Both the position numbers and the translations under genes were made by a program. This document shows, piece by piece, positions 1 to 53,887 of a stretch of 53,887 bases of DNA. Source of the stretch: a bacterium (lineage in GTDB: Bacteria > Patescibacteriota > Saccharimonadia > Saccharimonadales > Saccharimonadaceae); contig JAUIFG010000006.1 of assembly GCA_030429445.1 (NCBI GenBank), forward strand, positions 1-53,887. The letters run 5' to 3'. Position 1 is the first letter of the stretch. Each line of letters opens with the position of its first letter. The notes under the pieces are model-generated. The model was not told where the DNA came from. It did not search any database and was given only the letters and a program-made list of their open reading frames with translations.

Positions 1-213
1 TCTACCAGCTGCACAGGCGCTACTATATCTGGACAAAGTAATTACCTATTTGACGACGGCAATGCGCGAGCGTCCTTTGATGTTGGCAATATAACTAACA
101 GTGATGATTTTGGTATTGAAATCGCAGCTCAGGGTACTGCCGATAGACTTGGCTTGGGGGGAACAAGCTTCCTGTCCTATTCGAGCCAGTTGAAACGAGT
201 GAGTTGGGGTGAC
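1..213 (+). repeat. near-identical direct repeat, copy A (in RCC1 gene 1)
   Basis: This segment pairs with 1782-1994. The last ~113 bases (100-212 against 1881-1993) are identical and the earlier part has only scattered substitutions. It encodes the linker between the pilin-like stalk and the RCC1 domain. Identity this high beside divergent flanks points to recent duplication or gene conversion. Confidence 0.9.
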
Positions 214-1488
214 GGAGTGATTGGTAGTGGTGGTGGTAGCGGTTCCATTCTCCAGGTTGACATGGGTAGGGGTCATGCATGTGCACTTGTAAGCAGTGGA
301 GTTTACTGCTGGGGGAGCAACAGTTGGGGGCGGCTTGGTACTGGCGGTACACCCAGTAGCTCATCAACGCCATTATTAGTATTGCAAGAGCCAGGTGTCA
401 TGGCTGGCGAAACAATAACGCAAATTTCAATAGGCGAATACACTACATGCGCCGTTAGTGCGAGTGGAAAGCTATTTTGTTGGGGTCAACGTATTCCTCA
501 TGATGGATGGAGTGATAATAAGCCAGTTCGAGTGGGAGGTGCTTTGCTGGGCAAAAGCGTAACTGCGGTGAGTGTGGCGGGAGATTTCATATGCGCTATT
601 GCTGATGGCAAGATATATTGCTGGGGTGATGACGAGTATGGATTGGTGGATCCAGTAACAGGGCCCTACTATTTTGGGCTTGGTGGTATGGGCACCGGAA
701 CGGGCCTGCATTACGATGAATATATGCTTCCTTCTAGTGTAACTACAGTAAATACCCCCACGCTGGTAACGAGTACTTATCTCCCCGCTAATTATCAGGC
801 GACAAAGCTTGCTCATGCCGGAGCGATAACCACGCAAATGTGTGCAATTCTGAATACTGGCCAGATGTATTGCTGGGGAGGGAATCGTAATAGTGAACTG
901 GGCGCCAATATTGGTATCTATAGTCCTAGCTACTACGAAACTCATTATAAATATGTGGATGCACCTTATCCCGTATATAACAATGGCTATTTGGATGGCA
1001 ATGGTGTAACCACTGTTGCAACGAACGGTACAACCTATAATGCTAGTAATGTTTCTTGTGCTATTAGCAATGGATATCCGTATTGTACTAGGATTAACGC
1101 ACCTCCGCCTTCGCCTGCGCCAGGTAGATTTGAAAGGATAACAGCGGGATCGTACGCTCAACCAGTATTTGATATCGCCACGGGCGGACAACTTCAGCAT
1201 ACGTGCGTACTTGCTCAGGATGGTTTATACTGTTGGAGCGCACGATTTCTTCCTGGTAGTCCTTGGTATAATTCGAGCAATAATGATCCCGTACACATAC
1301 CTACTCTGGGCGGACAATCTACGACAAATCTCGTGTCTGTTACGGCCTATTGGAATGATGTATGCGGTTTATATGCTGATGCCCATCTGTATTGTTGGAA
1401 CGGTCTTGGTCAGAGTGGCAACGGTACGCTAACTAACCTTACCGAAATAACACAAGTCTACAACCTCGTTCACGGCCTTTACTTCTAA
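1..1488 (+). CDS. RCC1-repeat, Cys-rich surface protein (5' partial), tandem copy 1
   Basis: The reading frame is open from base 1, so the true start and any N-terminal anchor lie outside the window; 495 codons are visible before TAA. The protein carries successive RCC1/BNR-like repeats marked by YCWG or FCWG motifs, each preceded by a Cys (for example HACAL...YCWG), which suggests a disulfide-stapled beta-propeller outside the cell. Bases 1-213 match bases 1782-1994 of the next gene almost exactly, including about 113 identical bases, while the propeller regions differ. By analogy with copy 2 the missing part should be a prepilin-type membrane anchor. Role is inferred: pilus-associated adhesin or surface recognition protein. 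No partner is identifiable. Confidence 0.8.
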   Translation, partial: STSCTGATISGQSNYLFDDGNARASFDVGNITNSDDFGIEIAAQGTADRLGLGGTSFLSYSSQLKRVSWGDGVIGSGGGSGSILQVDMGRGHACALVSSGVYCWGSNSWGRLGTGGTPSSSSTPLLVLQEPGVMAGETITQISIGEYTTCAVSASGKLFCWGQRIPHDGWSDNKPVRVGGALLGKSVTAVSVAGDFICAIADGKIYCWGDDEYGLVDPVTGPYYFGLGGMGTGTGLHYDEYMLPSSVTTVNTPTLVTSTYLPANYQATKLAHAGAITTQMCAILNTGQMYCWGGNRNSELGANIGIYSPSYYETHYKYVDAPYPVYNNGYLDGNGVTTVATNGTTYNASNVSCAISNGYPYCTRINAPPPSPAPGRFERITAGSYAQPVFDIATGGQLQHTCVLAQDGLYCWSARFLPGSPWYNSSNNDPVHIPTLGGQSTTNLVSVTAYWNDVCGLYADAHLYCWNGLGQSGNGTLTNLTEITQVYNLVHGLYF

Positions 1489-1529
1489 AAGCAACATTGC
1501 GTATGTATGATAAGGATAAACTAATAAAC

Positions 1530-3203
1530 ATGAACCAACCCAACGGATTTGTACTACCTCTTGTTCTGGTCGTTTCGCTTGCAACACTCTTTATATTAAC
1601 TCCACTGATTGCAAAGTTCGTCACATCGCTCGATATTTCACATGCTAGTTACCAAGCGAGGGTTGCAAAAGAAAGTGCACGCGCAGGACTTGCCTATGCG
1701 ACAGCTTGCTACAACGAGAGTGAAGGTGACCAGACTTGGGGCTCGGCAGCAGTAGGAGGGGCTCGACCAAACCTTACGCCATCTACCAGCTGCACAGGCG
1801 CTACTATATCTGGACAAAGTAATTACCTGTTTAATGATGGCAATGTACGCACGTCGTTTAACGTTGGCAATATAACCAGTAGTGATGATTTTGGTATTGA
1901 AATCGCAGCTCAGGGTACTGCCGATAGACTTGGCTTGGGGGGAACAAGCTTCCTGTCCTATTCGAGCCAGTTGAAACGAGTGAGTTGGGGTGATGATAAG
2001 TTGTTCGAGGCACCTGAAGTACAAATTGATCAAGGTACTAGTCATACCTGTGTGCTTTTGAACGGTGAGGTTTGGTGTTGGGGGACAAATGGTAATGGAG
2101 AGTTGGGTATTGGTAGCAGTTCCCCGAGTTCTTCATCGACGCCGTTAAAAGTTCTACAGGCACCGGGCGTGATGGCGGGCGAAAAGATAGTAAAGATATC
2201 GATCGAAGGTTCAACATCCTGTGCAATTAGCGAGAGCGGTAAGCTATTCTGTTGGGGGGTCTCTGTCGGTTCCTCCTCGGGGAGTTACAGTAATTACTCA
2301 CCATATCGAGTAACAACTGGTGGATTACAAAACCTAAATGTTACTGATGTTAGTGTTGCTCATTTGAATCTATGCCTAATTGCCAATGGTAAGGTGTATT
2401 GCATGGGGGCGGATGTTACTGGTTCACATGGTAACGGAAGTGGCAGCGGACTAGTGTTTGCAGGATGGGCTAGCGGTTATCTCACGCTGACCCCAACGCT
2501 TGTAACAACCACCTATTTGGGGAGTGGTTATAATGCAGTGAGTCTTGCCAGGACTGGACATCTGTCTACATCAATGTGCGCAATCCTTGATACTGGACAA
2601 ATGTATTGCTGGGGTGGCAATATTGATTCGCAACTAGGGTTAAATATAGGCATGTACTGGTTCGGATACTGGCAGACGAACTATCCAGGAGTAAGTGTTC
2701 CACGACCTATATACGATACCGCCTCTGGCACTAACAATGGCTATTTGGACGGTAACGGAGTTTTGGCTGTGTCGACGGCAGGGACGGGTGATTTCTGGTC
2801 CCCTCATAATGTTTCATGCGCTATAAGTAATGGCGATCCATATTGCACTAGAGCAAGGAGCGTTACTCATCGCAACGGTCCGTTCGAGAAAGTTAATGGT
2901 TCATATACAAAGCCAGTATTTGATATTACTGTGGGCAATAGTGCGTACCCTGCGTGTTTGCTTGCTCAGGACGGCCTGTATTGTTGGGATGCCGATGGCT
3001 CGAGTACTCTCACAAAGATCGCGACGGTTTCAGGGAAGTCTACGACGGAGATGTTGAGTATTCAGGCGCATAATAATAACATTTGTGGAATATTCTCTGA
3101 TGGTCACGCCTATTGCTGGACTGGCATTAGCGGAAGCGGCACCCTTACTAATGTGACTGAAATAACACAAATCTATAATCTCGTTAGTGGTGCTTACTTC
3201 TAG
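1530..3203 (+). CDS. prepilin-like, RCC1-repeat Cys-rich surface protein, tandem copy 2
   Basis: The preferred ATG at 1530 gives MNQPNGFVLPLVLV, a short polar leader followed by GF and a hydrophobic segment (about residues 6-30). This resembles type IV prepilin or PilX-like N-termini, although the usual Glu+5 is absent. TTG 1497 and ATG 1503 are alternative in-frame starts. Next comes a pilin-like helix (HASYQARVAKESARAGLAYA), then a linker that is nearly identical to copy 1, then RCC1-like repeats with CWG motifs and many Cys. The 3' ends of both copies are also similar. Inference: an exported pilus-tip or surface adhesin, with a conserved anchor and a diversified propeller. It starts 41 bases after copy 1, so co-transcription is likely. 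Confidence 0.8.
   Translation: MNQPNGFVLPLVLVVSLATLFILTPLIAKFVTSLDISHASYQARVAKESARAGLAYATACYNESEGDQTWGSAAVGGARPNLTPSTSCTGATISGQSNYLFNDGNVRTSFNVGNITSSDDFGIEIAAQGTADRLGLGGTSFLSYSSQLKRVSWGDDKLFEAPEVQIDQGTSHTCVLLNGEVWCWGTNGNGELGIGSSSPSSSSTPLKVLQAPGVMAGEKIVKISIEGSTSCAISESGKLFCWGVSVGSSSGSYSNYSPYRVTTGGLQNLNVTDVSVAHLNLCLIANGKVYCMGADVTGSHGNGSGSGLVFAGWASGYLTLTPTLVTTTYLGSGYNAVSLARTGHLSTSMCAILDTGQMYCWGGNIDSQLGLNIGMYWFGYWQTNYPGVSVPRPIYDTASGTNNGYLDGNGVLAVSTAGTGDFWSPHNVSCAISNGDPYCTRARSVTHRNGPFEKVNGSYTKPVFDITVGNSAYPACLLAQDGLYCWDADGSSTLTKIATVSGKSTTEMLSIQAHNNNICGIFSDGHAYCWTGISGSGTLTNVTEITQIYNLVSGAYF
1782..1994 (+). repeat. near-identical direct repeat, copy B (in RCC1 gene 2)
   Basis: Partner of bases 1-213 (see copy A). 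Immediately downstream, from about base 1995, the two genes diverge into different propeller sequences, so the repeat ends sharply at the start of the variable domain. Confidence 0.9.
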
Positions 3204-3212
3204 TACGCGTAC

Positions 3213-3240
3213 TTGCAATTTCAAGGTATAGTGCTATAGT
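3213..3240 (+). promoter_or_regulatory. promoter for the DUF2236 gene
   Basis: TTGCAA (3213-3218), 16 bases, then TGC-TATAGT (3235-3240), an extended -10. A GGGAGAGAAG Shine-Dalgarno precedes the ATG at 3261. Confidence 0.55.
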
Positions 3241-3260
3241 ATGCATAAACGGGAGAGAAG

Positions 3261-4271
3261 ATGGTTCAATCTGAGCATGATGTTGCCTTAACTAATCACG
3301 AAATCATTCGTGATGCCAACCATCGTTTGTTTATTGTGGACAATATGGGGCGACGAGCAATTGGTGCCGAGATTGGCCCAAATTCGCTGATAGGTCGATA
3401 CTTTGACAATCGTACGGCTTTTACCGGTCTCTCTGGCGGTGAATTACAGCTGATGTATCCTGGACTTGGTGCTGGTGTTGTTGAACACTCTGATTTTTTT
3501 GATGATCCTTGGGATAGGATCGAGCGATCGTTGCCCTGGATATACGGTGTCGTGTTCGATGGTAAGCGCGCAGGTGATACCGGCAAGACCGTACGAAGTT
3601 TCCATACTGGAATTCATGGTGTTGATCAAAAAGGTCGTGGATACAATGCTCTTGATCCCGAAACATTTTGGTGGGCTCATGCGACCTTTTTTGATATGAC
3701 GGTACGCAATGCTGACGAGTTCAGTCACAATACCCTTTCACCTACTGATCGTGCAAAAATGTACAATGAATCTTTGACATGGTACGAACGCTATGGCATG
3801 CCGATGAGGGATGTACCAACCGACTACTGGTCATTCTACGATAAATTTAATGGTATTTGTGACAATGTTTTGGAGCTAACTCCTGCAGCAGAAATTGCTG
3901 TCGAAAAGGCTCTGACACATGATGGCGAACGCTTGCCGATGATACCAAAGGAAATCTGGCCCATCATCAAGCCACCTGCTGGTGCATTGTTGGGTCGATT
4001 GGCAATTGGCGGTTTGCCCGAACGTGTGCGACAACGTTTCGACATACCTTTTCCTGCTACCGAAAAAATTCAATATGATCTATTTTCACTCGCTGTCAGG
4101 ACTAATTGGTGGATGGTTCCAGATAGGTTGCGCTATCATCCACGTGCCTATGAGGGTGTACGGCGTGAACGCATTAGCCAGGATAAGAGTTTTTTGAAGC
4201 AATTGCATCCCCGTTCGGTGGTAAATAGAATGGCTGACATAGCATCTGATTTATACAAAGATTTCAGTTAG
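3261..4271 (+). CDS. DUF2236 / MpaB-type haem oxygenase family protein
   Basis: 336 aa, soluble. The sequence around residues 110-145 (RSFHTGIHG then GYNALDPETFWWAHATFFD) matches the signature of the DUF2236 family, which includes rubber oxygenase Lcp and fungal mpaB. His115, His119 and His140 are candidate haem ligands by family analogy. Known members bind b-type haem and some cleave C=C bonds with O2; the substrate here is unknown. Its own promoter and SD are visible. It converges on tmk, and the two genes share bases 4268-4271 at their stop codons. Family assignment is fairly firm, catalytic activity is not. Confidence 0.75.
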   Translation: MVQSEHDVALTNHEIIRDANHRLFIVDNMGRRAIGAEIGPNSLIGRYFDNRTAFTGLSGGELQLMYPGLGAGVVEHSDFFDDPWDRIERSLPWIYGVVFDGKRAGDTGKTVRSFHTGIHGVDQKGRGYNALDPETFWWAHATFFDMTVRNADEFSHNTLSPTDRAKMYNESLTWYERYGMPMRDVPTDYWSFYDKFNGICDNVLELTPAAEIAVEKALTHDGERLPMIPKEIWPIIKPPAGALLGRLAIGGLPERVRQRFDIPFPATEKIQYDLFSLAVRTNWWMVPDRLRYHPRAYEGVRRERISQDKSFLKQLHPRSVVNRMADIASDLYKDFS

Positions 4272-4918
4272 ATATCTTGTTTAATGATATTCCATATATC
4301 ATCGGTTACCTCTGATTTACTTTTTGAGGCTGACAAGACGGGTATCTCGTAGCTGTGAGCTATGGCTAAATAGGCATCTTTTACTTTCTGTTGGAATTCA
4401 TCGCCTTTTGATTCAAATGTGTCAGGATCTTGAAGCTCTCCTCGTGATTCAATGCGTTTTTGACGTTCGCTTTCGTCGTCAAGATTGAGGATGACTGCAA
4501 TATCGGGTTTTATATATCGCTTGTCGGTTGCCTGTTTTGTCATTGAATGAATAACGTCTATATCCAATCCCTCCCCATAGCCTTGATATGCGAGTGTTGA
4601 ATAATAGTTTCGTGCAGCAACGACCCATTCGCCTCTTTCGAGCGCAGGTAACGCCAATTGACGCCACAATTCTCGTCGTGAGGCACTGAACAAAAAGAGG
4701 TTCGTCAGAGCATCACGCTCTAATGAACCGTTCTTGATAATTTTACGGAGTGCCGCAGCAATTAATACGCTTTCATTTTCTTCGCTGGCTGGTTCGTGGA
4801 GCTCTATTGATGTAATGCTGTGCTCGGAAAGTCTTTCGCGTATTCTATCAATCTGGGTTGTCTTGCCGGTGCCGTCATGCCCCTCGATAACAACGTATTT
4901 TCCGATTTTTTCTGTCAT
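4268..4918 (-). CDS. tmk: thymidylate kinase
   Basis: 216 aa, the usual TMPK length. It phosphorylates dTMP to dTDP. The P-loop is EGHDGTGKT at residues 12-20. ARNYYSTLAYQGYG corresponds to the DR(Y/x)xxSxxAYQ substrate motif, with Asn in place of the usual Tyr position. A LID-like Arg-rich region (ESERQKRIESRGE) follows. The ATG overlaps the dcd stop as ATGA (4915-4918), indicating translational coupling, and both genes feed the same pathway. Confidence 0.93.
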   Translation of the reverse strand: MTEKIGKYVVIEGHDGTGKTTQIDRIRERLSEHSITSIELHEPASEENESVLIAAALRKIIKNGSLERDALTNLFLFSASRRELWRQLALPALERGEWVVAARNYYSTLAYQGYGEGLDIDVIHSMTKQATDKRYIKPDIAVILNLDDESERQKRIESRGELQDPDTFESKGDEFQQKVKDAYLAIAHSYEIPVLSASKSKSEVTDDIWNIIKQDI

Positions 4919-5634
4919 TTAGTTCCTTCGGAAAGCCCTTTGATGGTTCGTGGTAGTTGACGTTTGTCTTTGTAGGCACGCGGTAGCATTTGTGATGGGT
5001 TCCATGTGGCAATTAATTCATTAAGGTCACTAGAATGTTGATATTTACCGCTGATGCCATCACGCCCCTTGCTGTAATCCCCCTGGACAACACCAGTTTT
5101 GTGGAATATCAACTGCCCTATTCGTTCGCCAACCGGCAGGACAACTGATTCGTGACGGTTGAGGTTGTAGATTTCCAGTGTAATACGGTTGATATAGCCC
5201 GGATCAACCCAACCTGCATCAAAGCAAACTGCGACACCATTTCGCCCCCAACTACTGCGTGACTTCACTTCACATGCTCCGCCATTTGGACGAACACCAA
5301 CGAATTCGTGTGTGTGGGCCAAGATACGCTCGCCGGGACGTAACACTATAATTGGATGGTTGCGTGGAATATTTGCAAACAGCGCATAGCCATTCTTTTT
5401 GCACCATTTTGCATGGGGCTCTGCCTCGAGGGGGCCGTCAAAGTAGCGATCAACGCTTTCTTTTTCGAAAGGATTGTATATTTTTGAAAAGTCAGAGTAT
5501 TCTTGTTTATAAAAATAATGACCCAGGGTAAAATCCAAACTAGCTTGAGAGACATTATCCTCATTGTACGGTACACAAACGATAGTCCCACTCTCGATTG
5601 CAGCTTTAATTTCGACATTACTGTAGACGCTCAT
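4915..5634 (-). CDS. dcd: dCTP deaminase (possibly bifunctional DCD-DUT)
   Basis: 239 aa from the ATG at 5634; longer upstream extensions run into the divergent promoter of folA and have no family similarity. The trimeric dUTPase fold shows SRSSWGRNG (about 125-133) and the catalytic-Glu motif ITLEIYN (Glu154). It converts dCTP to dUTP, or directly to dUMP if bifunctional. No separate dut gene lies in this window, which makes the bifunctional form plausible but unproven. An extra insert around residues 40-80 makes it longer than E. coli Dcd. It overlaps tmk by 4 bases. Confidence 0.88.
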   Translation of the reverse strand: MSVYSNVEIKAAIESGTIVCVPYNEDNVSQASLDFTLGHYFYKQEYSDFSKIYNPFEKESVDRYFDGPLEAEPHAKWCKKNGYALFANIPRNHPIIVLRPGERILAHTHEFVGVRPNGGACEVKSRSSWGRNGVAVCFDAGWVDPGYINRITLEIYNLNRHESVVLPVGERIGQLIFHKTGVVQGDYSKGRDGISGKYQHSSDLNELIATWNPSQMLPRAYKDKRQLPRTIKGLSEGTK

Positions 5635-5678
5635 AGCAGATTCTGAATAGCCGGTTTCCTCACTTTGATTTACCTTAA

Positions 5679-5708
5679 TTGTAACATAGATATGCTGTCT
5701 GCTAAGAT
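5679..5708 (+). promoter_or_regulatory. folA promoter, near-leaderless
   Basis: TTGTAA (5679-5684), 18 bases, TAAGAT (5703-5708). Only six bases (gaaagt) separate the -10 from the ATG at 5715, so the mRNA should begin at or within a base or two of the start codon. Confidence 0.55.
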
Positions 5709-5714
5709 GAAAGT

Positions 5715-6200
5715 ATGAGAAAAGCGATCGTTGCGTATGATAGAAACCGTGCCATTGGCACAAACAATGAACTGCCGTGGCAGGGAAAAATGAAGACGGA
5801 CATGATGCATGTTCGCGAGCTGACAAGCAATCAGGCAATTATCATGGGGCGCAAGACATTCGAATCGATTGGTCATGCATTACCCAATCGACAAAACATT
5901 GTTATTTCTCGTCATGATGTTAATGCTACAGACGTAACGACGGTTAAAAACCTGGATGACGCCTATGGTGCCGTTGAGGCTGGTCGTGATGCTATTATTT
6001 TTGGTGGTGGTCAGATTTATGCGTTGGCGATGGATACGATTGATGAAGTTATCGCTACTGAAATCGATACTGTTGTTGAGGATGCTGATGTGTTCTTTCC
6101 TGAGTTTGGTAATGAATGGCATGAGGTGTCGCGTGAGCATCATGACGCTGATGCCAACAACGCTTTCCCTTTTGATTTTGTAGTCTATCAACGTAGCTAG
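5715..6200 (+). CDS. folA: dihydrofolate reductase
   Basis: 161 aa, standard length. It reduces dihydrofolate with NADPH, regenerating the folate oxidised by ThyA. Visible motifs: IGTNNELPW at 14-22 (substrate loop), Asp29 as the catalytic acid, MGRKTFES at 44-51 and FGGGQIYAL at 96-104 for NADPH, and the conserved Thr in EVIATEI near 115. There is no Shine-Dalgarno; the -10 box is six bases upstream. It is divergent from dcd and its stop codon interlocks with that of thyA in a CTAG (6197-6200). Confidence 0.95.
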
Positions 6201-7117
6201 ACTGCTATCGGAGCTTTGATTGGTGGATGTGGATCATAGTCTTCGAGTTTTATGTCGTCGAACGTGAAATCATCAATACTTGTTACGTCTGGATTTAACC
6301 AGAGTTTTGGTAATTTTTTAGGTGTGCGAGACAGTTGTTCATCCACCTGATCCATATGATTTAGGTACAGATGTGTGTCCGCAAGTGTGTGTATGAATTC
6401 GCCTGGTTTTTTATCGGTGACTTGCGCAATCATGCTGAGCAGTAGTGCGTAGGATGCGATATTGAATGGTACGCCCAAAAAGGTATCGGCGCTACGTTGG
6501 TATAAATGTAGGTCGAGCCTGTCATTAACCACATTGAACTGAAATAACGAATGACATGGCGGTAAGCCACCGCTTGCGACAATGTCATCAATCTCGGCCA
6601 CATTCCAAGCACTGACGATATTGCGACGGCTTTCGGGATTGTTTTTGACTGTGTCCACGACATTGGCAATCTGATCAATAGTGCCACCTTTGCCGTCGGG
6701 CCATTTACGCCACTGGACGCCATAGACGGGACCAAGGTCGCCCCATTCTGTCGCAAATTCATGATCAACTGCGATTTTGCCGATGAATTCTTTTAACCCG
6801 TCTCTCCACTGCTCGCTTGATGACGGCGGGACTTCGATATCGTTTTTTTGCAAGTATGCCTTGTAGGGCCACTCGTCCCAGATGTGAACGTTGTTTTGTG
6901 CTAGGTATTCAATGTTTCCCGTGCCCTGTAAAAACCATAGCAGTTCGTGAACGACGCTGTTGAAATACAGTTTCTTTGTTGTGACAGCAGGAAATCCATT
7001 CGCTAAATCATAGCGAACTTGTCGGCCAAAGACGCTCTTTGTGCCAGTGCCCGTGCGATCACCTTTTGTTTCACCATTGGTTTTTATGTCGCGCAACAAA
7101 TCCAAGTATTGCTTCAT
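6197..7117 (-). CDS. thyA: thymidylate synthase
   Basis: 306 aa, ThyA type. It methylates dUMP to dTMP using methylene-tetrahydrofolate. Motifs: [12 protein letters not shown] near 20-31 (phosphate binding), [11 protein letters not shown] 127-137, [13 protein letters not shown] 160-172, and the catalytic Cys188 in [13 protein letters not shown]. It is tail-to-tail with folA, sharing the stop codons, so the two genes are antisense-adjacent rather than an operon although they form one biochemical cycle. Confidence 0.97.
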
Positions 7118-7213
7118 ACCCTGTACTCCCTATTCGCTTTTAGTATGGCACAGTTTGGATTATTGCGGGAGCGTAGTAGTTACAACACAACTCATTTTTT
7201 TGCAAAGAATCAA

Positions 7214-8209
7214 TTAGTTAATTCCGCCGTCAACCTTGATGCCAGGACCCATAGTAGTGCTAATGCTGGTTGATTTGACGTAAGTCGTCTTGAGACTTGA
7301 AGGTTTTTGGGATTTCAGGCTCTCTAGAAATGCATTGACGTTATCGAGTAGTTTTTCAGCACCAAAGCTAACCTTGCCAACGGCAACGTGAACAATGGCT
7401 TGTTTATCGACACGGTATTCTACGCGACCAGCCTTTGCTTCGGTGACAGCTTTTGCAACATCGGCCGCGACAGTACCGCTCTTTGGATTTGGCATGAGAC
7501 CGCGAGGGCCAAGCAAGCGCGCGTACTTACCAAGCTTTGGCATGTACTGAGGTGTTGCGATGAGGGTGTCAAAGTTGAGCTCTTCACGATCAAGTTGCTT
7601 TAGGAATTCTTCGTCACCAACTACGTCGGCGCCAGCCTTTGTAGCGGCCGCGTGATCTGCATCTGGTGCAAATACAGCAACGCGAACATTCTTACCACTA
7701 CCATGAGGCAATGCAACAGTTGCACGGATGTTTTGGTCTGCCTGGCGAGGGTCAACACTCAATCGTACATGCATTTCAACACTTGCATCAAATTTTGTAG
7801 GGTTTGTTTTGACTGCCAATTCAAGAGCTTCTTTTAAGCTATATATTTTGTTAGCTTCAAGTAGTTCGGCGACTTTTCGATAGTTTTTGCCACGACGTTC
7901 AATGCGAGGTCGGATTTTTGGAGCGGCGCCACGTTTGACATTAGACGTTGCATCATCAGATTGTGGAGTTGTATCACCCGCTTTTTTACGAGTTTCTTTT
8001 TCCATTTTTTCGGCTACTTCTTTTTGAGCCTTCTCACTACGCTTGCCAGCTTTTGCGGCAGGTTTGCTGTCGGTCACTTCGTTAACGACTTCTGTAGTGA
8101 CAGTTGATGCACTAGCAATCGCTGTTTCAATCTGTGCGATTGTGTCTTTCTCGGATACTTCGACTCCGAGTTCTTTTGCTTGTTCGAGCAATTCAGCCTT
8201 TTTGGCCAT
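7214..8209 (-). CDS. rplA: 50S ribosomal protein L1 with long N-terminal extension
   Basis: 331 aa from the ATG at 8209 (GAAAGGA SD about 11 bases upstream). The L1 core occupies roughly residues 105-331 ([12 protein letters not shown] ... [15 protein letters not shown] ... [14 protein letters not shown]). The first ~100 residues are extra: a short helical part resembling SAP/HeH-type motifs ([18 protein letters not shown]), followed by an Ala/Lys/Glu-rich linker. L1 forms the L1 stalk and often represses its own operon. It is normally next to rplK, but here 7.5 kb separates them and it has its own promoter. Confidence 0.95.
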
Positions 8210-8278
8210 AATTGTTATGATCCTTTCTGTGGTGCAAACAACAGGTTCTCTGTCTCCCAACATTGATGTTATGGTTAA

Positions 8279-8307
8279 ATTATACCAAAACAGAGGTGAG
8301 TTGTCTA
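8279..8307 (-). promoter_or_regulatory. rplA promoter
   Basis: On the minus strand: TAGACA (8302-8307), 17 bases, TATAAT (8279-8284), preceded by TTTTGG. The leader to the rplA ATG is about 65 bases and contains a small AACAT/ATGTT hairpin. Confidence 0.65.
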
Positions 8308-8314
8308 GTCTGCA

Positions 8315-8342
8315 TTGACTACATTTCAAATTATATTATAGT
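8315..8342 (+). promoter_or_regulatory. MFS exporter promoter
   Basis: TTGACT (8315-8320), 16 bases, TATAGT (8337-8342). It is divergent from the rplA promoter, with only seven bases between the two -35 boxes. Confidence 0.6.
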
Positions 8343-8441
8343 TATGATATCTTCGTCACCCTGACGAGTGTGGAATAATTTTCATGCACCGGGGGCGATC
8401 GAAGCCCTTTGACATGTGGAACAATCCGAAAGAAGGTTGTT

Positions 8442-9974
8442 GTGAACAAAGACACAGAGTGTGCAGTTTCGGAAGGCGTGAATAAGCGAAAAGTCTTGTT
8501 AATTTTTGCAGGGCTACTTGCGGCGATGTTTTTGGCGGCACTTGACCAAACTGTGTTTGGCGTTGCCCTGCCAACTATCGTCGGAGATCTGAACGGTGTC
8601 GAGCATATGCTATGGGTGACCACGGCTTATATTCTGGCGTCGACTATCGTGATGCCGATTTATGGCAAGTTGGGCGATCAGATAGGCCGAAAACACCTAT
8701 TTATTGGTGCAATCCTATTGTTCGTAGCTGGCTCGATCCTTGGTGGCCTGGCAAATGACATGACCTGGCTCATTATCGGTCGTGCCGTTCAGGGTGTCGG
8801 TGGCGGTGGTTTGATGATTTTGGCGATGGCAATCATCGCCGACTTTGTACCTGCCCGAGACCGTGGTCGATACATGGGTATCATGGGTGGCGTCTTTGCT
8901 CTTTCATCCGTCATCGGGCCCCTTTTGGGGGGCTGGTTTACCGAAAGCATTGGTTGGCGATGGGTGTTTTGGATGAATATTCCCGTGGGAGCCCTTGCTC
9001 TTGTTTTGGCACTGATATTTTTGCCAAAGCCAAAGGCTATAACGAACAGGCCAAAGCTGGATGTTGCAGGTATTTTTTTGCTGGCAATGACATCAACGGC
9101 AATTGTCTTGATTTCGACATGGGGTGGTTCGATGTATGCATGGACATCATCGATTATCCTCTCGCTCATCACGGCGGCAATCGTCGGAGCTATTGCGTTC
9201 ATTTTTGTTGAGCGTAGAGTAACCGAACCCGTTATGCCAGGTGCGTTCTTTAGGGACCGCAACTTTATACTGGTGACGATTGCGGGATTAGTAACTGGCC
9301 TGGCGATGTTCGGCACACTGGCGTATATACCTACGTATATGCAGATGGTCACCGGCTTTAATGCAACGCAATCCGGTTATTTGATGATTCCTATGATGGC
9401 AGGCCTGCTGATAACATCTGTTGTCACGGGTCGTATCGTTAGCAATACGGGGCATTATAAGTGGGTGCCTGCTATGGGCATGGGTGTTGTGGCGGTCGCA
9501 CTTTTCCTACTGTCCACTATGACTCCGACGCTACCAATTTGGCAATTGTGTACGTATTTGACGCTGATGGGTATTGGCTTGGGCATGAATATGATGATTA
9601 TGGGACTCATCGTCCAAAATCAGTTCCCCGCACAAGTCGGTACAGCAACAGCGGCAAACAACTATTTCCGTCAACTTGGCGCATCATTAGGTGCGGCATT
9701 GGTGGGGAGTCTATTCGTCAACAATCTGAAGAATCTCTTTACCGAGCGTTTTCCAGATGCAACAGCGATCGGTGTTGGTCAGAACTCACTGACTCCAGGA
9801 ATCGTGCGTTCGTTGCCAGATAGTGCAAAAGATATCGTCATCAGTTCGTATAACGATGCGATGACCCCTGTCTTTTTGTATATGATACCGTTCATTGTGG
9901 TGTCATTGGTGGTCCTCCTCTTTATTAAAGAGAAGCCACTCGCGACAACTCTTGAGCATGGTAACGTTCTCTAG
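8442..9974 (+). CDS. MFS multidrug exporter, DHA2 (EmrB/QacA) family
   Basis: 510 aa from GTG 8442, chosen because AGAAGG lies five bases upstream; TTG 8409 is an in-frame alternative without an SD. About 14 hydrophobic segments are predicted, as in the 14-TM DHA2 family. Motif D1 is LDQTVFGVALPTI, motif A is GKLGDQIGRK and motif C is ALSSVIGPLLGG. Family members export drugs or toxic compounds with proton antiport; the substrate is unknown. It sits between rplA and the micro-operons with its own promoter and terminator. Confidence 0.9.
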   Translation: MNKDTECAVSEGVNKRKVLLIFAGLLAAMFLAALDQTVFGVALPTIVGDLNGVEHMLWVTTAYILASTIVMPIYGKLGDQIGRKHLFIGAILLFVAGSILGGLANDMTWLIIGRAVQGVGGGGLMILAMAIIADFVPARDRGRYMGIMGGVFALSSVIGPLLGGWFTESIGWRWVFWMNIPVGALALVLALIFLPKPKAITNRPKLDVAGIFLLAMTSTAIVLISTWGGSMYAWTSSIILSLITAAIVGAIAFIFVERRVTEPVMPGAFFRDRNFILVTIAGLVTGLAMFGTLAYIPTYMQMVTGFNATQSGYLMIPMMAGLLITSVVTGRIVSNTGHYKWVPAMGMGVVAVALFLLSTMTPTLPIWQLCTYLTLMGIGLGMNMMIMGLIVQNQFPAQVGTATAANNYFRQLGASLGAALVGSLFVNNLKNLFTERFPDATAIGVGQNSLTPGIVRSLPDSAKDIVISSYNDAMTPVFLYMIPFIVVSLVVLLFIKEKPLATTLEHGNVL

Positions 9975-9986
9975 CTGGAGGAATCC

Positions 9987-10043
9987 ATGAGGTGGGCCGC
10001 TATAAAATATGGCGGTCCACCTACAATCCACATGTCATATTAA
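9987..10043 (+). CDS. possible 18-codon mini-ORF containing a hairpin
   Basis: A strong GGAGG (9977-9981) starts three bases after the exporter stop and stands five bases from an ATG that opens an 18 aa frame, MRWAAIKYGGPPTIHMSY. The 11-bp inverted repeat 9990-10022 lies inside it. It could be a real peptide, a coupling device at the 3' end of the mRNA, or chance. No homology can be argued at this length. Confidence 0.3.
   Translation: MRWAAIKYGGPPTIHMSY
9990..10022 (+). other. 3'-end hairpin without U-tract
   Basis: Arms 9990-10000 and 10012-10022 (aggtgggccgc / gcggtccacct) give an 11-bp stem with one G-T pair. It is followed 22 bases later by a normal terminator. The same two-hairpin ending recurs at 10674-10763 and 11229-11300. 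Confidence 0.6.
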
Positions 10044-10044
10044 C

Positions 10045-10066
10045 AACTCCCTCGGGAGTTCTTTTA
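10045..10066 (+). terminator. intrinsic terminator after the MFS exporter
   Basis: aactcc-ctcg-ggagtt stem (extendable by C-G in the loop) followed by cttttatt. Confidence 0.75.
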
Positions 10067-10095
10067 TTGACTATTTATAATATTTATGCTAAAAT
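10067..10095 (+). promoter_or_regulatory. promoter of micro-operon 1
   Basis: TTGACT (10067-10072), 17 bases, TAAAAT (10090-10095): near-consensus spacing. The leader to the ATG is about 80 bases. Confidence 0.65.
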
Positions 10096-10182
10096 AATAA
10101 ATGTTTATTAGTAGACACTTGCATCTGCCTGTTTGTCTAACCAAGAACGTTAATAAGTGGAAGTAATCAGTCGAAAGGTTTT

Positions 10183-10485
10183 ATGGTGGACCATCTATCT
10201 AGTCATTCATCCGTTGAGTGTGACGTCAGGTTGCTGTGTAGTATCATTGCGCGGCTGAACGTCCGGTCATTATCAGACGCTGGTTCGAACGTGTGCGAAA
10301 TCTTCCATGGTGCAATAGCAGACGTGAGTGAATTAAATGCTCGACTAATCATAGAGCAAGAGTTTCGTGAATCAACGGGCGCAAAATTGAGCAATCAAGA
10401 TGTTTTGTGTTCTCTGCCCCATGGGGCCGTAGAGAAAGATCAACAGCTCGCTCAGGTCATTCCATTCAGATCAAAGCGCGTCTAA
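10183..10485 (+). CDS. unknown 100 aa protein, micro-operon 1 first gene
   Basis: ATG with AAAGG four bases upstream. It is soluble, with four Cys (positions 13, 19, 38 and 80) and a basic C-terminus (IPFRSKRV). The middle (residues 40-70) looks helical and acidic. I do not recognise a family. It is followed after 14 bases by a 52-codon Arg/Trp-rich gene with its own SD. The close promoter, SD and terminator make a genuine expressed unit likely; toxin-antitoxin-like, regulatory or peptide-processing roles are all possible and none is supported directly. Confidence 0.6.
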   Translation: MVDHLSSHSSVECDVRLLCSIIARLNVRSLSDAGSNVCEIFHGAIADVSELNARLIIEQEFRESTGAKLSNQDVLCSLPHGAVEKDQQLAQVIPFRSKRV

Positions 10486-10499
10486 CGAGAGGAAATAGC

Positions 10500-10658
10500 A
10501 TGACCCATTTCACTACCCCTGGTGGTCCGAACTACAATCGGATGTTTCGGGAGTTTAGTCGCTGGTATCGTAGCTGGCGACAATCTCGGAATGCCCGAAC
10601 CGAACAGCATCGTTTGGCCCTCCAGGTCGATTTGATGTCTGGAAAGAGCACCGACTAA
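10500..10658 (+). CDS. 52 aa Arg/Trp/Tyr-rich small protein, micro-operon 1 second gene
   Basis: GAGAGG stands seven bases before the ATG. The core (residues 13-31: NRMFREFSRWYRSWRQSRN) is a strongly cationic, aromatic, probably helical stretch. It resembles residues 2-19 of the second micro-operon's 34 aa product (NRVTRAMGRVLWTWMTRN): the pattern NRxxRxxxR...W...RN is shared with one gap. This suggests a paralogous pair. Cationic Trp/Arg helices can bind RNA or membranes; which applies here is not known. Confidence 0.6.
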   Translation: MTHFTTPGGPNYNRMFREFSRWYRSWRQSRNARTEQHRLALQVDLMSGKSTD

Positions 10659-10673
10659 CACCTGTCGTGGGAA

Positions 10674-10710
10674 CCGCCCCGTCGAGCTGATTATTCGCTC
10701 GGCGGGGTGG
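10674..10710 (+). other. long GC-rich 3' hairpin without U-tract
   Basis: Arms 10674-10687 and 10697-10710 pair over 14 bp with two G-T wobbles, and pairing can continue outward (ggaa / ttcc) past a 2-base bulge. It lies 16 bases after the 52 aa gene and before the terminator at 10738. Confidence 0.65.
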
Positions 10711-10737
10711 AGTTCCGCGCGCTTCCACTTGTTATTT

Positions 10738-10763
10738 CGCCACCTCAATGAGGTGGCGCTTTT
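10738..10763 (+). terminator. intrinsic terminator of micro-operon 1
   Basis: cgccacctc-aat-gaggtggcg stem of nine pairs followed by ctttta. Confidence 0.85.
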
Positions 10764-10768
10764 AATTA

Positions 10769-10797
10769 TTGAAAATAAACAAGTTTTATGTTATAAT
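10769..10797 (+). promoter_or_regulatory. promoter of micro-operon 2
   Basis: TTGAAA (10769-10774), 17 bases, TATAAT (10792-10797), among the strongest promoters in the window. The ~100-base leader can form CAAGG/CCTTG and AAAGAT/ATCTTT hairpins before the SD. Confidence 0.75.
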
Positions 10798-10901
10798 AAG
10801 CATAGTTTCGTTATTCGGAACAAGGTATTTATATATATCCTTGGAAAGATTGGCGTAACCGATCTTTTCAATGAGTGGAACAACAATCGAGAGGTGGTCA
10901 G

Positions 10902-11117
10902 ATGACTGATCAGCAAAGAATTCCAAAAAGTCGAATCCAGACTGCATTTCGCGATGCAGACCTGCGGGTTCCGACAGACGCCGAAATGGACGAATCACAA
11001 AGGTTTGTCGACAACATCTTTTCGTCAAAAAGCTCCCAGCCTCACTGTTGGGTAGAAGACATGCTCGTTCCGACAGGCATCGAGCTCGGTGCATTAATCG
11101 AGGAGGAAGAATCATGA
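10902..11117 (+). CDS. unknown 71 aa acidic protein, micro-operon 2 first gene
   Basis: ATG 10902 is preceded by GAGAGGTGG at good spacing; an upstream in-frame GTG (10875) lacks one. The protein has a basic N-terminus (QQRIPKSRIQTAFRD), an acidic tail (EEEES) and one Cys. No family is recognised and similarity to the 100 aa protein of micro-operon 1 is not convincing. Its stop overlaps the next ATG as ATGA (11114-11117), so the two products are probably made in a fixed ratio. Confidence 0.6.
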   Translation: MTDQQRIPKSRIQTAFRDADLRVPTDAEMDESQRFVDNIFSSKSSQPHCWVEDMLVPTGIELGALIEEEES

Positions 11118-11218
11118 ATCGTGTCACCCGAGCGATGGGCCGTGTCCTGTGGACATGGATGACTCGCAATGTTGACGTGAGTGAGATTGGCGACCCCTTT
11201 GCCGTCAGTCTTGACTAG
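11114..11218 (+). CDS. 34 aa Arg/Trp-rich peptide, micro-operon 2 second gene
   Basis: GGAGGAAGA lies immediately upstream. The peptide starts NRVTRAMGRVLWTW and continues MTRN, matching the NRxxRxxxR...W...RN core of the 52 aa product of micro-operon 1, then has an acidic tail (DVSEIGDPF). It overlaps the upstream gene by four bases. It is too short for most gene finders. Function unknown; the repeated arrangement, SD and terminator argue that it is translated. Confidence 0.6.
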   Translation: MNRVTRAMGRVLWTWMTRNVDVSEIGDPFAVSLD

Positions 11219-11228
11219 TTCCATTCAG

Positions 11229-11264
11229 ATGGTGACCAGCGCAGAATCTTGTGCTGGTCACCAT
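11229..11264 (+). other. perfect 12-bp 3' hairpin without U-tract
   Basis: atggtgaccagc (11229-11240) pairs perfectly with gctggtcaccat (11253-11264) across a 12-base loop. It stands 10 bases after the 34 aa gene and before the terminator at 11277. Confidence 0.75.
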
Positions 11265-11276
11265 ATATCTACCAGC

Positions 11277-11300
11277 ACACCCTATCAAGGGTGTTTTTAA
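11277..11300 (+). terminator. intrinsic terminator of micro-operon 2
   Basis: acaccct-atca-agggtgt stem followed by tttttaa. Confidence 0.85.
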
Positions 11301-11341
11301 TACCAGTTTTCCCGTAGTGCTTGTGTTAAGATAGTAAACGT

Positions 11342-13000
11342 ATGGAAGAGATCAAGCAAGCCCTCAAGCAGTATAAATTCACTGGTGATATTGATGATTC
11401 TAGCGAAACACTCGATTTTTATTCACATGATGCTAGTATGTTTGAGCTTCGTCCGCAGTTGGTGATTTCACCAAAGACTGCAAAGGATGTCGAAACCGCC
11501 GTCAAGGTGGTAAATGAACGAAAAAAGCACCAACGCAACCTGTCGCTGACGGCGCGAAGTGCTGGGACTGACATGTCAGGTGCGGCGATTAATGATTCGA
11601 TTATCGTTGATTTCAAGAAGCATCTCAACAAGTTTATTGATCTAAAAAAAGATACTGCTGTTGCTCAGCCGGGTTTGCTGTTCAAGGATTTTGATAACTA
11701 TACTGGTGATTTACTATTGCCCACCTACCCCGCCAGTCGTGATTTGTGCGCAATGGGCGGAATGGTCAACAATAACTCGGGTGGTGAAAAGTCGTTAGAA
11801 TTTGGCAAGACCGAGAAATATGTACCAGAATTGAAATTTGTATTTGCAGATGGCGTGGAGCGTGTTGTAAAACCTCTCGACCGCAAAGGTTTAAATAAAA
11901 AGATGGATCAGGATGATTTCGAAGGTAGAGTCTATCGTGATTTGTTTGAGTTAATCGACAAGCATTACGATCAGATAAAAAAAGCAAAACCAAACGTGAG
12001 TAAAAACTCAACTGGCTATAATTTGTGGAATGTTTGGGATCGCGAAACAGGGATATTTGACCTGACACAAGCAATTATTGGTGCTCAGGGCACGCTTGGT
12101 CTCGTTACAGAGACGAAGTTTCGTCTAGTGCCGCGTCCAAAGCATTCGGGGTTACTAGTTTTGTTCATGCGTGATATTGACGAGTTGGGTGAACTCATCG
12201 AAAAAGTACTTGAACACAAACCTGCAACGTTTGAAGGTTTTGATGATCAGACATTATGGCTTAGCATTCGGTTTATGCCAAGCTTTTTACGTCTGCTCGG
12301 ACCGGTGAAGTTTTTGCGCCTCGTGTTTGGCTTGATACCAGATGGCCTTCAGTTGCTCAAAGGATTCCCAAAACTGGTCATGCTAGCAGAATTTACGGGT
12401 GATACCGAGGATGAAGTTCGGAGCAAGATAAAGGCATTGCATGGTGACTTGAAGCACGTCAAATCACGCTATGAAATTAACGGTTTTGAAGAAACACCAA
12501 CAGAGGGTGCGAGTGAAAAATTTTGGGTTATGCGACGCTACAGCTTTCAACTGTTACGCAGCAAGGTTCATGACAAGCACACGGCGCCGTTTATTGATGA
12601 TTTGGTGGTAAACCCTGAACATCTCCCTGAGTTTTTGCCAAAGCTTCGCAAGCTTATCAAAAAGTACAAGTTATTTGCAACAATCGCTGGGCACATGGGT
12701 GATGGTAATTTCCACGTTATTCCACTGATGAAATTGGAGAACCCAAAGGATCGCGCAAAAATTTTACCTGCCATGAAAGAAGTGAACGACCTTGTTTTGA
12801 AATACAAAGGTAGTTTGTCCGGCGAGCATAACGATGGCTTGGTTCGTGGTCCATGGCTAGAGGCTATGTATGGCAAAGAAATGGTCAAGCTATTTCGCGA
12901 AACAAAAGATATTTTTGATCCGCAAGGTATATTCAATCCGCACAAAAAAGCCAATGCTGATTGGGATTATAGCTTTACGCACATTCGTGATCGTTTTTAA
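11342..13000 (+). CDS. FAD-linked oxidoreductase, GlcD / D-lactate dehydrogenase type
   Basis: 552 aa. The N-terminal PCMH-type FAD domain has RSAGTDMSG near 72-80 and GGMVNNNSGGE near 137-147. The C-terminal FAD-oxidase domain has HMGDGNFH at 451-458, SGEHNDG at 493-499 and a FDPQGIFNPHK ending. Family members oxidise 2-hydroxy acids such as lactate or glycolate; no Fe-S domain is fused. A run of hydrophobics around residues 310-335 may mediate membrane association. The -10 TAAGAT (11327-11332) ends nine bases before the ATG and there is no SD, so the message is near-leaderless. Substrate unknown. Confidence 0.88.
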   Translation: MEEIKQALKQYKFTGDIDDSSETLDFYSHDASMFELRPQLVISPKTAKDVETAVKVVNERKKHQRNLSLTARSAGTDMSGAAINDSIIVDFKKHLNKFIDLKKDTAVAQPGLLFKDFDNYTGDLLLPTYPASRDLCAMGGMVNNNSGGEKSLEFGKTEKYVPELKFVFADGVERVVKPLDRKGLNKKMDQDDFEGRVYRDLFELIDKHYDQIKKAKPNVSKNSTGYNLWNVWDRETGIFDLTQAIIGAQGTLGLVTETKFRLVPRPKHSGLLVLFMRDIDELGELIEKVLEHKPATFEGFDDQTLWLSIRFMPSFLRLLGPVKFLRLVFGLIPDGLQLLKGFPKLVMLAEFTGDTEDEVRSKIKALHGDLKHVKSRYEINGFEETPTEGASEKFWVMRRYSFQLLRSKVHDKHTAPFIDDLVVNPEHLPEFLPKLRKLIKKYKLFATIAGHMGDGNFHVIPLMKLENPKDRAKILPAMKEVNDLVLKYKGSLSGEHNDGLVRGPWLEAMYGKEMVKLFRETKDIFDPQGIFNPHKKANADWDYSFTHIRDRF

Positions 13001-13057
13001 TCTAGGCACGAGATAGCCACGGGTGCTGGCAACAACAATAGGTGTCGATCTACTGCG

Positions 13058-14404
13058 TCACTCAAGTGTTTGGATAAGTGCGATGTTCCGATAGGGACTT
13101 TCCTCGCTAGTGGGGGCATAGAGGCTAAGGTATGCATTGGTTTTGATGTCTGTGAGCTTCAATGGTTTACAGTTCTTATCTACTACGCCTGGCAGACTTT
13201 TCCAATAATAATAAGTAGTGCCTGAGCCGTTGGTTAAGGTTAGCATGTCGCTTTGAATATCTATAAGTTTCAACTGACCCTTATCCCTATTGCGGAATAG
13301 GCCTGTATAGAGAGTTAGTTCGGAGCAATCCTTGCCTACGCTAACATATTCTTTTAAATCTTCCTCTGTAACCTGCGTTTTGTCTTCGTTCTTTTCTACG
13401 GCAGATGATGGCTTAGGGCTGAGTTTGCTTGGTTTGACGGAAGTGTTGTCGAGCGAATTATATGACATGAGTGATGCGATGGTACCAAAGATAAACGGTA
13501 AGCCGATAATGAGCACAACGAGTGCAACGAGCACATCCCACTTTGGATCTGCAATAGCTACCGATTTGAGTTCGGGATTTTTGGCAACATAAATGCGACG
13601 AAAAACAATGGTCAATACCGACATTGTAGCTAGGACTATCACCGTTGCTGCGAGTGCACGATAATGAAACTCCGTCAGCTTGTCTGGATAATGCGTAAAT
13701 ATAGTTGGCAACAACAGTGCCCAAAATAGCCATGTAAAGCCAATTGCAACGAAACTTACGATACGAGTTGCCTTGTCAACAAAGTTTTCGGCCATTTGCA
13801 GAAGTAACTGCGACCACAAACTCGCACAGAATGTATAAAAGTAGACGACATATAGATCGTAGGCTATTCGCCCAGTGATGACTTCCCAAATTTGGAGAAT
13901 TGTTGTGATAAAGCTCGCAATCGTAATAAGGAGTAGCGTGCTACTTAAGAGGCTGCTTGCTCCACTTTTGTTCTGGCTACTAACTGAGATAATAAAGAGA
14001 GCAACGAGTGTATGCGCAACCATAGATCCGGTTGTACCAAGTGCGCGTGAAACGGTGGAGTTGAAATCGCCAATCAAAACCGCAACAACAGAAATGAGAG
14101 CGGCAATGATGAGACCACCAACGAGTGTATAAAGGAAATATTTGTGCAGATTAAATTGTTGCTTTGATTCAGACGAGAGTGAAGACGGCTTGTCTTCATG
14201 GGGTGTCTGAGCTTGTGCCGCAGCATTTAGTTTGCGTAAGTACCTCTCATCAGCAGGCCTTGGATAGCTGAATTCTGATTCTTTCTGATGTGGCTCGGGG
14301 GGGGGTGACTCCATTGATTCACGAAGTTCGTTGTTGTCCAATTTGTCTGTATCGAGCTTTTCGTCAGACCTAGCTATACCGTTGTCTTTGTTATCTTTTT
14401 CCAT
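13058..14404 (-). CDS. polytopic membrane protein with homopolymeric C9 tract
   Basis: 448 aa from ATG 14404 (GAGGG SD upstream). Residues ~1-90 are hydrophilic and Asp/Glu/Pro-rich. About seven hydrophobic segments follow between ~95 and 315. The C-terminal ~130 residues are soluble, with two Cys (GKDCSEL, DKNCKPL) that suit an extracytoplasmic position. No family recognised. Codons for Ser-Pro-Pro-Pro near residue 33 form an unbroken run of nine C (14299-14307 as G on the plus strand); slippage there would truncate the protein early. It is convergent with the FAD oxidoreductase. Confidence 0.75.
   Translation of the reverse strand: MEKDNKDNGIARSDEKLDTDKLDNNELRESMESPPPEPHQKESEFSYPRPADERYLRKLNAAAQAQTPHEDKPSSLSSESKQQFNLHKYFLYTLVGGLIIAALISVVAVLIGDFNSTVSRALGTTGSMVAHTLVALFIISVSSQNKSGASSLLSSTLLLITIASFITTILQIWEVITGRIAYDLYVVYFYTFCASLWSQLLLQMAENFVDKATRIVSFVAIGFTWLFWALLLPTIFTHYPDKLTEFHYRALAATVIVLATMSVLTIVFRRIYVAKNPELKSVAIADPKWDVLVALVVLIIGLPFIFGTIASLMSYNSLDNTSVKPSKLSPKPSSAVEKNEDKTQVTEEDLKEYVSVGKDCSELTLYTGLFRNRDKGQLKLIDIQSDMLTLTNGSGTTYYYWKSLPGVVDKNCKPLKLTDIKTNAYLSLYAPTSEESPYRNIALIQTLE
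14299..14307 (-). repeat. C9 homopolymer near the start of the membrane protein gene
   Basis: Nine consecutive G on the plus strand, the longest G/C run I noticed in the window. It lies in the coding sequence about 100 bases after the start codon. Gains or losses of one base would shift the frame, so it is a candidate phase-variation switch. Confidence 0.7.
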
Positions 14405-14464
14405 GTATACCCTCAAAAAATATATGCTAATTGTAGCACGAGAACAAGATTACCAAAAGCAATA

Positions 14465-15013
14465 TTAGTTTGCGCGATCAAATCTTTGATCAAAGAAAGT
14501 ATCGGGATCGTACACTCGGGCTCTAATTGATTCAACGGGAATGGCAAATGTATTGGCTACGGCGAATTCTTTTGATTCTATATCCAGGTGGGGGCGCAAA
14601 AAGCGAGGCTCAACGAACTGCGCGAATAGACGATCTTTGTCGTCACTGTGTCCAAAGATAAATTCATCAAAGTATCCGCTAAACAAGACGGGCTTGTCGT
14701 AATCGGCTACTACATCGTCCTCACTCAGTGCGAACAGACGATTTGCGACAACGGCAAGCCGACGCTCCAGTATAGCCGTGGGCATGCAGTTATTGAGCTC
14801 ATCTTTGCCAGCATCACCCATGATGACACGAAAATCCGGGTCATCGGCAACATCTATTGTTTTTTGAAATTCTTGTGCAAGTATGAACGGGTCTCTTTTT
14901 ACGGTACTTTCGAGAACGGGGAGTGATCTTACCATGTAGCTAAAGAGTTCGCTGATTCTCTCTTCCCTCCACTCATTACTATTATCATTTGAATAATTTT
15001 CGTAATTTGTCAT
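14465..15013 (-). CDS. unknown 182 aa acidic protein
   Basis: GGGAG stands six bases before the ATG. Soluble, Asp/Glu-rich, with no signal peptide. It is unrecognised. Its C-terminal third (IESKEFAVANTFAIPVESI) resembles that of the next upstream gene (EENEKIAISGFMTIPITAI), hinting at a shared fold. The flanking genes on the same strand are the 177 aa unknown upstream and the polytopic membrane protein downstream, so the three may be one unit. Confidence 0.7.
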   Translation of the reverse strand: MTNYENYSNDNSNEWREERISELFSYMVRSLPVLESTVKRDPFILAQEFQKTIDVADDPDFRVIMGDAGKDELNNCMPTAILERRLAVVANRLFALSEDDVVADYDKPVLFSGYFDEFIFGHSDDKDRLFAQFVEPRFLRPHLDIESKEFAVANTFAIPVESIRARVYDPDTFFDQRFDRAN

Positions 15014-15068
15014 GATATCTCCCGCTTGTTGTATATCCTACGCCAAATGTCGATACTTTTCAATGTCC

Positions 15069-15602
15069 TTACCTGAAGGCATCAATGATTCGATAACTGC
15101 TAATTGCGGTGATTGGGATAGTCATAAACCCACTTATGGCGATCTTTTCGTTTTCTTCATTGAGGTATGCGGCATTAAATAATCGCAACGAAAGAATCGG
15201 ACGAGTACTATTTGTTTCAGGATCAGTATAGAAATGCTTCTCAATGTATGACATCTGGCCTCCCGCACGAAGGTGTCCTTGAATATCGAGTGCCCGTAAG
15301 GCTCCTTGCATTTCAGAGGCTACGTATTGTAGGTGAGGAACGCCAATTTGACCTTCGAGTTGCACGTCCACTAGCGCATTGATGAAATTATAGTTGTAGT
15401 GAAGGCCGATTAAGTCTACTCCTTCTCGTACATACATTTCTTGTACTTCGGGCGACATATCTTTTATAAAGTGTTGCATGGCTCGTGCGCAGACTATCGG
15501 GTCAGAAGATTTTTCAACAATTTTTTCAAATAGATTGGGTGGTAATTCTGGCAAGTTGTCTGGTTCAAATGATGCTTCCCACTTTTCAAAGTCTTTATAC
15601 AT
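15069..15602 (-). CDS. unknown 177 aa protein with SD inside a terminator hairpin
   Basis: Soluble and helical in the first half (ARAMQHFIKDMSPEVQEMYV), with a likely beta-rich C-terminal part. Unrecognised; weakly similar at the C-terminus to the following 182 aa protein. The GAGGAG ribosome-binding site is seven bases from the ATG and forms the 3' arm of the hairpin 15603-15632 that terminates rplK. A TTGACA-based promoter starting just after rplK would begin transcription within that hairpin, leaving the SD free. Confidence 0.72.
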   Translation of the reverse strand: MYKDFEKWEASFEPDNLPELPPNLFEKIVEKSSDPIVCARAMQHFIKDMSPEVQEMYVREGVDLIGLHYNYNFINALVDVQLEGQIGVPHLQYVASEMQGALRALDIQGHLRAGGQMSYIEKHFYTDPETNSTRPILSLRLFNAAYLNEENEKIAISGFMTIPITAISSYRIIDAFR

Positions 15603-15632
15603 AAAAATACTCCTCGTATGAGGAGTATTTTT
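15603..15632 (-). terminator. rplK terminator overlapping the next gene's SD
   Basis: Perfect 13-bp stem: on the minus strand AAAAATACTCCTC, loop ATAC, GAGGAGTATTTTT, then immediately the ATG of the 177 aa gene. The U-rich tail and the SD both lie in the 3' arm. Confidence 0.85.
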
Positions 15633-15655
15633 ATGCTTTTTAGTAGAGTTGTCAA
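15627..15655 (-). promoter_or_regulatory. promoter between rplK and the 177 aa gene
   Basis: Minus-strand TTGACA (15650-15655) lies three bases past the rplK stop. At 16-17 bases spacing the -10 is TAAAAA or AAAAAT (15627-15633), which is the 5' arm of the terminator. Transcription would start near the loop. The -10 is imperfect. Confidence 0.5.
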
Positions 15656-15658
15656 TCT

Positions 15659-16084
15659 CTAATTGGCAACTTCAACGCCCATGCTACGAGCAGTACCGGC
15701 GATGATCTTGATCCGACCTTCTTCGTCAATTGCGTTTAGCTGATCTTTTTTCATCTCTGCAATTTCAGCTAGTTGAGCGCGAGTGATTTTGCCGACTTTC
15801 TCTGAATGAGGTTTTCCGCTGCCTTTTTTGATGCCAATAGCAGCACGGATAGCGTCATCAACGGGTTGACCAAGACTTTTCCAGGTAAAGGTTCGATCTT
15901 CGTAGACTTGCAAGTGAACAATGACGTCCTTGCCCATGTCGCCCTTTGTTGCCTCGTTGAATGGATTGATAAAATCCATCATGTTCAGACCCCATTGACC
16001 CAATGTTGAACCGACAGGAGGACCTGCGGTCGCACGACCAGCGGGAATGCGGAGTTTTAGATTTCCAATGATTTTCTTTGCCAT
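15659..16084 (-). CDS. rplK: 50S ribosomal protein L11
   Basis: 141 aa, full length. It binds 23S rRNA in the GTPase centre. Recognisable by LRIPAGRATAGPPVGSTLGQ at the N-terminus and GSGKPHSEKVGKITRAQL in the C-terminal RNA-binding domain. It normally forms nusG-rplK-rplA; here it is separated from nusG by a terminator and two small genes and from rplA by about 7.5 kb, so it needs its own promoter. It is closed by the 13-bp terminator at 15603-15632. Confidence 0.96.
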   Translation of the reverse strand: MAKKIIGNLKLRIPAGRATAGPPVGSTLGQWGLNMMDFINPFNEATKGDMGKDVIVHLQVYEDRTFTWKSLGQPVDDAIRAAIGIKKGSGKPHSEKVGKITRAQLAEIAEMKKDQLNAIDEEGRIKIIAGTARSMGVEVAN

Positions 16085-16208
16085 GTAATTCTTCCTTGTA
16101 CTAAATATTTAATGAAGCATATTTAGTGCGTAACTAGGTTACTTTAACAGATGATGGAGATAATTTCAATAGGGTTTATGCTCTCGGTCTAGGGCATAAA
16201 CAATGTGG

Positions 16209-16325
16209 TTAGTGCGGACGGTTGGTTTTGGGTGGAAAAAACCTTTGCTTTATGATGAGTGCGGCAAGGAATCCAAGTTGGATTACGGTACCTATGGCAA
16301 ATGCGACCAGTACTACTGTTATCAT
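16209..16325 (-). CDS. putative 38 aa single-pass membrane peptide
   Basis: The minus-strand ATG at 16325 opens a 38-codon frame: a hydrophobic segment MITVVLVAFAIG...LGFLAALII (residues 1-25), then a basic tail KQRFFPPKTNRPH. This positive-inside topology is typical of small bacterial membrane proteins. TAGGAT seven bases upstream fits the near-leaderless pattern seen elsewhere. It fills an otherwise empty 350-base gap between the 124 aa gene and rplK, and an 8-bp GTTTATGC/GCATAAAC hairpin follows (16174-16201). Confidence 0.5.
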   Translation of the reverse strand: MITVVLVAFAIGTVIQLGFLAALIIKQRFFPPKTNRPH

Positions 16326-16433
16326 TCCGAATATCCTATCCCTTGGAAGTGCCTAAGTGCACTATTGACCAATTTTCAGGTACTCCTCCCTGACCGAGAG
16401 CAGTACAATTATGACATAAAGTATATAAAAATG

Positions 16434-16808
16434 CTAGTCAACCCAGCCGATTTCTTCTTCTTCGCCAAATTCATTGATAAATTTAGTGGTATTGTACCAG
16501 CCGTAATCTTTGGGGAGGCTGACTTTTTCTCGGTCTATGGGCTTTGCTTGCAAGCGAGATATGTCTATTGCTTGTCCGCTATGTCTATCCACGGTGACAG
16601 TTCGCTCTAGCTGACGGTCGACCGATAAGGGTATGCCGGCAAGTTCTTTTTTACCTAGTGCATGGAGCATTTGTTCGGGGTTTTGCATGAGCGCTATCTT
16701 GCCTATGATTGTTGGAGGAAACATACCACGGTGCCACACCTGAATCTCAGGATTTGTTGTACTCGGTATTGTCGCTTCTACTTTTAGGTGTTCTGGTCTT
16801 TTTTTCAT
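16434..16808 (-). CDS. unknown 124 aa protein downstream of nusG
   Basis: GGAG stands six to seven bases before the ATG. The protein is soluble and basic in the first half, acidic at the end (EFGEEEEIGWVD). No Cys, no signal peptide, unrecognised. It follows the nusG terminator on the same strand, so expression depends on readthrough or an internal promoter. A plus-strand frame overlapping it (16203-16610) was judged a shadow. Confidence 0.65.
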   Translation of the reverse strand: MKKRPEHLKVEATIPSTTNPEIQVWHRGMFPPTIIGKIALMQNPEQMLHALGKKELAGIPLSVDRQLERTVTVDRHSGQAIDISRLQAKPIDREKVSLPKDYGWYNTTKFINEFGEEEEIGWVD

Positions 16809-16822
16809 ATATTTCTCCGCAT

Positions 16823-16852
16823 TAAAAAAAGAAGTCCGGATGACCGGACTTC
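16823..16852 (-). terminator. intrinsic terminator after nusG
   Basis: Minus strand GAAGTCCGG-TCAT-CCGGACTTC, nine perfect pairs, followed by seven T. It sits seven bases past the nusG stop. Confidence 0.93.
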
Positions 16853-16858
16853 GATTCG

Positions 16859-17404
16859 TTATACTTTTTTCACCTGCAAGGCGTCCAGTTCAACCGGCGT
16901 ATCGCGTCCGAACATGCTCACCATTACCTTGATCTTGCCTTTTTGTGTGTCAATCTCGCTAATTGAACCATCAAAGCCTTTGAATGGCCCGTCAACAATG
17001 CTGACTACTTCACCTTCGTTATAGTCGATATGATGCTTTGGATCTTCAACACCCATGCGCTTTTTGATCTTTGCTATTTCATGATCCGAAACTGGCGTTG
17101 GATCTGTACCGGTACCAACAAAGCCTGTAACTCCTGGGGTATTTCGTGTGATGAACCATGTCTCTTCGGTTAGTTTCATCTCTACCAGAACGTAACCTTG
17201 GAATATTTTTGCCTCAATAACTTTTCGTTTACCGTTTTTGATTTGTATTTGTTTTTCTTTTGGTACCATGACGTCAAAAATTTTATCAGCCATATCAACT
17301 GCGTTAATGCGTTGTCGGATGCTATCCGCCACCTTCTCTTCGTATCCACTATAGGTATGGATTGCATACCATTGTCGGGTACTGTCATATCGATTCTTTG
17401 CCAT
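16859..17404 (-). CDS. nusG: transcription termination/antitermination factor NusG
   Basis: 181 aa. The NGN domain (residues ~8-110) begins QWYAIHTYSGYEEKVADSI and contains PGVTGFVGTG. The KOW domain (about 130-180) is EVVSIVDGPFKGFDGSI. It binds RNA polymerase and couples it to the ribosome or Rho. The gene follows secE by nine bases in the standard order and is closed by a strong terminator instead of running into rplK. Confidence 0.96.
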   Translation of the reverse strand: MAKNRYDSTRQWYAIHTYSGYEEKVADSIRQRINAVDMADKIFDVMVPKEKQIQIKNGKRKVIEAKIFQGYVLVEMKLTEETWFITRNTPGVTGFVGTGTDPTPVSDHEIAKIKKRMGVEDPKHHIDYNEGEVVSIVDGPFKGFDGSISEIDTQKGKIKVMVSMFGRDTPVELDALQVKKV

Positions 17405-17413
17405 AATTCTCCT

Positions 17414-17818
17414 TTAGGTTCCCAAAATCAGTTCAAATAAGTATTTAAATCCTGCGTCTAGCAGCAAGATGACGGTGACGAAAAATGCACTATAAAGCAA
17501 CACTGCAAGTGTCATGCTCCAGGTTGCTCGACGGGTTGGCCAACGAACTTGCCTTAGCTCTTCCCATGCCCCCTTGAAGTAACCGCCGATTGCTCGAAGT
17601 GGTTTCATCCATCCTTTGGGGCTACCGGGTTTCTTGACTCGCTTTGCCTTTATGGGCTTACCCGCTGCAGCTTTCTTTGCCGTAGCCGTTGATTTGATGA
17701 CGACAGCTTCTTCTACCTTCTCTTTTTTGCTTTTAGCAGTTGGTGCACTAGCTTTGATGCGAACAACATTCGCATCATTATTGGCAGATTGTCGCTTGGT
17801 TTTCTTTTTTGCCGCCAC
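17414..17818 (-). CDS. secE: preprotein translocase subunit SecE with N-terminal extension
   Basis: 134 aa, starting at GTG 17818 with GAGGAG nine bases upstream. The SecE core is at the C-terminus: FKGAWEELRQVRWPTRRATW, then one transmembrane helix (about 108-130). The first ~75 residues are a Lys/Ala/Pro-rich extension absent from short SecE proteins. It stabilises SecY, which is encoded in the same window at 43.7-45.1 kb. A TTGACA/TATCCT promoter lies upstream. Confidence 0.93.
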   Translation of the reverse strand: MAAKKKTKRQSANNDANVVRIKASAPTAKSKKEKVEEAVVIKSTATAKKAAAGKPIKAKRVKKPGSPKGWMKPLRAIGGYFKGAWEELRQVRWPTRRATWSMTLAVLLYSAFFVTVILLLDAGFKYLFELILGT

Positions 17819-17871
17819 GGGTGCTGTCTCCTCGCAAAATTAAAAGTCTGCTGTTGCAGACTGTCAAGTTA

Positions 17872-17900
17872 AGGATAGATGATGTTGGTGATAATGTCAA
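17872..17900 (-). promoter_or_regulatory. secE-nusG promoter
   Basis: Minus strand TTGACA (17895-17900), exactly 17 bases, TATCCT (17872-17877). A small GTCTGC/GCAGAC hairpin lies in the leader. Confidence 0.75.
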
Positions 17901-17919
17901 GAGGTAAAGGTGGTTGTTA

Positions 17920-17964
17920 CGGGCAGAGCGGTACGCGGATTTTTCCGTGTACCAGCTCCGCCCG
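17920..17964. other. long imperfect hairpin between the protease and secE
   Basis: CGGGC, GAGC, GGTAC and CGGA blocks pair with their complements on the other side of a short T-rich loop, giving about 19 pairs with one bulge and two mismatches. It lies just after the protease stop on the minus strand but has no U-tract. It may be an mRNA 3'-end structure or weak terminator. Confidence 0.5.
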
Positions 17965-17974
17965 CATTGAGTTA

Positions 17975-18964
17975 CTAATCGCGGTAGCGATGCCTTCCTG
18001 TCACTTCGGACTGATTGTTACGGGTCAACAGATACCAAGCAAGCCAGAGAAAAAGTACAGTGATTCCCGCAAGAACGAGAACGAGTGCCATTATCAGAAT
18101 AGCCTGCCAGGTGTTATGTGACGGTGCAACAACTTTCTCTGGTAAGGGCTGGATGCCATGCTTACCCAAGAAGCTTTTGAGCGTGAACCAATCGCAGGGA
18201 TAGACAAATACGTCCATGCCACGAACGCCCTTGCTCGTCATTGCAACTACCTGGCCATCACGATTGACGATCGGACCACCAGAAGCACCATTTGATGTCG
18301 ATGAATCACTAGTGAGTGCATACTCGCCGTTGGGTTCAATCGGCTGCGGCTCGCTGGTGAGTGCGCCGTAGGTAGTGATGAATCTGGGTGAGGTATGTGT
18401 GGACGATGCGGGGAATCCGACCGTCGCTACCTCGTCACCAGTGTTACCTTGTGACGGTGCTAAGCGCAACGGAACGACCGGTTGTGCCAATCCACTGACA
18501 CGCAGAATTGCAACGTCACCATTTTCTTCTGGCGTCACATCGAGCACTTGAGCTAATCGTGGATTTGGCGCGAATTCACCCTCCAAAGTGCTGGCCTTGG
18601 TGACCTCAACTTTTCGAGTGATTTCGACATCACGTCCAGCGATTGATGACACCTTTTTTGCTCCGGCGTCCATATCTACGCAGTGTCGCGCGGTAACAAC
18701 AAGGACGTCGTTACCCTGCACATCCGCAACCCATCCAGTACAAGTGCCAGACGTTTTGACGGGTGTGTCTAGTTCGATGCCGAGTAGCTCTTCGACGGCA
18801 TCTTGCGTGGCAACTTCGGTGTAAGTCGTTTCGAGATATACGATGCTGTCTTTGCTGGGTGGCGGAAAACCATCAGCTGTTGCAACGGGTGCAACGGCCG
18901 TACCGATTAGACCGACGAGTGCTGCAGTTGGTATTGCAAATAGTAAACTCCTGCGATTTCGCAT
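17975..18964 (-). CDS. secreted, membrane-anchored trypsin-like serine protease
   Basis: 329 aa. The Sec signal peptide (residues 1-30) has the core LLFAIPTAALVGLIGTAV and an ATADG end. The catalytic triad is visible: His94 in VVTARHC, Asp150 in NGDVAILRV, Ser228 in SNGASGGPIV. Cys75 and Cys95 could form the usual disulfide beside the His. There is no PDZ domain. One transmembrane helix (about 288-313) and a basic tail anchor the C-terminus, so the protease domain faces outward. GGAGGTGA is the SD. Targets unknown; surface-protein maturation is one possibility. Confidence 0.88.
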   Translation of the reverse strand: MRNRRSLLFAIPTAALVGLIGTAVAPVATADGFPPPSKDSIVYLETTYTEVATQDAVEELLGIELDTPVKTSGTCTGWVADVQGNDVLVVTARHCVDMDAGAKKVSSIAGRDVEITRKVEVTKASTLEGEFAPNPRLAQVLDVTPEENGDVAILRVSGLAQPVVPLRLAPSQGNTGDEVATVGFPASSTHTSPRFITTYGALTSEPQPIEPNGEYALTSDSSTSNGASGGPIVNRDGQVVAMTSKGVRGMDVFVYPCDWFTLKSFLGKHGIQPLPEKVVAPSHNTWQAILIMALVLVLAGITVLFLWLAWYLLTRNNQSEVTGRHRYRD

Positions 18965-19122
18965 GAGCTAATTCACCTCCATGAAGTGTAGGAATGGTAA
19001 ATGCCGCGAAAGCGACTCGCTGGAATTAATGCAAACACAACTCCAGTTGTTATATATTATACACCAAAACTATAAAAAAAGCAAGTATATACCTCTTAGA
19101 GATCTGTGCTACCATAGAGTTA

Positions 19123-20211
19123 ATGGTTGACGTAGGCATACTCGGTGTTGTTGGAACTGTTAATCTTTACGTCCTCGTCAAATTATATACGGTGTTTCGT
19201 ATGCTCACGATCAAAACCGCTGACAATCTAACACTCGAAAGGGACGTACCGACTGTTAGTGTCTGCATAACTGCTCGTGATGAAACGCATGCAATGACAC
19301 AGTGCTTGGAGCGTGTCGTTGGGAGTGATTACCCTAAACTAGAAATCATTGTCCTGGACGACCAATCGCATGATGATACTTCAATTCTAATTAAATCGTT
19401 TGCCCATTCAGGCGTGCGTTTTGTTCAGGGGGAGCCGCTGCCCGATGGATGGTTGGGAAAAAACCATGCACAGGCTCTACTAGCAAATGAGGCAAGTGGT
19501 GAGATTGTCTTTTTCATGGATGTTGATACGTTAATTGAGCGACACACAATTGCCCGCCTTGTTCAATATTACCTCCATCACAAAGCTCGTATGCTGTCAG
19601 TTGTACCTATCCGCAATGATCATTGGACGACCAGCACGTTATTCACTACAATGAGACACTTCTGGACTCTTATGCGATTTCGCCCACACTATCCACGCGC
19701 AGTTGCGAATGCATGGCTAATTGACCGAAAGACAGTCTTGGAGCAGCTAAAAATGGATGATACGTTGGCCCGCTCGGTTCAAATGGAAACGACTATTGCT
19801 AAAAAGTTGGCGGCTACAAAAGAATATCGCTTGGTTATGAGTAGTAAGTGGCTGGGGCTTAGTTATGAAAAACGGTGGTCATCACAAGTTGAAACGAGTA
19901 TTCGACTACTCTATCCTCAATCAAGCAGTAATGCCATTCAGGTGGCCTGGTTGATCGCATTACTCATGACAATCTTGTCGCCATATATACTCATCTGGTG
20001 GTTTCCGTGGCTGGCGGGTGTAATACTTGCGCAATATCTTATTTCATTGTATTATCTATCTCGAGTATGGGTACGTTATCGGTTCGTCGGTGCGTTATTG
20101 TTACCGATAACTGTTATTCAAGAAATTATTCTACTCATCATTAGTACATATCGTTATAATTTTGGCACGATAACCTGGAAGGGGCGACCCGTGCAGAAGG
20201 TAACTAAATAG
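19123..20211 (+). CDS. membrane glycosyltransferase, GT2 family
   Basis: 362 aa. An N-terminal hydrophobic segment (1-25) precedes the GT-A domain: VSVCITARDET near 45-55, the nucleotide-binding Asp pair at VLDDQSHDD (79-80), and the metal motif FMDVDT (133-135). Two or three C-terminal transmembrane segments follow (about 270-350). The arrangement resembles transferases that make exopolysaccharide, hopanoid or carotenoid glycosides. The -10 TACCAT ends seven bases before the ATG and there is no SD, so the mRNA is probably leaderless. Acceptor unknown. Confidence 0.88.
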   Translation: MVDVGILGVVGTVNLYVLVKLYTVFRMLTIKTADNLTLERDVPTVSVCITARDETHAMTQCLERVVGSDYPKLEIIVLDDQSHDDTSILIKSFAHSGVRFVQGEPLPDGWLGKNHAQALLANEASGEIVFFMDVDTLIERHTIARLVQYYLHHKARMLSVVPIRNDHWTTSTLFTTMRHFWTLMRFRPHYPRAVANAWLIDRKTVLEQLKMDDTLARSVQMETTIAKKLAATKEYRLVMSSKWLGLSYEKRWSSQVETSIRLLYPQSSSNAIQVAWLIALLMTILSPYILIWWFPWLAGVILAQYLISLYYLSRVWVRYRFVGALLLPITVIQEIILLIISTYRYNFGTITWKGRPVQKVTK

Positions 20212-20215
20212 TTTT

Positions 20216-20494
20216 ATGTCAGAAATCTTTGGAAAAACGTCTTCATCAGAAACACCTAGTTATTTTAATCGTGAGATAACAGCGGATGAACTTCGTCAAC
20301 TTCTACAGGAAGGTTTGGACGCGCTTTCCAAGCGACCAATTGACGACGAAAATCACACAAACAAAGAAGTACAAGCTGTGTATCAGAGGGTGCTCGATGA
20401 TAATAATAAGTTCGCCTTTTATCTCAAGGAATGGAATCGCTTAAATCTCACGGATAGTGATTGGGGCTCATATTATCAAATTGATGGTGATTGA
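20216..20494 (+). CDS. unknown 92 aa acidic protein
   Basis: It starts four bases after the glycosyltransferase stop, hence probably co-transcribed. Soluble, Asp/Glu/Asn-rich, largely helical in the middle (ITADELRQLLQEGLDALSK). No recognised family. Its 3' end overlaps the 3' end of the antisense metallopeptidase gene by 19 bases. Confidence 0.65.
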   Translation: MSEIFGKTSSSETPSYFNREITADELRQLLQEGLDALSKRPIDDENHTNKEVQAVYQRVLDDNNKFAFYLKEWNRLNLTDSDWGSYYQIDGD

Positions 20495-21165
20495 GTTTTG
20501 AGCTGTTTGCGGTGTGTTTTGTAGTCGGGATCGGCCGATTCAACAAGTGCCCAGAACTGGGGTGAGTGATTCATTTGTTTGGTATGGCATAGCTCGTGGA
20601 TGATAACGTAATCAATCAGTTCAAAAGGTAGTTTCATTAGGGCAATGTTTAGGCTGATAGTGCCCTGACTGTTACAGCTACCCCAGCGCCCACTGGCGTG
20701 CGAGAAACGCACTTTTTCGTAATCGCAATCCAGTCTTTGTGCCAAGTATGCCAAGCGCTTTGGTAGATGACTCTTTGCTTCTATTCGTAATGCGGCTTGC
20801 ATAACACTGCGAACTTTTTTTTCGACATCCAGGTCGGATAACTTGTCAGTAGAGGCAAGGCTGACAATGATTGCCTGGCCCATTCTTTTGACCGAGGTCT
20901 CATTAGAACTTCTTACGACCAGCTTGTGACTCTTTCCTATTTGCATGCCATTGTGCAGCTTGTACGATGGCGCCTCTTGTGCGAGCATACTTCGTAAATG
21001 TTGACGAGATGATTTAATAAATCGCTTGAGAACAAACAGTGGAGCATAGGTGGGAATTGATGCACGCAATGATCCATTTGGTGCAACGCTGATGCGTATT
21101 GCAGACGCACGCATACTTCGGCGCACTGTGATGTCTCCGAATTCGTTATCGCGTATGATTGGCAT
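20476..21165 (-). CDS. YgjP-like (DUF45/SprT-type) zinc metallopeptidase
   Basis: 229 aa, cytoplasmic. The C-terminal HELCH motif (His190, Glu191, His194) followed by MNHSPQFW with a third likely ligand, His200, is characteristic of the YgjP/WLM family. WGSCNSQGTISLN upstream is also diagnostic. Members are predicted zinc peptidases; some are linked to DNA-protein crosslink or protein quality control, but the substrate is not established. It ends inside the antisense 92 aa gene. The P-loop kinase gene stands three bases upstream. Confidence 0.88.
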   Translation of the reverse strand: MPIIRDNEFGDITVRRSMRASAIRISVAPNGSLRASIPTYAPLFVLKRFIKSSRQHLRSMLAQEAPSYKLHNGMQIGKSHKLVVRSSNETSVKRMGQAIIVSLASTDKLSDLDVEKKVRSVMQAALRIEAKSHLPKRLAYLAQRLDCDYEKVRFSHASGRWGSCNSQGTISLNIALMKLPFELIDYVIIHELCHTKQMNHSPQFWALVESADPDYKTHRKQLKTQSPSI

Positions 21166-21168
21166 GGT

Positions 21169-21738
21169 CTACCCTATCGATCTATTGCGCAAAAAGGTCC
21201 TGCGAATTGTTTTTATTGGTGATGTCTCTAGTGACGTTGGTGATTTTTCTGATGCAAGTTTTTTCAAAACGGTACGCGCCTGGGTCTGATGGGTATGTTT
21301 ACCGCTGATGACTAGGTAGGGTTCTATTTTTTCCAGCTGCTGAAATTTCTTTACTCGCTGCTCAAACTCGCGTGTTGATATTCCATTTTTTCTTTTTGTA
21401 GCGCGTTTTTCGGCTACTACGGGGTCAGTTTGAACCCAGACAAATAGTGGTTTGTAGTTATTTTTGCGAGCAAGACCACGAAGCTCTTTGCGCCCCTCTC
21501 GCGTATTGCCAAGACCCTCAATGAGGATTGTCTGTCCCGTCTGTAGTAGTTTTTCTAGCGTATCGTTCACAACGACACTACAGGCATTTTTAGACGGGAT
21601 GAGATTGCGATAGAAGGCGTAGTCAACATGAGGAGCGTTAAATATTTTACTGAATTTACTCGCAAAAAAACTTTTTCCCGAACCGGGTAGTCCAACGACA
21701 ACGATGAGGTGTGGCTTGTTCAATTCGAGCGACTTCAT
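21169..21738 (-). CDS. P-loop kinase / AAA ATPase of the predicted kinase type
   Basis: 189 aa from ATG 21738; a longer upstream frame has no support. Walker A is GLPGSGKS (16-23). LIEGLGNTREGRKELRGLA and FVWVQTDPVVAEKRATKR resemble the second strand and LID region of zeta-toxin/Pnk-like or gluconate-kinase-like small-molecule kinases. Substrate unknown. TATACT nine bases upstream of the ATG replaces an SD. It is divergent from the histidine kinase and probably co-transcribed with the metallopeptidase. Confidence 0.78.
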   Translation of the reverse strand: MKSLELNKPHLIVVVGLPGSGKSFFASKFSKIFNAPHVDYAFYRNLIPSKNACSVVVNDTLEKLLQTGQTILIEGLGNTREGRKELRGLARKNNYKPLFVWVQTDPVVAEKRATKRKNGISTREFEQRVKKFQQLEKIEPYLVISGKHTHQTQARTVLKKLASEKSPTSLETSPIKTIRRTFLRNRSIG

Positions 21739-21804
21739 GTGTGCACAAGTATAGCAAATTTGGAAGTTTTCTACCAAGGGCTCGCATTAACCATAAACAC
21801 TTTG

Positions 21805-21810
21805 TATACT
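21805..21810 (+). promoter_or_regulatory. -10 box of the histidine kinase, leaderless
   Basis: TATACT ends six bases before the ATG at 21817. No SD is present. A -35 is weak (ATTAAC-like). Confidence 0.5.
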
Positions 21811-21816
21811 AGGCAT

Positions 21817-23628
21817 ATGGTTGATGATACAAGTCGATTATCAAAGCCGGTTGCTTTTGGCATTATTGGCATTGCGTTCCTGATAGCCTTGGTTTTGACT
21901 ATTCAGCTTGTTATTGGAGCTCTTCCGTTGGATTATTATCCTCACGTTATCGTTTTTGCTTACATATCAAACCTTATTATTCTGCCTGCATTGGTAGTTT
22001 CAAGTCTGGCTAAAAAATCAATGAAACTATACGTTATATTGTGGGCACACTTCTCTATGGGGGTGATGTTGCTGTACTTTAGTCAAACGTACAGCCCCTT
22101 TACCGTTACTTGGGCCATCCTCATATTACTGTCATCAATCTACTATCGGTGGATTGGTTTTTGGCTAAGCAGTGTCGCACTTGTTATACTCGGGGCTCTT
22201 TATGTGATGCTGTTTCCTGAAAATCTTACAAATGAGGGTGGTGCAGTTGGTTATTCGTTCTTGTCAGCGTTAGTAGTGGCTTTGACGATATTTACGGCGT
22301 ATATGTTTGTAATGACGATAATGACTGCTCAAAAGAAAAATACCGAACTCCTCAAGGCCCAACAATCCGAACAGCTACAGGTTAATCGATTGAACGCGCT
22401 ATTAAACAGTATTAGTGATGCGGTAGTAACGCTCAATCGGTATGGTCGCGTAACCTCACAGAATGCAGCTGCTCAAGCATTCTTTGACACTAATCAATCT
22501 TTGATTGGCCGAGAGATAGATAATTTATTTGATTTGCGCGGGAGGTCAAAGGATAACGTTAAGATAAGAGACCTGATTCACTCGGTAAAGACAACTCTTA
22601 TTCGAGACGACATCACAGTTGGAGCTAATGACGATGCTCGTCACCTTAGTTTGCAGTTATCAAAAATTCATGGGACATTCAATGCAATTGATGAGTCCGG
22701 TGTAGTATTGATCATTCGTGACATCACAAAGCAAAAGTCACTCGAAGAAGAAAAGGATGCGTTTATTAGCGTTACCAGTCATGAACTTCGAACGCCTGTT
22801 ACTATCGCAGAAGGCAGTCTGAGCAACCTACTACTTTTGGAAGAAAAAAATGCCGATCGCAAAAAACTTCGTAGCGCTGCAGAGGATGCTCATAAACAAG
22901 TTGTTTACTTGGCGAGGATGATAAATGATCTTTCCACCCTCTCGCGTGCAGAGCGCGGCGTTGGTGATGTTATCGAGGAGATTGATGTTGATGCTTTGAT
23001 GCACGATCTTTTCAAACGCTATACACCCGAGGCTGAAGCGAAATCCCTCAAGCTCGACCTCGACCTTCATTCGCCTCTCCCAAAAATTATGACGAGTCGG
23101 TTGTATCTAGAGGAAATCTTGCAAAACTTTATTACGAACTCCATCAAGTACACGAAAGAGGGCTCTGTCACGATGGGGGCACAACTCGAAGATACCGACT
23201 CTATCGTTTTCTCGGTGAAGGATACTGGCATTGGTATGAGCAAGGTTGATCAAGAGCACATATTCGAAAAATTCTACCGAAGTGAGGACTACCGTACTCG
23301 CGAGACGAGCGGAACGGGCCTTGGACTATATGTTGTTTCTAAATTGGCGCAAAAATTAAATACAAAAATCAATGTAGAAAGTCGCCTAGATCATGGATCT
23401 CAATTCAGCTTTGCATTGGCCCTAAAGACACTCAAATTTGGATCTGGCTCTCTCCCAAAGAGTGAGTCGAGCAAAAAAGAAACTTCACCCAAAGAGCAAA
23501 AAACTGATGAGAGGTCTGATGATCAGGGTGTCTCTGATGAAAATCATTCCGAAGGAGACAAAAGCGAGTCCAAAGACACAAATCGAGACTACTCAAAAGT
23601 CAAGGATAGTCCATTTACCAATGATTGA
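21817..23628 (+). CDS. membrane sensor histidine kinase (orphan)
   Basis: 603 aa from ATG 21817; the longer frame from 21709 crosses the promoter. About six transmembrane helices fill residues 10-180. A PAS-like domain (LNSISDAVVTLNRYGRVTSQ) follows, then HisKA with phospho-acceptor His322 in SVTSHELRTP. The HATPase domain shows NFITNSIKYT, DTGIGMS, FEKFYRSED and GTGLGLY. The last ~60 residues are a Ser/Lys/Glu-rich disordered tail. No response regulator is encoded nearby. It would sense an envelope or membrane signal; the ligand is unknown. Confidence 0.92.
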   Translation: MVDDTSRLSKPVAFGIIGIAFLIALVLTIQLVIGALPLDYYPHVIVFAYISNLIILPALVVSSLAKKSMKLYVILWAHFSMGVMLLYFSQTYSPFTVTWAILILLSSIYYRWIGFWLSSVALVILGALYVMLFPENLTNEGGAVGYSFLSALVVALTIFTAYMFVMTIMTAQKKNTELLKAQQSEQLQVNRLNALLNSISDAVVTLNRYGRVTSQNAAAQAFFDTNQSLIGREIDNLFDLRGRSKDNVKIRDLIHSVKTTLIRDDITVGANDDARHLSLQLSKIHGTFNAIDESGVVLIIRDITKQKSLEEEKDAFISVTSHELRTPVTIAEGSLSNLLLLEEKNADRKKLRSAAEDAHKQVVYLARMINDLSTLSRAERGVGDVIEEIDVDALMHDLFKRYTPEAEAKSLKLDLDLHSPLPKIMTSRLYLEEILQNFITNSIKYTKEGSVTMGAQLEDTDSIVFSVKDTGIGMSKVDQEHIFEKFYRSEDYRTRETSGTGLGLYVVSKLAQKLNTKINVESRLDHGSQFSFALALKTLKFGSGSLPKSESSKKETSPKEQKTDERSDDQGVSDENHSEGDKSESKDTNRDYSKVKDSPFTND

Positions 23629-23652
23629 TATTTTACTTTTTTATGATATAAT
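23625..23652 (+). promoter_or_regulatory. leaderless promoter of the 96 aa Cys protein
   Basis: TTGATA (23625-23630), 16 bases, consensus TATAAT (23647-23652), then six bases to the ATG. The -35 overlaps the histidine kinase stop codon. Confidence 0.65.
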
Positions 23653-23658
23653 TTGAAC

Positions 23659-23949
23659 ATGTCAGAGATATGCAGGAATTGTCCAATTAACGAGGACGAA
23701 CCCGACTATCCAGAACTTTGCGCACTTGCCGCAAAACTTGCTGAGGTGCACGATCCCATGACCGATGGCTGGATTTATATGCCAAGTTCGGATGAAAAGG
23801 CTCATAATCTTTACGATGATGCCTTGTTGCAGCAGATGGCTCAAAAAGGAAGTGAATTGGCGCCAGAAAAGGTTGAACAGGCGCAAGCCTGTGCGGAATT
23901 GATTTGTTGGGGCGAATGTGAGTATGCAAATTTGGAAAAAGAAGGATAG
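23659..23949 (+). CDS. unknown 96 aa Cys-rich protein
   Basis: ATG 23659 is placed six bases after a perfect -10. Six Cys occur as C5xxC8 plus C21 near the N-terminus and C78, C83, C87 near the C-terminus, separated by a helical acidic middle. The pattern suggests a metal or Fe-S site joining the two ends. I do not recognise the family. It converges on a small membrane-protein gene, and both end at the hairpin 23966-24000. Confidence 0.7.
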   Translation: MSEICRNCPINEDEPDYPELCALAAKLAEVHDPMTDGWIYMPSSDEKAHNLYDDALLQQMAQKGSELAPEKVEQAQACAELICWGECEYANLEKEG

Positions 23950-23965
23950 CTAAATTGCAATAAAA

Positions 23966-24000
23966 GCCCCCATCACCCTATTTGGGTGTATGGGGGTCTT
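23966..24000. terminator. bidirectional terminator
   Basis: CCCCCAT...ATGGGGG with inner ACCC/GGGT. On the minus strand it is followed by CTTTTATT; on the plus strand by TCTTCG. The minus-strand gene's stop codon lies in the loop. Confidence 0.8.
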
Positions 24001-24133
24001 CGTTGTCTTGCGGGGCCTGTTCGGTATTACGCTCATCACGCCTCTTTGCCCAGAGCACTAACGAGATCACCGTAAACGCGATCACGCAAGTGGTGACGCC
24101 AGGTGTGGGTACGAACATTTCGTAAGTGTGCAT
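23978..24133 (-). CDS. 51 aa small membrane protein
   Basis: ATG 24133 is preceded by AAAAGGATTAAG, a good SD. The sequence has one hydrophobic segment (TTCVIAFTVISLVLW, residues 14-28), then a basic AKRRDERN and a polar acidic tail. A minus-strand TTGACA/AATAAT promoter lies upstream at 24168-24196 and the terminator hairpin spans its stop codon. Promoter, SD and terminator together make it credible despite its size. Function unknown. Confidence 0.62.
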   Translation of the reverse strand: MHTYEMFVPTPGVTTCVIAFTVISLVLWAKRRDERNTEQAPQDNEDPHTPK

Positions 24134-24167
24134 CTTAATCCTTTTGTTGAGGGACAACGATTACTTT

Positions 24168-24196
24168 ATTATTCTATTTGTAGTCTAAATTGTCAA
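24168..24196 (-). promoter_or_regulatory. promoter of the 51 aa membrane protein
   Basis: Minus strand TTGACA (24191-24196), 17 bases, AATAAT (24168-24173). Confidence 0.55.
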
Positions 24197-24294
24197 TGTA
24201 CAACACCTTAAAGTACTTCCGTTACTATTGCTAAAAACATGAATTTATGTAATGATAGTCAACGAACTTTAATAATTCAAGCACTTCTGTGAGG

Positions 24295-24333
24295 GCGGCG
24301 TTTTGCGTGCAAAATCTTGCACGTAGTACGCCG
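24295..24333 (+). promoter_or_regulatory. structured leader of the 237 aa gene
   Basis: Outer stem CGGCGT/ACGCCG, a symmetric 3-base internal loop, then inner stem GCGTGCAA/TTGCACGT around AATC: about 14 pairs in total. It lies some 70 bases before the GTG start. No known riboswitch class fits; it could be regulatory or stabilise the 5' end. Confidence 0.55.
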
Positions 24334-24403
24334 TTCTCAATGACAAGTTGAGATCACCGCTGCAAATCGCATCGGAGAAATCTACGGCAGAAGAAGGTCT
24401 AGT

Positions 24404-25117
24404 GTGGCCACAATCAAAGAGCTGTCCAGTATCACTGCTCAGCACAACGAAATCATCAAGCGAATCACTAACGGTTCACTTGATCCAGTAATTGTTAAGC
24501 GGGCACTTCAGGATGTTATTGAAGGCAAGTTCCACGGATCCAACTGGAACCCACCTATCTGGTGGCGAACGCCAGAACAGCAAATTGCGAGGGCTCGTGA
24601 ATTGTGGCCACGTACCGCACTTCCCAAACCGCCCGTGAATTTTGTACCACAGACCGAAACGGAAGTCTTGCTATTGCATGTTCCCGGCACATTTGAAGCT
24701 TTGTGGAGAAAGGTTATCGTTCCCGAGGGCAACGCTGGGCACTACTGGAATCCTATCAATCTTGATCAGCAAAGTCTGCGCCTTGCGCCCAACAAGCGTG
24801 AGTTCATAGAACCAGTCTGGCTAGGCTTTGATCCCGAACACGGCAAGGGCAAATCCCCCAATTCATTTTGGGGTAATGCAAATCTTGCTGCCAGTGAGGT
24901 TTTTTCGGCACTGATTCAATTTCCCGGTTGGAGCCTCTCGTGGTTAAATGACGCCTCGTCACCGAACCTCTCCGGCTATCAACTCAAATATGACGGAAGT
25001 TGGTCGGATGTACCGTGCGTATGTCAGCCAACTGATCATCATCAGCCCAGGCTGCATGTTGACTGGGCTGGATTCGCCGATTTCGACTGGGCCTCACCCA
25101 TCGTCAGGGAGTGCTGA
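24404..25117 (+). CDS. unknown 237 aa Trp/Pro-rich protein
   Basis: GTG start with AGAAGG six bases upstream. N-terminal helices (ITAQHNEIIKRITNG, then VKRALQDVIEGKF) precede a Trp-rich part (WNPPIWWRTPEQQ, LWPRTAL, FPGWSLSWLND) and a C-terminal stretch with two adjacent Cys (VPCVC). No signal peptide or membrane helix. The family is not recognised. It is a monocistronic unit with a long structured leader, a hairpin directly after the stop and a strong terminator, the same style as the 10-11 kb micro-operons. Confidence 0.72.
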   Translation: MATIKELSSITAQHNEIIKRITNGSLDPVIVKRALQDVIEGKFHGSNWNPPIWWRTPEQQIARARELWPRTALPKPPVNFVPQTETEVLLLHVPGTFEALWRKVIVPEGNAGHYWNPINLDQQSLRLAPNKREFIEPVWLGFDPEHGKGKSPNSFWGNANLAASEVFSALIQFPGWSLSWLNDASSPNLSGYQLKYDGSWSDVPCVCQPTDHHQPRLHVDWAGFADFDWASPIVREC

Positions 25118-25119
25118 GC

Positions 25120-25137
25120 TGGGGAATAAAATCCCCA
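25120..25137 (+). other. 3' hairpin after the 237 aa gene
   Basis: TGGGGA-ataaaa-TCCCCA, directly after the stop codon and about 80 bases before the real terminator. Confidence 0.6.
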
Positions 25138-25215
25138 AATGGTCGTAAGGGTTTCATGTCATAGATTTTTGGATCCGGACATGAGCGCTTTCGAGGTGTT
25201 ATTATAAGTTCCGTT

Positions 25216-25246
25216 ACGCCCCTGTGGAAACAGGGGCGTGTTTTTT
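25216..25246 (+). terminator. intrinsic terminator of the 237 aa gene
   Basis: acgcccctg / caggggcgt, nine perfect pairs with a six-base loop, followed by gtttttt. Confidence 0.92.
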
Positions 25247-25302
25247 ATGCACTTGCACGAAAACTTAGAGTCGGACTCTCTAGGTCTGCTGCCGTAGTAA
25301 TG

Positions 25303-26448
25303 CTATCGAGGGACGGTTAGCGGGCGTATGGCGTCACCATCGAATAGAAGTTCTTGTGCGTACGTACTGCGGTTGTGCATTTGTTCACGGTGATCAAATG
25401 CACCTTTGTGATAGTAAATGTAGTACCTGTCATTGTGCTCAACTACGGAACTATGGCCGATGTTGCCGATCAATTTGCCCTGTTGGTCACGCTGAGCACT
25501 GGCGATTGTATGTGCTTGCTGGTACTTGCGAGTTAACTCCCACACACTGTTGGCGGAGATATATTTAAGACCGTAGGCCTGATTGTAGAAATTATGGCTG
25601 TATATCATGTAGTACTGACCGTTTCGTTCAAATACATCCGGTGCTTCATTGATATTTCCATCACCAGCTACCGGTACGGCTACTGAATGATGCTCATAGG
25701 GGTCGTCCAGGTTGACGGAGGCTATGACGTTTTGTCCGTGTCCGTACCATGTATAGAATAGCCAGTTATCGCCATCTTTGGCACGGACGGTCTCGGGGTC
25801 GATACGCAAGGCAGATTCACAGCCATCGGCTGGACACTTACTAGATGTATGGGTGCGAGGATTATGAGGTCCTAGATGGATTTTGTGAGGTGCTCCAAAT
25901 ACCATATTGTTATCGGCTGCCTCGGCATAGAAGATCGCTTGGTCATTATGAGAATCTTCACAGGATTGATTTTCGTATATTTGTTTCGCGGTAAAATACA
26001 TCCGGTATTGCCCTTCTTTGGTTCGCATCATTGCTGGCGCCCATAAGTTGCAATAGTCATGCTTGCTATCCTGTACGTTGGCACTATAGGCACTTATGAG
26101 TTCATGACTTTTTAGATCAGGGGTGTGATATACCGGTATTATACTAGTGTCGATTTCGTTAGTTCCAGTCAAGTAGAATGAATCTTTGTGATCCTTGAGG
26201 ATATGAGGGTCGGCTAGTCGAGGCATGACGAGATGTTCGCTTGGTGTAGGTTGCCCATAACTTACAATAGACTCTATTGTGATGTCATCATGAAATGGTA
26301 GACCCTCAGGGGTATTCGTCTCTCCACCCAAACAAGAAATAGCCATGCTAGATATTGCCAGCGTACCGACTGCACGAACTACACGTTTACGTAATACTTC
26401 GCGCCACGTTGACTGCCTAGGTTCGATATCTCTCGACTCCCTGTGCAT
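25303..26448 (-). CDS. GH43-like secreted glycoside hydrolase lipoprotein
   Basis: 381 aa from ATG 26448, with TACAAT eight bases upstream (near-leaderless). The basic N-region contains RKR, then a hydrophobic segment ending SSMAISC, a plausible lipobox, so the protein is probably membrane-anchored outside the cell. The rest fits a five-bladed beta-propeller of family 43: MPRLADPHIL near the N-terminus (candidate catalytic Asp), WAPAMM, and INEAPDVFERNGQYYMIYS (candidate acid Glu). Such enzymes cut arabinan or xylan side chains; substrate and activity are inferred. Confidence 0.72.
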   Translation of the reverse strand: MHRESRDIEPRQSTWREVLRKRVVRAVGTLAISSMAISCLGGETNTPEGLPFHDDITIESIVSYGQPTPSEHLVMPRLADPHILKDHKDSFYLTGTNEIDTSIIPVYHTPDLKSHELISAYSANVQDSKHDYCNLWAPAMMRTKEGQYRMYFTAKQIYENQSCEDSHNDQAIFYAEAADNNMVFGAPHKIHLGPHNPRTHTSSKCPADGCESALRIDPETVRAKDGDNWLFYTWYGHGQNVIASVNLDDPYEHHSVAVPVAGDGNINEAPDVFERNGQYYMIYSHNFYNQAYGLKYISANSVWELTRKYQQAHTIASAQRDQQGKLIGNIGHSSVVEHNDRYYIYYHKGAFDHREQMHNRSTYAQELLFDGDAIRPLTVPR

Positions 26449-26476
26449 TATGCTACATTGTAGCACTCATTTGAGA

Positions 26477-26740
26477 CTATTTCTGTTTCCAGCGCTCTAA
26501 TCGTGGCAATTGGCGTTTGGCAAGCCAACGAAGTGGCTTTGGCCATCCCTCTTTTATAAGGGCTTCCTCAACAATTTGCTTCATGTCATCAAACTTTAAC
26601 TTGGGTTGTCGGAATTTGCCATTTTTGTAGCATAGACTGCAATATGTATCAGACTTACTTCCATTTGCCTCTGTGCCACGACAATCACCAGCTTTTTTTG
26701 TGCGTAATGGCATACCACAACTTTGACACTGTTTGTTCAT
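26477..26740 (-). CDS. zinc-ribbon domain protein
   Basis: 87 aa from ATG 26740; the GTG at 26746 is an alternative. Cys5 and Cys8 (CQSCGMPL), Cys20 (DCRGTEANGSKSDTYC), Cys34 and Cys37 (CSLC) with YKNGKF match the putative zinc-ribbon family PF12674. The C-terminal half is basic and helical. Members occur across bacteria without defined function; nucleic-acid or protein binding is possible. Confidence 0.8.
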   Translation of the reverse strand: MNKQCQSCGMPLRTKKAGDCRGTEANGSKSDTYCSLCYKNGKFRQPKLKFDDMKQIVEEALIKEGWPKPLRWLAKRQLPRLERWKQK

Positions 26741-26795
26741 ACACACATGTTAGCATACTAAATTCTCCCGTTAAGTATCATTATCAGGATTATAT

Positions 26796-26824
26796 TAAAA
26801 ATCCGGGATCGTTAGACCCCGGAT
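26796..26824 (-). terminator. intrinsic terminator after the ABC exporter permease
   Basis: Minus strand ATCCGGGG ... TCCCGGAT followed by TTTTTAATA, six bases past the permease stop. Confidence 0.88.
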
Positions 26825-26829
26825 ATACT

Positions 26830-28455
26830 TTACTCCGTGACAAGATCACGCTGTCTGTAGAGGGCTAACCCTGCGGTTAGTAACCCGACTGCAATAGCGG
26901 TCATTATCCAGAGTGGCGTGAAATCAACTGCTTCGGCTGGTATCGCTGGCGTATGCGTAAATGGCGATACGTTTAGTACCCACTCCGGTAGTTTCAGCAC
27001 GACACCCAGCTGATAGATAACCAGGCATGCACCCAGTGATGTCCAAACCAGCGGTGTGTACAATCGAGGGAGTAACCCGAATAGCACCGTAGCCAGTCCT
27101 ACGAATACGGCAATCGCAGGGATGCCAACGAGGATAGCTAGTCCCATATTCCACGTTTGATTCCATACATCATTTGAGATAAGACCATACGTCAAACCGG
27201 CCGCTATACCAGTTGCGTACAGAATTACCCCAGAGCTAACAATTGCGAATGTTGCGTAGCCTATCACCCATCTCAACCGACTATGCGGAGTCGAGAGCAT
27301 TAGCTCCAGGCGTCCACTGGTTTCCTCGGCTTGAATACGCGATATGATTTGCAGCGCATATGCTGTAACGGTTACGCCGATGATGGCAAACATTGCCGCG
27401 AACATGATGTCCGCACTACTACCGCCGTATGCCATCAAGATCTCGCGCATTGTTTCATTGCCTTCTATAAGGGCTTTGAACTCTTCAACAATTGCGCCAA
27501 CCGTGACACCCATAACAACCATGGCTACACACCATGACGTGAAAGCCACGCGGTTCAGTCGCCATATCAGGCCAAGCGGACTAAGCAGCATGCGTGAAGC
27601 ATGAGCCTTGCCAGGCTTAGAAACAAACGTACTGCCACCCATGTCACGCTGTGATAGCAGAGCGTAGGCACCCGCGATGAGAGCCGCGATGCCAAGTAGT
27701 AGTAATCCTAGCGGCCATACTTGTTCGCCATCCGAGAACGGCATAGTATTTGTCACCCAGCCCAGCGGGCTAAAATATGACAACCATCCTGTCTCGGCAC
27801 CTAGGCCGTTTGTATCAACTTTGCCAGAAGCGTCACCTATGCCGCGGACAAGCCACGACACGGCCAATACCAGTGAAGCAAAACCGCTAGCGCTACGCGC
27901 ATTTTCGAATAGCTGCGCCGTTACGGCGGCCACGCCTGCAAAAAACATTCCCATCAGTCCAACGCCGACGCTATACAGCATGGCGCCTTCGATAGCAAAA
28001 TCGTTCGCGAGGTATGTTACGAAGATTCCCAGTGCAAATACGACGTTCACAACAACTGCCAGCATGAGAGTAGACGTCAAACCGGCCTGCCTGCCAACAG
28101 TTAATGACCGTATAACTTCTTCTCTACCCGCCTCTTCGTTCTTGCGCGTATGCCGTACAACTAGAAAAATGTTTGTCAGACAAACCATCACCACTAGTAA
28201 CATAAACGTCTCTATAATGGTGATTTCACCGATGCTCGGTCCTGTCAACACTCCGCCGAGCAGCCTTCCTGCTAGGCTTGGTGCGGTGGTCGCAGCATAC
28301 AACGTAATCTGTTCGACCGTATTGTACGCGCCCTTCAGGCTCTCGAGCGACACGTACATCAGCGCAATGGTCAGGCCGATCCATAGTGGCAGCTTCCATC
28401 TGTCCAGCCTCAGCTGAAGCTGGAAAAGCCTCTTGGTTCCTTTCAGCCCCTCCAT
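26830..28455 (-). CDS. ABC-2 exporter permease (COG3559-like)
   Basis: 541 aa with about 12 hydrophobic segments in two similar halves, typical of the large permeases annotated as exporters of polyketide antibiotics in Actinobacteria. The first half ends near residue 255 and the second begins with RLNRVAFTSWCVAMVVMG. A cytoplasmic LELMLSTPHSRLRW segment between helices is a typical coupling region. It follows the ATPase gene by one base. Base composition looks more GC-rich than its neighbours. Substrate unknown. Confidence 0.87.
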   Translation of the reverse strand: MEGLKGTKRLFQLQLRLDRWKLPLWIGLTIALMYVSLESLKGAYNTVEQITLYAATTAPSLAGRLLGGVLTGPSIGEITIIETFMLLVVMVCLTNIFLVVRHTRKNEEAGREEVIRSLTVGRQAGLTSTLMLAVVVNVVFALGIFVTYLANDFAIEGAMLYSVGVGLMGMFFAGVAAVTAQLFENARSASGFASLVLAVSWLVRGIGDASGKVDTNGLGAETGWLSYFSPLGWVTNTMPFSDGEQVWPLGLLLLGIAALIAGAYALLSQRDMGGSTFVSKPGKAHASRMLLSPLGLIWRLNRVAFTSWCVAMVVMGVTVGAIVEEFKALIEGNETMREILMAYGGSSADIMFAAMFAIIGVTVTAYALQIISRIQAEETSGRLELMLSTPHSRLRWVIGYATFAIVSSGVILYATGIAAGLTYGLISNDVWNQTWNMGLAILVGIPAIAVFVGLATVLFGLLPRLYTPLVWTSLGACLVIYQLGVVLKLPEWVLNVSPFTHTPAIPAEAVDFTPLWIMTAIAVGLLTAGLALYRQRDLVTE

Positions 28456-28456
28456 A

Positions 28457-29365
28457 CTAGGCCTCCTTGTTATCGGTATCGTAATGCTTGATAAACAGGT
28501 TCTCTAGAGACTGAGGTTCACACGTTAGGCGGTCTAAGCCGTAGCTAGACAGGTGTTTGACAGCTGTATCCAAATGCTCATTGTCGACAGCAAAATGTAC
28601 AGTATTGCCATTGACAACTAGGTCGTGCACGCCCTCCAGCTTATCAAACCCGGCTGGCTTTTTATGAAGCTTAGCCTTGACGGTCTGTTGTCCGAGATGA
28701 CGCATATCATCTAGTACACCCTGCTCCACGGTTTTGCCATCACGTATGATCGTCACGCTATCGGCCAGTGCTTCCACCTCCGCCAGTATGTGGCTGGAGA
28801 GTAAAACCGTTTTGCCTCCGTGCTTGAGCTCTTTTACGTATCGCTGAAAAACCGATTCCATCAGCGGGTCAAGCCCGCTTGTCGGTTCATCCAGAATATA
28901 CAGCTCGGCATTGGATGTCAGAGCCGCGATTAAAGCGACTTTCTGACGATTGCCTTTTGAATACGTCCGGCATTTTTTGCGTGGGTCCAGTTGAAAATCA
29001 TCCAACAGTTGCTTTCGCCGTTTCTTGTCTATTCCGCCGCGCAAGCTACAAAATAGGTCGATGACTTCACCACCGGTAAGGTTGGGCCACAGCCCTACAT
29101 CGCCAGGCACGTAGCTCAGCCGCTCATGCAGTTTGACAGCCCGGCTCCACGGGTCTTCTCCAAACAGCTTAACGTCGCCACCGCTCTTGCGCAGTTCACC
29201 TAGCAGTACACGAATCGTCGTCGATTTACCGCTACCGTTCGGTCCCAAAAATCCATGAACCTCACCCTTGGTTACGGTCAGATCCAGCCCATCCAGAGCC
29301 TTGACGGCTCCAAACTTTTTCTCCAGTCTCTTGACTTTGATGACATTTGAATCTCTGTTTGACAC
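28457..29365 (-). CDS. ABC transporter ATP-binding protein
   Basis: 302 aa from GTG 29365 with AGGAGG upstream. Walker A is GPNGSGKST (41-49), Q-loop near YVPGDVG, Walker B LYILDEPTSGLDPL, H-loop LLSSHILAE. The signature is YSKGNRQK instead of LSGGQ, common in drug-exporter ATPases. The C-terminal ~80 residues form the extra domain seen in DrrA/CcmA-like proteins. It pairs with the downstream permease to export an unknown compound. Confidence 0.93.
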   Translation of the reverse strand: MSNRDSNVIKVKRLEKKFGAVKALDGLDLTVTKGEVHGFLGPNGSGKSTTIRVLLGELRKSGGDVKLFGEDPWSRAVKLHERLSYVPGDVGLWPNLTGGEVIDLFCSLRGGIDKKRRKQLLDDFQLDPRKKCRTYSKGNRQKVALIAALTSNAELYILDEPTSGLDPLMESVFQRYVKELKHGGKTVLLSSHILAEVEALADSVTIIRDGKTVEQGVLDDMRHLGQQTVKAKLHKKPAGFDKLEGVHDLVVNGNTVHFAVDNEHLDTAVKHLSSYGLDRLTCEPQSLENLFIKHYDTDNKEA

Positions 29366-29670
29366 GACTTTCCTCCTAATTCGAGACGGTATGTTGTTAA
29401 ACTCATTCTAACATAGCCATTGATTTCACATCTAATAGGTGCGGGCCTTGGGTGGCCTGCTCGTACGGTTTCCCATAGGCAGTTACCGATTATAGCATGC
29501 CTACCTTCGTTTTTTCTTCTACTCTTTGATGGTTAGATTATTGCGGCTTTCGGACACTCTTTGTTATCGAGCTTAGATCTTTGCGTCTTGCTAAAGCAAT
29601 CCGTGACCTGGGTTTGATGCATAGAACACGAGCCAAGCTGAAGACCCGACGCAAGGTCGGGCCGTAAACT
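29366..29670 (-). promoter_or_regulatory. leader region of the ABC exporter; no gene seen
   Basis: About 305 bases without a credible ORF. An extended -10 on the minus strand (TGC-TATAAT, TATAAT at 29489-29494) would give a ~120-base leader. Near its 3' end the sequence contains TGTTA and TAACA half-sites nine bases apart (within 29390-29420), a possible operator. The hairpin CCCGAC/GTCGGG at 29645-29661 may end tRNA-Trp transcription. I see no known riboswitch. Confidence 0.4.
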
Positions 29671-29745
29671 TGGCAGGGGCACTAGGAATCGAACCTAGAT
29701 CTAAGGTTTTGGAGACCTTTATACTAGCCGTTGTACTATGCCCCT
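29671..29745 (-). tRNA. tRNA-Trp(CCA)
   Basis: Acceptor AGGGGCA pairs with TGCCCCT, discriminator G, CCA encoded. The anticodon loop CTCCAAA gives anticodon CCA. The TTCGATT T-loop is intact. It lies 29 bases after ccdA on the same strand. In most bacteria it directly precedes secE; here secE is 12 kb further on. Confidence 0.97.
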
Positions 29746-29774
29746 TTACACTAAAATATTGTACCACAACGGGG

Positions 29775-30494
29775 TTACATCAGGTCGTTTTCGAGCTGAG
29801 TAATTGGATCGTACCATCCTTGTTCTAGCACAAAAGCCTGGAATTGTCGGTCGAGACCTGTGATGATGGCAAAACCAACGACAACAAATAGAATGCCTAT
29901 TGTTTTTGGCAACCAGCCCTTTGGATTGTTGAGTGCACGTAATTTACCGAGTACGGCTTGACCAATGTAGGCGATTGCGAGCAGCGTTACAGCCATACCG
30001 ATTGCATAGGTAACGAGGTATATGAGGCCAAGGCTGAAATCTGCTGGAATTACAGCTGCAACAATGAATGCAAATGTAGGGCTACAGCTTGCAAACACTG
30101 GCCCAAGTGCCGCACCGGTAAGAATTGCGCCACCCGTACCCTGATGTTTATTCGCAGAAGCCAATTCTCGATTTGCAAGCATGGGCAATCGTAGAAGTCC
30201 GGTCAATTTTTCCCAGATAGGCACGCCCAGGTAATGTAGGCCAAGGAGAACAACTATTCCTCCAGAAACAGCTTGCCAAAACATCTGATCTACGCCCAGT
30301 AGTACTGTTGAGACGCGCAGTAGTAATGTAAAGACAACGACAGAGACTACCAAACTACCTGTAATAATAAGTGGTCGACGCCAATCACGCTTGCCAACGA
30401 CAGATCCGCCAAGTATGACAGGTAGAAATATTAAGACACAAGGGGCTGTAACGGTCAGAACGCCCGCGAGAAATGAAAGTACCAGCAGTACCAC
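29775..30494 (-). CDS. ccdA: CcdA-type thiol-disulfide membrane transporter
   Basis: 239 aa, six or more hydrophobic segments. Cys19 (TVTAPCVLIFLP) and Cys137 (GPVFASCSPTFAF) in the first and fourth helices are the redox pair that carries electrons across the membrane in CcdA/DsbD proteins. The GTG start overlaps the thioredoxin stop (TAGTG at 30494), so the pair is translated together. It likely keeps the partner thioredoxin reduced. No cytochrome c genes are visible, so another role, such as isomerising disulfides in exported proteins, is likely. Confidence 0.88.
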   Translation of the reverse strand: MVLLVLSFLAGVLTVTAPCVLIFLPVILGGSVVGKRDWRRPLIITGSLVVSVVVFTLLLRVSTVLLGVDQMFWQAVSGGIVVLLGLHYLGVPIWEKLTGLLRLPMLANRELASANKHQGTGGAILTGAALGPVFASCSPTFAFIVAAVIPADFSLGLIYLVTYAIGMAVTLLAIAYIGQAVLGKLRALNNPKGWLPKTIGILFVVVGFAIITGLDRQFQAFVLEQGWYDPITQLENDLM

Positions 30495-31006
30495 TATTTA
30501 TCCAATAAGTTAGTTTTTACAGAAGCAAAAGTCGGTTCGTCATAGGCAACGTATTTTTTAATTAAATCCCCATTGCCATCTATTGTTACGAGTGTTGTTT
30601 GAATAGTTACTCCATATTTTTGGCGGAGTGTTTGATTGGTATCGTAGTCGACCTTAAAGATTGTGACATTGTCGGGTAGCTGTACGGCTTTTATGTCGTT
30701 TTCGAGCGCTCGACACTGTGGGCACCACGGAGCGTGGAAGAAAAGAACCTTTGTGCCAGTCGTGGATGCAACTTTGTCTGTAGAATAATCAACGTACGAG
30801 CCCTTCACGACCTGCATATCGTCTGCATCTACCTTTGTTTCTGGTGGTTGCGTTGTTGAATCAGCTGGCTTGCTAGACGTGTCCGTGGACTGATTTGCTG
30901 ACTGATCTACTGCAGGAACAGCTGGATCCGATGAGTTTAATACATAAACGAGGGCGGCGCCTACAACCGCAACTACCACTAATAAAATAGCTAGTTTAAT
31001 CTTCAT
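30494..31006 (-). CDS. membrane-anchored thioredoxin-like protein
   Basis: 170 aa. One N-terminal transmembrane helix (about 4-23), a Ser/Thr/Pro-rich linker (25-60), then a thioredoxin domain with the active site WCPQC (Cys95, Cys98) and the cis-Pro region replaced by TIQTTLVTI (Thr instead of Pro). TATACT six bases before the ATG indicates a leaderless message. It is coupled to ccdA. Inferred role: extracytoplasmic disulfide reductase or isomerase. Confidence 0.88.
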   Translation of the reverse strand: MKIKLAILLVVVAVVGAALVYVLNSSDPAVPAVDQSANQSTDTSSKPADSTTQPPETKVDADDMQVVKGSYVDYSTDKVASTTGTKVLFFHAPWCPQCRALENDIKAVQLPDNVTIFKVDYDTNQTLRQKYGVTIQTTLVTIDGNGDLIKKYVAYDEPTFASVKTNLLDK

Positions 31007-31012
31007 ATATTT

Positions 31013-31018
31013 AGTATA
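31013..31018 (-). promoter_or_regulatory. -10 box of the thioredoxin-ccdA operon
   Basis: Minus-strand TATACT, six bases from the ATG at 31006; no SD. Confidence 0.5.
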
Positions 31019-31036
31019 GCACTTTTGGTGGGTCTA

Positions 31037-31246
31037 CTAAGACTTACGTGCTTTGACTTCGTTTCGGCCAAGGCTCTTTTTTGTCTCTTTATAGAGAGCA
31101 TGCTTACGAGCAATTGGGTCGTATTTACGAAGTTCAGTCTTTTCTGTTTGTTTATTACTTTTCGACGTGTAATACGTACGATGACCGCTGAGCTCGCTCA
31201 CCAGTCCAATCAACTTTCGTTTTGACTTTGAATTCTTTCTTGCCAT
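31037..31246 (-). CDS. rpmG: 50S ribosomal protein L33 (Cys-free form)
   Basis: 69 aa. The core YYTSKSNKQTEKTELRKYDP and RKHALYKETK are diagnostic of bL33. None of the four zinc-ligand Cys of the C+ form is present. The N-terminus (MARKNSKSKRKLIG) is basic and about 12 residues longer than usual. It keeps its ancestral place upstream of tRNA-Trp on the minus strand. Confidence 0.9.
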   Translation of the reverse strand: MARKNSKSKRKLIGLVSELSGHRTYYTSKSNKQTEKTELRKYDPIARKHALYKETKKSLGRNEVKARKS

Positions 31247-31305
31247 TTGTAATACACCTATATTTTTACAACTTTACCTACTCTAGCACAAAAATTTAGT
31301 TTTGA

Positions 31306-32277
31306 CTAGTGTTCTTCGACTGCTTTTGCTGCTTCTCGTCTAGCTTCGCGTTTTGTTACGAATTTGCTAGCTGCACCTTTGATTAGTTCGAGCGCAAACC
31401 CTATTTCGTCTCGAGCTACGGCACCATCACCAGTGAGGTCTTCTCGCTCAAATATCTGCCACTTTTTGAATGTTGGTTCGAGAACGTCATCAACGTGAAG
31501 CTGTAGGTCGTAAATGCCAGCATCTGCAATCTTTCTTGAGTGTTCTTTGAAGTTTGGTATGGTATCGCCAGGCATTTTGAATCCAACAACTTCGTTCGCA
31601 ATGGCTCGCATCATCAGGTTTGGTGCAATGTCCAGGGCGGCTTTGCCGAGATCGCGATAAAAGATCATGTGGAGGTTTTCGTCCGCAGAAATACGGGCCA
31701 ATAGCTGCTCTGCCGGAACATTACCTTCTTGTTTGCATATCTCACCAGTGTTACGGTGTGCAATTCGCGTGGCTAACTCTTGCATAGTGACGTATGCTAC
31801 AGCTTCAAGGGGCGTCTTGTCTCCGCTGTTATAGCCATGACCCATGTGATGCATGCGTGTGTCCTCAAGCTCTACGGGATCAATAGCTCGTGTCACGTGC
31901 GCAAACTCACGCATGGCAACGCCGTGGCGGTTTTCCTCTGCTGTCCATCGGTGAACCCAGGTACCCCAAGCCCCATCACGGCCAAATTTTGTTGCTATCT
32001 CGTGATGGTATGAAGGGAGGTTGTCTTCAGTTAGTAGGTTTACGTACCATGCTATCTGAGCTACTTCACCAAGCTTAGAATCAATGGGGTCCCATTCTTT
32101 TCCAGCAAGTTCTACCTCACCCCTGTTATTTTTTCGCCCAAAGCTCTCACCATCACTGTAAGGAACGTATTGATGTGGATACCACACCTTCGTTAGATTC
32201 AAGTGTCTGTTGAGTAAACTCTCGACTGTTGGTTCTAATTCACGAAGGACGTCTGTTATTTCCATATTTTTTGTCAT
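31306..32277 (-). CDS. acyl-ACP desaturase (di-iron)
   Basis: 323 aa. The ferritin-like four-helix bundle carries two ExxH motifs, EENRH (Glu115, His118) and DENLH (Glu200, His203), plus Glu84 and Glu167, the di-iron ligands of stearoyl-ACP delta-9 desaturases and mycobacterial DesA. The reaction introduces a double bond using O2 and reduced ferredoxin. AAGAAGG is the SD. No fatty-acid synthesis genes lie in the window, so the acyl substrate may come from a host. It interrupts the tRNA-rpmG order. Confidence 0.88.
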   Translation of the reverse strand: MTKNMEITDVLRELEPTVESLLNRHLNLTKVWYPHQYVPYSDGESFGRKNNRGEVELAGKEWDPIDSKLGEVAQIAWYVNLLTEDNLPSYHHEIATKFGRDGAWGTWVHRWTAEENRHGVAMREFAHVTRAIDPVELEDTRMHHMGHGYNSGDKTPLEAVAYVTMQELATRIAHRNTGEICKQEGNVPAEQLLARISADENLHMIFYRDLGKAALDIAPNLMMRAIANEVVGFKMPGDTIPNFKEHSRKIADAGIYDLQLHVDDVLEPTFKKWQIFEREDLTGDGAVARDEIGFALELIKGAASKFVTKREARREAAKAVEEH

Positions 32278-32313
32278 GTTACACCTTCTTCCCGCCCATT
32301 AAATAATTGTGCT

Positions 32314-32389
32314 TGGAGCCGCGATCGGGATTTGAACCCGAGACCTCATCCTTACCATGGATGCGCTCTACCAACTGAGCTATCACGGC
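32314..32389 (-). tRNA. tRNA-Thr(GGT)
   Basis: GCCGTGA acceptor pairs with TCGCGGC, discriminator T and encoded CCA. The anticodon loop ATGGTAA gives GGT. Standard GGTTCAAAT T-arm. Confidence 0.97.
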
Positions 32390-32465
32390 ATATCGTAAAC
32401 TATACCACTACTAATGTGCGCTCCACGCAGAAGCTATAATCCCATTCCTGTTTATATTATAACTT

Positions 32466-32489
32466 AAAATAACCCCGAGGGGCTATTCT
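32466..32489 (-). terminator. terminator-like hairpin after tRNA-Tyr
   Basis: Minus strand AATAGCCCC-TC-GGGGTTATT followed by TTAAG. It stands directly after the tRNA-Tyr CCA. Confidence 0.65.
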
Positions 32490-32575
32490 TGGTACAGGGA
32501 GCAGGATTCGAACCTGCGAAGGCATAAGCCAACAGATTTACAGTCTGTCGTGTTTGACCGCTTCACTATCCCTGC
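32490..32575 (-). tRNA. tRNA-Tyr(GTA), class II
   Basis: The anticodon loop CTGTAAA gives GTA; the long variable arm TGGCTTATGCC identifies Tyr. CCA is encoded. The first acceptor pair reads as G1-U72, a wobble, with GCAGGGA against TCCCTGT. Confidence 0.95.
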
Positions 32576-32622
32576 GCAATGTCTATCCATACACAAAGCA
32601 ACGATTATTCGTTACCTTGCCG

Positions 32623-32699
32623 TGGAGCCGCTTCACGGATTCGAACCGTGGACCTACTGTTTACAAAACAGTTGCTCTAACCAGCTGAGCTAAAGCGGC
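32623..32699 (-). tRNA. tRNA-Thr(TGT)
   Basis: GCCGCTT pairs with AAGCGGC, discriminator T, encoded CCA. The anticodon loop TTTGTAA gives TGT. It is first of the Thr-Tyr-Thr cluster on the minus strand. Confidence 0.97.
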
Positions 32700-32776
32700 A
32701 TATAAAAGTACAGATATAAGTGTACATCAGAGGTAATAATAGTTCAAGATGTGTTTTAAAAACAGCCTAATTGTGT

Positions 32777-33427
32777 CTAGATGACTTTTCTGGGCTGAAC
32801 TACTTTTTTCACTTTTCCAGTAGGTATAATCATCTTTGAGGCGCGTATCCGAAGTTGCTGCGAGAGAACTGCCTGTCCCACTCGATCATACGCATCTGCA
32901 AGTATCTTTAGTGTCTGGGGGATTGGGTCTATCTCGACTGCTTCTTCAAGTGATGCAATCATCTTCTTCTCGTTTCCAAGTTTTTCTTGAACCTTTGCGT
33001 AGGCGATGTGACGCGCAGACACATCGTGTTCTAAGTGTAATGCCTGTTCGAATGCTAACGCCGCTTTTGTGTAGTCACCTGTCTCATAGTAAATTAGCCC
33101 TACATTGTGAAGACTTGATGCGTTTGGCTCCAATGATTGAGCTATCTCGAAACATTCAATCGCGTCTTTGTATGCCTGTTGTTTGGCGTATAAAATACCC
33201 AGTCGATTGTACGCAGTGGAATTACGCTCATCAACGCGCAAAATAGTCAGGAGCGCCTTTTCTGCCCGCAAATATTTCTTTTCCTTTAATGAATCCTGTG
33301 CAATTAACCATAATTTTTCCATCTTGTCAGCGAGTTTTGATGGTAAATTATTTCGAGTATCCTCAAGTGAGCGACGATAGAATATCGCTAGACCCCCGAG
33401 TATTGCAACGATTATGAGTCCTAACAT
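32777..33427 (-). CDS. TPR-repeat protein with N-terminal membrane anchor
   Basis: 216 aa. A single helix (LGLIIVAILGGLAIFYRR, residues 2-19) anchors it. Three to four tetratricopeptide repeats follow, the clearest being AYNRLGILYAKQQAYKDAIE and LHNVGLIYYETGDYTKAAL. TPRs bind partner proteins. TATAAT lies eight bases before the ATG and inside the gap after holB, so it can be transcribed alone. The last 15 residues are basic. Partner unknown. Confidence 0.85.
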   Translation of the reverse strand: MLGLIIVAILGGLAIFYRRSLEDTRNNLPSKLADKMEKLWLIAQDSLKEKKYLRAEKALLTILRVDERNSTAYNRLGILYAKQQAYKDAIECFEIAQSLEPNASSLHNVGLIYYETGDYTKAALAFEQALHLEHDVSARHIAYAKVQEKLGNEKKMIASLEEAVEIDPIPQTLKILADAYDRVGQAVLSQQLRIRASKMIIPTGKVKKVVQPRKVI

Positions 33428-33451
33428 CTGTTCAAATTATAGCATTTTGGT

Positions 33452-34303
33452 TTACAAGACACTAGACGCCAGTTGTAAGCGAATATTCCCACCGGCACCT
33501 ATCCTTTCGCGGGACTCAACATATCGATCTATGTCATAGACCAGTTGTCTGTCAGGGCGAGATTTTAAAATGACGCGTAGTTGATAAATCATATCTTCAA
33601 GTAGTGTGAGGCTATCCAACCTGTTCTCTTTGTATTTTTGTAGCACGACGAGCTTTGTGTACGTATCGCTTCCAAGGATCGTCTTTGCATCGGTCATGAT
33701 CGCAACCCGTGCATCATATTCACCCTTGTCCTCCAAGAGGCGCTTGATAAGTGCAGGCTTACCTCTACCAACAAAGGCGAGACGCCTTGCCTTTGTGTCG
33801 TCGATTATGCTAAGCGTATCAATGAACCTCTGGGTTTGCTCGGTGGTTATGTCCAGCAAAGACAGTTTTTGGCTACGAGATATGATTGTTGGTAATAGTT
33901 GATCAACATTGTGTGTCGCGATAATGAAATGCGTGCCGTTTCGTGGTTCCTCGAGTAGTTTTAGTAAAGCGTTCTGAGAACCAACCGTCATAGACCTAAG
34001 GCCTGTGTCAAATATGTACACTTGCCTCCCCGGTTGCTTTGTACGAGTTTGCGCATAGAGCAAGCGAACATCTTCAATAACAATGTTACCTTCGTTCATA
34101 TCAATAGCAAATTCATTCTTTACCTTCTTTTTTGGAAAGATGACAAATTCAGGTGAACCAACCGAGCGAGCAATCTCTTTTGCGACTCGTGACACACCGA
34201 CACCAACTGATCCTTCAATGATCAAAGCGTGCGGCAAATTACGTTTTATGTTTTCAAGTTGCCTTGCTGATCGCGGATGCAATATCAAATCAGATGACTT
34301 CAT
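33452..34303 (-). CDS. holB: DNA polymerase III delta-prime subunit
   Basis: 283 aa. AAA+ clamp-loader fold: degenerate Walker A GSVGVGVSRV without the Lys, expected for the non-ATPase delta-prime; VYIFDTGLRSM in the Walker B position; NALLKLLEEP and the SRSQ (SRC-like) motif. It is shorter than E. coli delta-prime and lacks the Cys zinc module. It overlaps the RluA-type gene by ATGA (34300-34303). Confidence 0.88.
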   Translation of the reverse strand: MKSSDLILHPRSARQLENIKRNLPHALIIEGSVGVGVSRVAKEIARSVGSPEFVIFPKKKVKNEFAIDMNEGNIVIEDVRLLYAQTRTKQPGRQVYIFDTGLRSMTVGSQNALLKLLEEPRNGTHFIIATHNVDQLLPTIISRSQKLSLLDITTEQTQRFIDTLSIIDDTKARRLAFVGRGKPALIKRLLEDKGEYDARVAIMTDAKTILGSDTYTKLVVLQKYKENRLDSLTLLEDMIYQLRVILKSRPDRQLVYDIDRYVESRERIGAGGNIRLQLASSVL

Positions 34304-35127
34304 TTCTTTTCCATTGAGGCAAATCCTGGCGGGACAGCGGCGGTAAAGATTTTACGCTCTCCACCCGGGATAGTGATCTCTAGAGCAGCGGCATGGAGGT
34401 AGAGCCTATCTGCCTTGGGACTACCATATACTTTGTCGCCATGAATTGGCGTGTTGATGTGTGCCATATGAACACGCAATTGATGTGTCCTGCCTGTCGT
34501 AGGCTCTAATTCCATCAAACTGTACTTATCAGTGCTGTTCTTGACCCTGTATAGTGTCCTTGCCGATTTACCATTTGGATCAACGCGAAACTGGCTTGGA
34601 TGCTTTGGGTTTCTACCGATTGGCATGTCTATCATTGCCTCTGGGTGTTCGGGAATCCCATCGACAACTGCAACATATTGCTTTTTTACTTTACGATCAG
34701 AGAATTGTCGTTGTAATAGTTTTGCAGTTTTTTCATTGAGTGCGCCTATCATGACGCCGCTCGTATCTCGATCGAGGCGATGGACAATGCCGGGACGATT
34801 TGTGTCTGTATTGTAGGATGTAAACCGTTTGAAAAAGTCAGCTACAGTGAACTCATCATTCATCGCGCCCTTGCTATGCGACAGCACACCAACGGGCTTA
34901 TTGATAACGATGACGTTGTCATCTTGATAAATTATCGGGAGTGATCGCTCGCTGTGAGCTGGTTTTTGAGGAATATTAGTCGTGACTTCATCATCTTCGG
35001 CCAATACCTTCTTTGGGCTTTTTGACACTTTGCCATTAATTGAAACGTAGCCTTCTTTGACATATTTTTGCCAGGTCGAACGAGAATGTTCAGGCCAGTA
35101 TTCCGCCAGATACGCATCGAGCCGCAT
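34300..35127 (-). CDS. RluA-family 23S rRNA pseudouridine synthase
   Basis: 275 aa. An S4 RNA-binding domain (residues ~1-50: WPEHSRSTWQKYVKEGYVSING) is followed by the RluA catalytic domain with HRLDRDTSG, where Asp119 is the catalytic residue. PTTGRTHQLRVH is motif III. It resembles RluD, which modifies helix 69, but the exact target cannot be fixed. It sits between trpS and holB in a compact run. Confidence 0.93.
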   Translation of the reverse strand: MRLDAYLAEYWPEHSRSTWQKYVKEGYVSINGKVSKSPKKVLAEDDEVTTNIPQKPAHSERSLPIIYQDDNVIVINKPVGVLSHSKGAMNDEFTVADFFKRFTSYNTDTNRPGIVHRLDRDTSGVMIGALNEKTAKLLQRQFSDRKVKKQYVAVVDGIPEHPEAMIDMPIGRNPKHPSQFRVDPNGKSARTLYRVKNSTDKYSLMELEPTTGRTHQLRVHMAHINTPIHGDKVYGSPKADRLYLHAAALEITIPGGERKIFTAAVPPGFASMEKK

Positions 35128-35130
35128 GGG

Positions 35131-36252
35131 TTAATCCTTTGACCGTAGCCCGACAGCTTGCTGTACGCGATGAAGTGTCCGGTTGGCCTGTTCGTTTGCT
35201 CGAGCCTCGGAACGCTTGAAAGCAGAATGGATAGCAGTGTCGTCAACATCCGCTAGTTTTGCTTGGAATGCAGTCAAAAAATTCGTCATTTCGTCCGCAA
35301 CCATACGTTTAAATTCACCGTAATTTGATTGACCCTTGCAATCAGCTTCAACTTCATCCAATGGCTGACCGCGTAATAGCGCAAGGATTTGTAGTAGGTT
35401 GCTAACACCAGGTTGTTCGATTGGGTTGTAGCTGACATTCGCCAAATCATCAGTTGTTGCGGACATGATTTTCTTTGCCGCTACATCTGGTTCGTCAGTC
35501 AGAAATATAACACCCTTGTCACTGTCGGCAGATTTACTCATTTTTTTAGTTGGATCCGCTAGATCCATAATACGAAGCCCCTGACCTTTGCCGAAGAATT
35601 CGTGTTGCTTGCTAACCTCGTATGGAACAGTAAACACATTATCGAACTTTTTATTCATGCGTCCAGCGATATCACGCGTGAACTCCAGATGTTGCGACTG
35701 ATCATCGCCAACGGGAACGTATTGCGCGCCGTAGAGAAGGATGTCGCAGGCCATGAGGACAGGATAGTTGAATAATCCAACGGTAACCCTCTCCTGTGAG
35801 AGTTTGTCTAACATGAGCGTAGATTTACCACCGTCAAACAGTTCTCTTGAAACTTCTTTTACGTGCTCATCGGGAGTAGCTTCAACCTGTTTGCTCTTGT
35901 CCTTGAACTGAGTCATACGACTCATCTCACCCATTCCAGTAAAGCAATCCAGTATCCACGTCAGCTCGCTGTGTGCAGGCACATAGCTCTGACGATATAT
36001 CAAAATATCATCGTTATCCAACGGTAGTCCAGATGCAACAAATAGTCGTGCGTTGTGCATGATTTGGTCTTGCAGATTATCGTGATCAATTGGTGTTGTA
36101 AAGCTGTGAAGATCTGGAATGAACAGGTTTACTTGACACCCATCAGTATGTTTTTTTGCCATTTCGATAGTTGGTAGCATTGCACCAAAATAATTACCAA
36201 TATGGAGGTCGTTGTTGGCACGAATACCGGTTAAAATAACGGGTTTTGTCAT
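35131..36252 (-). CDS. trpS: tryptophanyl-tRNA synthetase
   Basis: 373 aa. Class I signatures are HIGN (17-20) and KMSKS (in DPTKKMSKSADSD). It charges the tRNA-Trp encoded at 29.7 kb. ILTGIRANNDLHIGNYFGA is typical of TrpRS. It is slightly longer than the common ~330 aa form, with an extended region around residues 105-125 (MGEMSRMTQFKDKSKQ). Confidence 0.96.
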   Translation of the reverse strand: MTKPVILTGIRANNDLHIGNYFGAMLPTIEMAKKHTDGCQVNLFIPDLHSFTTPIDHDNLQDQIMHNARLFVASGLPLDNDDILIYRQSYVPAHSELTWILDCFTGMGEMSRMTQFKDKSKQVEATPDEHVKEVSRELFDGGKSTLMLDKLSQERVTVGLFNYPVLMACDILLYGAQYVPVGDDQSQHLEFTRDIAGRMNKKFDNVFTVPYEVSKQHEFFGKGQGLRIMDLADPTKKMSKSADSDKGVIFLTDEPDVAAKKIMSATTDDLANVSYNPIEQPGVSNLLQILALLRGQPLDEVEADCKGQSNYGEFKRMVADEMTNFLTAFQAKLADVDDTAIHSAFKRSEARANEQANRTLHRVQQAVGLRSKD

Positions 36253-36269
36253 ATTGATTCTATTATACC

Positions 36270-36581
36270 TTATTCTTCGTCCAGCTCGTGCCCTAGCTTG
36301 CCCCGACCTAGGTCGAGCAGTATCGAGGCAATTCGTGTGCCGTGTGCTCCCAATACATCACGGTAGTGTTCATATATCGCGTTCTCTCGTGACATCACCA
36401 CCCGTATACCTCCCTCTGCGATGCGTCGTTTTCCAATTTCGCGACTCAACTGAGTCCGTCGCGTAACAGCCGCTAAAATGTCAGCGTCTATCTGATCAAT
36501 TTCTTGCCTCAGTTCGTCTATACTTGCCTCCTGTGTGGTTGGCGCTATGTCGGTTATCTGTTCTGCTATGTTGCCAATCAT
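36270..36581 (-). CDS. chorismate mutase, AroQ type (orphan)
   Basis: 103 aa, all helical. IDELRQEIDQIDADILAAVTRR, KRRIAEGG and the catalytic Arg/Lys/Glu pattern fit the AroQ fold (chorismate to prephenate). GAGAGGA is the SD. No other shikimate or aromatic genes occur in the window. It could act on imported chorismate or have been reassigned. It ends 18 bases before trpS, whose product consumes Trp. Confidence 0.82.
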   Translation of the reverse strand: MIGNIAEQITDIAPTTQEASIDELRQEIDQIDADILAAVTRRTQLSREIGKRRIAEGGIRVVMSRENAIYEHYRDVLGAHGTRIASILLDLGRGKLGHELDEE

Positions 36582-36597
36582 TACTATCCTCTCGTTT

Positions 36598-36625
36598 TAT
36601 AAAAACCGCCTTTCTGGCGGTTTAT
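36598..36625 (-). terminator. intrinsic terminator, minus strand
   Basis: AAACCGCC-AGAAA-GGCGGTTT followed by TTATAAAA on the minus strand. It separates the unknown pair from chorismate mutase and trpS. Confidence 0.85.
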
Positions 36626-36758
36626 TCAATGTCTTTTATTCTTTTTGATTACAAAACACGGAGCAAATCGCCAGAATCTCTGTCGATAAACCAAAAGGCT
36701 CGATATGCTACGATTTGTTTATTCATCTCCGCTACTGTACCATATGAATTCTGTCACA

Positions 36759-37415
36759 TCAAGAACGTTCAATTCTCATCTTTGAAGCAATGTCGGGATT
36801 TAAATCATTATCTAACATTGCCTCCGCAATCATGGTCAGTGTATCCTCAGTTTGTTCAAGTATCGGTACAACGTACCCTTGTAGAGCGCTCAGTAGTATA
36901 GCGCTTTCTTTGTCTGTCATTTCATTGACCAAATACCCGTTAACTCTGTCTAGTCTGACATCAGGGACTTCACCTGAATCGTTATCAAAAACCACTCGCG
37001 CGGAGTGGCTGTGATATGTTCCGTAACGGTAGTCAAATGTATCACTAAATGATTCCACGTCCATCACTCTTCCATCATGTATGAATTTATCCCGTACGAC
37101 ATAGGGGCGCACATTATATATCGTATGGTCCTTACTTCGCCATATTCGCATGTACGTGTCGTATGTTTCGTTACCGTACTGCCTGCTGTCAATCTTTATG
37201 ACAAAAGAGTCTTGAGGGTATCTATTGCCCCTGTTAAGCGCCATAAACATTATTGTAAGGCCTCGACGACATTCACGCCATTGTATAGCAACTAGTTCTT
37301 TTTCTTTTTCTATTAAGTCTTGTTTTTCTGCGGGTAGCAACGTCTCGAGCTCAGCTTTAACGCGTTGCACATCACTGATGTGTCGCGTGTTCTTTTCTAT
37401 TGAACCCAAATCCAT
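36759..37415 (-). CDS. unknown 218 aa protein, ESFSDT family copy 2
   Basis: Soluble and mixed-charge. It shares with the upstream gene the blocks IQW(R/D)xC, Y(M/I)R(I/V)WR(S/D)K, ESFSDTxxYxxG and xSA(I/V)L.xALxxxVxPxLExT, in the same order and spacing, so the two are paralogues. An N-terminal coiled-coil-like part (VKAELETLLPAEKQDLIEKE) differs from the partner. GGGTGGG precedes the ATG. Family not recognised. Confidence 0.75.
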   Translation of the reverse strand: MDLGSIEKNTRHISDVQRVKAELETLLPAEKQDLIEKEKELVAIQWRECRRGLTIMFMALNRGNRYPQDSFVIKIDSRQYGNETYDTYMRIWRSKDHTIYNVRPYVVRDKFIHDGRVMDVESFSDTFDYRYGTYHSHSARVVFDNDSGEVPDVRLDRVNGYLVNEMTDKESAILLSALQGYVVPILEQTEDTLTMIAEAMLDNDLNPDIASKMRIERS

Positions 37416-37481
37416 TCGTACCCACCCGTATAATAATTACGCTGTCACTATAACACGAGCTGGGAGAATATAATAGTACAC

Positions 37482-38099
37482 CTAGGTTGTTTCAATATCC
37501 AAGACTGCGCTCCAAAGCTCAGCAAGCCTTGCTTTTGTCCGTTCAAGCGATGGAAGTACTTCTGTCTCGAGAGCACATATCAATACGGCCGTCTCGAACT
37601 GAGTTTTGTTATCAGTAAGCCCGCCATCACTCTTCGCTAGCTTTATCTGACCATCAAAATCTTCCCGTAGCTGGATCTTCGCGACATGATCGTTTGTTGG
37701 ACCAAATTGGTAGGTGTACGTATCACTAAAACTTTCCGTTTCTTTGCGATCGATGATTTCTCCTCTGTATCGCAAAAGCTGACTCGTGTTATAGGTATCA
37801 TTATCTCCGTTCTTATCCCTCCATACGCGGATGTATGCTTCGGCAGATGAACTCGAATCTCGATCGGTGTTTATATCAAACAGATCTAATTCATTTACAC
37901 TGTAGAGGTTTAGCCTGTCGAACAATGCCCTAAAGCTGTTGTTGCACTGATCCCATTGTTGGATTGCTATTTTACGAAAGCCCTGACACCATTGCTCAGC
38001 TTCATCGGGCGTCAATGTTGCCAACCATTCTCTCGTTTGGCTAATAGACATATTTTGAGTAGCGTTGGGGTCTCGCTGTGGGAATTCTCCGCTCGTCAT
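37482..38099 (-). CDS. unknown 205 aa protein, ESFSDT family copy 1
   Basis: Paralogue of the following gene (shared IQQWDQC, AYIRVWRDK, ETESFSDTYTYQFG, and VLICALETEVLPSLERT). Soluble, acidic, no signal peptide. TACATT lies about ten bases before the ATG and no SD is obvious. Lies between the rpsI terminator and its paralogue. No function can be assigned. Confidence 0.75.
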   Translation of the reverse strand: MTSGEFPQRDPNATQNMSISQTREWLATLTPDEAEQWCQGFRKIAIQQWDQCNNSFRALFDRLNLYSVNELDLFDINTDRDSSSSAEAYIRVWRDKNGDNDTYNTSQLLRYRGEIIDRKETESFSDTYTYQFGPTNDHVAKIQLREDFDGQIKLAKSDGGLTDNKTQFETAVLICALETEVLPSLERTKARLAELWSAVLDIETT

Positions 38100-38136
38100 A
38101 AGTCATTCCAATGTAACACATGTCCCCCAAAGCAAG

Positions 38137-38168
38137 CAAAACAGCCTCGCTGAGAGGCTGTTTTTTTC
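38137..38168. terminator. terminator closing the alpha (rpsI) operon
   Basis: AAACAGCCTC-GCTGA-GAGGCTGTTT with T-runs on both strands, ten perfect pairs. Confidence 0.92.
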
Positions 38169-38178
38169 GTTGTTCGTA

Positions 38179-38586
38179 TTATCGCTTTGAGTACTGTTCG
38201 CGTTTACGTGCAGATCGCAGACCGTAATGCTTTCGTTCCTTTTCGCGAGGATCGCGTCGAAGAAATTCAGCTTTCTTTAGTGTGGTACGAAGATCTGGAG
38301 CTTCAACAGTGAGTGCTTTGCTAATGGCAAGTTTCATAGCGTCTACTTGGCCGGAAGTTCCACCACCAGATACACGAATCGTGATGTCGTAATCTTTTTG
38401 TTTACCGACAAGTGCAAGTGGATCTGTAAGCTCTGCGAGAAGTGTCTTGTTCTCGTCTAGATATTCGTTCGCAGGTTTTTCATTGATAGTGATTGCACCC
38501 TTACCTGAATATAGGCGCGCACGAGCAGTTGCGCTCTTGCGTCGACCAAGGCCATAGAAATACTTTTTGGTTGCTGCTGTAGCCAT
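38179..38586 (-). CDS. rpsI: 30S ribosomal protein S9
   Basis: 135 aa. YGLGRRKSATARARL and the basic C-terminal tail GLRSARKREQYSKR, which reaches the P-site tRNA, are diagnostic. It follows rplM by one base, the usual pairing. Confidence 0.97.
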   Translation of the reverse strand: MATAATKKYFYGLGRRKSATARARLYSGKGAITINEKPANEYLDENKTLLAELTDPLALVGKQKDYDITIRVSGGGTSGQVDAMKLAISKALTVEAPDLRTTLKKAEFLRRDPREKERKHYGLRSARKREQYSKR

Positions 38587-38587
38587 G

Positions 38588-39037
38588 TTATTTTACCTCT
38601 ACTTTCTCTGGGGTTTGTGCGGCATGGTTGTGTTCTGAACCAGCATATATCTTGAGTCGTTTCATTCGTTCAGCAGAGAGTTTATTCTTTGGTAACATAC
38701 CACTCACGGAATGTTCGATGATTCGTTCTGGGAACTTTTCGCGGACTTCAGCCAACGTTGCATCCTTGATACCACCAGGAAAACCTGAGTGTCGGTAGTA
38801 TACCTTGCCTGTTTCTTTATTGCCTGTCACAACAGCCTTTTCGGCATTGATAACAACAACATAATCACCACCATCAACGTGTGGCGTGTAGGTTGGTTTG
38901 TACTTACCAATGAGGTGCTTTGCAATGACTGTCGAAACACGACCAAGTGGTGCACTGGAAGCGTCAATCAAAACCCATCGTCGTGTAACGTCGGCTGTCT
39001 TTTGTGAGAACGTCTTTGTCATTTTTAGTTTTTTCAT
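38588..39037 (-). CDS. rplM: 50S ribosomal protein L13
   Basis: 149 aa. RRWVLIDASSAPLGRVST and VRGMLP-like SVSGMLPKNKL are diagnostic; an early 23S assembly protein. The start ATG overlaps the rplQ stop as ATGA (39034-39037). Confidence 0.97.
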   Translation of the reverse strand: MKKLKMTKTFSQKTADVTRRWVLIDASSAPLGRVSTVIAKHLIGKYKPTYTPHVDGGDYVVVINAEKAVVTGNKETGKVYYRHSGFPGGIKDATLAEVREKFPERIIEHSVSGMLPKNKLSAERMKRLKIYAGSEHNHAAQTPEKVEVK

Positions 39038-39501
39038 GCTTTTGCCTCCGCTGGCTTCTTTGTTGTCTTTGCCTTTGCGGCAGGTTTCTTCGCAACGGTT
39101 GGTTTTGCTGCTTTCTTTACGGTAGTTTTTTCAACTTCTTTGATCTCATCAACAAATGAGATTGTCGCCAATTGGGCATTGTCACCGACGCGTACATCTG
39201 TGCGCTTTATTCGGACGTGCCCACTGACGCGACCTGTCAGTTGTGGCGCAATAACGTCAACGAGGCGAAACGCAGCAGCTTGTGTGCTAAGACCAGCGAT
39301 AACATGTCGTCGGTTTGCAAGATCACCTTTTTTTGCCTTTGTGATGAGCTTTTCAATGTAGGGCTTCAGCTCCTTTGCCTTTTCGATGGTCGTTTCAATT
39401 TCGCCATGAAGAACGAGGCTTGTAGCAAGACCCTTTATGAGGGCTTTTCGCTGGTCTCGTTCGCGACCAAATTTACGGCCTTTGTATCCGTGGCGATGCA
39501 T
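39034..39501 (-). CDS. rplQ: 50S ribosomal protein L17 with Lys/Ala tail
   Basis: 155 aa. MHRHGYKGRKFGRERDQRKAL is a clear L17 start and binds 23S rRNA. About 35 extra C-terminal residues are Lys/Ala-rich (KKAAKPTVAKKPAAK). It follows rpoA by two bases in the standard order. Confidence 0.96.
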   Translation of the reverse strand: MHRHGYKGRKFGRERDQRKALIKGLATSLVLHGEIETTIEKAKELKPYIEKLITKAKKGDLANRRHVIAGLSTQAAAFRLVDVIAPQLTGRVSGHVRIKRTDVRVGDNAQLATISFVDEIKEVEKTTVKKAAKPTVAKKPAAKAKTTKKPAEAKA

Positions 39502-39503
39502 GT

Positions 39504-40427
39504 CTACAGTTCCAATTCCGCCAATTTATCTTTTACTTCATCAAGTGCCTTGCTGCCAAAGCCTTTTAGCTCACGCAAATCCTGCTCGCTCAATGTAACA
39601 AGATCGTGAACGGTTCGAATATCGTTGTTTACAAGAGCATTTGCAGTTCGCGCAGTCAAGGAAAGCTCCTCAATCGGTGTGTTCAATTCACTTGCTTCTT
39701 CTTGCTCTTCGCTACCAAGCGCAGGAGCAGCCTCTACGGTCGTACTACCAGAAAGCGCAGTGTATTGATTTACAAGGATAGCAGATGCTTCCTCGAATGC
39801 ATCACGTGGGCTCATCGTGCCATCAGTATCAATTGTAAGAAGTAGTTTATCAAGGTTTGTCTCTTGACCGACACGAGTACCTTCTACCTTGTAGCGTACT
39901 CGGAGTACCGGGCTAAAGACCGCATCAAGCGCAATCATGTCGCTATGAAGGCGTTTTGCGCTGCTATCTTCAATGGTACGATAGCCACGACCGGATTCGA
40001 CAACAAGATCCATGAGAACTGACTTTTTAGGATCGTCGATAGTTGCGATGACTTGGTCGGGGTTAACGATTTCAACGTCAGCCGTTGTTTTGATGTCACC
40101 TGCAGTAACAGTGCCTGCACCCTTCTTTTCAAGTCGAAGCTCAACTGGCTCATCTGTATGCACTTTGAGACGTACGTTCTTTAGGTTTAGCATGATGTCT
40201 ACAACATCTTCTTTAACGCCTGGGACAGTAGTAAACTCGTGAGTTACACCCTCTACTCGAAAGGCAACAATTGCTCCACCCCTAATACTCGATAGTAAGA
40301 CGCGACGCATACTATTACCAAGCGTGTTGCCATAGCCAGCGTGTAAAGGTTCAATAGCGAACTCAACACTTGTTGCACTGTTCTCGTTTATAGCAGCAAG
40401 TAGTGGGTTATGAATGACTTTTGACAT
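39504..40427 (-). CDS. rpoA: RNA polymerase alpha subunit
   Basis: 307 aa. The N-terminal dimerisation domain has EPLHAGYGNTLGNSMRRVLL; the C-terminal domain has ELSLTARTANALVNNDI and LRELKGFGSKALDEV, the UP-element and activator contact surface. Both domains are present at normal length. Confidence 0.97.
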   Translation of the reverse strand: MSKVIHNPLLAAINENSATSVEFAIEPLHAGYGNTLGNSMRRVLLSSIRGGAIVAFRVEGVTHEFTTVPGVKEDVVDIMLNLKNVRLKVHTDEPVELRLEKKGAGTVTAGDIKTTADVEIVNPDQVIATIDDPKKSVLMDLVVESGRGYRTIEDSSAKRLHSDMIALDAVFSPVLRVRYKVEGTRVGQETNLDKLLLTIDTDGTMSPRDAFEEASAILVNQYTALSGSTTVEAAPALGSEEQEEASELNTPIEELSLTARTANALVNNDIRTVHDLVTLSEQDLRELKGFGSKALDEVKDKLAELEL

Positions 40428-40447
40428 TTTCGTCAGCTCCTTATTTA

Positions 40448-41065
40448 TTAGCGCGAGTAATACTCGACAATTAGTTGTTCGTTTATATCCGGCTCTGATT
40501 CTTCACGTTTTGGAAGACCTGTGATATCTATCTTGAATTTTTTGACGTCTGTCTTCAGCCAGCTCAGCGGTACTTGGAATGAATTATTCACGACGTCGTC
40601 AATGTGGGTAAAATATGCCGATTTTGTACTCTTTTCACGGACAGTAATTTGATCCCCAACTTTTACACGGACGGACGGGATGTCAACACGTCGGCCATTT
40701 AGCATGAAGTGTCCGTGACTAACTAACTGTCGTGAAGCACGACGGCTGGTAGCGAGTCCCGCCCGGTACACAACGTTATCAAGTCGAAGCTCTAGTAATT
40801 GGAGTAGGTTTTCACCAGCAAGACCTGGACGACGCGAAGCTTCATTCATTAATTTTGCGAACTGCTTTTCGAGCAGGCCGTACGTTCGGCGAACTTTTTG
40901 CTTTTCGCGAAGTTGCGTTAAATACAAGCTTGGCTTGCCTTGGCGACCATGCGCGTGCTGACCCGGAATACCTGTCTTTTTGACCATAATCTTATGGGCC
41001 TTGGGATGCAGTGCGTAGCCTTCTCGACGTGACTGCTTGACAATTGGTGATGTATCTCGTGCCAT
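40448..41065 (-). CDS. rpsD: 30S ribosomal protein S4 (Cys-free form)
   Basis: 205 aa from ATG 41065 (GAGGAGAGC SD). The N-terminal zinc Cys motif is absent. The S4 domain is seen at LRLDNVVYRAGLATSRRASR and GHFMLNGRRVDIPS. It nucleates 16S 5'-domain assembly. Confidence 0.96.
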   Translation of the reverse strand: MARDTSPIVKQSRREGYALHPKAHKIMVKKTGIPGQHAHGRQGKPSLYLTQLREKQKVRRTYGLLEKQFAKLMNEASRRPGLAGENLLQLLELRLDNVVYRAGLATSRRASRQLVSHGHFMLNGRRVDIPSVRVKVGDQITVREKSTKSAYFTHIDDVVNNSFQVPLSWLKTDVKKFKIDITGLPKREESEPDINEQLIVEYYSR

Positions 41066-41066
41066 T

Positions 41067-41510
41067 TTAAGCTCTCCTCGCTCCCTTTGGTCGTACGCCA
41101 CCGTGTGGTACGCCCGTTACGTCAGTAATGGCAGCAACTAGCATACCGTAGTTACTCACAGCGCGAATTGCCGCGTCACGACCCATGCCAACACCTTTAA
41201 CAAATACATCTACGTTCTTTAGTCCGTATTGGCTAGAAGCGATCTCTGCTGCTTTTTCTGCAGCGATCTGCGCCGCATAAGCAGTTCCTTTTTTGCTACC
41301 TCGGAATCCACAAGCACCAGCGCTGCTGGCAGCAATGACGTTTCCTTTTTTGTCAGAAAAGCTGACGATAGTGTTATTGAACGTAGCTTGTACGTGCATT
41401 TGACCATCTGGAACAGATCGCTTCTGCTTTTTTCGAGCAGGAGCCTTGGGTGTAGGAGCAGTTGTCTGCTCTGGAGTTTCTGGTGTTGTGGTTTTTACTT
41501 CTTCTGCCAT
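41067..41510 (-). CDS. rpsK: 30S ribosomal protein S11
   Basis: 147 aa from ATG 41510; ATG 41519 is an alternative too close to the SD. The first ~30 residues form a Thr/Pro/Lys-rich extension. The core has MHVQATFNNTIVSFSDKKGN and GVPHGGVRPKGARRA. Confidence 0.95.
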   Translation of the reverse strand: MAEEVKTTTPETPEQTTAPTPKAPARKKQKRSVPDGQMHVQATFNNTIVSFSDKKGNVIAASSAGACGFRGSKKGTAYAAQIAAEKAAEIASSQYGLKNVDVFVKGVGMGRDAAIRAVSNYGMLVAAITDVTGVPHGGVRPKGARRA

Positions 41511-41522
41511 ATCATTCATTTC

Positions 41523-41909
41523 CTACGTCTTTGATGCCGATTTAGGTTGTGCACCGCCCACGGCAATCGCCCGACCTTTACGAGTGCGTGCGTTAGTTCG
41601 TGTACGTTGTCCATTAACAGGTAGACCAGCTTTGTGGCGCAAGCCTCGATATGCGTTGATATCTTTGAGTCGCTTGATATTGTTTGTCACCATGCGCTGT
41701 TTGTCACCCTCAACCATATAGTTCTTGTCTACTGTTTCACGGATTCGTTGCTCTTCAGCCTCTGTCAAGTCTTTTACGCGTGTTGTTGGCTCAACATTAG
41801 CCTCCGCAAGGATATCTCGAGAATACTTGCGTCCGATGCCGTAGATATACGTCAACGCAATGTGTACTTGTTTTTCTGCTGGGATTACAACCCCTGCGAT
41901 TCGAGTCAT
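41523..41909 (-). CDS. rpsM: 30S ribosomal protein S13
   Basis: 128 aa. [20 protein letters not shown] and [20 protein letters not shown] are diagnostic. It forms bridges to the 50S subunit and contacts the P-site tRNA. Confidence 0.97.
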
Positions 41910-41913
41910 CTTC

Positions 41914-42030
41914 CTAGCCCTGCCTTTGCTTATTCTTAGGCTTCTTTTTGTTAATCACACGAAGCCGACCCTTGCGTCGGACTAGCTGGTCATCTGGACT
42001 TATTTTTTTGACACTCGCACGAACCTTCAT
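41914..42030 (-). CDS. rpmJ: 50S ribosomal protein L36 (Cys-free form)
   Basis: 38 aa, starting [20 protein letters not shown] with [18 protein letters not shown], the bL36 pattern but with every zinc-ligand Cys/His replaced. It sits between infA and rpsM as expected, five bases before rpsM. It is below many gene-finder length limits. Confidence 0.93.
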
Positions 42031-42062
42031 GTTGAAAACAAAAACTCCCAAAATTATTCTTA

Positions 42063-42317
42063 TTACTTTTTTGCGGCCTCGATTGACCGCGGTTCATCTT
42101 TTAGACGAAAGCTGATTCTGCCCTTTGTAAGATCGTATGGGGTTAACTCAACTTCCACCTTGTCGCCTGGAACCAATCGGATGTAATGCTTGCGCATCTT
42201 GCCCGAAATGTGGCACAGAACCGTATGACCATTCTCGAGTTCGACATTAAACTGTGTGTTCGGCAATGCCTCCACAACCTTACCGACTAGTTTAATTACT
42301 TCCTTTTGACTTGTCAT
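42063..42317 (-). CDS. infA: translation initiation factor IF-1
   Basis: 84 aa from ATG 42317. The OB fold has [18 protein letters not shown] and [20 protein letters not shown]; ends [14 protein letters not shown]. The first gene of the alpha operon, with two promoters upstream. Confidence 0.97.
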
Positions 42318-42332
42318 GGTTAACAAATGACC

Positions 42333-42361
42333 ATTATACACCAAAGTTTTGGCTAAGTAAA
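42333..42361 (-). promoter_or_regulatory. infA operon promoter P2
   Basis: TTTACT (42356-42361), 17 bases, TATAAT (42333-42338). The leader is about 10-15 bases. Confidence 0.65.
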
Positions 42362-42417
42362 GTATTTCTAATAAAGATTTCCGCGTTTTTACCGCGAACC
42401 CTCAAATTGATAGCTTT

Positions 42418-42445
42418 ATTGTATCAAACCCAAGCCAAACGTCAA
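42418..42445 (-). promoter_or_regulatory. infA operon promoter P1
   Basis: TTGACG (42440-42445), 16 bases, TACAAT (42418-42423). The leader carries a CGCG/CGCG hairpin before P2. Confidence 0.55.
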
Positions 42446-42502
42446 GATACTTAACCGTATTTATAATGCCAAGACTGTAGTAACCCTAGGTATATCTTTA
42501 GA

Positions 42503-42883
42503 CTAAAACGACTCGTCAAATAAGGGGTCAAGGGGCGCTCGGGTGTCGACTGAATTGACTGGACCATCAAGTGGAAACACTTTGTAATACGCTCCTGGTG
42601 TAACATTGTTGGGTTTTTTGTGAATAACGGTCACATTATCACCGTCCCTGATATATTCGAGTGCTTTCATTTTGTGGATTATTTCAATTGCATCAATGAT
42701 CTTTTCTGGTGATTCATCAAGATCTTCGGCTCGTTGAGCAATACTGAGACTGTAGCCTTCGTACGGCAAACACTGTCTTGCAAAAAAACTGAGAAATCCA
42801 TACGAAGGTTTCGTTCGAGCTTGTTCTGCTTTTTGATTCTGTTCAACTTGAGATGGTTCTTTTGATTGAGGCAGTCGCTCCAT
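42503..42883 (-). CDS. unknown ~126 aa protein downstream of the sortase
   Basis: The start is uncertain: ATG 42883 is seven bases after TACAGT (leaderless pattern), ATG 42889 is also possible. The N-terminus is Gln/Lys/Glu-rich (QSKEPSQVEQNQKAEQART). The rest looks like a small winged-helix-type fold (LSIAQRAEDLDESPEKIIDA, ALEYIRDGDNVTVIHKK). No signal peptide. Family not recognised. It lies between the sortase and the infA promoters. Confidence 0.65.
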   Translation of the reverse strand: MERLPQSKEPSQVEQNQKAEQARTKPSYGFLSFFARQCLPYEGYSLSIAQRAEDLDESPEKIIDAIEIIHKMKALEYIRDGDNVTVIHKKPNNVTPGAYYKVFPLDGPVNSVDTRAPLDPLFDESF

Positions 42884-42953
42884 GCACATTACTGTACCAT
42901 TTTGCGATTTAACGAAAAACCCCCAGGTCAAAATACACCCTCTATAGCAACCT

Positions 42954-43646
42954 CTAGTCTACTGCAACTGCTCGAACAAGGATGCGCTTATCAAAAACTT
43001 GATCCCGAGGAACCCAGTTACCTGCGCATGTAATAAGGCCAAGCCCCTCCTTCGTCTTGTCATACGGCATAAAGAGCCTCTTCATGCCCGTTTTGTTTGC
43101 CTGGCTGAGCGATTCTGTCTTGTTTTCGACAACCTCGTAACGAATAATCTCTCCGTCACCCCTCTCTATACTGATTTCGTCACCCTGCGCCAATTTACCG
43201 AGCTCTACAAACACACCATTTCGTGATATTCCGCCATTGTGACCGTTGATGATAACAACTCCATAACCCTGACCTGGGGGCGCACTTTTGTCATACCACG
43301 CCGTATCTCCAATGTTACGTGGAGTATCGATGTCTTTTGTAGTCGTCAAGCCAACAGCTTGTACTCGTACTCTCTCAACTCCAAGGGCAGGAATAGTAAT
43401 ATATCGTGGGTGTGCTGCGGGTACGGTGTGCTCATTGACCTGTTTTTTTGTTATCGGAGTCTCATCTACGGATGGATTGGCAAGAGCAACTGCAGGTAGC
43501 GGAATGACTGGTGGCTTCATTCCAGTTGTATACCACACAAATAACAACCAGCCACCAGCTCCGATTAGTCCGGTGACAGCCAGTCCAAACAGCCAATAAA
43601 CGATGACCTTTGGTCGTCTCTTTGGCTCTATATAAAGACCTGCCAC
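42954..43646 (-). CDS. sortase (transpeptidase)
   Basis: 230 aa from GTG 43646, which has AGGAG six bases upstream; TTG 43652 is too close to it. One N-terminal helix anchors it (about 14-40). The sortase beta-barrel carries catalytic His136 (VIINGHNGG), Cys207 (LITCAGNW) and an Arg in DKRILVRA (about 221-225). Sortases join LPxTG-like proteins to the cell wall or to pilins. It follows secY by nine bases, so newly exported substrates may be processed at the translocon. No obvious LPxTG substrate is encoded in the window. Confidence 0.9.
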   Translation of the reverse strand: MAGLYIEPKRRPKVIVYWLFGLAVTGLIGAGGWLLFVWYTTGMKPPVIPLPAVALANPSVDETPITKKQVNEHTVPAAHPRYITIPALGVERVRVQAVGLTTTKDIDTPRNIGDTAWYDKSAPPGQGYGVVIINGHNGGISRNGVFVELGKLAQGDEISIERGDGEIIRYEVVENKTESLSQANKTGMKRLFMPYDKTKEGLGLITCAGNWVPRDQVFDKRILVRAVAVD

Positions 43647-43655
43647 CCTCAACTC

Positions 43656-45068
43656 CTACTTGTAGTCGTCGTACGTCACCATGAGGGCGCGTGAGTTGAT
43701 CTGACGCAAACTTTCAAGTGCAACCGAAACAACGATCAGGATACCAGTTCCACCAATAGCAAGATTTTGAATACCTGTTATCCCAGCCTGGGCAAAGGCG
43801 TACTCTGCAACAAATGGCAATACCGCAATCAAACCTAGAGTAACCGATCCAAACAGGATGAGGCGATTTACAGTACGTGATAGATACTTTTCTGTCTGCA
43901 AGCCTGGTCGAACTCCGTCAATAAAACCCCCTTGTTTTTGGAGATTTTCAGCAATCTCGTTGCTGTTGAAGATAATTCCCGTATAGAAGTATGTAAATAG
44001 AATCACGAGGAAGAAATAACTAGCCGGGTAGATGAGCGCAGCAAAGGTATCACCGGTAAATGCACCCGGCTGCGGTGCCTGGAACCAGAGAATGAGATTG
44101 TTCGCAAGCTCTGCATAGCTAGCATCGCCCGTTGCCTTGAGAACTTGCCCCACAAACGCTGGCAAGCTGAGGAATGCAACTGCAAAGATAACAGGGATAA
44201 CACCAGCGGCAATAAGTTTGATTGGTAGAATACTTTTGACACCACCATAGCTACTGTTACCCTGAACGCGCTTTGCGTAGTTGACTGTGACGACTCGTTG
44301 AGCCTCATTAATTTTGACTAGAAGATACAAAACTGCCAATGAGGCAAGCGCTACTATCAATGCTACCCACGTTGCTGTCGGATTAACAGGTATAACAAAC
44401 CACCCGAAGACATCCAGAGAGCCTTGGGAAGTGTCGAATATTGACACTCCTAGAGAAGCGAGCGTCGAAGGCAACTGGCTAATAATACCGGCAAAAATCA
44501 ACATTGATATACCATTACCAATACCCTGTTCGGTAATCAGCTCACCCAGCCACATCAGCATAATCGCCCCCGCCGTCATCGCAGTGATTGCAATCGTCCA
44601 TTCCAATGGCGTCGCGCTATCAAGGGCAGTGGTATTGCCAGCAAGAACCGTCTGTCGAAGGATGTATATAAAAGCAATAGACTGAACAATGGCTAGTGGG
44701 ACCGATATAATACGAGTCCACTGATTGATCTTGCGTCGACCCGATTCACCATCTTTGTGGAGCTCTTCCAGCTTCGGAATAGCCTTGGTGAGAAGCTGCG
44801 AAATAATACTTGCCGTGATGAATGGACTGAGTCCAACCAGTACAATTGAAAAGCTAGCGAGCGCACCACCCGATAGAAGATTGAGGAACCCCCCAAAGTC
44901 AGTTGAATTAACGACACTCTCGATAACTTCTTTGAGTTTTGTCGGTTCAGCAAGCGGCACGGGAATATGGGCCAAGAATCGATACGCAACAACAATACCC
45001 AACACAATCGCTAGCCGCTTTTGCATGCCACGATTTTTGAATGATTTAAATATTGTTTTCCAATTCAT
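43656..45068 (-). CDS. secY: preprotein translocase subunit SecY
   Basis: 470 aa, ten transmembrane helices. RLAIVLGIVVAYRFLAHIPV at the start; GLSPFITASIISQLL (plug region), LITEQGIGNGISMLIFAG and GIRPGL-like GVRPGLQTEKYL are hallmarks. Instead of adk and map, which usually follow, a sortase gene does. A terminator separates it from rplO and it has its own extended -10. Confidence 0.97.
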   Translation of the reverse strand: MNWKTIFKSFKNRGMQKRLAIVLGIVVAYRFLAHIPVPLAEPTKLKEVIESVVNSTDFGGFLNLLSGGALASFSIVLVGLSPFITASIISQLLTKAIPKLEELHKDGESGRRKINQWTRIISVPLAIVQSIAFIYILRQTVLAGNTTALDSATPLEWTIAITAMTAGAIMLMWLGELITEQGIGNGISMLIFAGIISQLPSTLASLGVSIFDTSQGSLDVFGWFVIPVNPTATWVALIVALASLAVLYLLVKINEAQRVVTVNYAKRVQGNSSYGGVKSILPIKLIAAGVIPVIFAVAFLSLPAFVGQVLKATGDASYAELANNLILWFQAPQPGAFTGDTFAALIYPASYFFLVILFTYFYTGIIFNSNEIAENLQKQGGFIDGVRPGLQTEKYLSRTVNRLILFGSVTLGLIAVLPFVAEYAFAQAGITGIQNLAIGGTGILIVVSVALESLRQINSRALMVTYDDYK

Positions 45069-45110
45069 GTGTAATAGGCCTATCCTGAACTATATGCTGT
45101 ATATACATGT

Positions 45111-45119
45111 ATTATAGCA
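45111..45119 (-). promoter_or_regulatory. secY promoter (extended -10)
   Basis: Minus-strand TGC-TATAAT (TATAAT at 45111-45116); the -35 is poor. The leader is about 40 bases, with an ATAGGCCTAT palindrome before the ATG. Confidence 0.55.
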
Positions 45120-45141
45120 GACCATCAGGTATTTTTATGAC

Positions 45142-45183
45142 AAAAAATCACTTCAATGAGTTGGTACATTGAAGTGATTTTTA
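45142..45183 (-). terminator. terminator between rplO and secY
   Basis: 15-bp perfect stem AAAATCACTTCAATG / CATTGAAGTGATTTT, loop of eight, T-run on both strands. Confidence 0.95.
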
Positions 45184-45197
45184 AATAGATTATTTAT

Positions 45198-45683
45198 TTA
45201 CTTGTCTTTTTTATCTTCTTTTTTCGTTTTCGCAGAAGGTTTTACAGGTACTGGTACTTTCTCAAACGTACCACCGGCCTTTGCGACTGCTTCTTGTACT
45301 GATTTGCTCGCACCTTGTACTCGTAGTGTCACCTTTTCGGTCAATTCGCCACGCGCAATGACTTTTACTGTGTGATAGGGAGTTGATACATAACCCTGTT
45401 CGAATAATGATTCATTATTGACAGTCTTGCCTTTGAACGCGTTGAGATGATCAAGATAAACAATTTGAGCAGGTGTACGGAGTGATTTGAACCCACGAGC
45501 CTTTGGGATGGCTTGCACAAGAGCCCTCTGGCCGCCCATGAACATCGCGTTTAGTTTTTTGCCTGTTCGTGCGCCCTGACCCTTTGTACCTCGTCCAGCG
45601 GTCTTGCCACCTCCGGCAGCGATACCGCGACCAACACGCTTTTTGTTTTTATTGGCAGTTGCTTGGAGTTCGTGATATTTCAT
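45198..45683 (-). CDS. rplO: 50S ribosomal protein L15
   Basis: 161 aa. KKRVGRGIAAGGGKTAGRGT and FMGGQRALVQAIPKARGF are diagnostic. It directly abuts rpsE (one-base overlap): rpmD (L30), normally between them, is absent. It ends in a Lys/Glu tail and a strong terminator. Confidence 0.97.
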   Translation of the reverse strand: MKYHELQATANKNKKRVGRGIAAGGGKTAGRGTKGQGARTGKKLNAMFMGGQRALVQAIPKARGFKSLRTPAQIVYLDHLNAFKGKTVNNESLFEQGYVSTPYHTVKVIARGELTEKVTLRVQGASKSVQEAVAKAGGTFEKVPVPVKPSAKTKKEDKKDK

Positions 45684-46294
45684 TATTTAGACTCCTTTTT
45701 AGCCTTTTTTGCTGGTTTTTCAGCGTTCAACCATTGGTCTCGAGGAACCATGCTCTTGAGCGCTTCTATCGTTGCGTAGGCAATGTTCACCTTGTTCGTT
45801 GAGCCAAGTGATTTTGAAAGCATGTTACGAATACCCGTCACACCGATAACCTGACGAACAACACCTCCGGCGATAATACCGGTACCGGGTGCCGCTGGCT
45901 TGATGAGCACTTGCGCGCCAGACAATTTCACTTCAGCATCGTGGGGAATCGTATCGTTAGCAATTGGTACTGTGATAAGACTCTTTTTAGCGACATCAGT
46001 TGCTTTTGCGATTGCAGCCTGTACGTCCGCTCCCTTGCTAACACCAACGCCAACCTTGCCCTTGTGGTTACCCACAACAACAAGTGCCTTGAATCGGAAG
46101 CGACGACCACCCTTTACAACACGTGCGACTCGATCAATGTTGATTACGATTTCCTCAAATTCTTTTGGTTCTTGTGGAACATCACGACGGTTATCACGTC
46201 GTTGACCACCTCGACCCTGATTTTGTCGTCGTTGACCGCCAGCCGCAGGAGCGGGGGCAGCAGCTTGTGTTGTTGTAGCTTTTTCTTCTGCCAT
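45683..46294 (-). CDS. rpsE: 30S ribosomal protein S5 with RG-rich N-terminus
   Basis: 203 aa. The core has RRFRFKALVVVGNHKGKVG and AAPGTGIIAGGVVRQVI. The first ~45 residues are an Ala/Gln then Arg/Gly-rich extension (GGQRRQNQGRGGQRRDNRRD) not found in E. coli S5. Involved in mRNA unwinding and accuracy. Confidence 0.96.
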   Translation of the reverse strand: MAEEKATTTQAAAPAPAAGGQRRQNQGRGGQRRDNRRDVPQEPKEFEEIVINIDRVARVVKGGRRFRFKALVVVGNHKGKVGVGVSKGADVQAAIAKATDVAKKSLITVPIANDTIPHDAEVKLSGAQVLIKPAAPGTGIIAGGVVRQVIGVTGIRNMLSKSLGSTNKVNIAYATIEALKSMVPRDQWLNAEKPAKKAKKESK

Positions 46295-46296
46295 AA

Positions 46297-46650
46297 TTAA
46301 ATCTCCAATCCTTCGTTACGTGCAGCATCGGCAAGAGCAGCAAGCCGGGCTGCATATTGTCGACCATTTCGATCGAAAACAGCTTTTTTAATACCAGCTT
46401 TTTTCGCTTTTTTCGCAATATCGGTACCGATAAAGGCAGCTTGTTCCTTGAGAGGACCCGTCTGCTTACGACCAACAGTTGTGCTCGATGCCAATGTCAC
46501 GCCCTTGGCGTCATCAATCAGTTGAGCATTAACGTGTCGATTACTGATCGTTACTGTCAAACGAGGACGCTTATCAGTACCATTGACCTTTGCGCGCACA
46601 CGATTCTTGCGTAGGCTTTTGTTCAGTAGTTTTTTTGCTAGATTACTCAT
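46297..46650 (-). CDS. rplR: 50S ribosomal protein L18
   Basis: 117 aa. RPRLTVTISNRHVNAQLIDD and the GRQYAARLAALADAARNEGL end are diagnostic; it binds 5S rRNA. Confidence 0.96.
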   Translation of the reverse strand: MSNLAKKLLNKSLRKNRVRAKVNGTDKRPRLTVTISNRHVNAQLIDDAKGVTLASSTTVGRKQTGPLKEQAAFIGTDIAKKAKKAGIKKAVFDRNGRQYAARLAALADAARNEGLEI

Positions 46651-46652
46651 AA

Positions 46653-47186
46653 TTACTTCCCTGCCTTTCCTGCTTTACGCAAAATATGCTCATCCACGTA
46701 CTTGATACCTTTACCCTTATAGGGCTCTGGTTTTTTGAGTGCGCGGATTTCGGCAGCAACCTGACCAACTTGTTGCTTGTCGATACCACTAACTGTGATT
46801 TCCATTTTGTTATTTGTCACGCTAACACCTGTTGGTGGTGTGTATTTAACAGGGTGACTAAAGCCCAAGTGCATTTCTAGGTCAGTCCCACTCATACCAA
46901 CACGAAAACCAACACCATTAACTTCGAGTTTTTTCTCGAAGCCCTTAGTAACGCCTTCTACAGCATTGTTCAATAGTGATCGCTGTAGACCGTGCTGGGC
47001 TTTTGCCGTTGCGTAGTCATCCTTGCGGGTGACAGTTACGACACCATCGTCAACTTTGACTGTCACGTCACTCAGATGTGGAACTGTTAGCGTGCCCTTA
47101 GAGCCTGCAACGGTAATAACATCTGAGTCGACCGTGATTGTCACGCCTGATGGAATTTGAATTGGTAGTTTTCCGATTCGACTCAT
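46653..47186 (-). CDS. rplF: 50S ribosomal protein L6
   Basis: 177 aa. MSRIGKLPIQIPSGVTITVD, then the conserved EIRALKKPEPYKGKGIKYVD end. It lies near the sarcin-ricin loop in the 50S subunit. Confidence 0.97.
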   Translation of the reverse strand: MSRIGKLPIQIPSGVTITVDSDVITVAGSKGTLTVPHLSDVTVKVDDGVVTVTRKDDYATAKAQHGLQRSLLNNAVEGVTKGFEKKLEVNGVGFRVGMSGTDLEMHLGFSHPVKYTPPTGVSVTNNKMEITVSGIDKQQVGQVAAEIRALKKPEPYKGKGIKYVDEHILRKAGKAGK

Positions 47187-47196
47187 CTTATTCTCC

Positions 47197-47598
47197 TTAA
47201 TAAACTTTTAGTAGTAATTCACCGCCAAGGCGTTGTTTTACGGCCTCGTGACCGGTGATAACACCCTGAGACGTACTCACAAGAACGAGTCCGCGCCCTG
47301 ACTTAACTTTTGGAATTTCGTCTGCTTTTACATAGACGCGACGACCGGGTTTTGATAGGCGTGTTAGTTCATTGATAACACTGTTTTCACCAGGTTTGTT
47401 GATTGTAATAACCAACGTGTCTCGTGGCTTGCTTGGCTCGATCTTGACATCGGCGAGGTAGTTATTCTTTTTTAGTTGTTCTGCGACTACCTTTTTGATT
47501 TTACTCGAAGGCATGCGAACTTCATTTTTGCCAACCATTGTGGCGTTACGAATGCGGGTCAAAAGGTCCGCGATTGGGTCTGTAGATTGTAATGACAT
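47197..47598 (-). CDS. rpsH: 30S ribosomal protein S8
   Basis: 133 aa. DPIADLLTRIRNATMVGKNE and GRGLVLVSTSQGVITGHEA are diagnostic. S8 often represses the spc operon. Confidence 0.97.
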   Translation of the reverse strand: MSLQSTDPIADLLTRIRNATMVGKNEVRMPSSKIKKVVAEQLKKNNYLADVKIEPSKPRDTLVITINKPGENSVINELTRLSKPGRRVYVKADEIPKVKSGRGLVLVSTSQGVITGHEAVKQRLGGELLLKVY

Positions 47599-47615
47599 GT
47601 ATCGTTTCTCCTTTC

Positions 47616-47885
47616 TTACCAGCTACTCTTTGTTACGCCGGGGATATTACCTTTTGATGCTTCTTCACGGAATCGAATTCTGCTCATTCCAAACCTTCGC
47701 ATAAATCCACGAGGTCGGCCGTCCTTGAGGTCACGGTTTTTCCAACGTGAGGGGCTGGAATTGCGTGGAAGCTTTTGTAGACCGTCGAGGTCACCAAGCT
47801 CTTTGAGTTCTGCGCGCTTTTCAGCAAACTTCATAATCATTTTTTGTCGCTTTTTATCACGTGCGACGCTTGATTTCTTAGCCAT
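47616..47885 (-). CDS. rpsN: 30S ribosomal protein S14 (Cys-free long form)
   Basis: 89 aa. [20 protein letters not shown] and [17 protein letters not shown] are diagnostic. There is no CxxC zinc motif, so this is the C- form. The start overlaps the rplE stop by one base. Confidence 0.96.
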
Positions 47886-48469
47886 TAACGTCGACCTCCT
47901 TCTTTTTGAAATGGTAGTCCGAATTTTTCTAACAGTGCACGGCTGTGTGCGGGTTCTTTGTTATCAATTACAAAGGTAATCTGCAAACCATGGACGACTT
48001 GTGTTTCTTCAAATGTTAATTCTGGAAAGATTGACTGTTCCAGGATGCCAAAGTTGTAGTTACCACTTTGGTCGAACTTGACACTGACACCATGAAAGTC
48101 TCTCACCCGCGGCAAAGCAACGTTAATTAATCGGTCGAGAAACTCGTACATGCGTGCACCTCTCAGCGTTACCATAACGCCGACCGGTGCGCCCATTCCG
48201 GCACGAATCTTAAAACTAGCAATCGATTTCTTTGCCAATCGTGCAACAGGTGCTTGTCCAGTAATTTTCTCTAGCGTATTCTTTACTGTCTCTAGATGAC
48301 GCTTGTCATCTTTGCTTTTTCCAGTTCCCACGCTGACCACAATTTTCTCTAGTTTTGGTACCTGATGTACGTTAGCTAGTTTCAATTCGGCCTGAAGTTC
48401 CTTGACGTACGTATCCTTGTACAAGGCTTTCAAGCGAGGAGCAGGGGTAGTAGCTGTAGCTTTTGCCAT
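47885..48469 (-). CDS. rplE: 50S ribosomal protein L5
   Basis: 194 aa. [37 protein letters not shown] and the [20 protein letters not shown] end are diagnostic; it binds 5S rRNA. Confidence 0.97.
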
Positions 48470-48792
48470 TACTTGATCTCCTTATTTTTTGATTGACGCG
48501 CGATGCGTGATTTTGCGCCATCAGCTGATTTTTTATAACCCACACGACTCGTCTTGCCAGTCTTTTCATCAACAACAAGTGCAACTTTGTGTAGTGGCGT
48601 TGGAACATGAATGTCCTTACTGCCGCCAGTCGGATGTAGTCGTGATGGTTTCATTTTGCGACTCTTTGTGCCCAATCCTTCAATAAGTACTGCACTTTTA
48701 CGCGGTAGTACCGCCAAAACTTTACCTGTCACACCTTTGTTGGGCCCGCTAATGAGTTTGACAATGTCATTCTTTACAATACGTTGTGTCAT
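48469..48792 (-). CDS. rplX: 50S ribosomal protein L24
   Basis: 107 aa from ATG 48792; a longer open frame upstream only runs through rplN. The KOW motif is KLISGPNKGVTGKVLAVLP. It overlaps rplE by one base (TAATG). Confidence 0.96.
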   Translation of the reverse strand: MTQRIVKNDIVKLISGPNKGVTGKVLAVLPRKSAVLIEGLGTKSRKMKPSRLHPTGGSKDIHVPTPLHKVALVVDEKTGKTSRVGYKKSADGAKSRIARQSKNKEIK

Positions 48793-48793
48793 A

Positions 48794-49162
48794 TTAGAGT
48801 ACCTCCGGTGCAAGGCTAATAATTTTTGTATAGCCTTTATCACGTAACTCACGTGGTACTGGACCAAATACGCGAGTTGCTCGTGGAACTTTTTCGTCAT
48901 CAATGATAACCGCTGCATTGTCATCAAAACGAATAGTACTGCCGTCTTTACGTTGAATCTGATCACGAGTTCGAACAATAACTGCCTTGACGACAGATTT
49001 CTTCTTTACTTGACCAGTTGGGTTAGCAACTTTGACGCTCGCAACTATTGTGTCGCCAACGTGCGCATAACGACGACCCGTACCACCAAGAACTCGAATA
49101 CATAGAAGCTCCTTGGCGCCACTATTGTCGGTGACTTTTACTCGAGACTGTTGTTGAATCAT
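48794..49162 (-). CDS. rplN: 50S ribosomal protein L14
   Basis: 122 aa. [20 protein letters not shown] and [22 protein letters not shown] are diagnostic. ATGA overlap with rpsQ at 49159-49162. Confidence 0.97.
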
Positions 49163-49434
49163 ACGGCCTCCTCTTCTTTCAGCTCGACACTACCTTTAGA
49201 CTTCGTCTCGATGAGATCAAGCGTGAAACTCTTTGTCTTTGAGATTGGACGAACCTCTCGAATGCGTACCTTGTCGCCAACGTGCGCTTCATTTTTAGGA
49301 TCGTGCGAGGTATATTTGCGACTAACTGTATATTGCTTGCCATAAAGGGGATGTGTTTCGCGAGTTGTTACCGTCACGGTAATTGTTTTATCGCGGGCGT
49401 CAGAAGTGACGATACCTGTCAAAAATTTAGTCAT
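49159..49434 (-). CDS. rpsQ: 30S ribosomal protein S17
   Basis: 91 aa. [39 protein letters not shown] and [18 protein letters not shown] are diagnostic. It overlaps rpmC by eight bases. Confidence 0.96.
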
Positions 49435-49657
49435 TTGTATCTCCTTTTAGTTCATGCGCTCGGGCTGCAGTTTTGAGCCTCGCAATTTCCTTACGAATAT
49501 GTGTGATTGCACGAGGATTAACCAACTCACCAGCACGATGGCTGCGACGAGTTTCCATCATCTCAGCTTGCTTGGCCGCAAGTGCTACTCGAACATCTTC
49601 GAGTGACTTCACTTCTACTGCCTTTCTTGTAGTTTTTGGGGTAGTTTTCGTTGCCAT
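49427..49657 (-). CDS. rpmC: 50S ribosomal protein L29
   Basis: 76 aa. The SLEDVRVALAAKQAEMMETR and INPRAITHIRKEIAR-like NPRAITHIRKEIARLKT segments identify it. The first ~15 residues are a Lys/Thr-rich extension. It sits near the exit tunnel. Confidence 0.94.
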   Translation of the reverse strand: MATKTTPKTTRKAVEVKSLEDVRVALAAKQAEMMETRRSHRAGELVNPRAITHIRKEIARLKTAARAHELKGDTND

Positions 49658-49658
49658 A

Positions 49659-50072
49659 CTACACCTCCTCTCGCATGATAAATCGCGTCTTTACTGGTAG
49701 TTTATGTCCCGCTAGACGCATCGCTTCACGAGCTGTCTCTTCGGTTACGCCCTTCATCTCGAACAAAACAGTACCAGCTTTGACTTTAGCTGCAAAAAAC
49801 TCGGGATTTCCCTTACCGCTGCCCATCTTGACATCCTGTGGCTTACGAGTACGAGGAGTGTGCGGGAATATTCGGATCCAAATTTTACCGCCACGCTTGA
49901 TATAGCGAGTCATTGCCTGACGAGCTGATTCAATCTGCCTTGATGTAATGTCATCATTTGTTAGTGCCTGTAGACCATAGTCGCCAAATGCAATGTAGTG
50001 TCCACGAGTTGCAACACCAGCGTTTTTACCTTTTCGAACCTTTCGATACTTTGTCTTTTTCGGAATTAACAT
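49659..50072 (-). CDS. rplP: 50S ribosomal protein L16
   Basis: 137 aa. [40 protein letters not shown] and RMGSGKG-like [12 protein letters not shown] are diagnostic; helps position A-site tRNA. Confidence 0.97.
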
Positions 50073-50074
50073 AT

Positions 50075-50710
50075 CTACTCGCTCCTCTCACCCTTGTAAA
50101 TCCATACTTTGACACCGATAATACCAACACCTGGCGCATTCGCGCGAGCAGTGTGGAAGCTTATATCAGCACGAAGTGTATGAAGTGGCACAGAGCCCTC
50201 GATAACTTTTTCGCGACGAGCCATTTCTGCGTTATTTAGTCGACCCGACACTTGAATACGAATACCTTTTGCACCTGCGTTCATCGTGTTTTGTGCAGTC
50301 ATTTTCATTGCGCGACGGAAATTGATACGTCGTTCTAGCTGACGAGCGATATTCTCGGCAACCAATTTTGCATCAAGTTCTGGTCGTTTCACTTCCTCGA
50401 TGTTAATTCGAACAGGCAAACTTGCCATCTTTTCGATTTGAGCTTTGAGCTCTGCGACGCCAGAACCACCTCGGCCAATCACAACACCAGCTTTGGCGGT
50501 GTGAATTGTTACGGTGATTAGATTTGGTGACCGTTCAACTTCAACACGACTGATTGTCGGACGAGATGCAAACTTTTTTTCAACCAATTCACGGATTTCA
50601 GTGTCTTCATGGAGCCACTTCGCAAAATCGCGCTTGCCAGCAAACCAACGTGAATTCCAGTTCTTGTGGACCTGCAGGCGAAAACTTAGTGGGTTAATCT
50701 TTTGTCCCAT
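50075..50710 (-). CDS. rpsC: 30S ribosomal protein S3
   Basis: 211 aa. [20 protein letters not shown], the KH motif [17 protein letters not shown] and [20 protein letters not shown] are diagnostic. Part of the mRNA entry channel. Confidence 0.97.
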
Positions 50711-51141
50711 TATTTCTTCTCCTCTTTCTTCTCGTCGGTTGCTTTAGTGGCTACCGGCTTTTTCTTTGGCTTTTCGACACCAGACACTTCGACCAAGATG
50801 TGGCTGGTTTTCTTTTCAAACGGCAACGCTCGACCGCGGCTTGCTGGCTTAAAGCGACGCATACGCGGACCAGTCGTTACATTCAGAGTTGTAATAACAA
50901 GGCTTTTTCCATCCAAACCGTGGTTATTTACTGCATTTGCTTTCGCGCTTTCGATAACCTTCTTTACAGGTAGTGCGGCACGACGTGGTACGTGCTCGAG
51001 AATGACTAGTGCATCAACAACAGTACGATTGCGCACTAAAGCGGCAACGATGCTCACCTTGCGTGGAGTTTGATCGATACCTCGCGCAATGGCACGGACA
51101 GTCGTATTGGCAGCAGCTTTGACTTTTGTCTCTTTAGCCAT
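50710..51141 (-). CDS. rplV: 50S ribosomal protein L22 with Lys-rich tail
   Basis: 143 aa. TPRKVSIVAALVRNRTVVDA and RGRALPFEKKTSHILVEV identify it; its beta-hairpin lines the exit tunnel. The last ~25 residues are Lys/Glu-rich. One-base overlap with rpsC. Confidence 0.96.
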   Translation of the reverse strand: MAKETKVKAAANTTVRAIARGIDQTPRKVSIVAALVRNRTVVDALVILEHVPRRAALPVKKVIESAKANAVNNHGLDGKSLVITTLNVTTGPRMRRFKPASRGRALPFEKKTSHILVEVSGVEKPKKKPVATKATDEKKEEKK

Positions 51142-51143
51142 GA

Positions 51144-51407
51144 CTATTTCTCCTTGCCCCCGTGCTTGCGGAATTTACGCGTTGGCGAAAATTCTCCTAG
51201 TTTGTGGCCAACCATATTCTCATTGACAACAACAGGGATGTGCATGCGGCCATTGTGTACAGCAACTGTTCGACCCACCATTTCTGGGGTGATAGTGCTT
51301 GCACGCGCCCATGTTTTTATAACTGTTCGATCATCGAGGCTCAGAGCAGCTACTTTTTTAGCTAGCTTGGCATCGACGAATGGACCTTTTTTAAGTGATC
51401 GACTCAT
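51144..51407 (-). CDS. rpsS: 30S ribosomal protein S19
   Basis: 87 aa. [39 protein letters not shown] and [17 protein letters not shown] are diagnostic. Confidence 0.97.
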
Positions 51408-51410
51408 GTC

Positions 51411-52250
51411 TTACCTCTTCCTCTTCGCTTCGTGGCGATTTTTAACAATTAATCCCGCCGTGTCTTTACGTCGGCGCGTTCGATAACCAAGTGTCAATTG
51501 ACCCCATGGAGTACGTGGCGGCTTGCCGGGACCATGACGACCACCGTCACCACCACCATGCGGGTGATCTGCGGCGTTCATGACAACACCACGAACAGTT
51601 GGGCGAAGCCCTTTGCGACGCTTACGTCCAGCGGAACCGATTTTAATGTTTTGGTGCTGGACGTTACCAACCACACCAATTGCAGCAGTTGCTTCAATGC
51701 GGAATCGACGAACTTCACCAGACGGTAGGCGTACTTGAGCGTAGTCACCTTCTTTGGCCATTAGCTGCGCCTTGGCGCCAGCACTTCGAACCATTTGAGC
51801 ACCTTTGCCTGCGGTAATTTCAATAGCATAGATCTGGCTACCGACAGGAATCTGTCCTAGAGGCAGTCGGTTGCTACTTTCGATAGGAGCATCGGCACCA
51901 CTGTGGATCTTCTTGCCTTTTTTCATACTAGTATCCGCAAGTATGTAGTGGTATAGGCCGTGTTGATCCTTGATCCGCGCAATACGCGCGCTACGGTTTG
52001 GATCGTATTCGATCTCTTCAACAGTAGCTTTTATACCAGCTGCTAGGTTGTGATTCATCAAACGATAGTGCCGCTTAACACCACCACCGCGATGACGAAC
52101 AGTAATGCGACCAGTGTTGTTGCGACCTGCATTTTGCTTTTTACTCTTTACAAGACTCTTGAGTGGTTTACGAGTTGTAATTTCGCTCATATCTTGAGAT
52201 GTCATGCCTCGCCTAGACGGAGTTGTTGGGTTGTAAGCTTTAATCGGCAT
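51411..52250 (-). CDS. rplB: 50S ribosomal protein L2
   Basis: 279 aa from ATG 52250. MPIKAYNPTTPSRRGMTSQD, RHRGGGVKRHYR and the peptidyl-transferase-proximal MNAADHPHGGGDGGR are diagnostic. Confidence 0.97.
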   Translation of the reverse strand: MPIKAYNPTTPSRRGMTSQDMSEITTRKPLKSLVKSKKQNAGRNNTGRITVRHRGGGVKRHYRLMNHNLAAGIKATVEEIEYDPNRSARIARIKDQHGLYHYILADTSMKKGKKIHSGADAPIESSNRLPLGQIPVGSQIYAIEITAGKGAQMVRSAGAKAQLMAKEGDYAQVRLPSGEVRRFRIEATAAIGVVGNVQHQNIKIGSAGRKRRKGLRPTVRGVVMNAADHPHGGGDGGRHGPGKPPRTPWGQLTLGYRTRRRKDTAGLIVKNRHEAKRKR

Positions 52251-52251
52251 A

Positions 52252-52569
52252 TTACTTCTCCTCCTTTGCGGCTTCTTGTTCAGTGAACACCTGGATGCTA
52301 TCACCCTTAGCAAGTGTTACATAAGCCTTTTTGGCATCTTTGCGCTTTGTTGTACCTGGGTAGCGCTTTGCTCCGCGGTTAAAGCGAATGGCCTTGCCAC
52401 TTTGAACAGCTGTCTTTACAGCCACAACTTTGACATCATATTGCTTTTCAACACTCTCGGCGATGTCGTTCTTTGTTGCATCAAGAGGTACGTTAAATAC
52501 ATAGACACCATCCTGTGACTGTGCATATGCTTTTTCTGTTGCTCGGGGGTAAACAAATACGTTAGCCAT
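52252..52569 (-). CDS. rplW: 50S ribosomal protein L23
   Basis: 105 aa. PRATEKAYAQSQDGVYVFNV, KNDIAESVEKQYDVKVVAV and NRGAKRYPGTTKRKDAKKAY identify it. It docks SRP and trigger factor at the exit site. Confidence 0.96.
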   Translation of the reverse strand: MANVFVYPRATEKAYAQSQDGVYVFNVPLDATKNDIAESVEKQYDVKVVAVKTAVQSGKAIRFNRGAKRYPGTTKRKDAKKAYVTLAKGDSIQVFTEQEAAKEEK

Positions 52570-52570
52570 G

Positions 52571-53197
52571 TTATTTAACCTCCCTAGTCAGCCAGTCTTT
52601 GATAACTGGAACTGATTTTGTTGAAAGCACAATGTGATCTGCGTTGAGAATATGGAAAACATTAAGGTATGTCGCACCGACAAGAATAACATTTTGCAGG
52701 TTTGATGTTGCACGGATAAGCTGCGGAGTTTTTTCATCGACAACCAATAGAACCTTGCGATCAAACTTGTTCGCCTCTAGAAACTTAACAATTTCTGATG
52801 TTTTACCAGTTGTCACAACATCCTTGACAACAACTTTCTTTGCTTGATGCGCCAATGTTAGAGCCTGACGAAGCGCTACGCGCTTGCTCGTTGTAGATAG
52901 TTTTTTCGAGTAGTTTTCGTTACCTCGAGGACCAAAGACAACACCACCGCCACGCCAGATTGGGTTTCGTGTACTACCAAATCGCGCTCGTCCAGTACCC
53001 TTTTGCTTCCATGGTTTTTTACCACCACCACGGACTTCACCACGTTGCAACGTTGTTGCGCTCGCAAGGCGGTTGTTTGCCAAATATGCGTCATACGCTA
53101 ACTTGACGAGTTCGTGATTTGCAACCTCAACATTAAATACTTCCTTTGGAAGGCTCGCAGCCTTTGGCGCTGCTGTCGTTTTTGCAGTTTCAGCCAT
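52571..53197 (-). CDS. rplD: 50S ribosomal protein L4
   Basis: 208 aa. GGGKKPWKQKGTGRARFGST and NPIWRGGGVVFGPRGNENYS are the L4 tunnel-loop hallmarks. The start overlaps the rplC stop by one base. In many bacteria L4 represses the S10 operon. Confidence 0.97.
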   Translation of the reverse strand: MAETAKTTAAPKAASLPKEVFNVEVANHELVKLAYDAYLANNRLASATTLQRGEVRGGGKKPWKQKGTGRARFGSTRNPIWRGGGVVFGPRGNENYSKKLSTTSKRVALRQALTLAHQAKKVVVKDVVTTGKTSEIVKFLEANKFDRKVLLVVDEKTPQLIRATSNLQNVILVGATYLNVFHILNADHIVLSTKSVPVIKDWLTREVK

Positions 53198-53811
53198 TAT
53201 GCCTTTCCTCCTATCTCGATAAGTCCTTTGTTGGGGCCAGGGACAGCGCCACGAAGACCAATCAAGTTATTTGTCTGATCAACATAGGCAACGACAAGGT
53301 TTTTTACTGTCACACGATCATGCCCCATGCGTCCAGCCATTCTTTTGCCTTTGAAGACTTTTTGCGGATACATTGATCCGATAGAGCCGGGCTTTCGAAC
53401 GTTACCGTTACCACCGTGAGTTTTCTTGCTCGTGTTAAAGTTATGTCGTTTCACTGTACCGGCAAACCCTTTACCTTTGCTCGTGCCTGTCGCGTCAACA
53501 ATGTCGCCCAGCTCAAACTGGCTTACATCGATTGAATCACCGACTTTCACGCCTTCGGGTAGGTCTGCAACGCGAATTTCCCGAATATGTTTCGGGGTCA
53601 CTTGAGCAGGTTTAACGTGTCCTGCAACGGCCTTGCTCAGGTTCTTACCCTCACCATATGCCACTTGAACTGCGTTGTAGCCGTCTGATTCGACGGACTT
53701 GACCTGAGTCACAGTCACAGGGCCAGCCTGAATCAATGTCACTGGAATAGCGACACCATCCTTGCTGATGATTTGGGTCATACCAATTTTGGTACCGAGA
53801 AGTGCTTTCAT
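53197..53811 (-). CDS. rplC: 50S ribosomal protein L3
   Basis: 204 aa. LLGTKIGMTQIISKDGVAIP, KKTHGGNGNVRKPGSIGS and GKRMAGRMGHDRVTVKNL are diagnostic. GGGAG is the SD. It is the first S10-cluster gene visible; rpsJ would lie beyond the window. Confidence 0.97.
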   Translation of the reverse strand: MKALLGTKIGMTQIISKDGVAIPVTLIQAGPVTVTQVKSVESDGYNAVQVAYGEGKNLSKAVAGHVKPAQVTPKHIREIRVADLPEGVKVGDSIDVSQFELGDIVDATGTSKGKGFAGTVKRHNFNTSKKTHGGNGNVRKPGSIGSMYPQKVFKGKRMAGRMGHDRVTVKNLVVAYVDQTNNLIGLRGAVPGPNKGLIEIGGKA

Positions 53812-53828
53812 AGCGCTTTGCTCCCATC

Positions 53829-53887
53829 TAAAACTCTTGGCGGCTGGTGGTTTCCTCTGTTACGAGGACCTTCCAATTCACCAAGAG
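53829..53887 (-). promoter_or_regulatory. structured region just upstream of rplC (cut by window end)
   Basis: On the minus strand CTCTTGG (53881-53887) pairs with CCAAGAG (53834-53840), with an inner GGTCCTC/GAGGaaACC stem, followed by TTTTAG. This resembles a terminator or attenuator ahead of rplC. An open frame through it also ends at that TAG, so it could instead be the end of an upstream gene. Confidence 0.4.

Follow-up and report, generated by a model that had tools for sequence, protein, structure and literature searches.

Layout of the locus

The window is a 53,887-nucleotide stretch of a Saccharibacteria genome (G000). On its + strand an MFS transporter gene (8442–9974) is followed by two small transcription units, unit 1 and unit 2, and then by an FAD-oxidase gene (11342–13000). 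The original prediction had described two adjacent micro-operons, each with a near-consensus promoter of 17-base spacing, a leader of 80–105 bases, an open reading frame of 71–100 aa, a second of 34–52 aa, a hairpin and a terminator. When both were checked on the sequence all of these elements were found: each unit comprises a promoter, a leader, a small gene, a smaller gene, a GC-rich hairpin and a terminator, and a Shine-Dalgarno (SD)-like sequence is present at all four starts.

The promoter of unit 1 (TTGACT-17-TAAAAT with an extended −10; 10067–10095) was located by sequence scan and with the genus-wide promoter consensus. From the predicted transcription start site (TSS), a leader of ∼81 nt containing a local hairpin (10102–10182) leads into gene 1 (10183–10485), which encodes an acidic 100-aa protein, predicted to be mostly helical and without a known family. 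Gene 2 (10500–10658) has its own SD sequence and encodes a 52-aa basic peptide rich in Arg and Trp (pI 11.2). There follow a conserved GC-rich 3′ hairpin with the loop UGANUAUUC and a ΔG of about −34 kcal/mol (10671–10718) and an intrinsic terminator (10738–10758). Unit 2 has a TTGAAA-17-TATAAT promoter, again with an extended −10 (10769–10797), and a leader of ∼98 nt (10804–10901) that is conserved in the related genome G068, promoter and leader together being 69% identical. Its first gene (10902–11117) encodes an acidic 71-aa protein (pI 4.3) and overlaps, through an ATGA sequence, a gene for a 34-aa peptide (11114–11218); a 3′ hairpin with 15-bp arms (11229–11264) and an intrinsic terminator (11277–11294) complete the unit.

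The scanned region contained 20 promoter-like sites, compared with 9.0 (sd 2.9) in shuffled sequences. A strong consensus promoter, TTGACTWTTTAT..TATTTATGCTAAAATA, precedes many small or hypothetical genes of the genus (8315–8342, 10067–10095 and 10769–10797 in the window; L007–L024). Many cassette transcripts of the genus also appear to start with AGT(A/T)TCG and a short hairpin at the inferred TSS (leaders at L006, L008, L056 and L058).

The transporter gene, which has a GTG start at 8442, shares the UTR architecture of the two units, including a 3′ hairpin (9990–10022). Its product exceeds the cutoff of the EmrB/QacA model TIGR00711 (275 bits against 230) and is thus a DHA2-type efflux pump, differing from other members of that family by the complementary transcript ends described below, which are found both here and in genome G067.

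A genus-specific insertion with rapid turnover

Saccharibacteria are tiny, parasite-like bacteria. In sister genera of the window genome, rplA adjoins the FAD-oxidase gene with gaps of mostly 90–180 bp and without any such units. Within the genus, all eight members with a locatable oxidase gene carry an insertion between the two, made up of differing micro-operons or small genes. The MFS gene is at the locus in half of them (G000, G067, G062 and G063) and not in the others (G068, G024, G061 and G065). The array is a genus-specific insertion with species-level turnover, and the locus is a hot spot.

Other genomes of the genus hold cassettes of the same general make-up, with an acidic small protein and a short second peptide that is strongly basic in two cases. 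One cassette is common to G067 (L058) and G062 (L056) and encodes two peptides, one acidic and of 33 aa (WVDxLND...EE), the other basic and of 34–37 aa (ERRLxxLQ..PNxPxLP). Elsewhere in the window there are two pairs of adjacent hypothetical genes of similar size within each pair (14465–15602, with counterparts in G068 and G024, and 36759–38099) and, at 154–3203, two tandem genes whose products carry RCC1-like repeats; the N-terminus of the second product resembles that of a pilin.

The cassette-like turnover, and the conserved hairpin that ends each unit, would suit integron-like recombination cassettes in which the 3′ hairpin serves as an attC site. However, all of the hairpins lack a flanking RYYYAAC...GTTRRRY pair, and the hairpin flank pairs with the leader instead; we find such an origin hardly credible.

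Conservation and character of the small proteins

The relatives used for comparison were MAGs labelled Candidatus Saccharibacteria or Patescibacteria in GTDB, in agreement with the placement given in the original prediction. In a DNA search across the genus, the syntenic locus of G068 (contig C8) proved to hold a three-unit array in which each of the four genes has a homologue and the gene order is kept; all four open reading frames gave significant pairwise matches to these homologues. The 100-aa protein is 55% identical over 65 aa to its 101-aa counterpart, the 52-aa peptide 41% identical over its last 27 residues, and the two unit 2 proteins 46% (26 aa) and 33% (27 aa) identical. Values of pN and pS were 0.34 and 0.81 for the 100-aa gene, 0.49 and 0.63 for the 52-aa peptide and 0.48 and 0.70 for the 34-aa peptide, and for the 71-aa protein pN was also the lower value over its conserved end; the 100-aa gene shows the difference clearly, the peptides less clearly. 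The lack of frame conservation that would have refuted the original prediction was not seen, but the frames are conserved in only a few species, all of a single genus. Among 295 family genomes and 393 class genomes, the 100-aa family was found in G000, G068 and G024 only, all of this genus, and a covariance model of the 3′ hairpin gave strong matches only in these three; hairpin and loop are conserved in four copies. G024 has two near-identical units of the 100-aa type with small leader indels, at the ends of contigs C21 and C30 (L104:1353–1826; L008), representing either a tandem duplication or strain variants that broke the assembly.

None of the four proteins matched Pfam, NCBIfam, PHROG or PADLOC, and none gave the match to a known toxin or antitoxin family that would mark a type II toxin–antitoxin system. 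A model of the 100-aa protein has three helices at low confidence (pLDDT 63); the PDB gave neither a fold match to this model, a weak query, nor a sequence relative. A phage or virus origin was considered and rejected: the 100-aa protein has no relatives in IMG/VR or INPHARED, and at the DNA level the matches to phages were short and either promoter-like or due to chance.

The original prediction had grouped the two short peptides by a shared pattern, NRxxRxxxR...W...RN, and had called both cationic. The pattern can be written for both, but the alignment of one to the other was not distinguishable from shuffles (p = 0.07), while each peptide matched its own G068 orthologue (p < 0.0004). The NR..R...R residues are kept in neither orthologue, and kinship of the two peptides is to be dropped. 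The first genes of the two units are dissimilar in pairwise comparison, as had been claimed. The description as cationic holds for the 52-aa peptide and fails for the 34-aa peptide, which has a pI of 6.0 and a net charge of −0.5 and is therefore not cationic overall; its N-terminal half is cationic and aromatic and its C-terminal half acidic. Across the genus, the second peptides range from strongly basic to slightly acidic, and the first proteins lie between acidic and near-neutral and look mostly helical by sequence. The idea of a peptide-plus-partner cassette is supported, without the peptide kinship, in that both pairs keep their order in a second species and similar pairs occur elsewhere in the genus. 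The acidic small protein and the very short peptide of one cassette are probably translationally coupled partners, and a coupled protein pair is the simplest reading of the cassette products.

Such a pair could also be a toxin–antitoxin or bacteriocin–immunity module, in which the short peptide would be active and the first protein would neutralise it. The combination of an acidic first protein with a short, often basic second peptide, the independent promoters, the high turnover between species and the efflux transporter adjoining in four genomes are all consistent with this, as is the strong amphipathicity of the 52-aa peptide. However, that amphipathicity is weaker in relatives, the 34-aa peptide lacks the positive charge, the transporter is not at the locus in the other four members and the family searches named above gave no match. 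We regard this explanation as improbable. A small hydrophobic peptide of the type I toxin kind was not found among the four proteins, whose GRAVY values run from −1.24 to 0.01 without a long hydrophobic stretch.

Complementarity between transcript ends

An inverted repeat, absent from the original prediction, joins the leader of unit 1 (10151–10163) to the segment between its hairpin and terminator (10722–10734). The 5′ strand of the predicted helix, TAATAAGTGGAAGT (10151–10164), ends 18 nt before the AUG, just upstream of the SD sequence, and the 3′ strand is GCTTCCACTTGTTA (10721–10734). The transporter transcript has the same arrangement, with a 5′ strand TGACATGTGGA (8410–8420) located 21 nt before the GTG and a 3′ strand TCCACATGTCA (10027–10037). 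In unit 2, a weak candidate variant (5′ strand GAGTGGAAC at 10873–10881, partner at 11217–11226) was seen in the minimum free energy fold only.

We assessed each unit by taking the linker upstream of the terminator as the fixed 3′ side and comparing the leader with shuffles that preserved its dinucleotides; the 3′ UTR of the G068 MFS gene and the leader of the G062 MFS gene lie beyond contig ends and were left out. Leader and linker were complementary at p ≤ 0.035 in seven of the 11 testable units, from four genomes, and at p ≤ 0.007 in six of those seven. In the window, p was 0.0005 for the transporter and 0.002 for unit 1; in the relatives it was 0.001 for G067_MFS, 0.0015 for G068_U2, 0.003 for G067_U1, 0.007 for G024_U1 and 0.035 for G068_U1. 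The remaining four units (unit 2 of the window, G024_U2, G061 and G062_U2) were not significant.

The complementarity was then followed across species. In the three orthologous units (window unit 1, G068 and G024), 97% of cells were paired and five of 13 pairs had changed on both sides; two of 500 shuffles paired as highly, and slid registers gave 33–56%. For all seven units, 91% were paired and 11 of 13 pairs showed changes on both sides, compared with 35–45% for slid registers, figures that are optimistic and overstate the support because this alignment was put in register by the complementarity itself. Conserved complementary 5′ and 3′ UTR segments, a feature of mRNAs of the hbs/icaR/hok group, are thus present at this locus, and judged from these sequences the complementarity between mRNA start and end appears to have been kept by evolution in several units.

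We also ranked 287 gene–terminator combinations, covering 98% of the window genome, by leader/3′ complementarity. Unit 1 and the MFS gene came second and third, and the overall distribution was that of a mismatched control with no general excess. End-pairing is therefore local to certain units and not a habit of the genome, and its treatment as a general genome feature was rejected. A hypothetical single-gene unit of the genome (G000 C10:39397–40003) has a strongly structured leader and 12 bp of leader/3′ UTR complementarity. Complementarity between hairpin loop and leader, noticed by eye in the window only, was not found in relatives and was discarded. Rfam gave no covariance model match at the gathering score, with two sub-threshold chance hits.

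The lack of a genome-wide excess, and the several cassettes without a helix, would be expected if the complementarity were due to chance or to shared ancestry without structure, the units then being simply small, highly transcribed accessory genes. Against this, the orthologues show compensatory changes, significance recurs unit by unit and the spacing to the start codon is similar; we consider it very unlikely.

Position of the predicted helix and its possible effect

The putative helix is 10–19 bp long. Six units were folded, with predicted long-range pairing probabilities of 0.92–1.00, and in six units the order is gene or genes, hairpin, pairing strand, terminator. Between the end of the helix and the start codon lie 17–20 nt in five of these folded units and 12 nt in the sixth; for the MFS gene the distance is 20–21 nt. 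Removing the 3′ strand hardly altered the energy needed to open the SD–AUG region in five of the six. For the wider region from −35 to +13, five units needed 9–20 kcal/mol more to open with the helix present than when the RNA was cut back to the hairpin. In two G067 units the helix stops close to the SD region or runs into it, and the pairing of the G067 MFS transcript extends to the SD sequence.

Our preferred explanation, to which as a whole we assign a rough probability of 0.45, is that the units are accessory two-gene cassettes with coupled products, and that the unit 1 and MFS mRNAs are paired at their ends in a manner that protects the message. Each cassette would be an independent transcription unit at the hot spot flanked by rplA and the FAD-oxidase gene. 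The leaders of unit 1 and the MFS gene would pair with the segment that separates the stable 3′ hairpin from the terminator, closing the message and keeping RNases from its 5′ region and its 3′ end. The SD sequence and start codon would stay free, and closure might determine the time over which the message is translated, on the model of the Bacillus subtilis hbs mRNA. The conservation of the complementarity and its position are observed directly; the formation of the helix in cells and its effect there are our inference.

The same helix may act in the opposite direction, through fold-back repression of the hok, aapA or icaR kind. The 5′–3′ helix would block ribosome docking and keep the finished mRNA silent until 3′ trimming removed the helix strand, halted at the stable hairpin and left an active message. 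The order of elements in the six units suits such a switch, with the hairpin before the pairing strand as a natural stop for trimming; the easier opening of −35 to +13 after truncation and the G067 MFS pairing agree with it, and hok and aapA provide precedents. However, five of the six units leave the SD sequence and start codon themselves unpaired by the helix, the antisense strand has only weak promoter-like sites whose positions do not match in G068, none of the proteins is a hydrophobic toxin of type I, and the helix is also found on an MFS transporter. We think repression rather unlikely on balance, while giving it real weight.

The protective, hbs-like reading is preferred because the SD sequence is mostly left free, yet the data do not decide between the two. 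Telling against protection are the two G067 units with the helix near or at the SD sequence, which would fit repression, the 9–20 kcal/mol cost of opening, and the fact that unit 2 and several cassettes of relatives are without a significant helix. Either way, the arrangement points to control of the small proteins at the RNA level.

Relation to known systems

Pairing of 5′ and 3′ UTRs is known in bacteria from a few single mRNAs, and to our knowledge neighbouring, unrelated transcription units that share it at a variable locus have not been described. In the B. subtilis hbs mRNA, a 14-nt pairing between the UTRs protects from RNase Y (PMC7821165). The cassettes resemble this small mRNA in having a single predicted 5′ UTR–3′ UTR helix, of 10–19 bp, with the SD sequence mostly free. 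They differ in that hbs is one Firmicute gene for which RNase Y protection was shown, whereas here several unrelated neighbours are predicted from sequence to share the pairing and carry an extra hairpin before the pairing strand.

Fold-back repression has its precedents in hok, aapA and icaR (PMC4147584, PMC6733600, PMC11228461, PMC7821165). As in hok/Sok and aapA/IsoA, the mRNA ends would be paired and removal of a 3′ segment would free the leader; unlike those systems, the cassettes have two genes, no hydrophobic toxin and no conserved antisense RNA that we could find, and the device is also on a transporter. In the Staphylococcus aureus icaR mRNA the two UTRs likewise pair, close to the ribosome binding site, but through a short anti-SD sequence (UCCCC), whereas the helix here usually lies 17–21 nt before the start codon and leaves the SD sequence mostly free.

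It is conceivable, though we hold it doubtful, that the shared, selected feature of the locus is not the proteins but the RNA design, in which the end of the leader pairs with the 3′ UTR downstream of a stable hairpin. Unrelated small genes and a transporter, on arriving at one site, would then adopt a common mRNA design, forming a lineage-specific cassette system.

We found little literature on small proteins or toxin–antitoxin systems in Patescibacteria. Neighbouring operons that share end-pairing with compensatory evolution would offer a natural test bed for whether closure of an mRNA stabilises or silences it, and the tiny unannotated proteins that they encode represent a fast-turnover accessory gene pool in the reduced genomes of Saccharibacteria.
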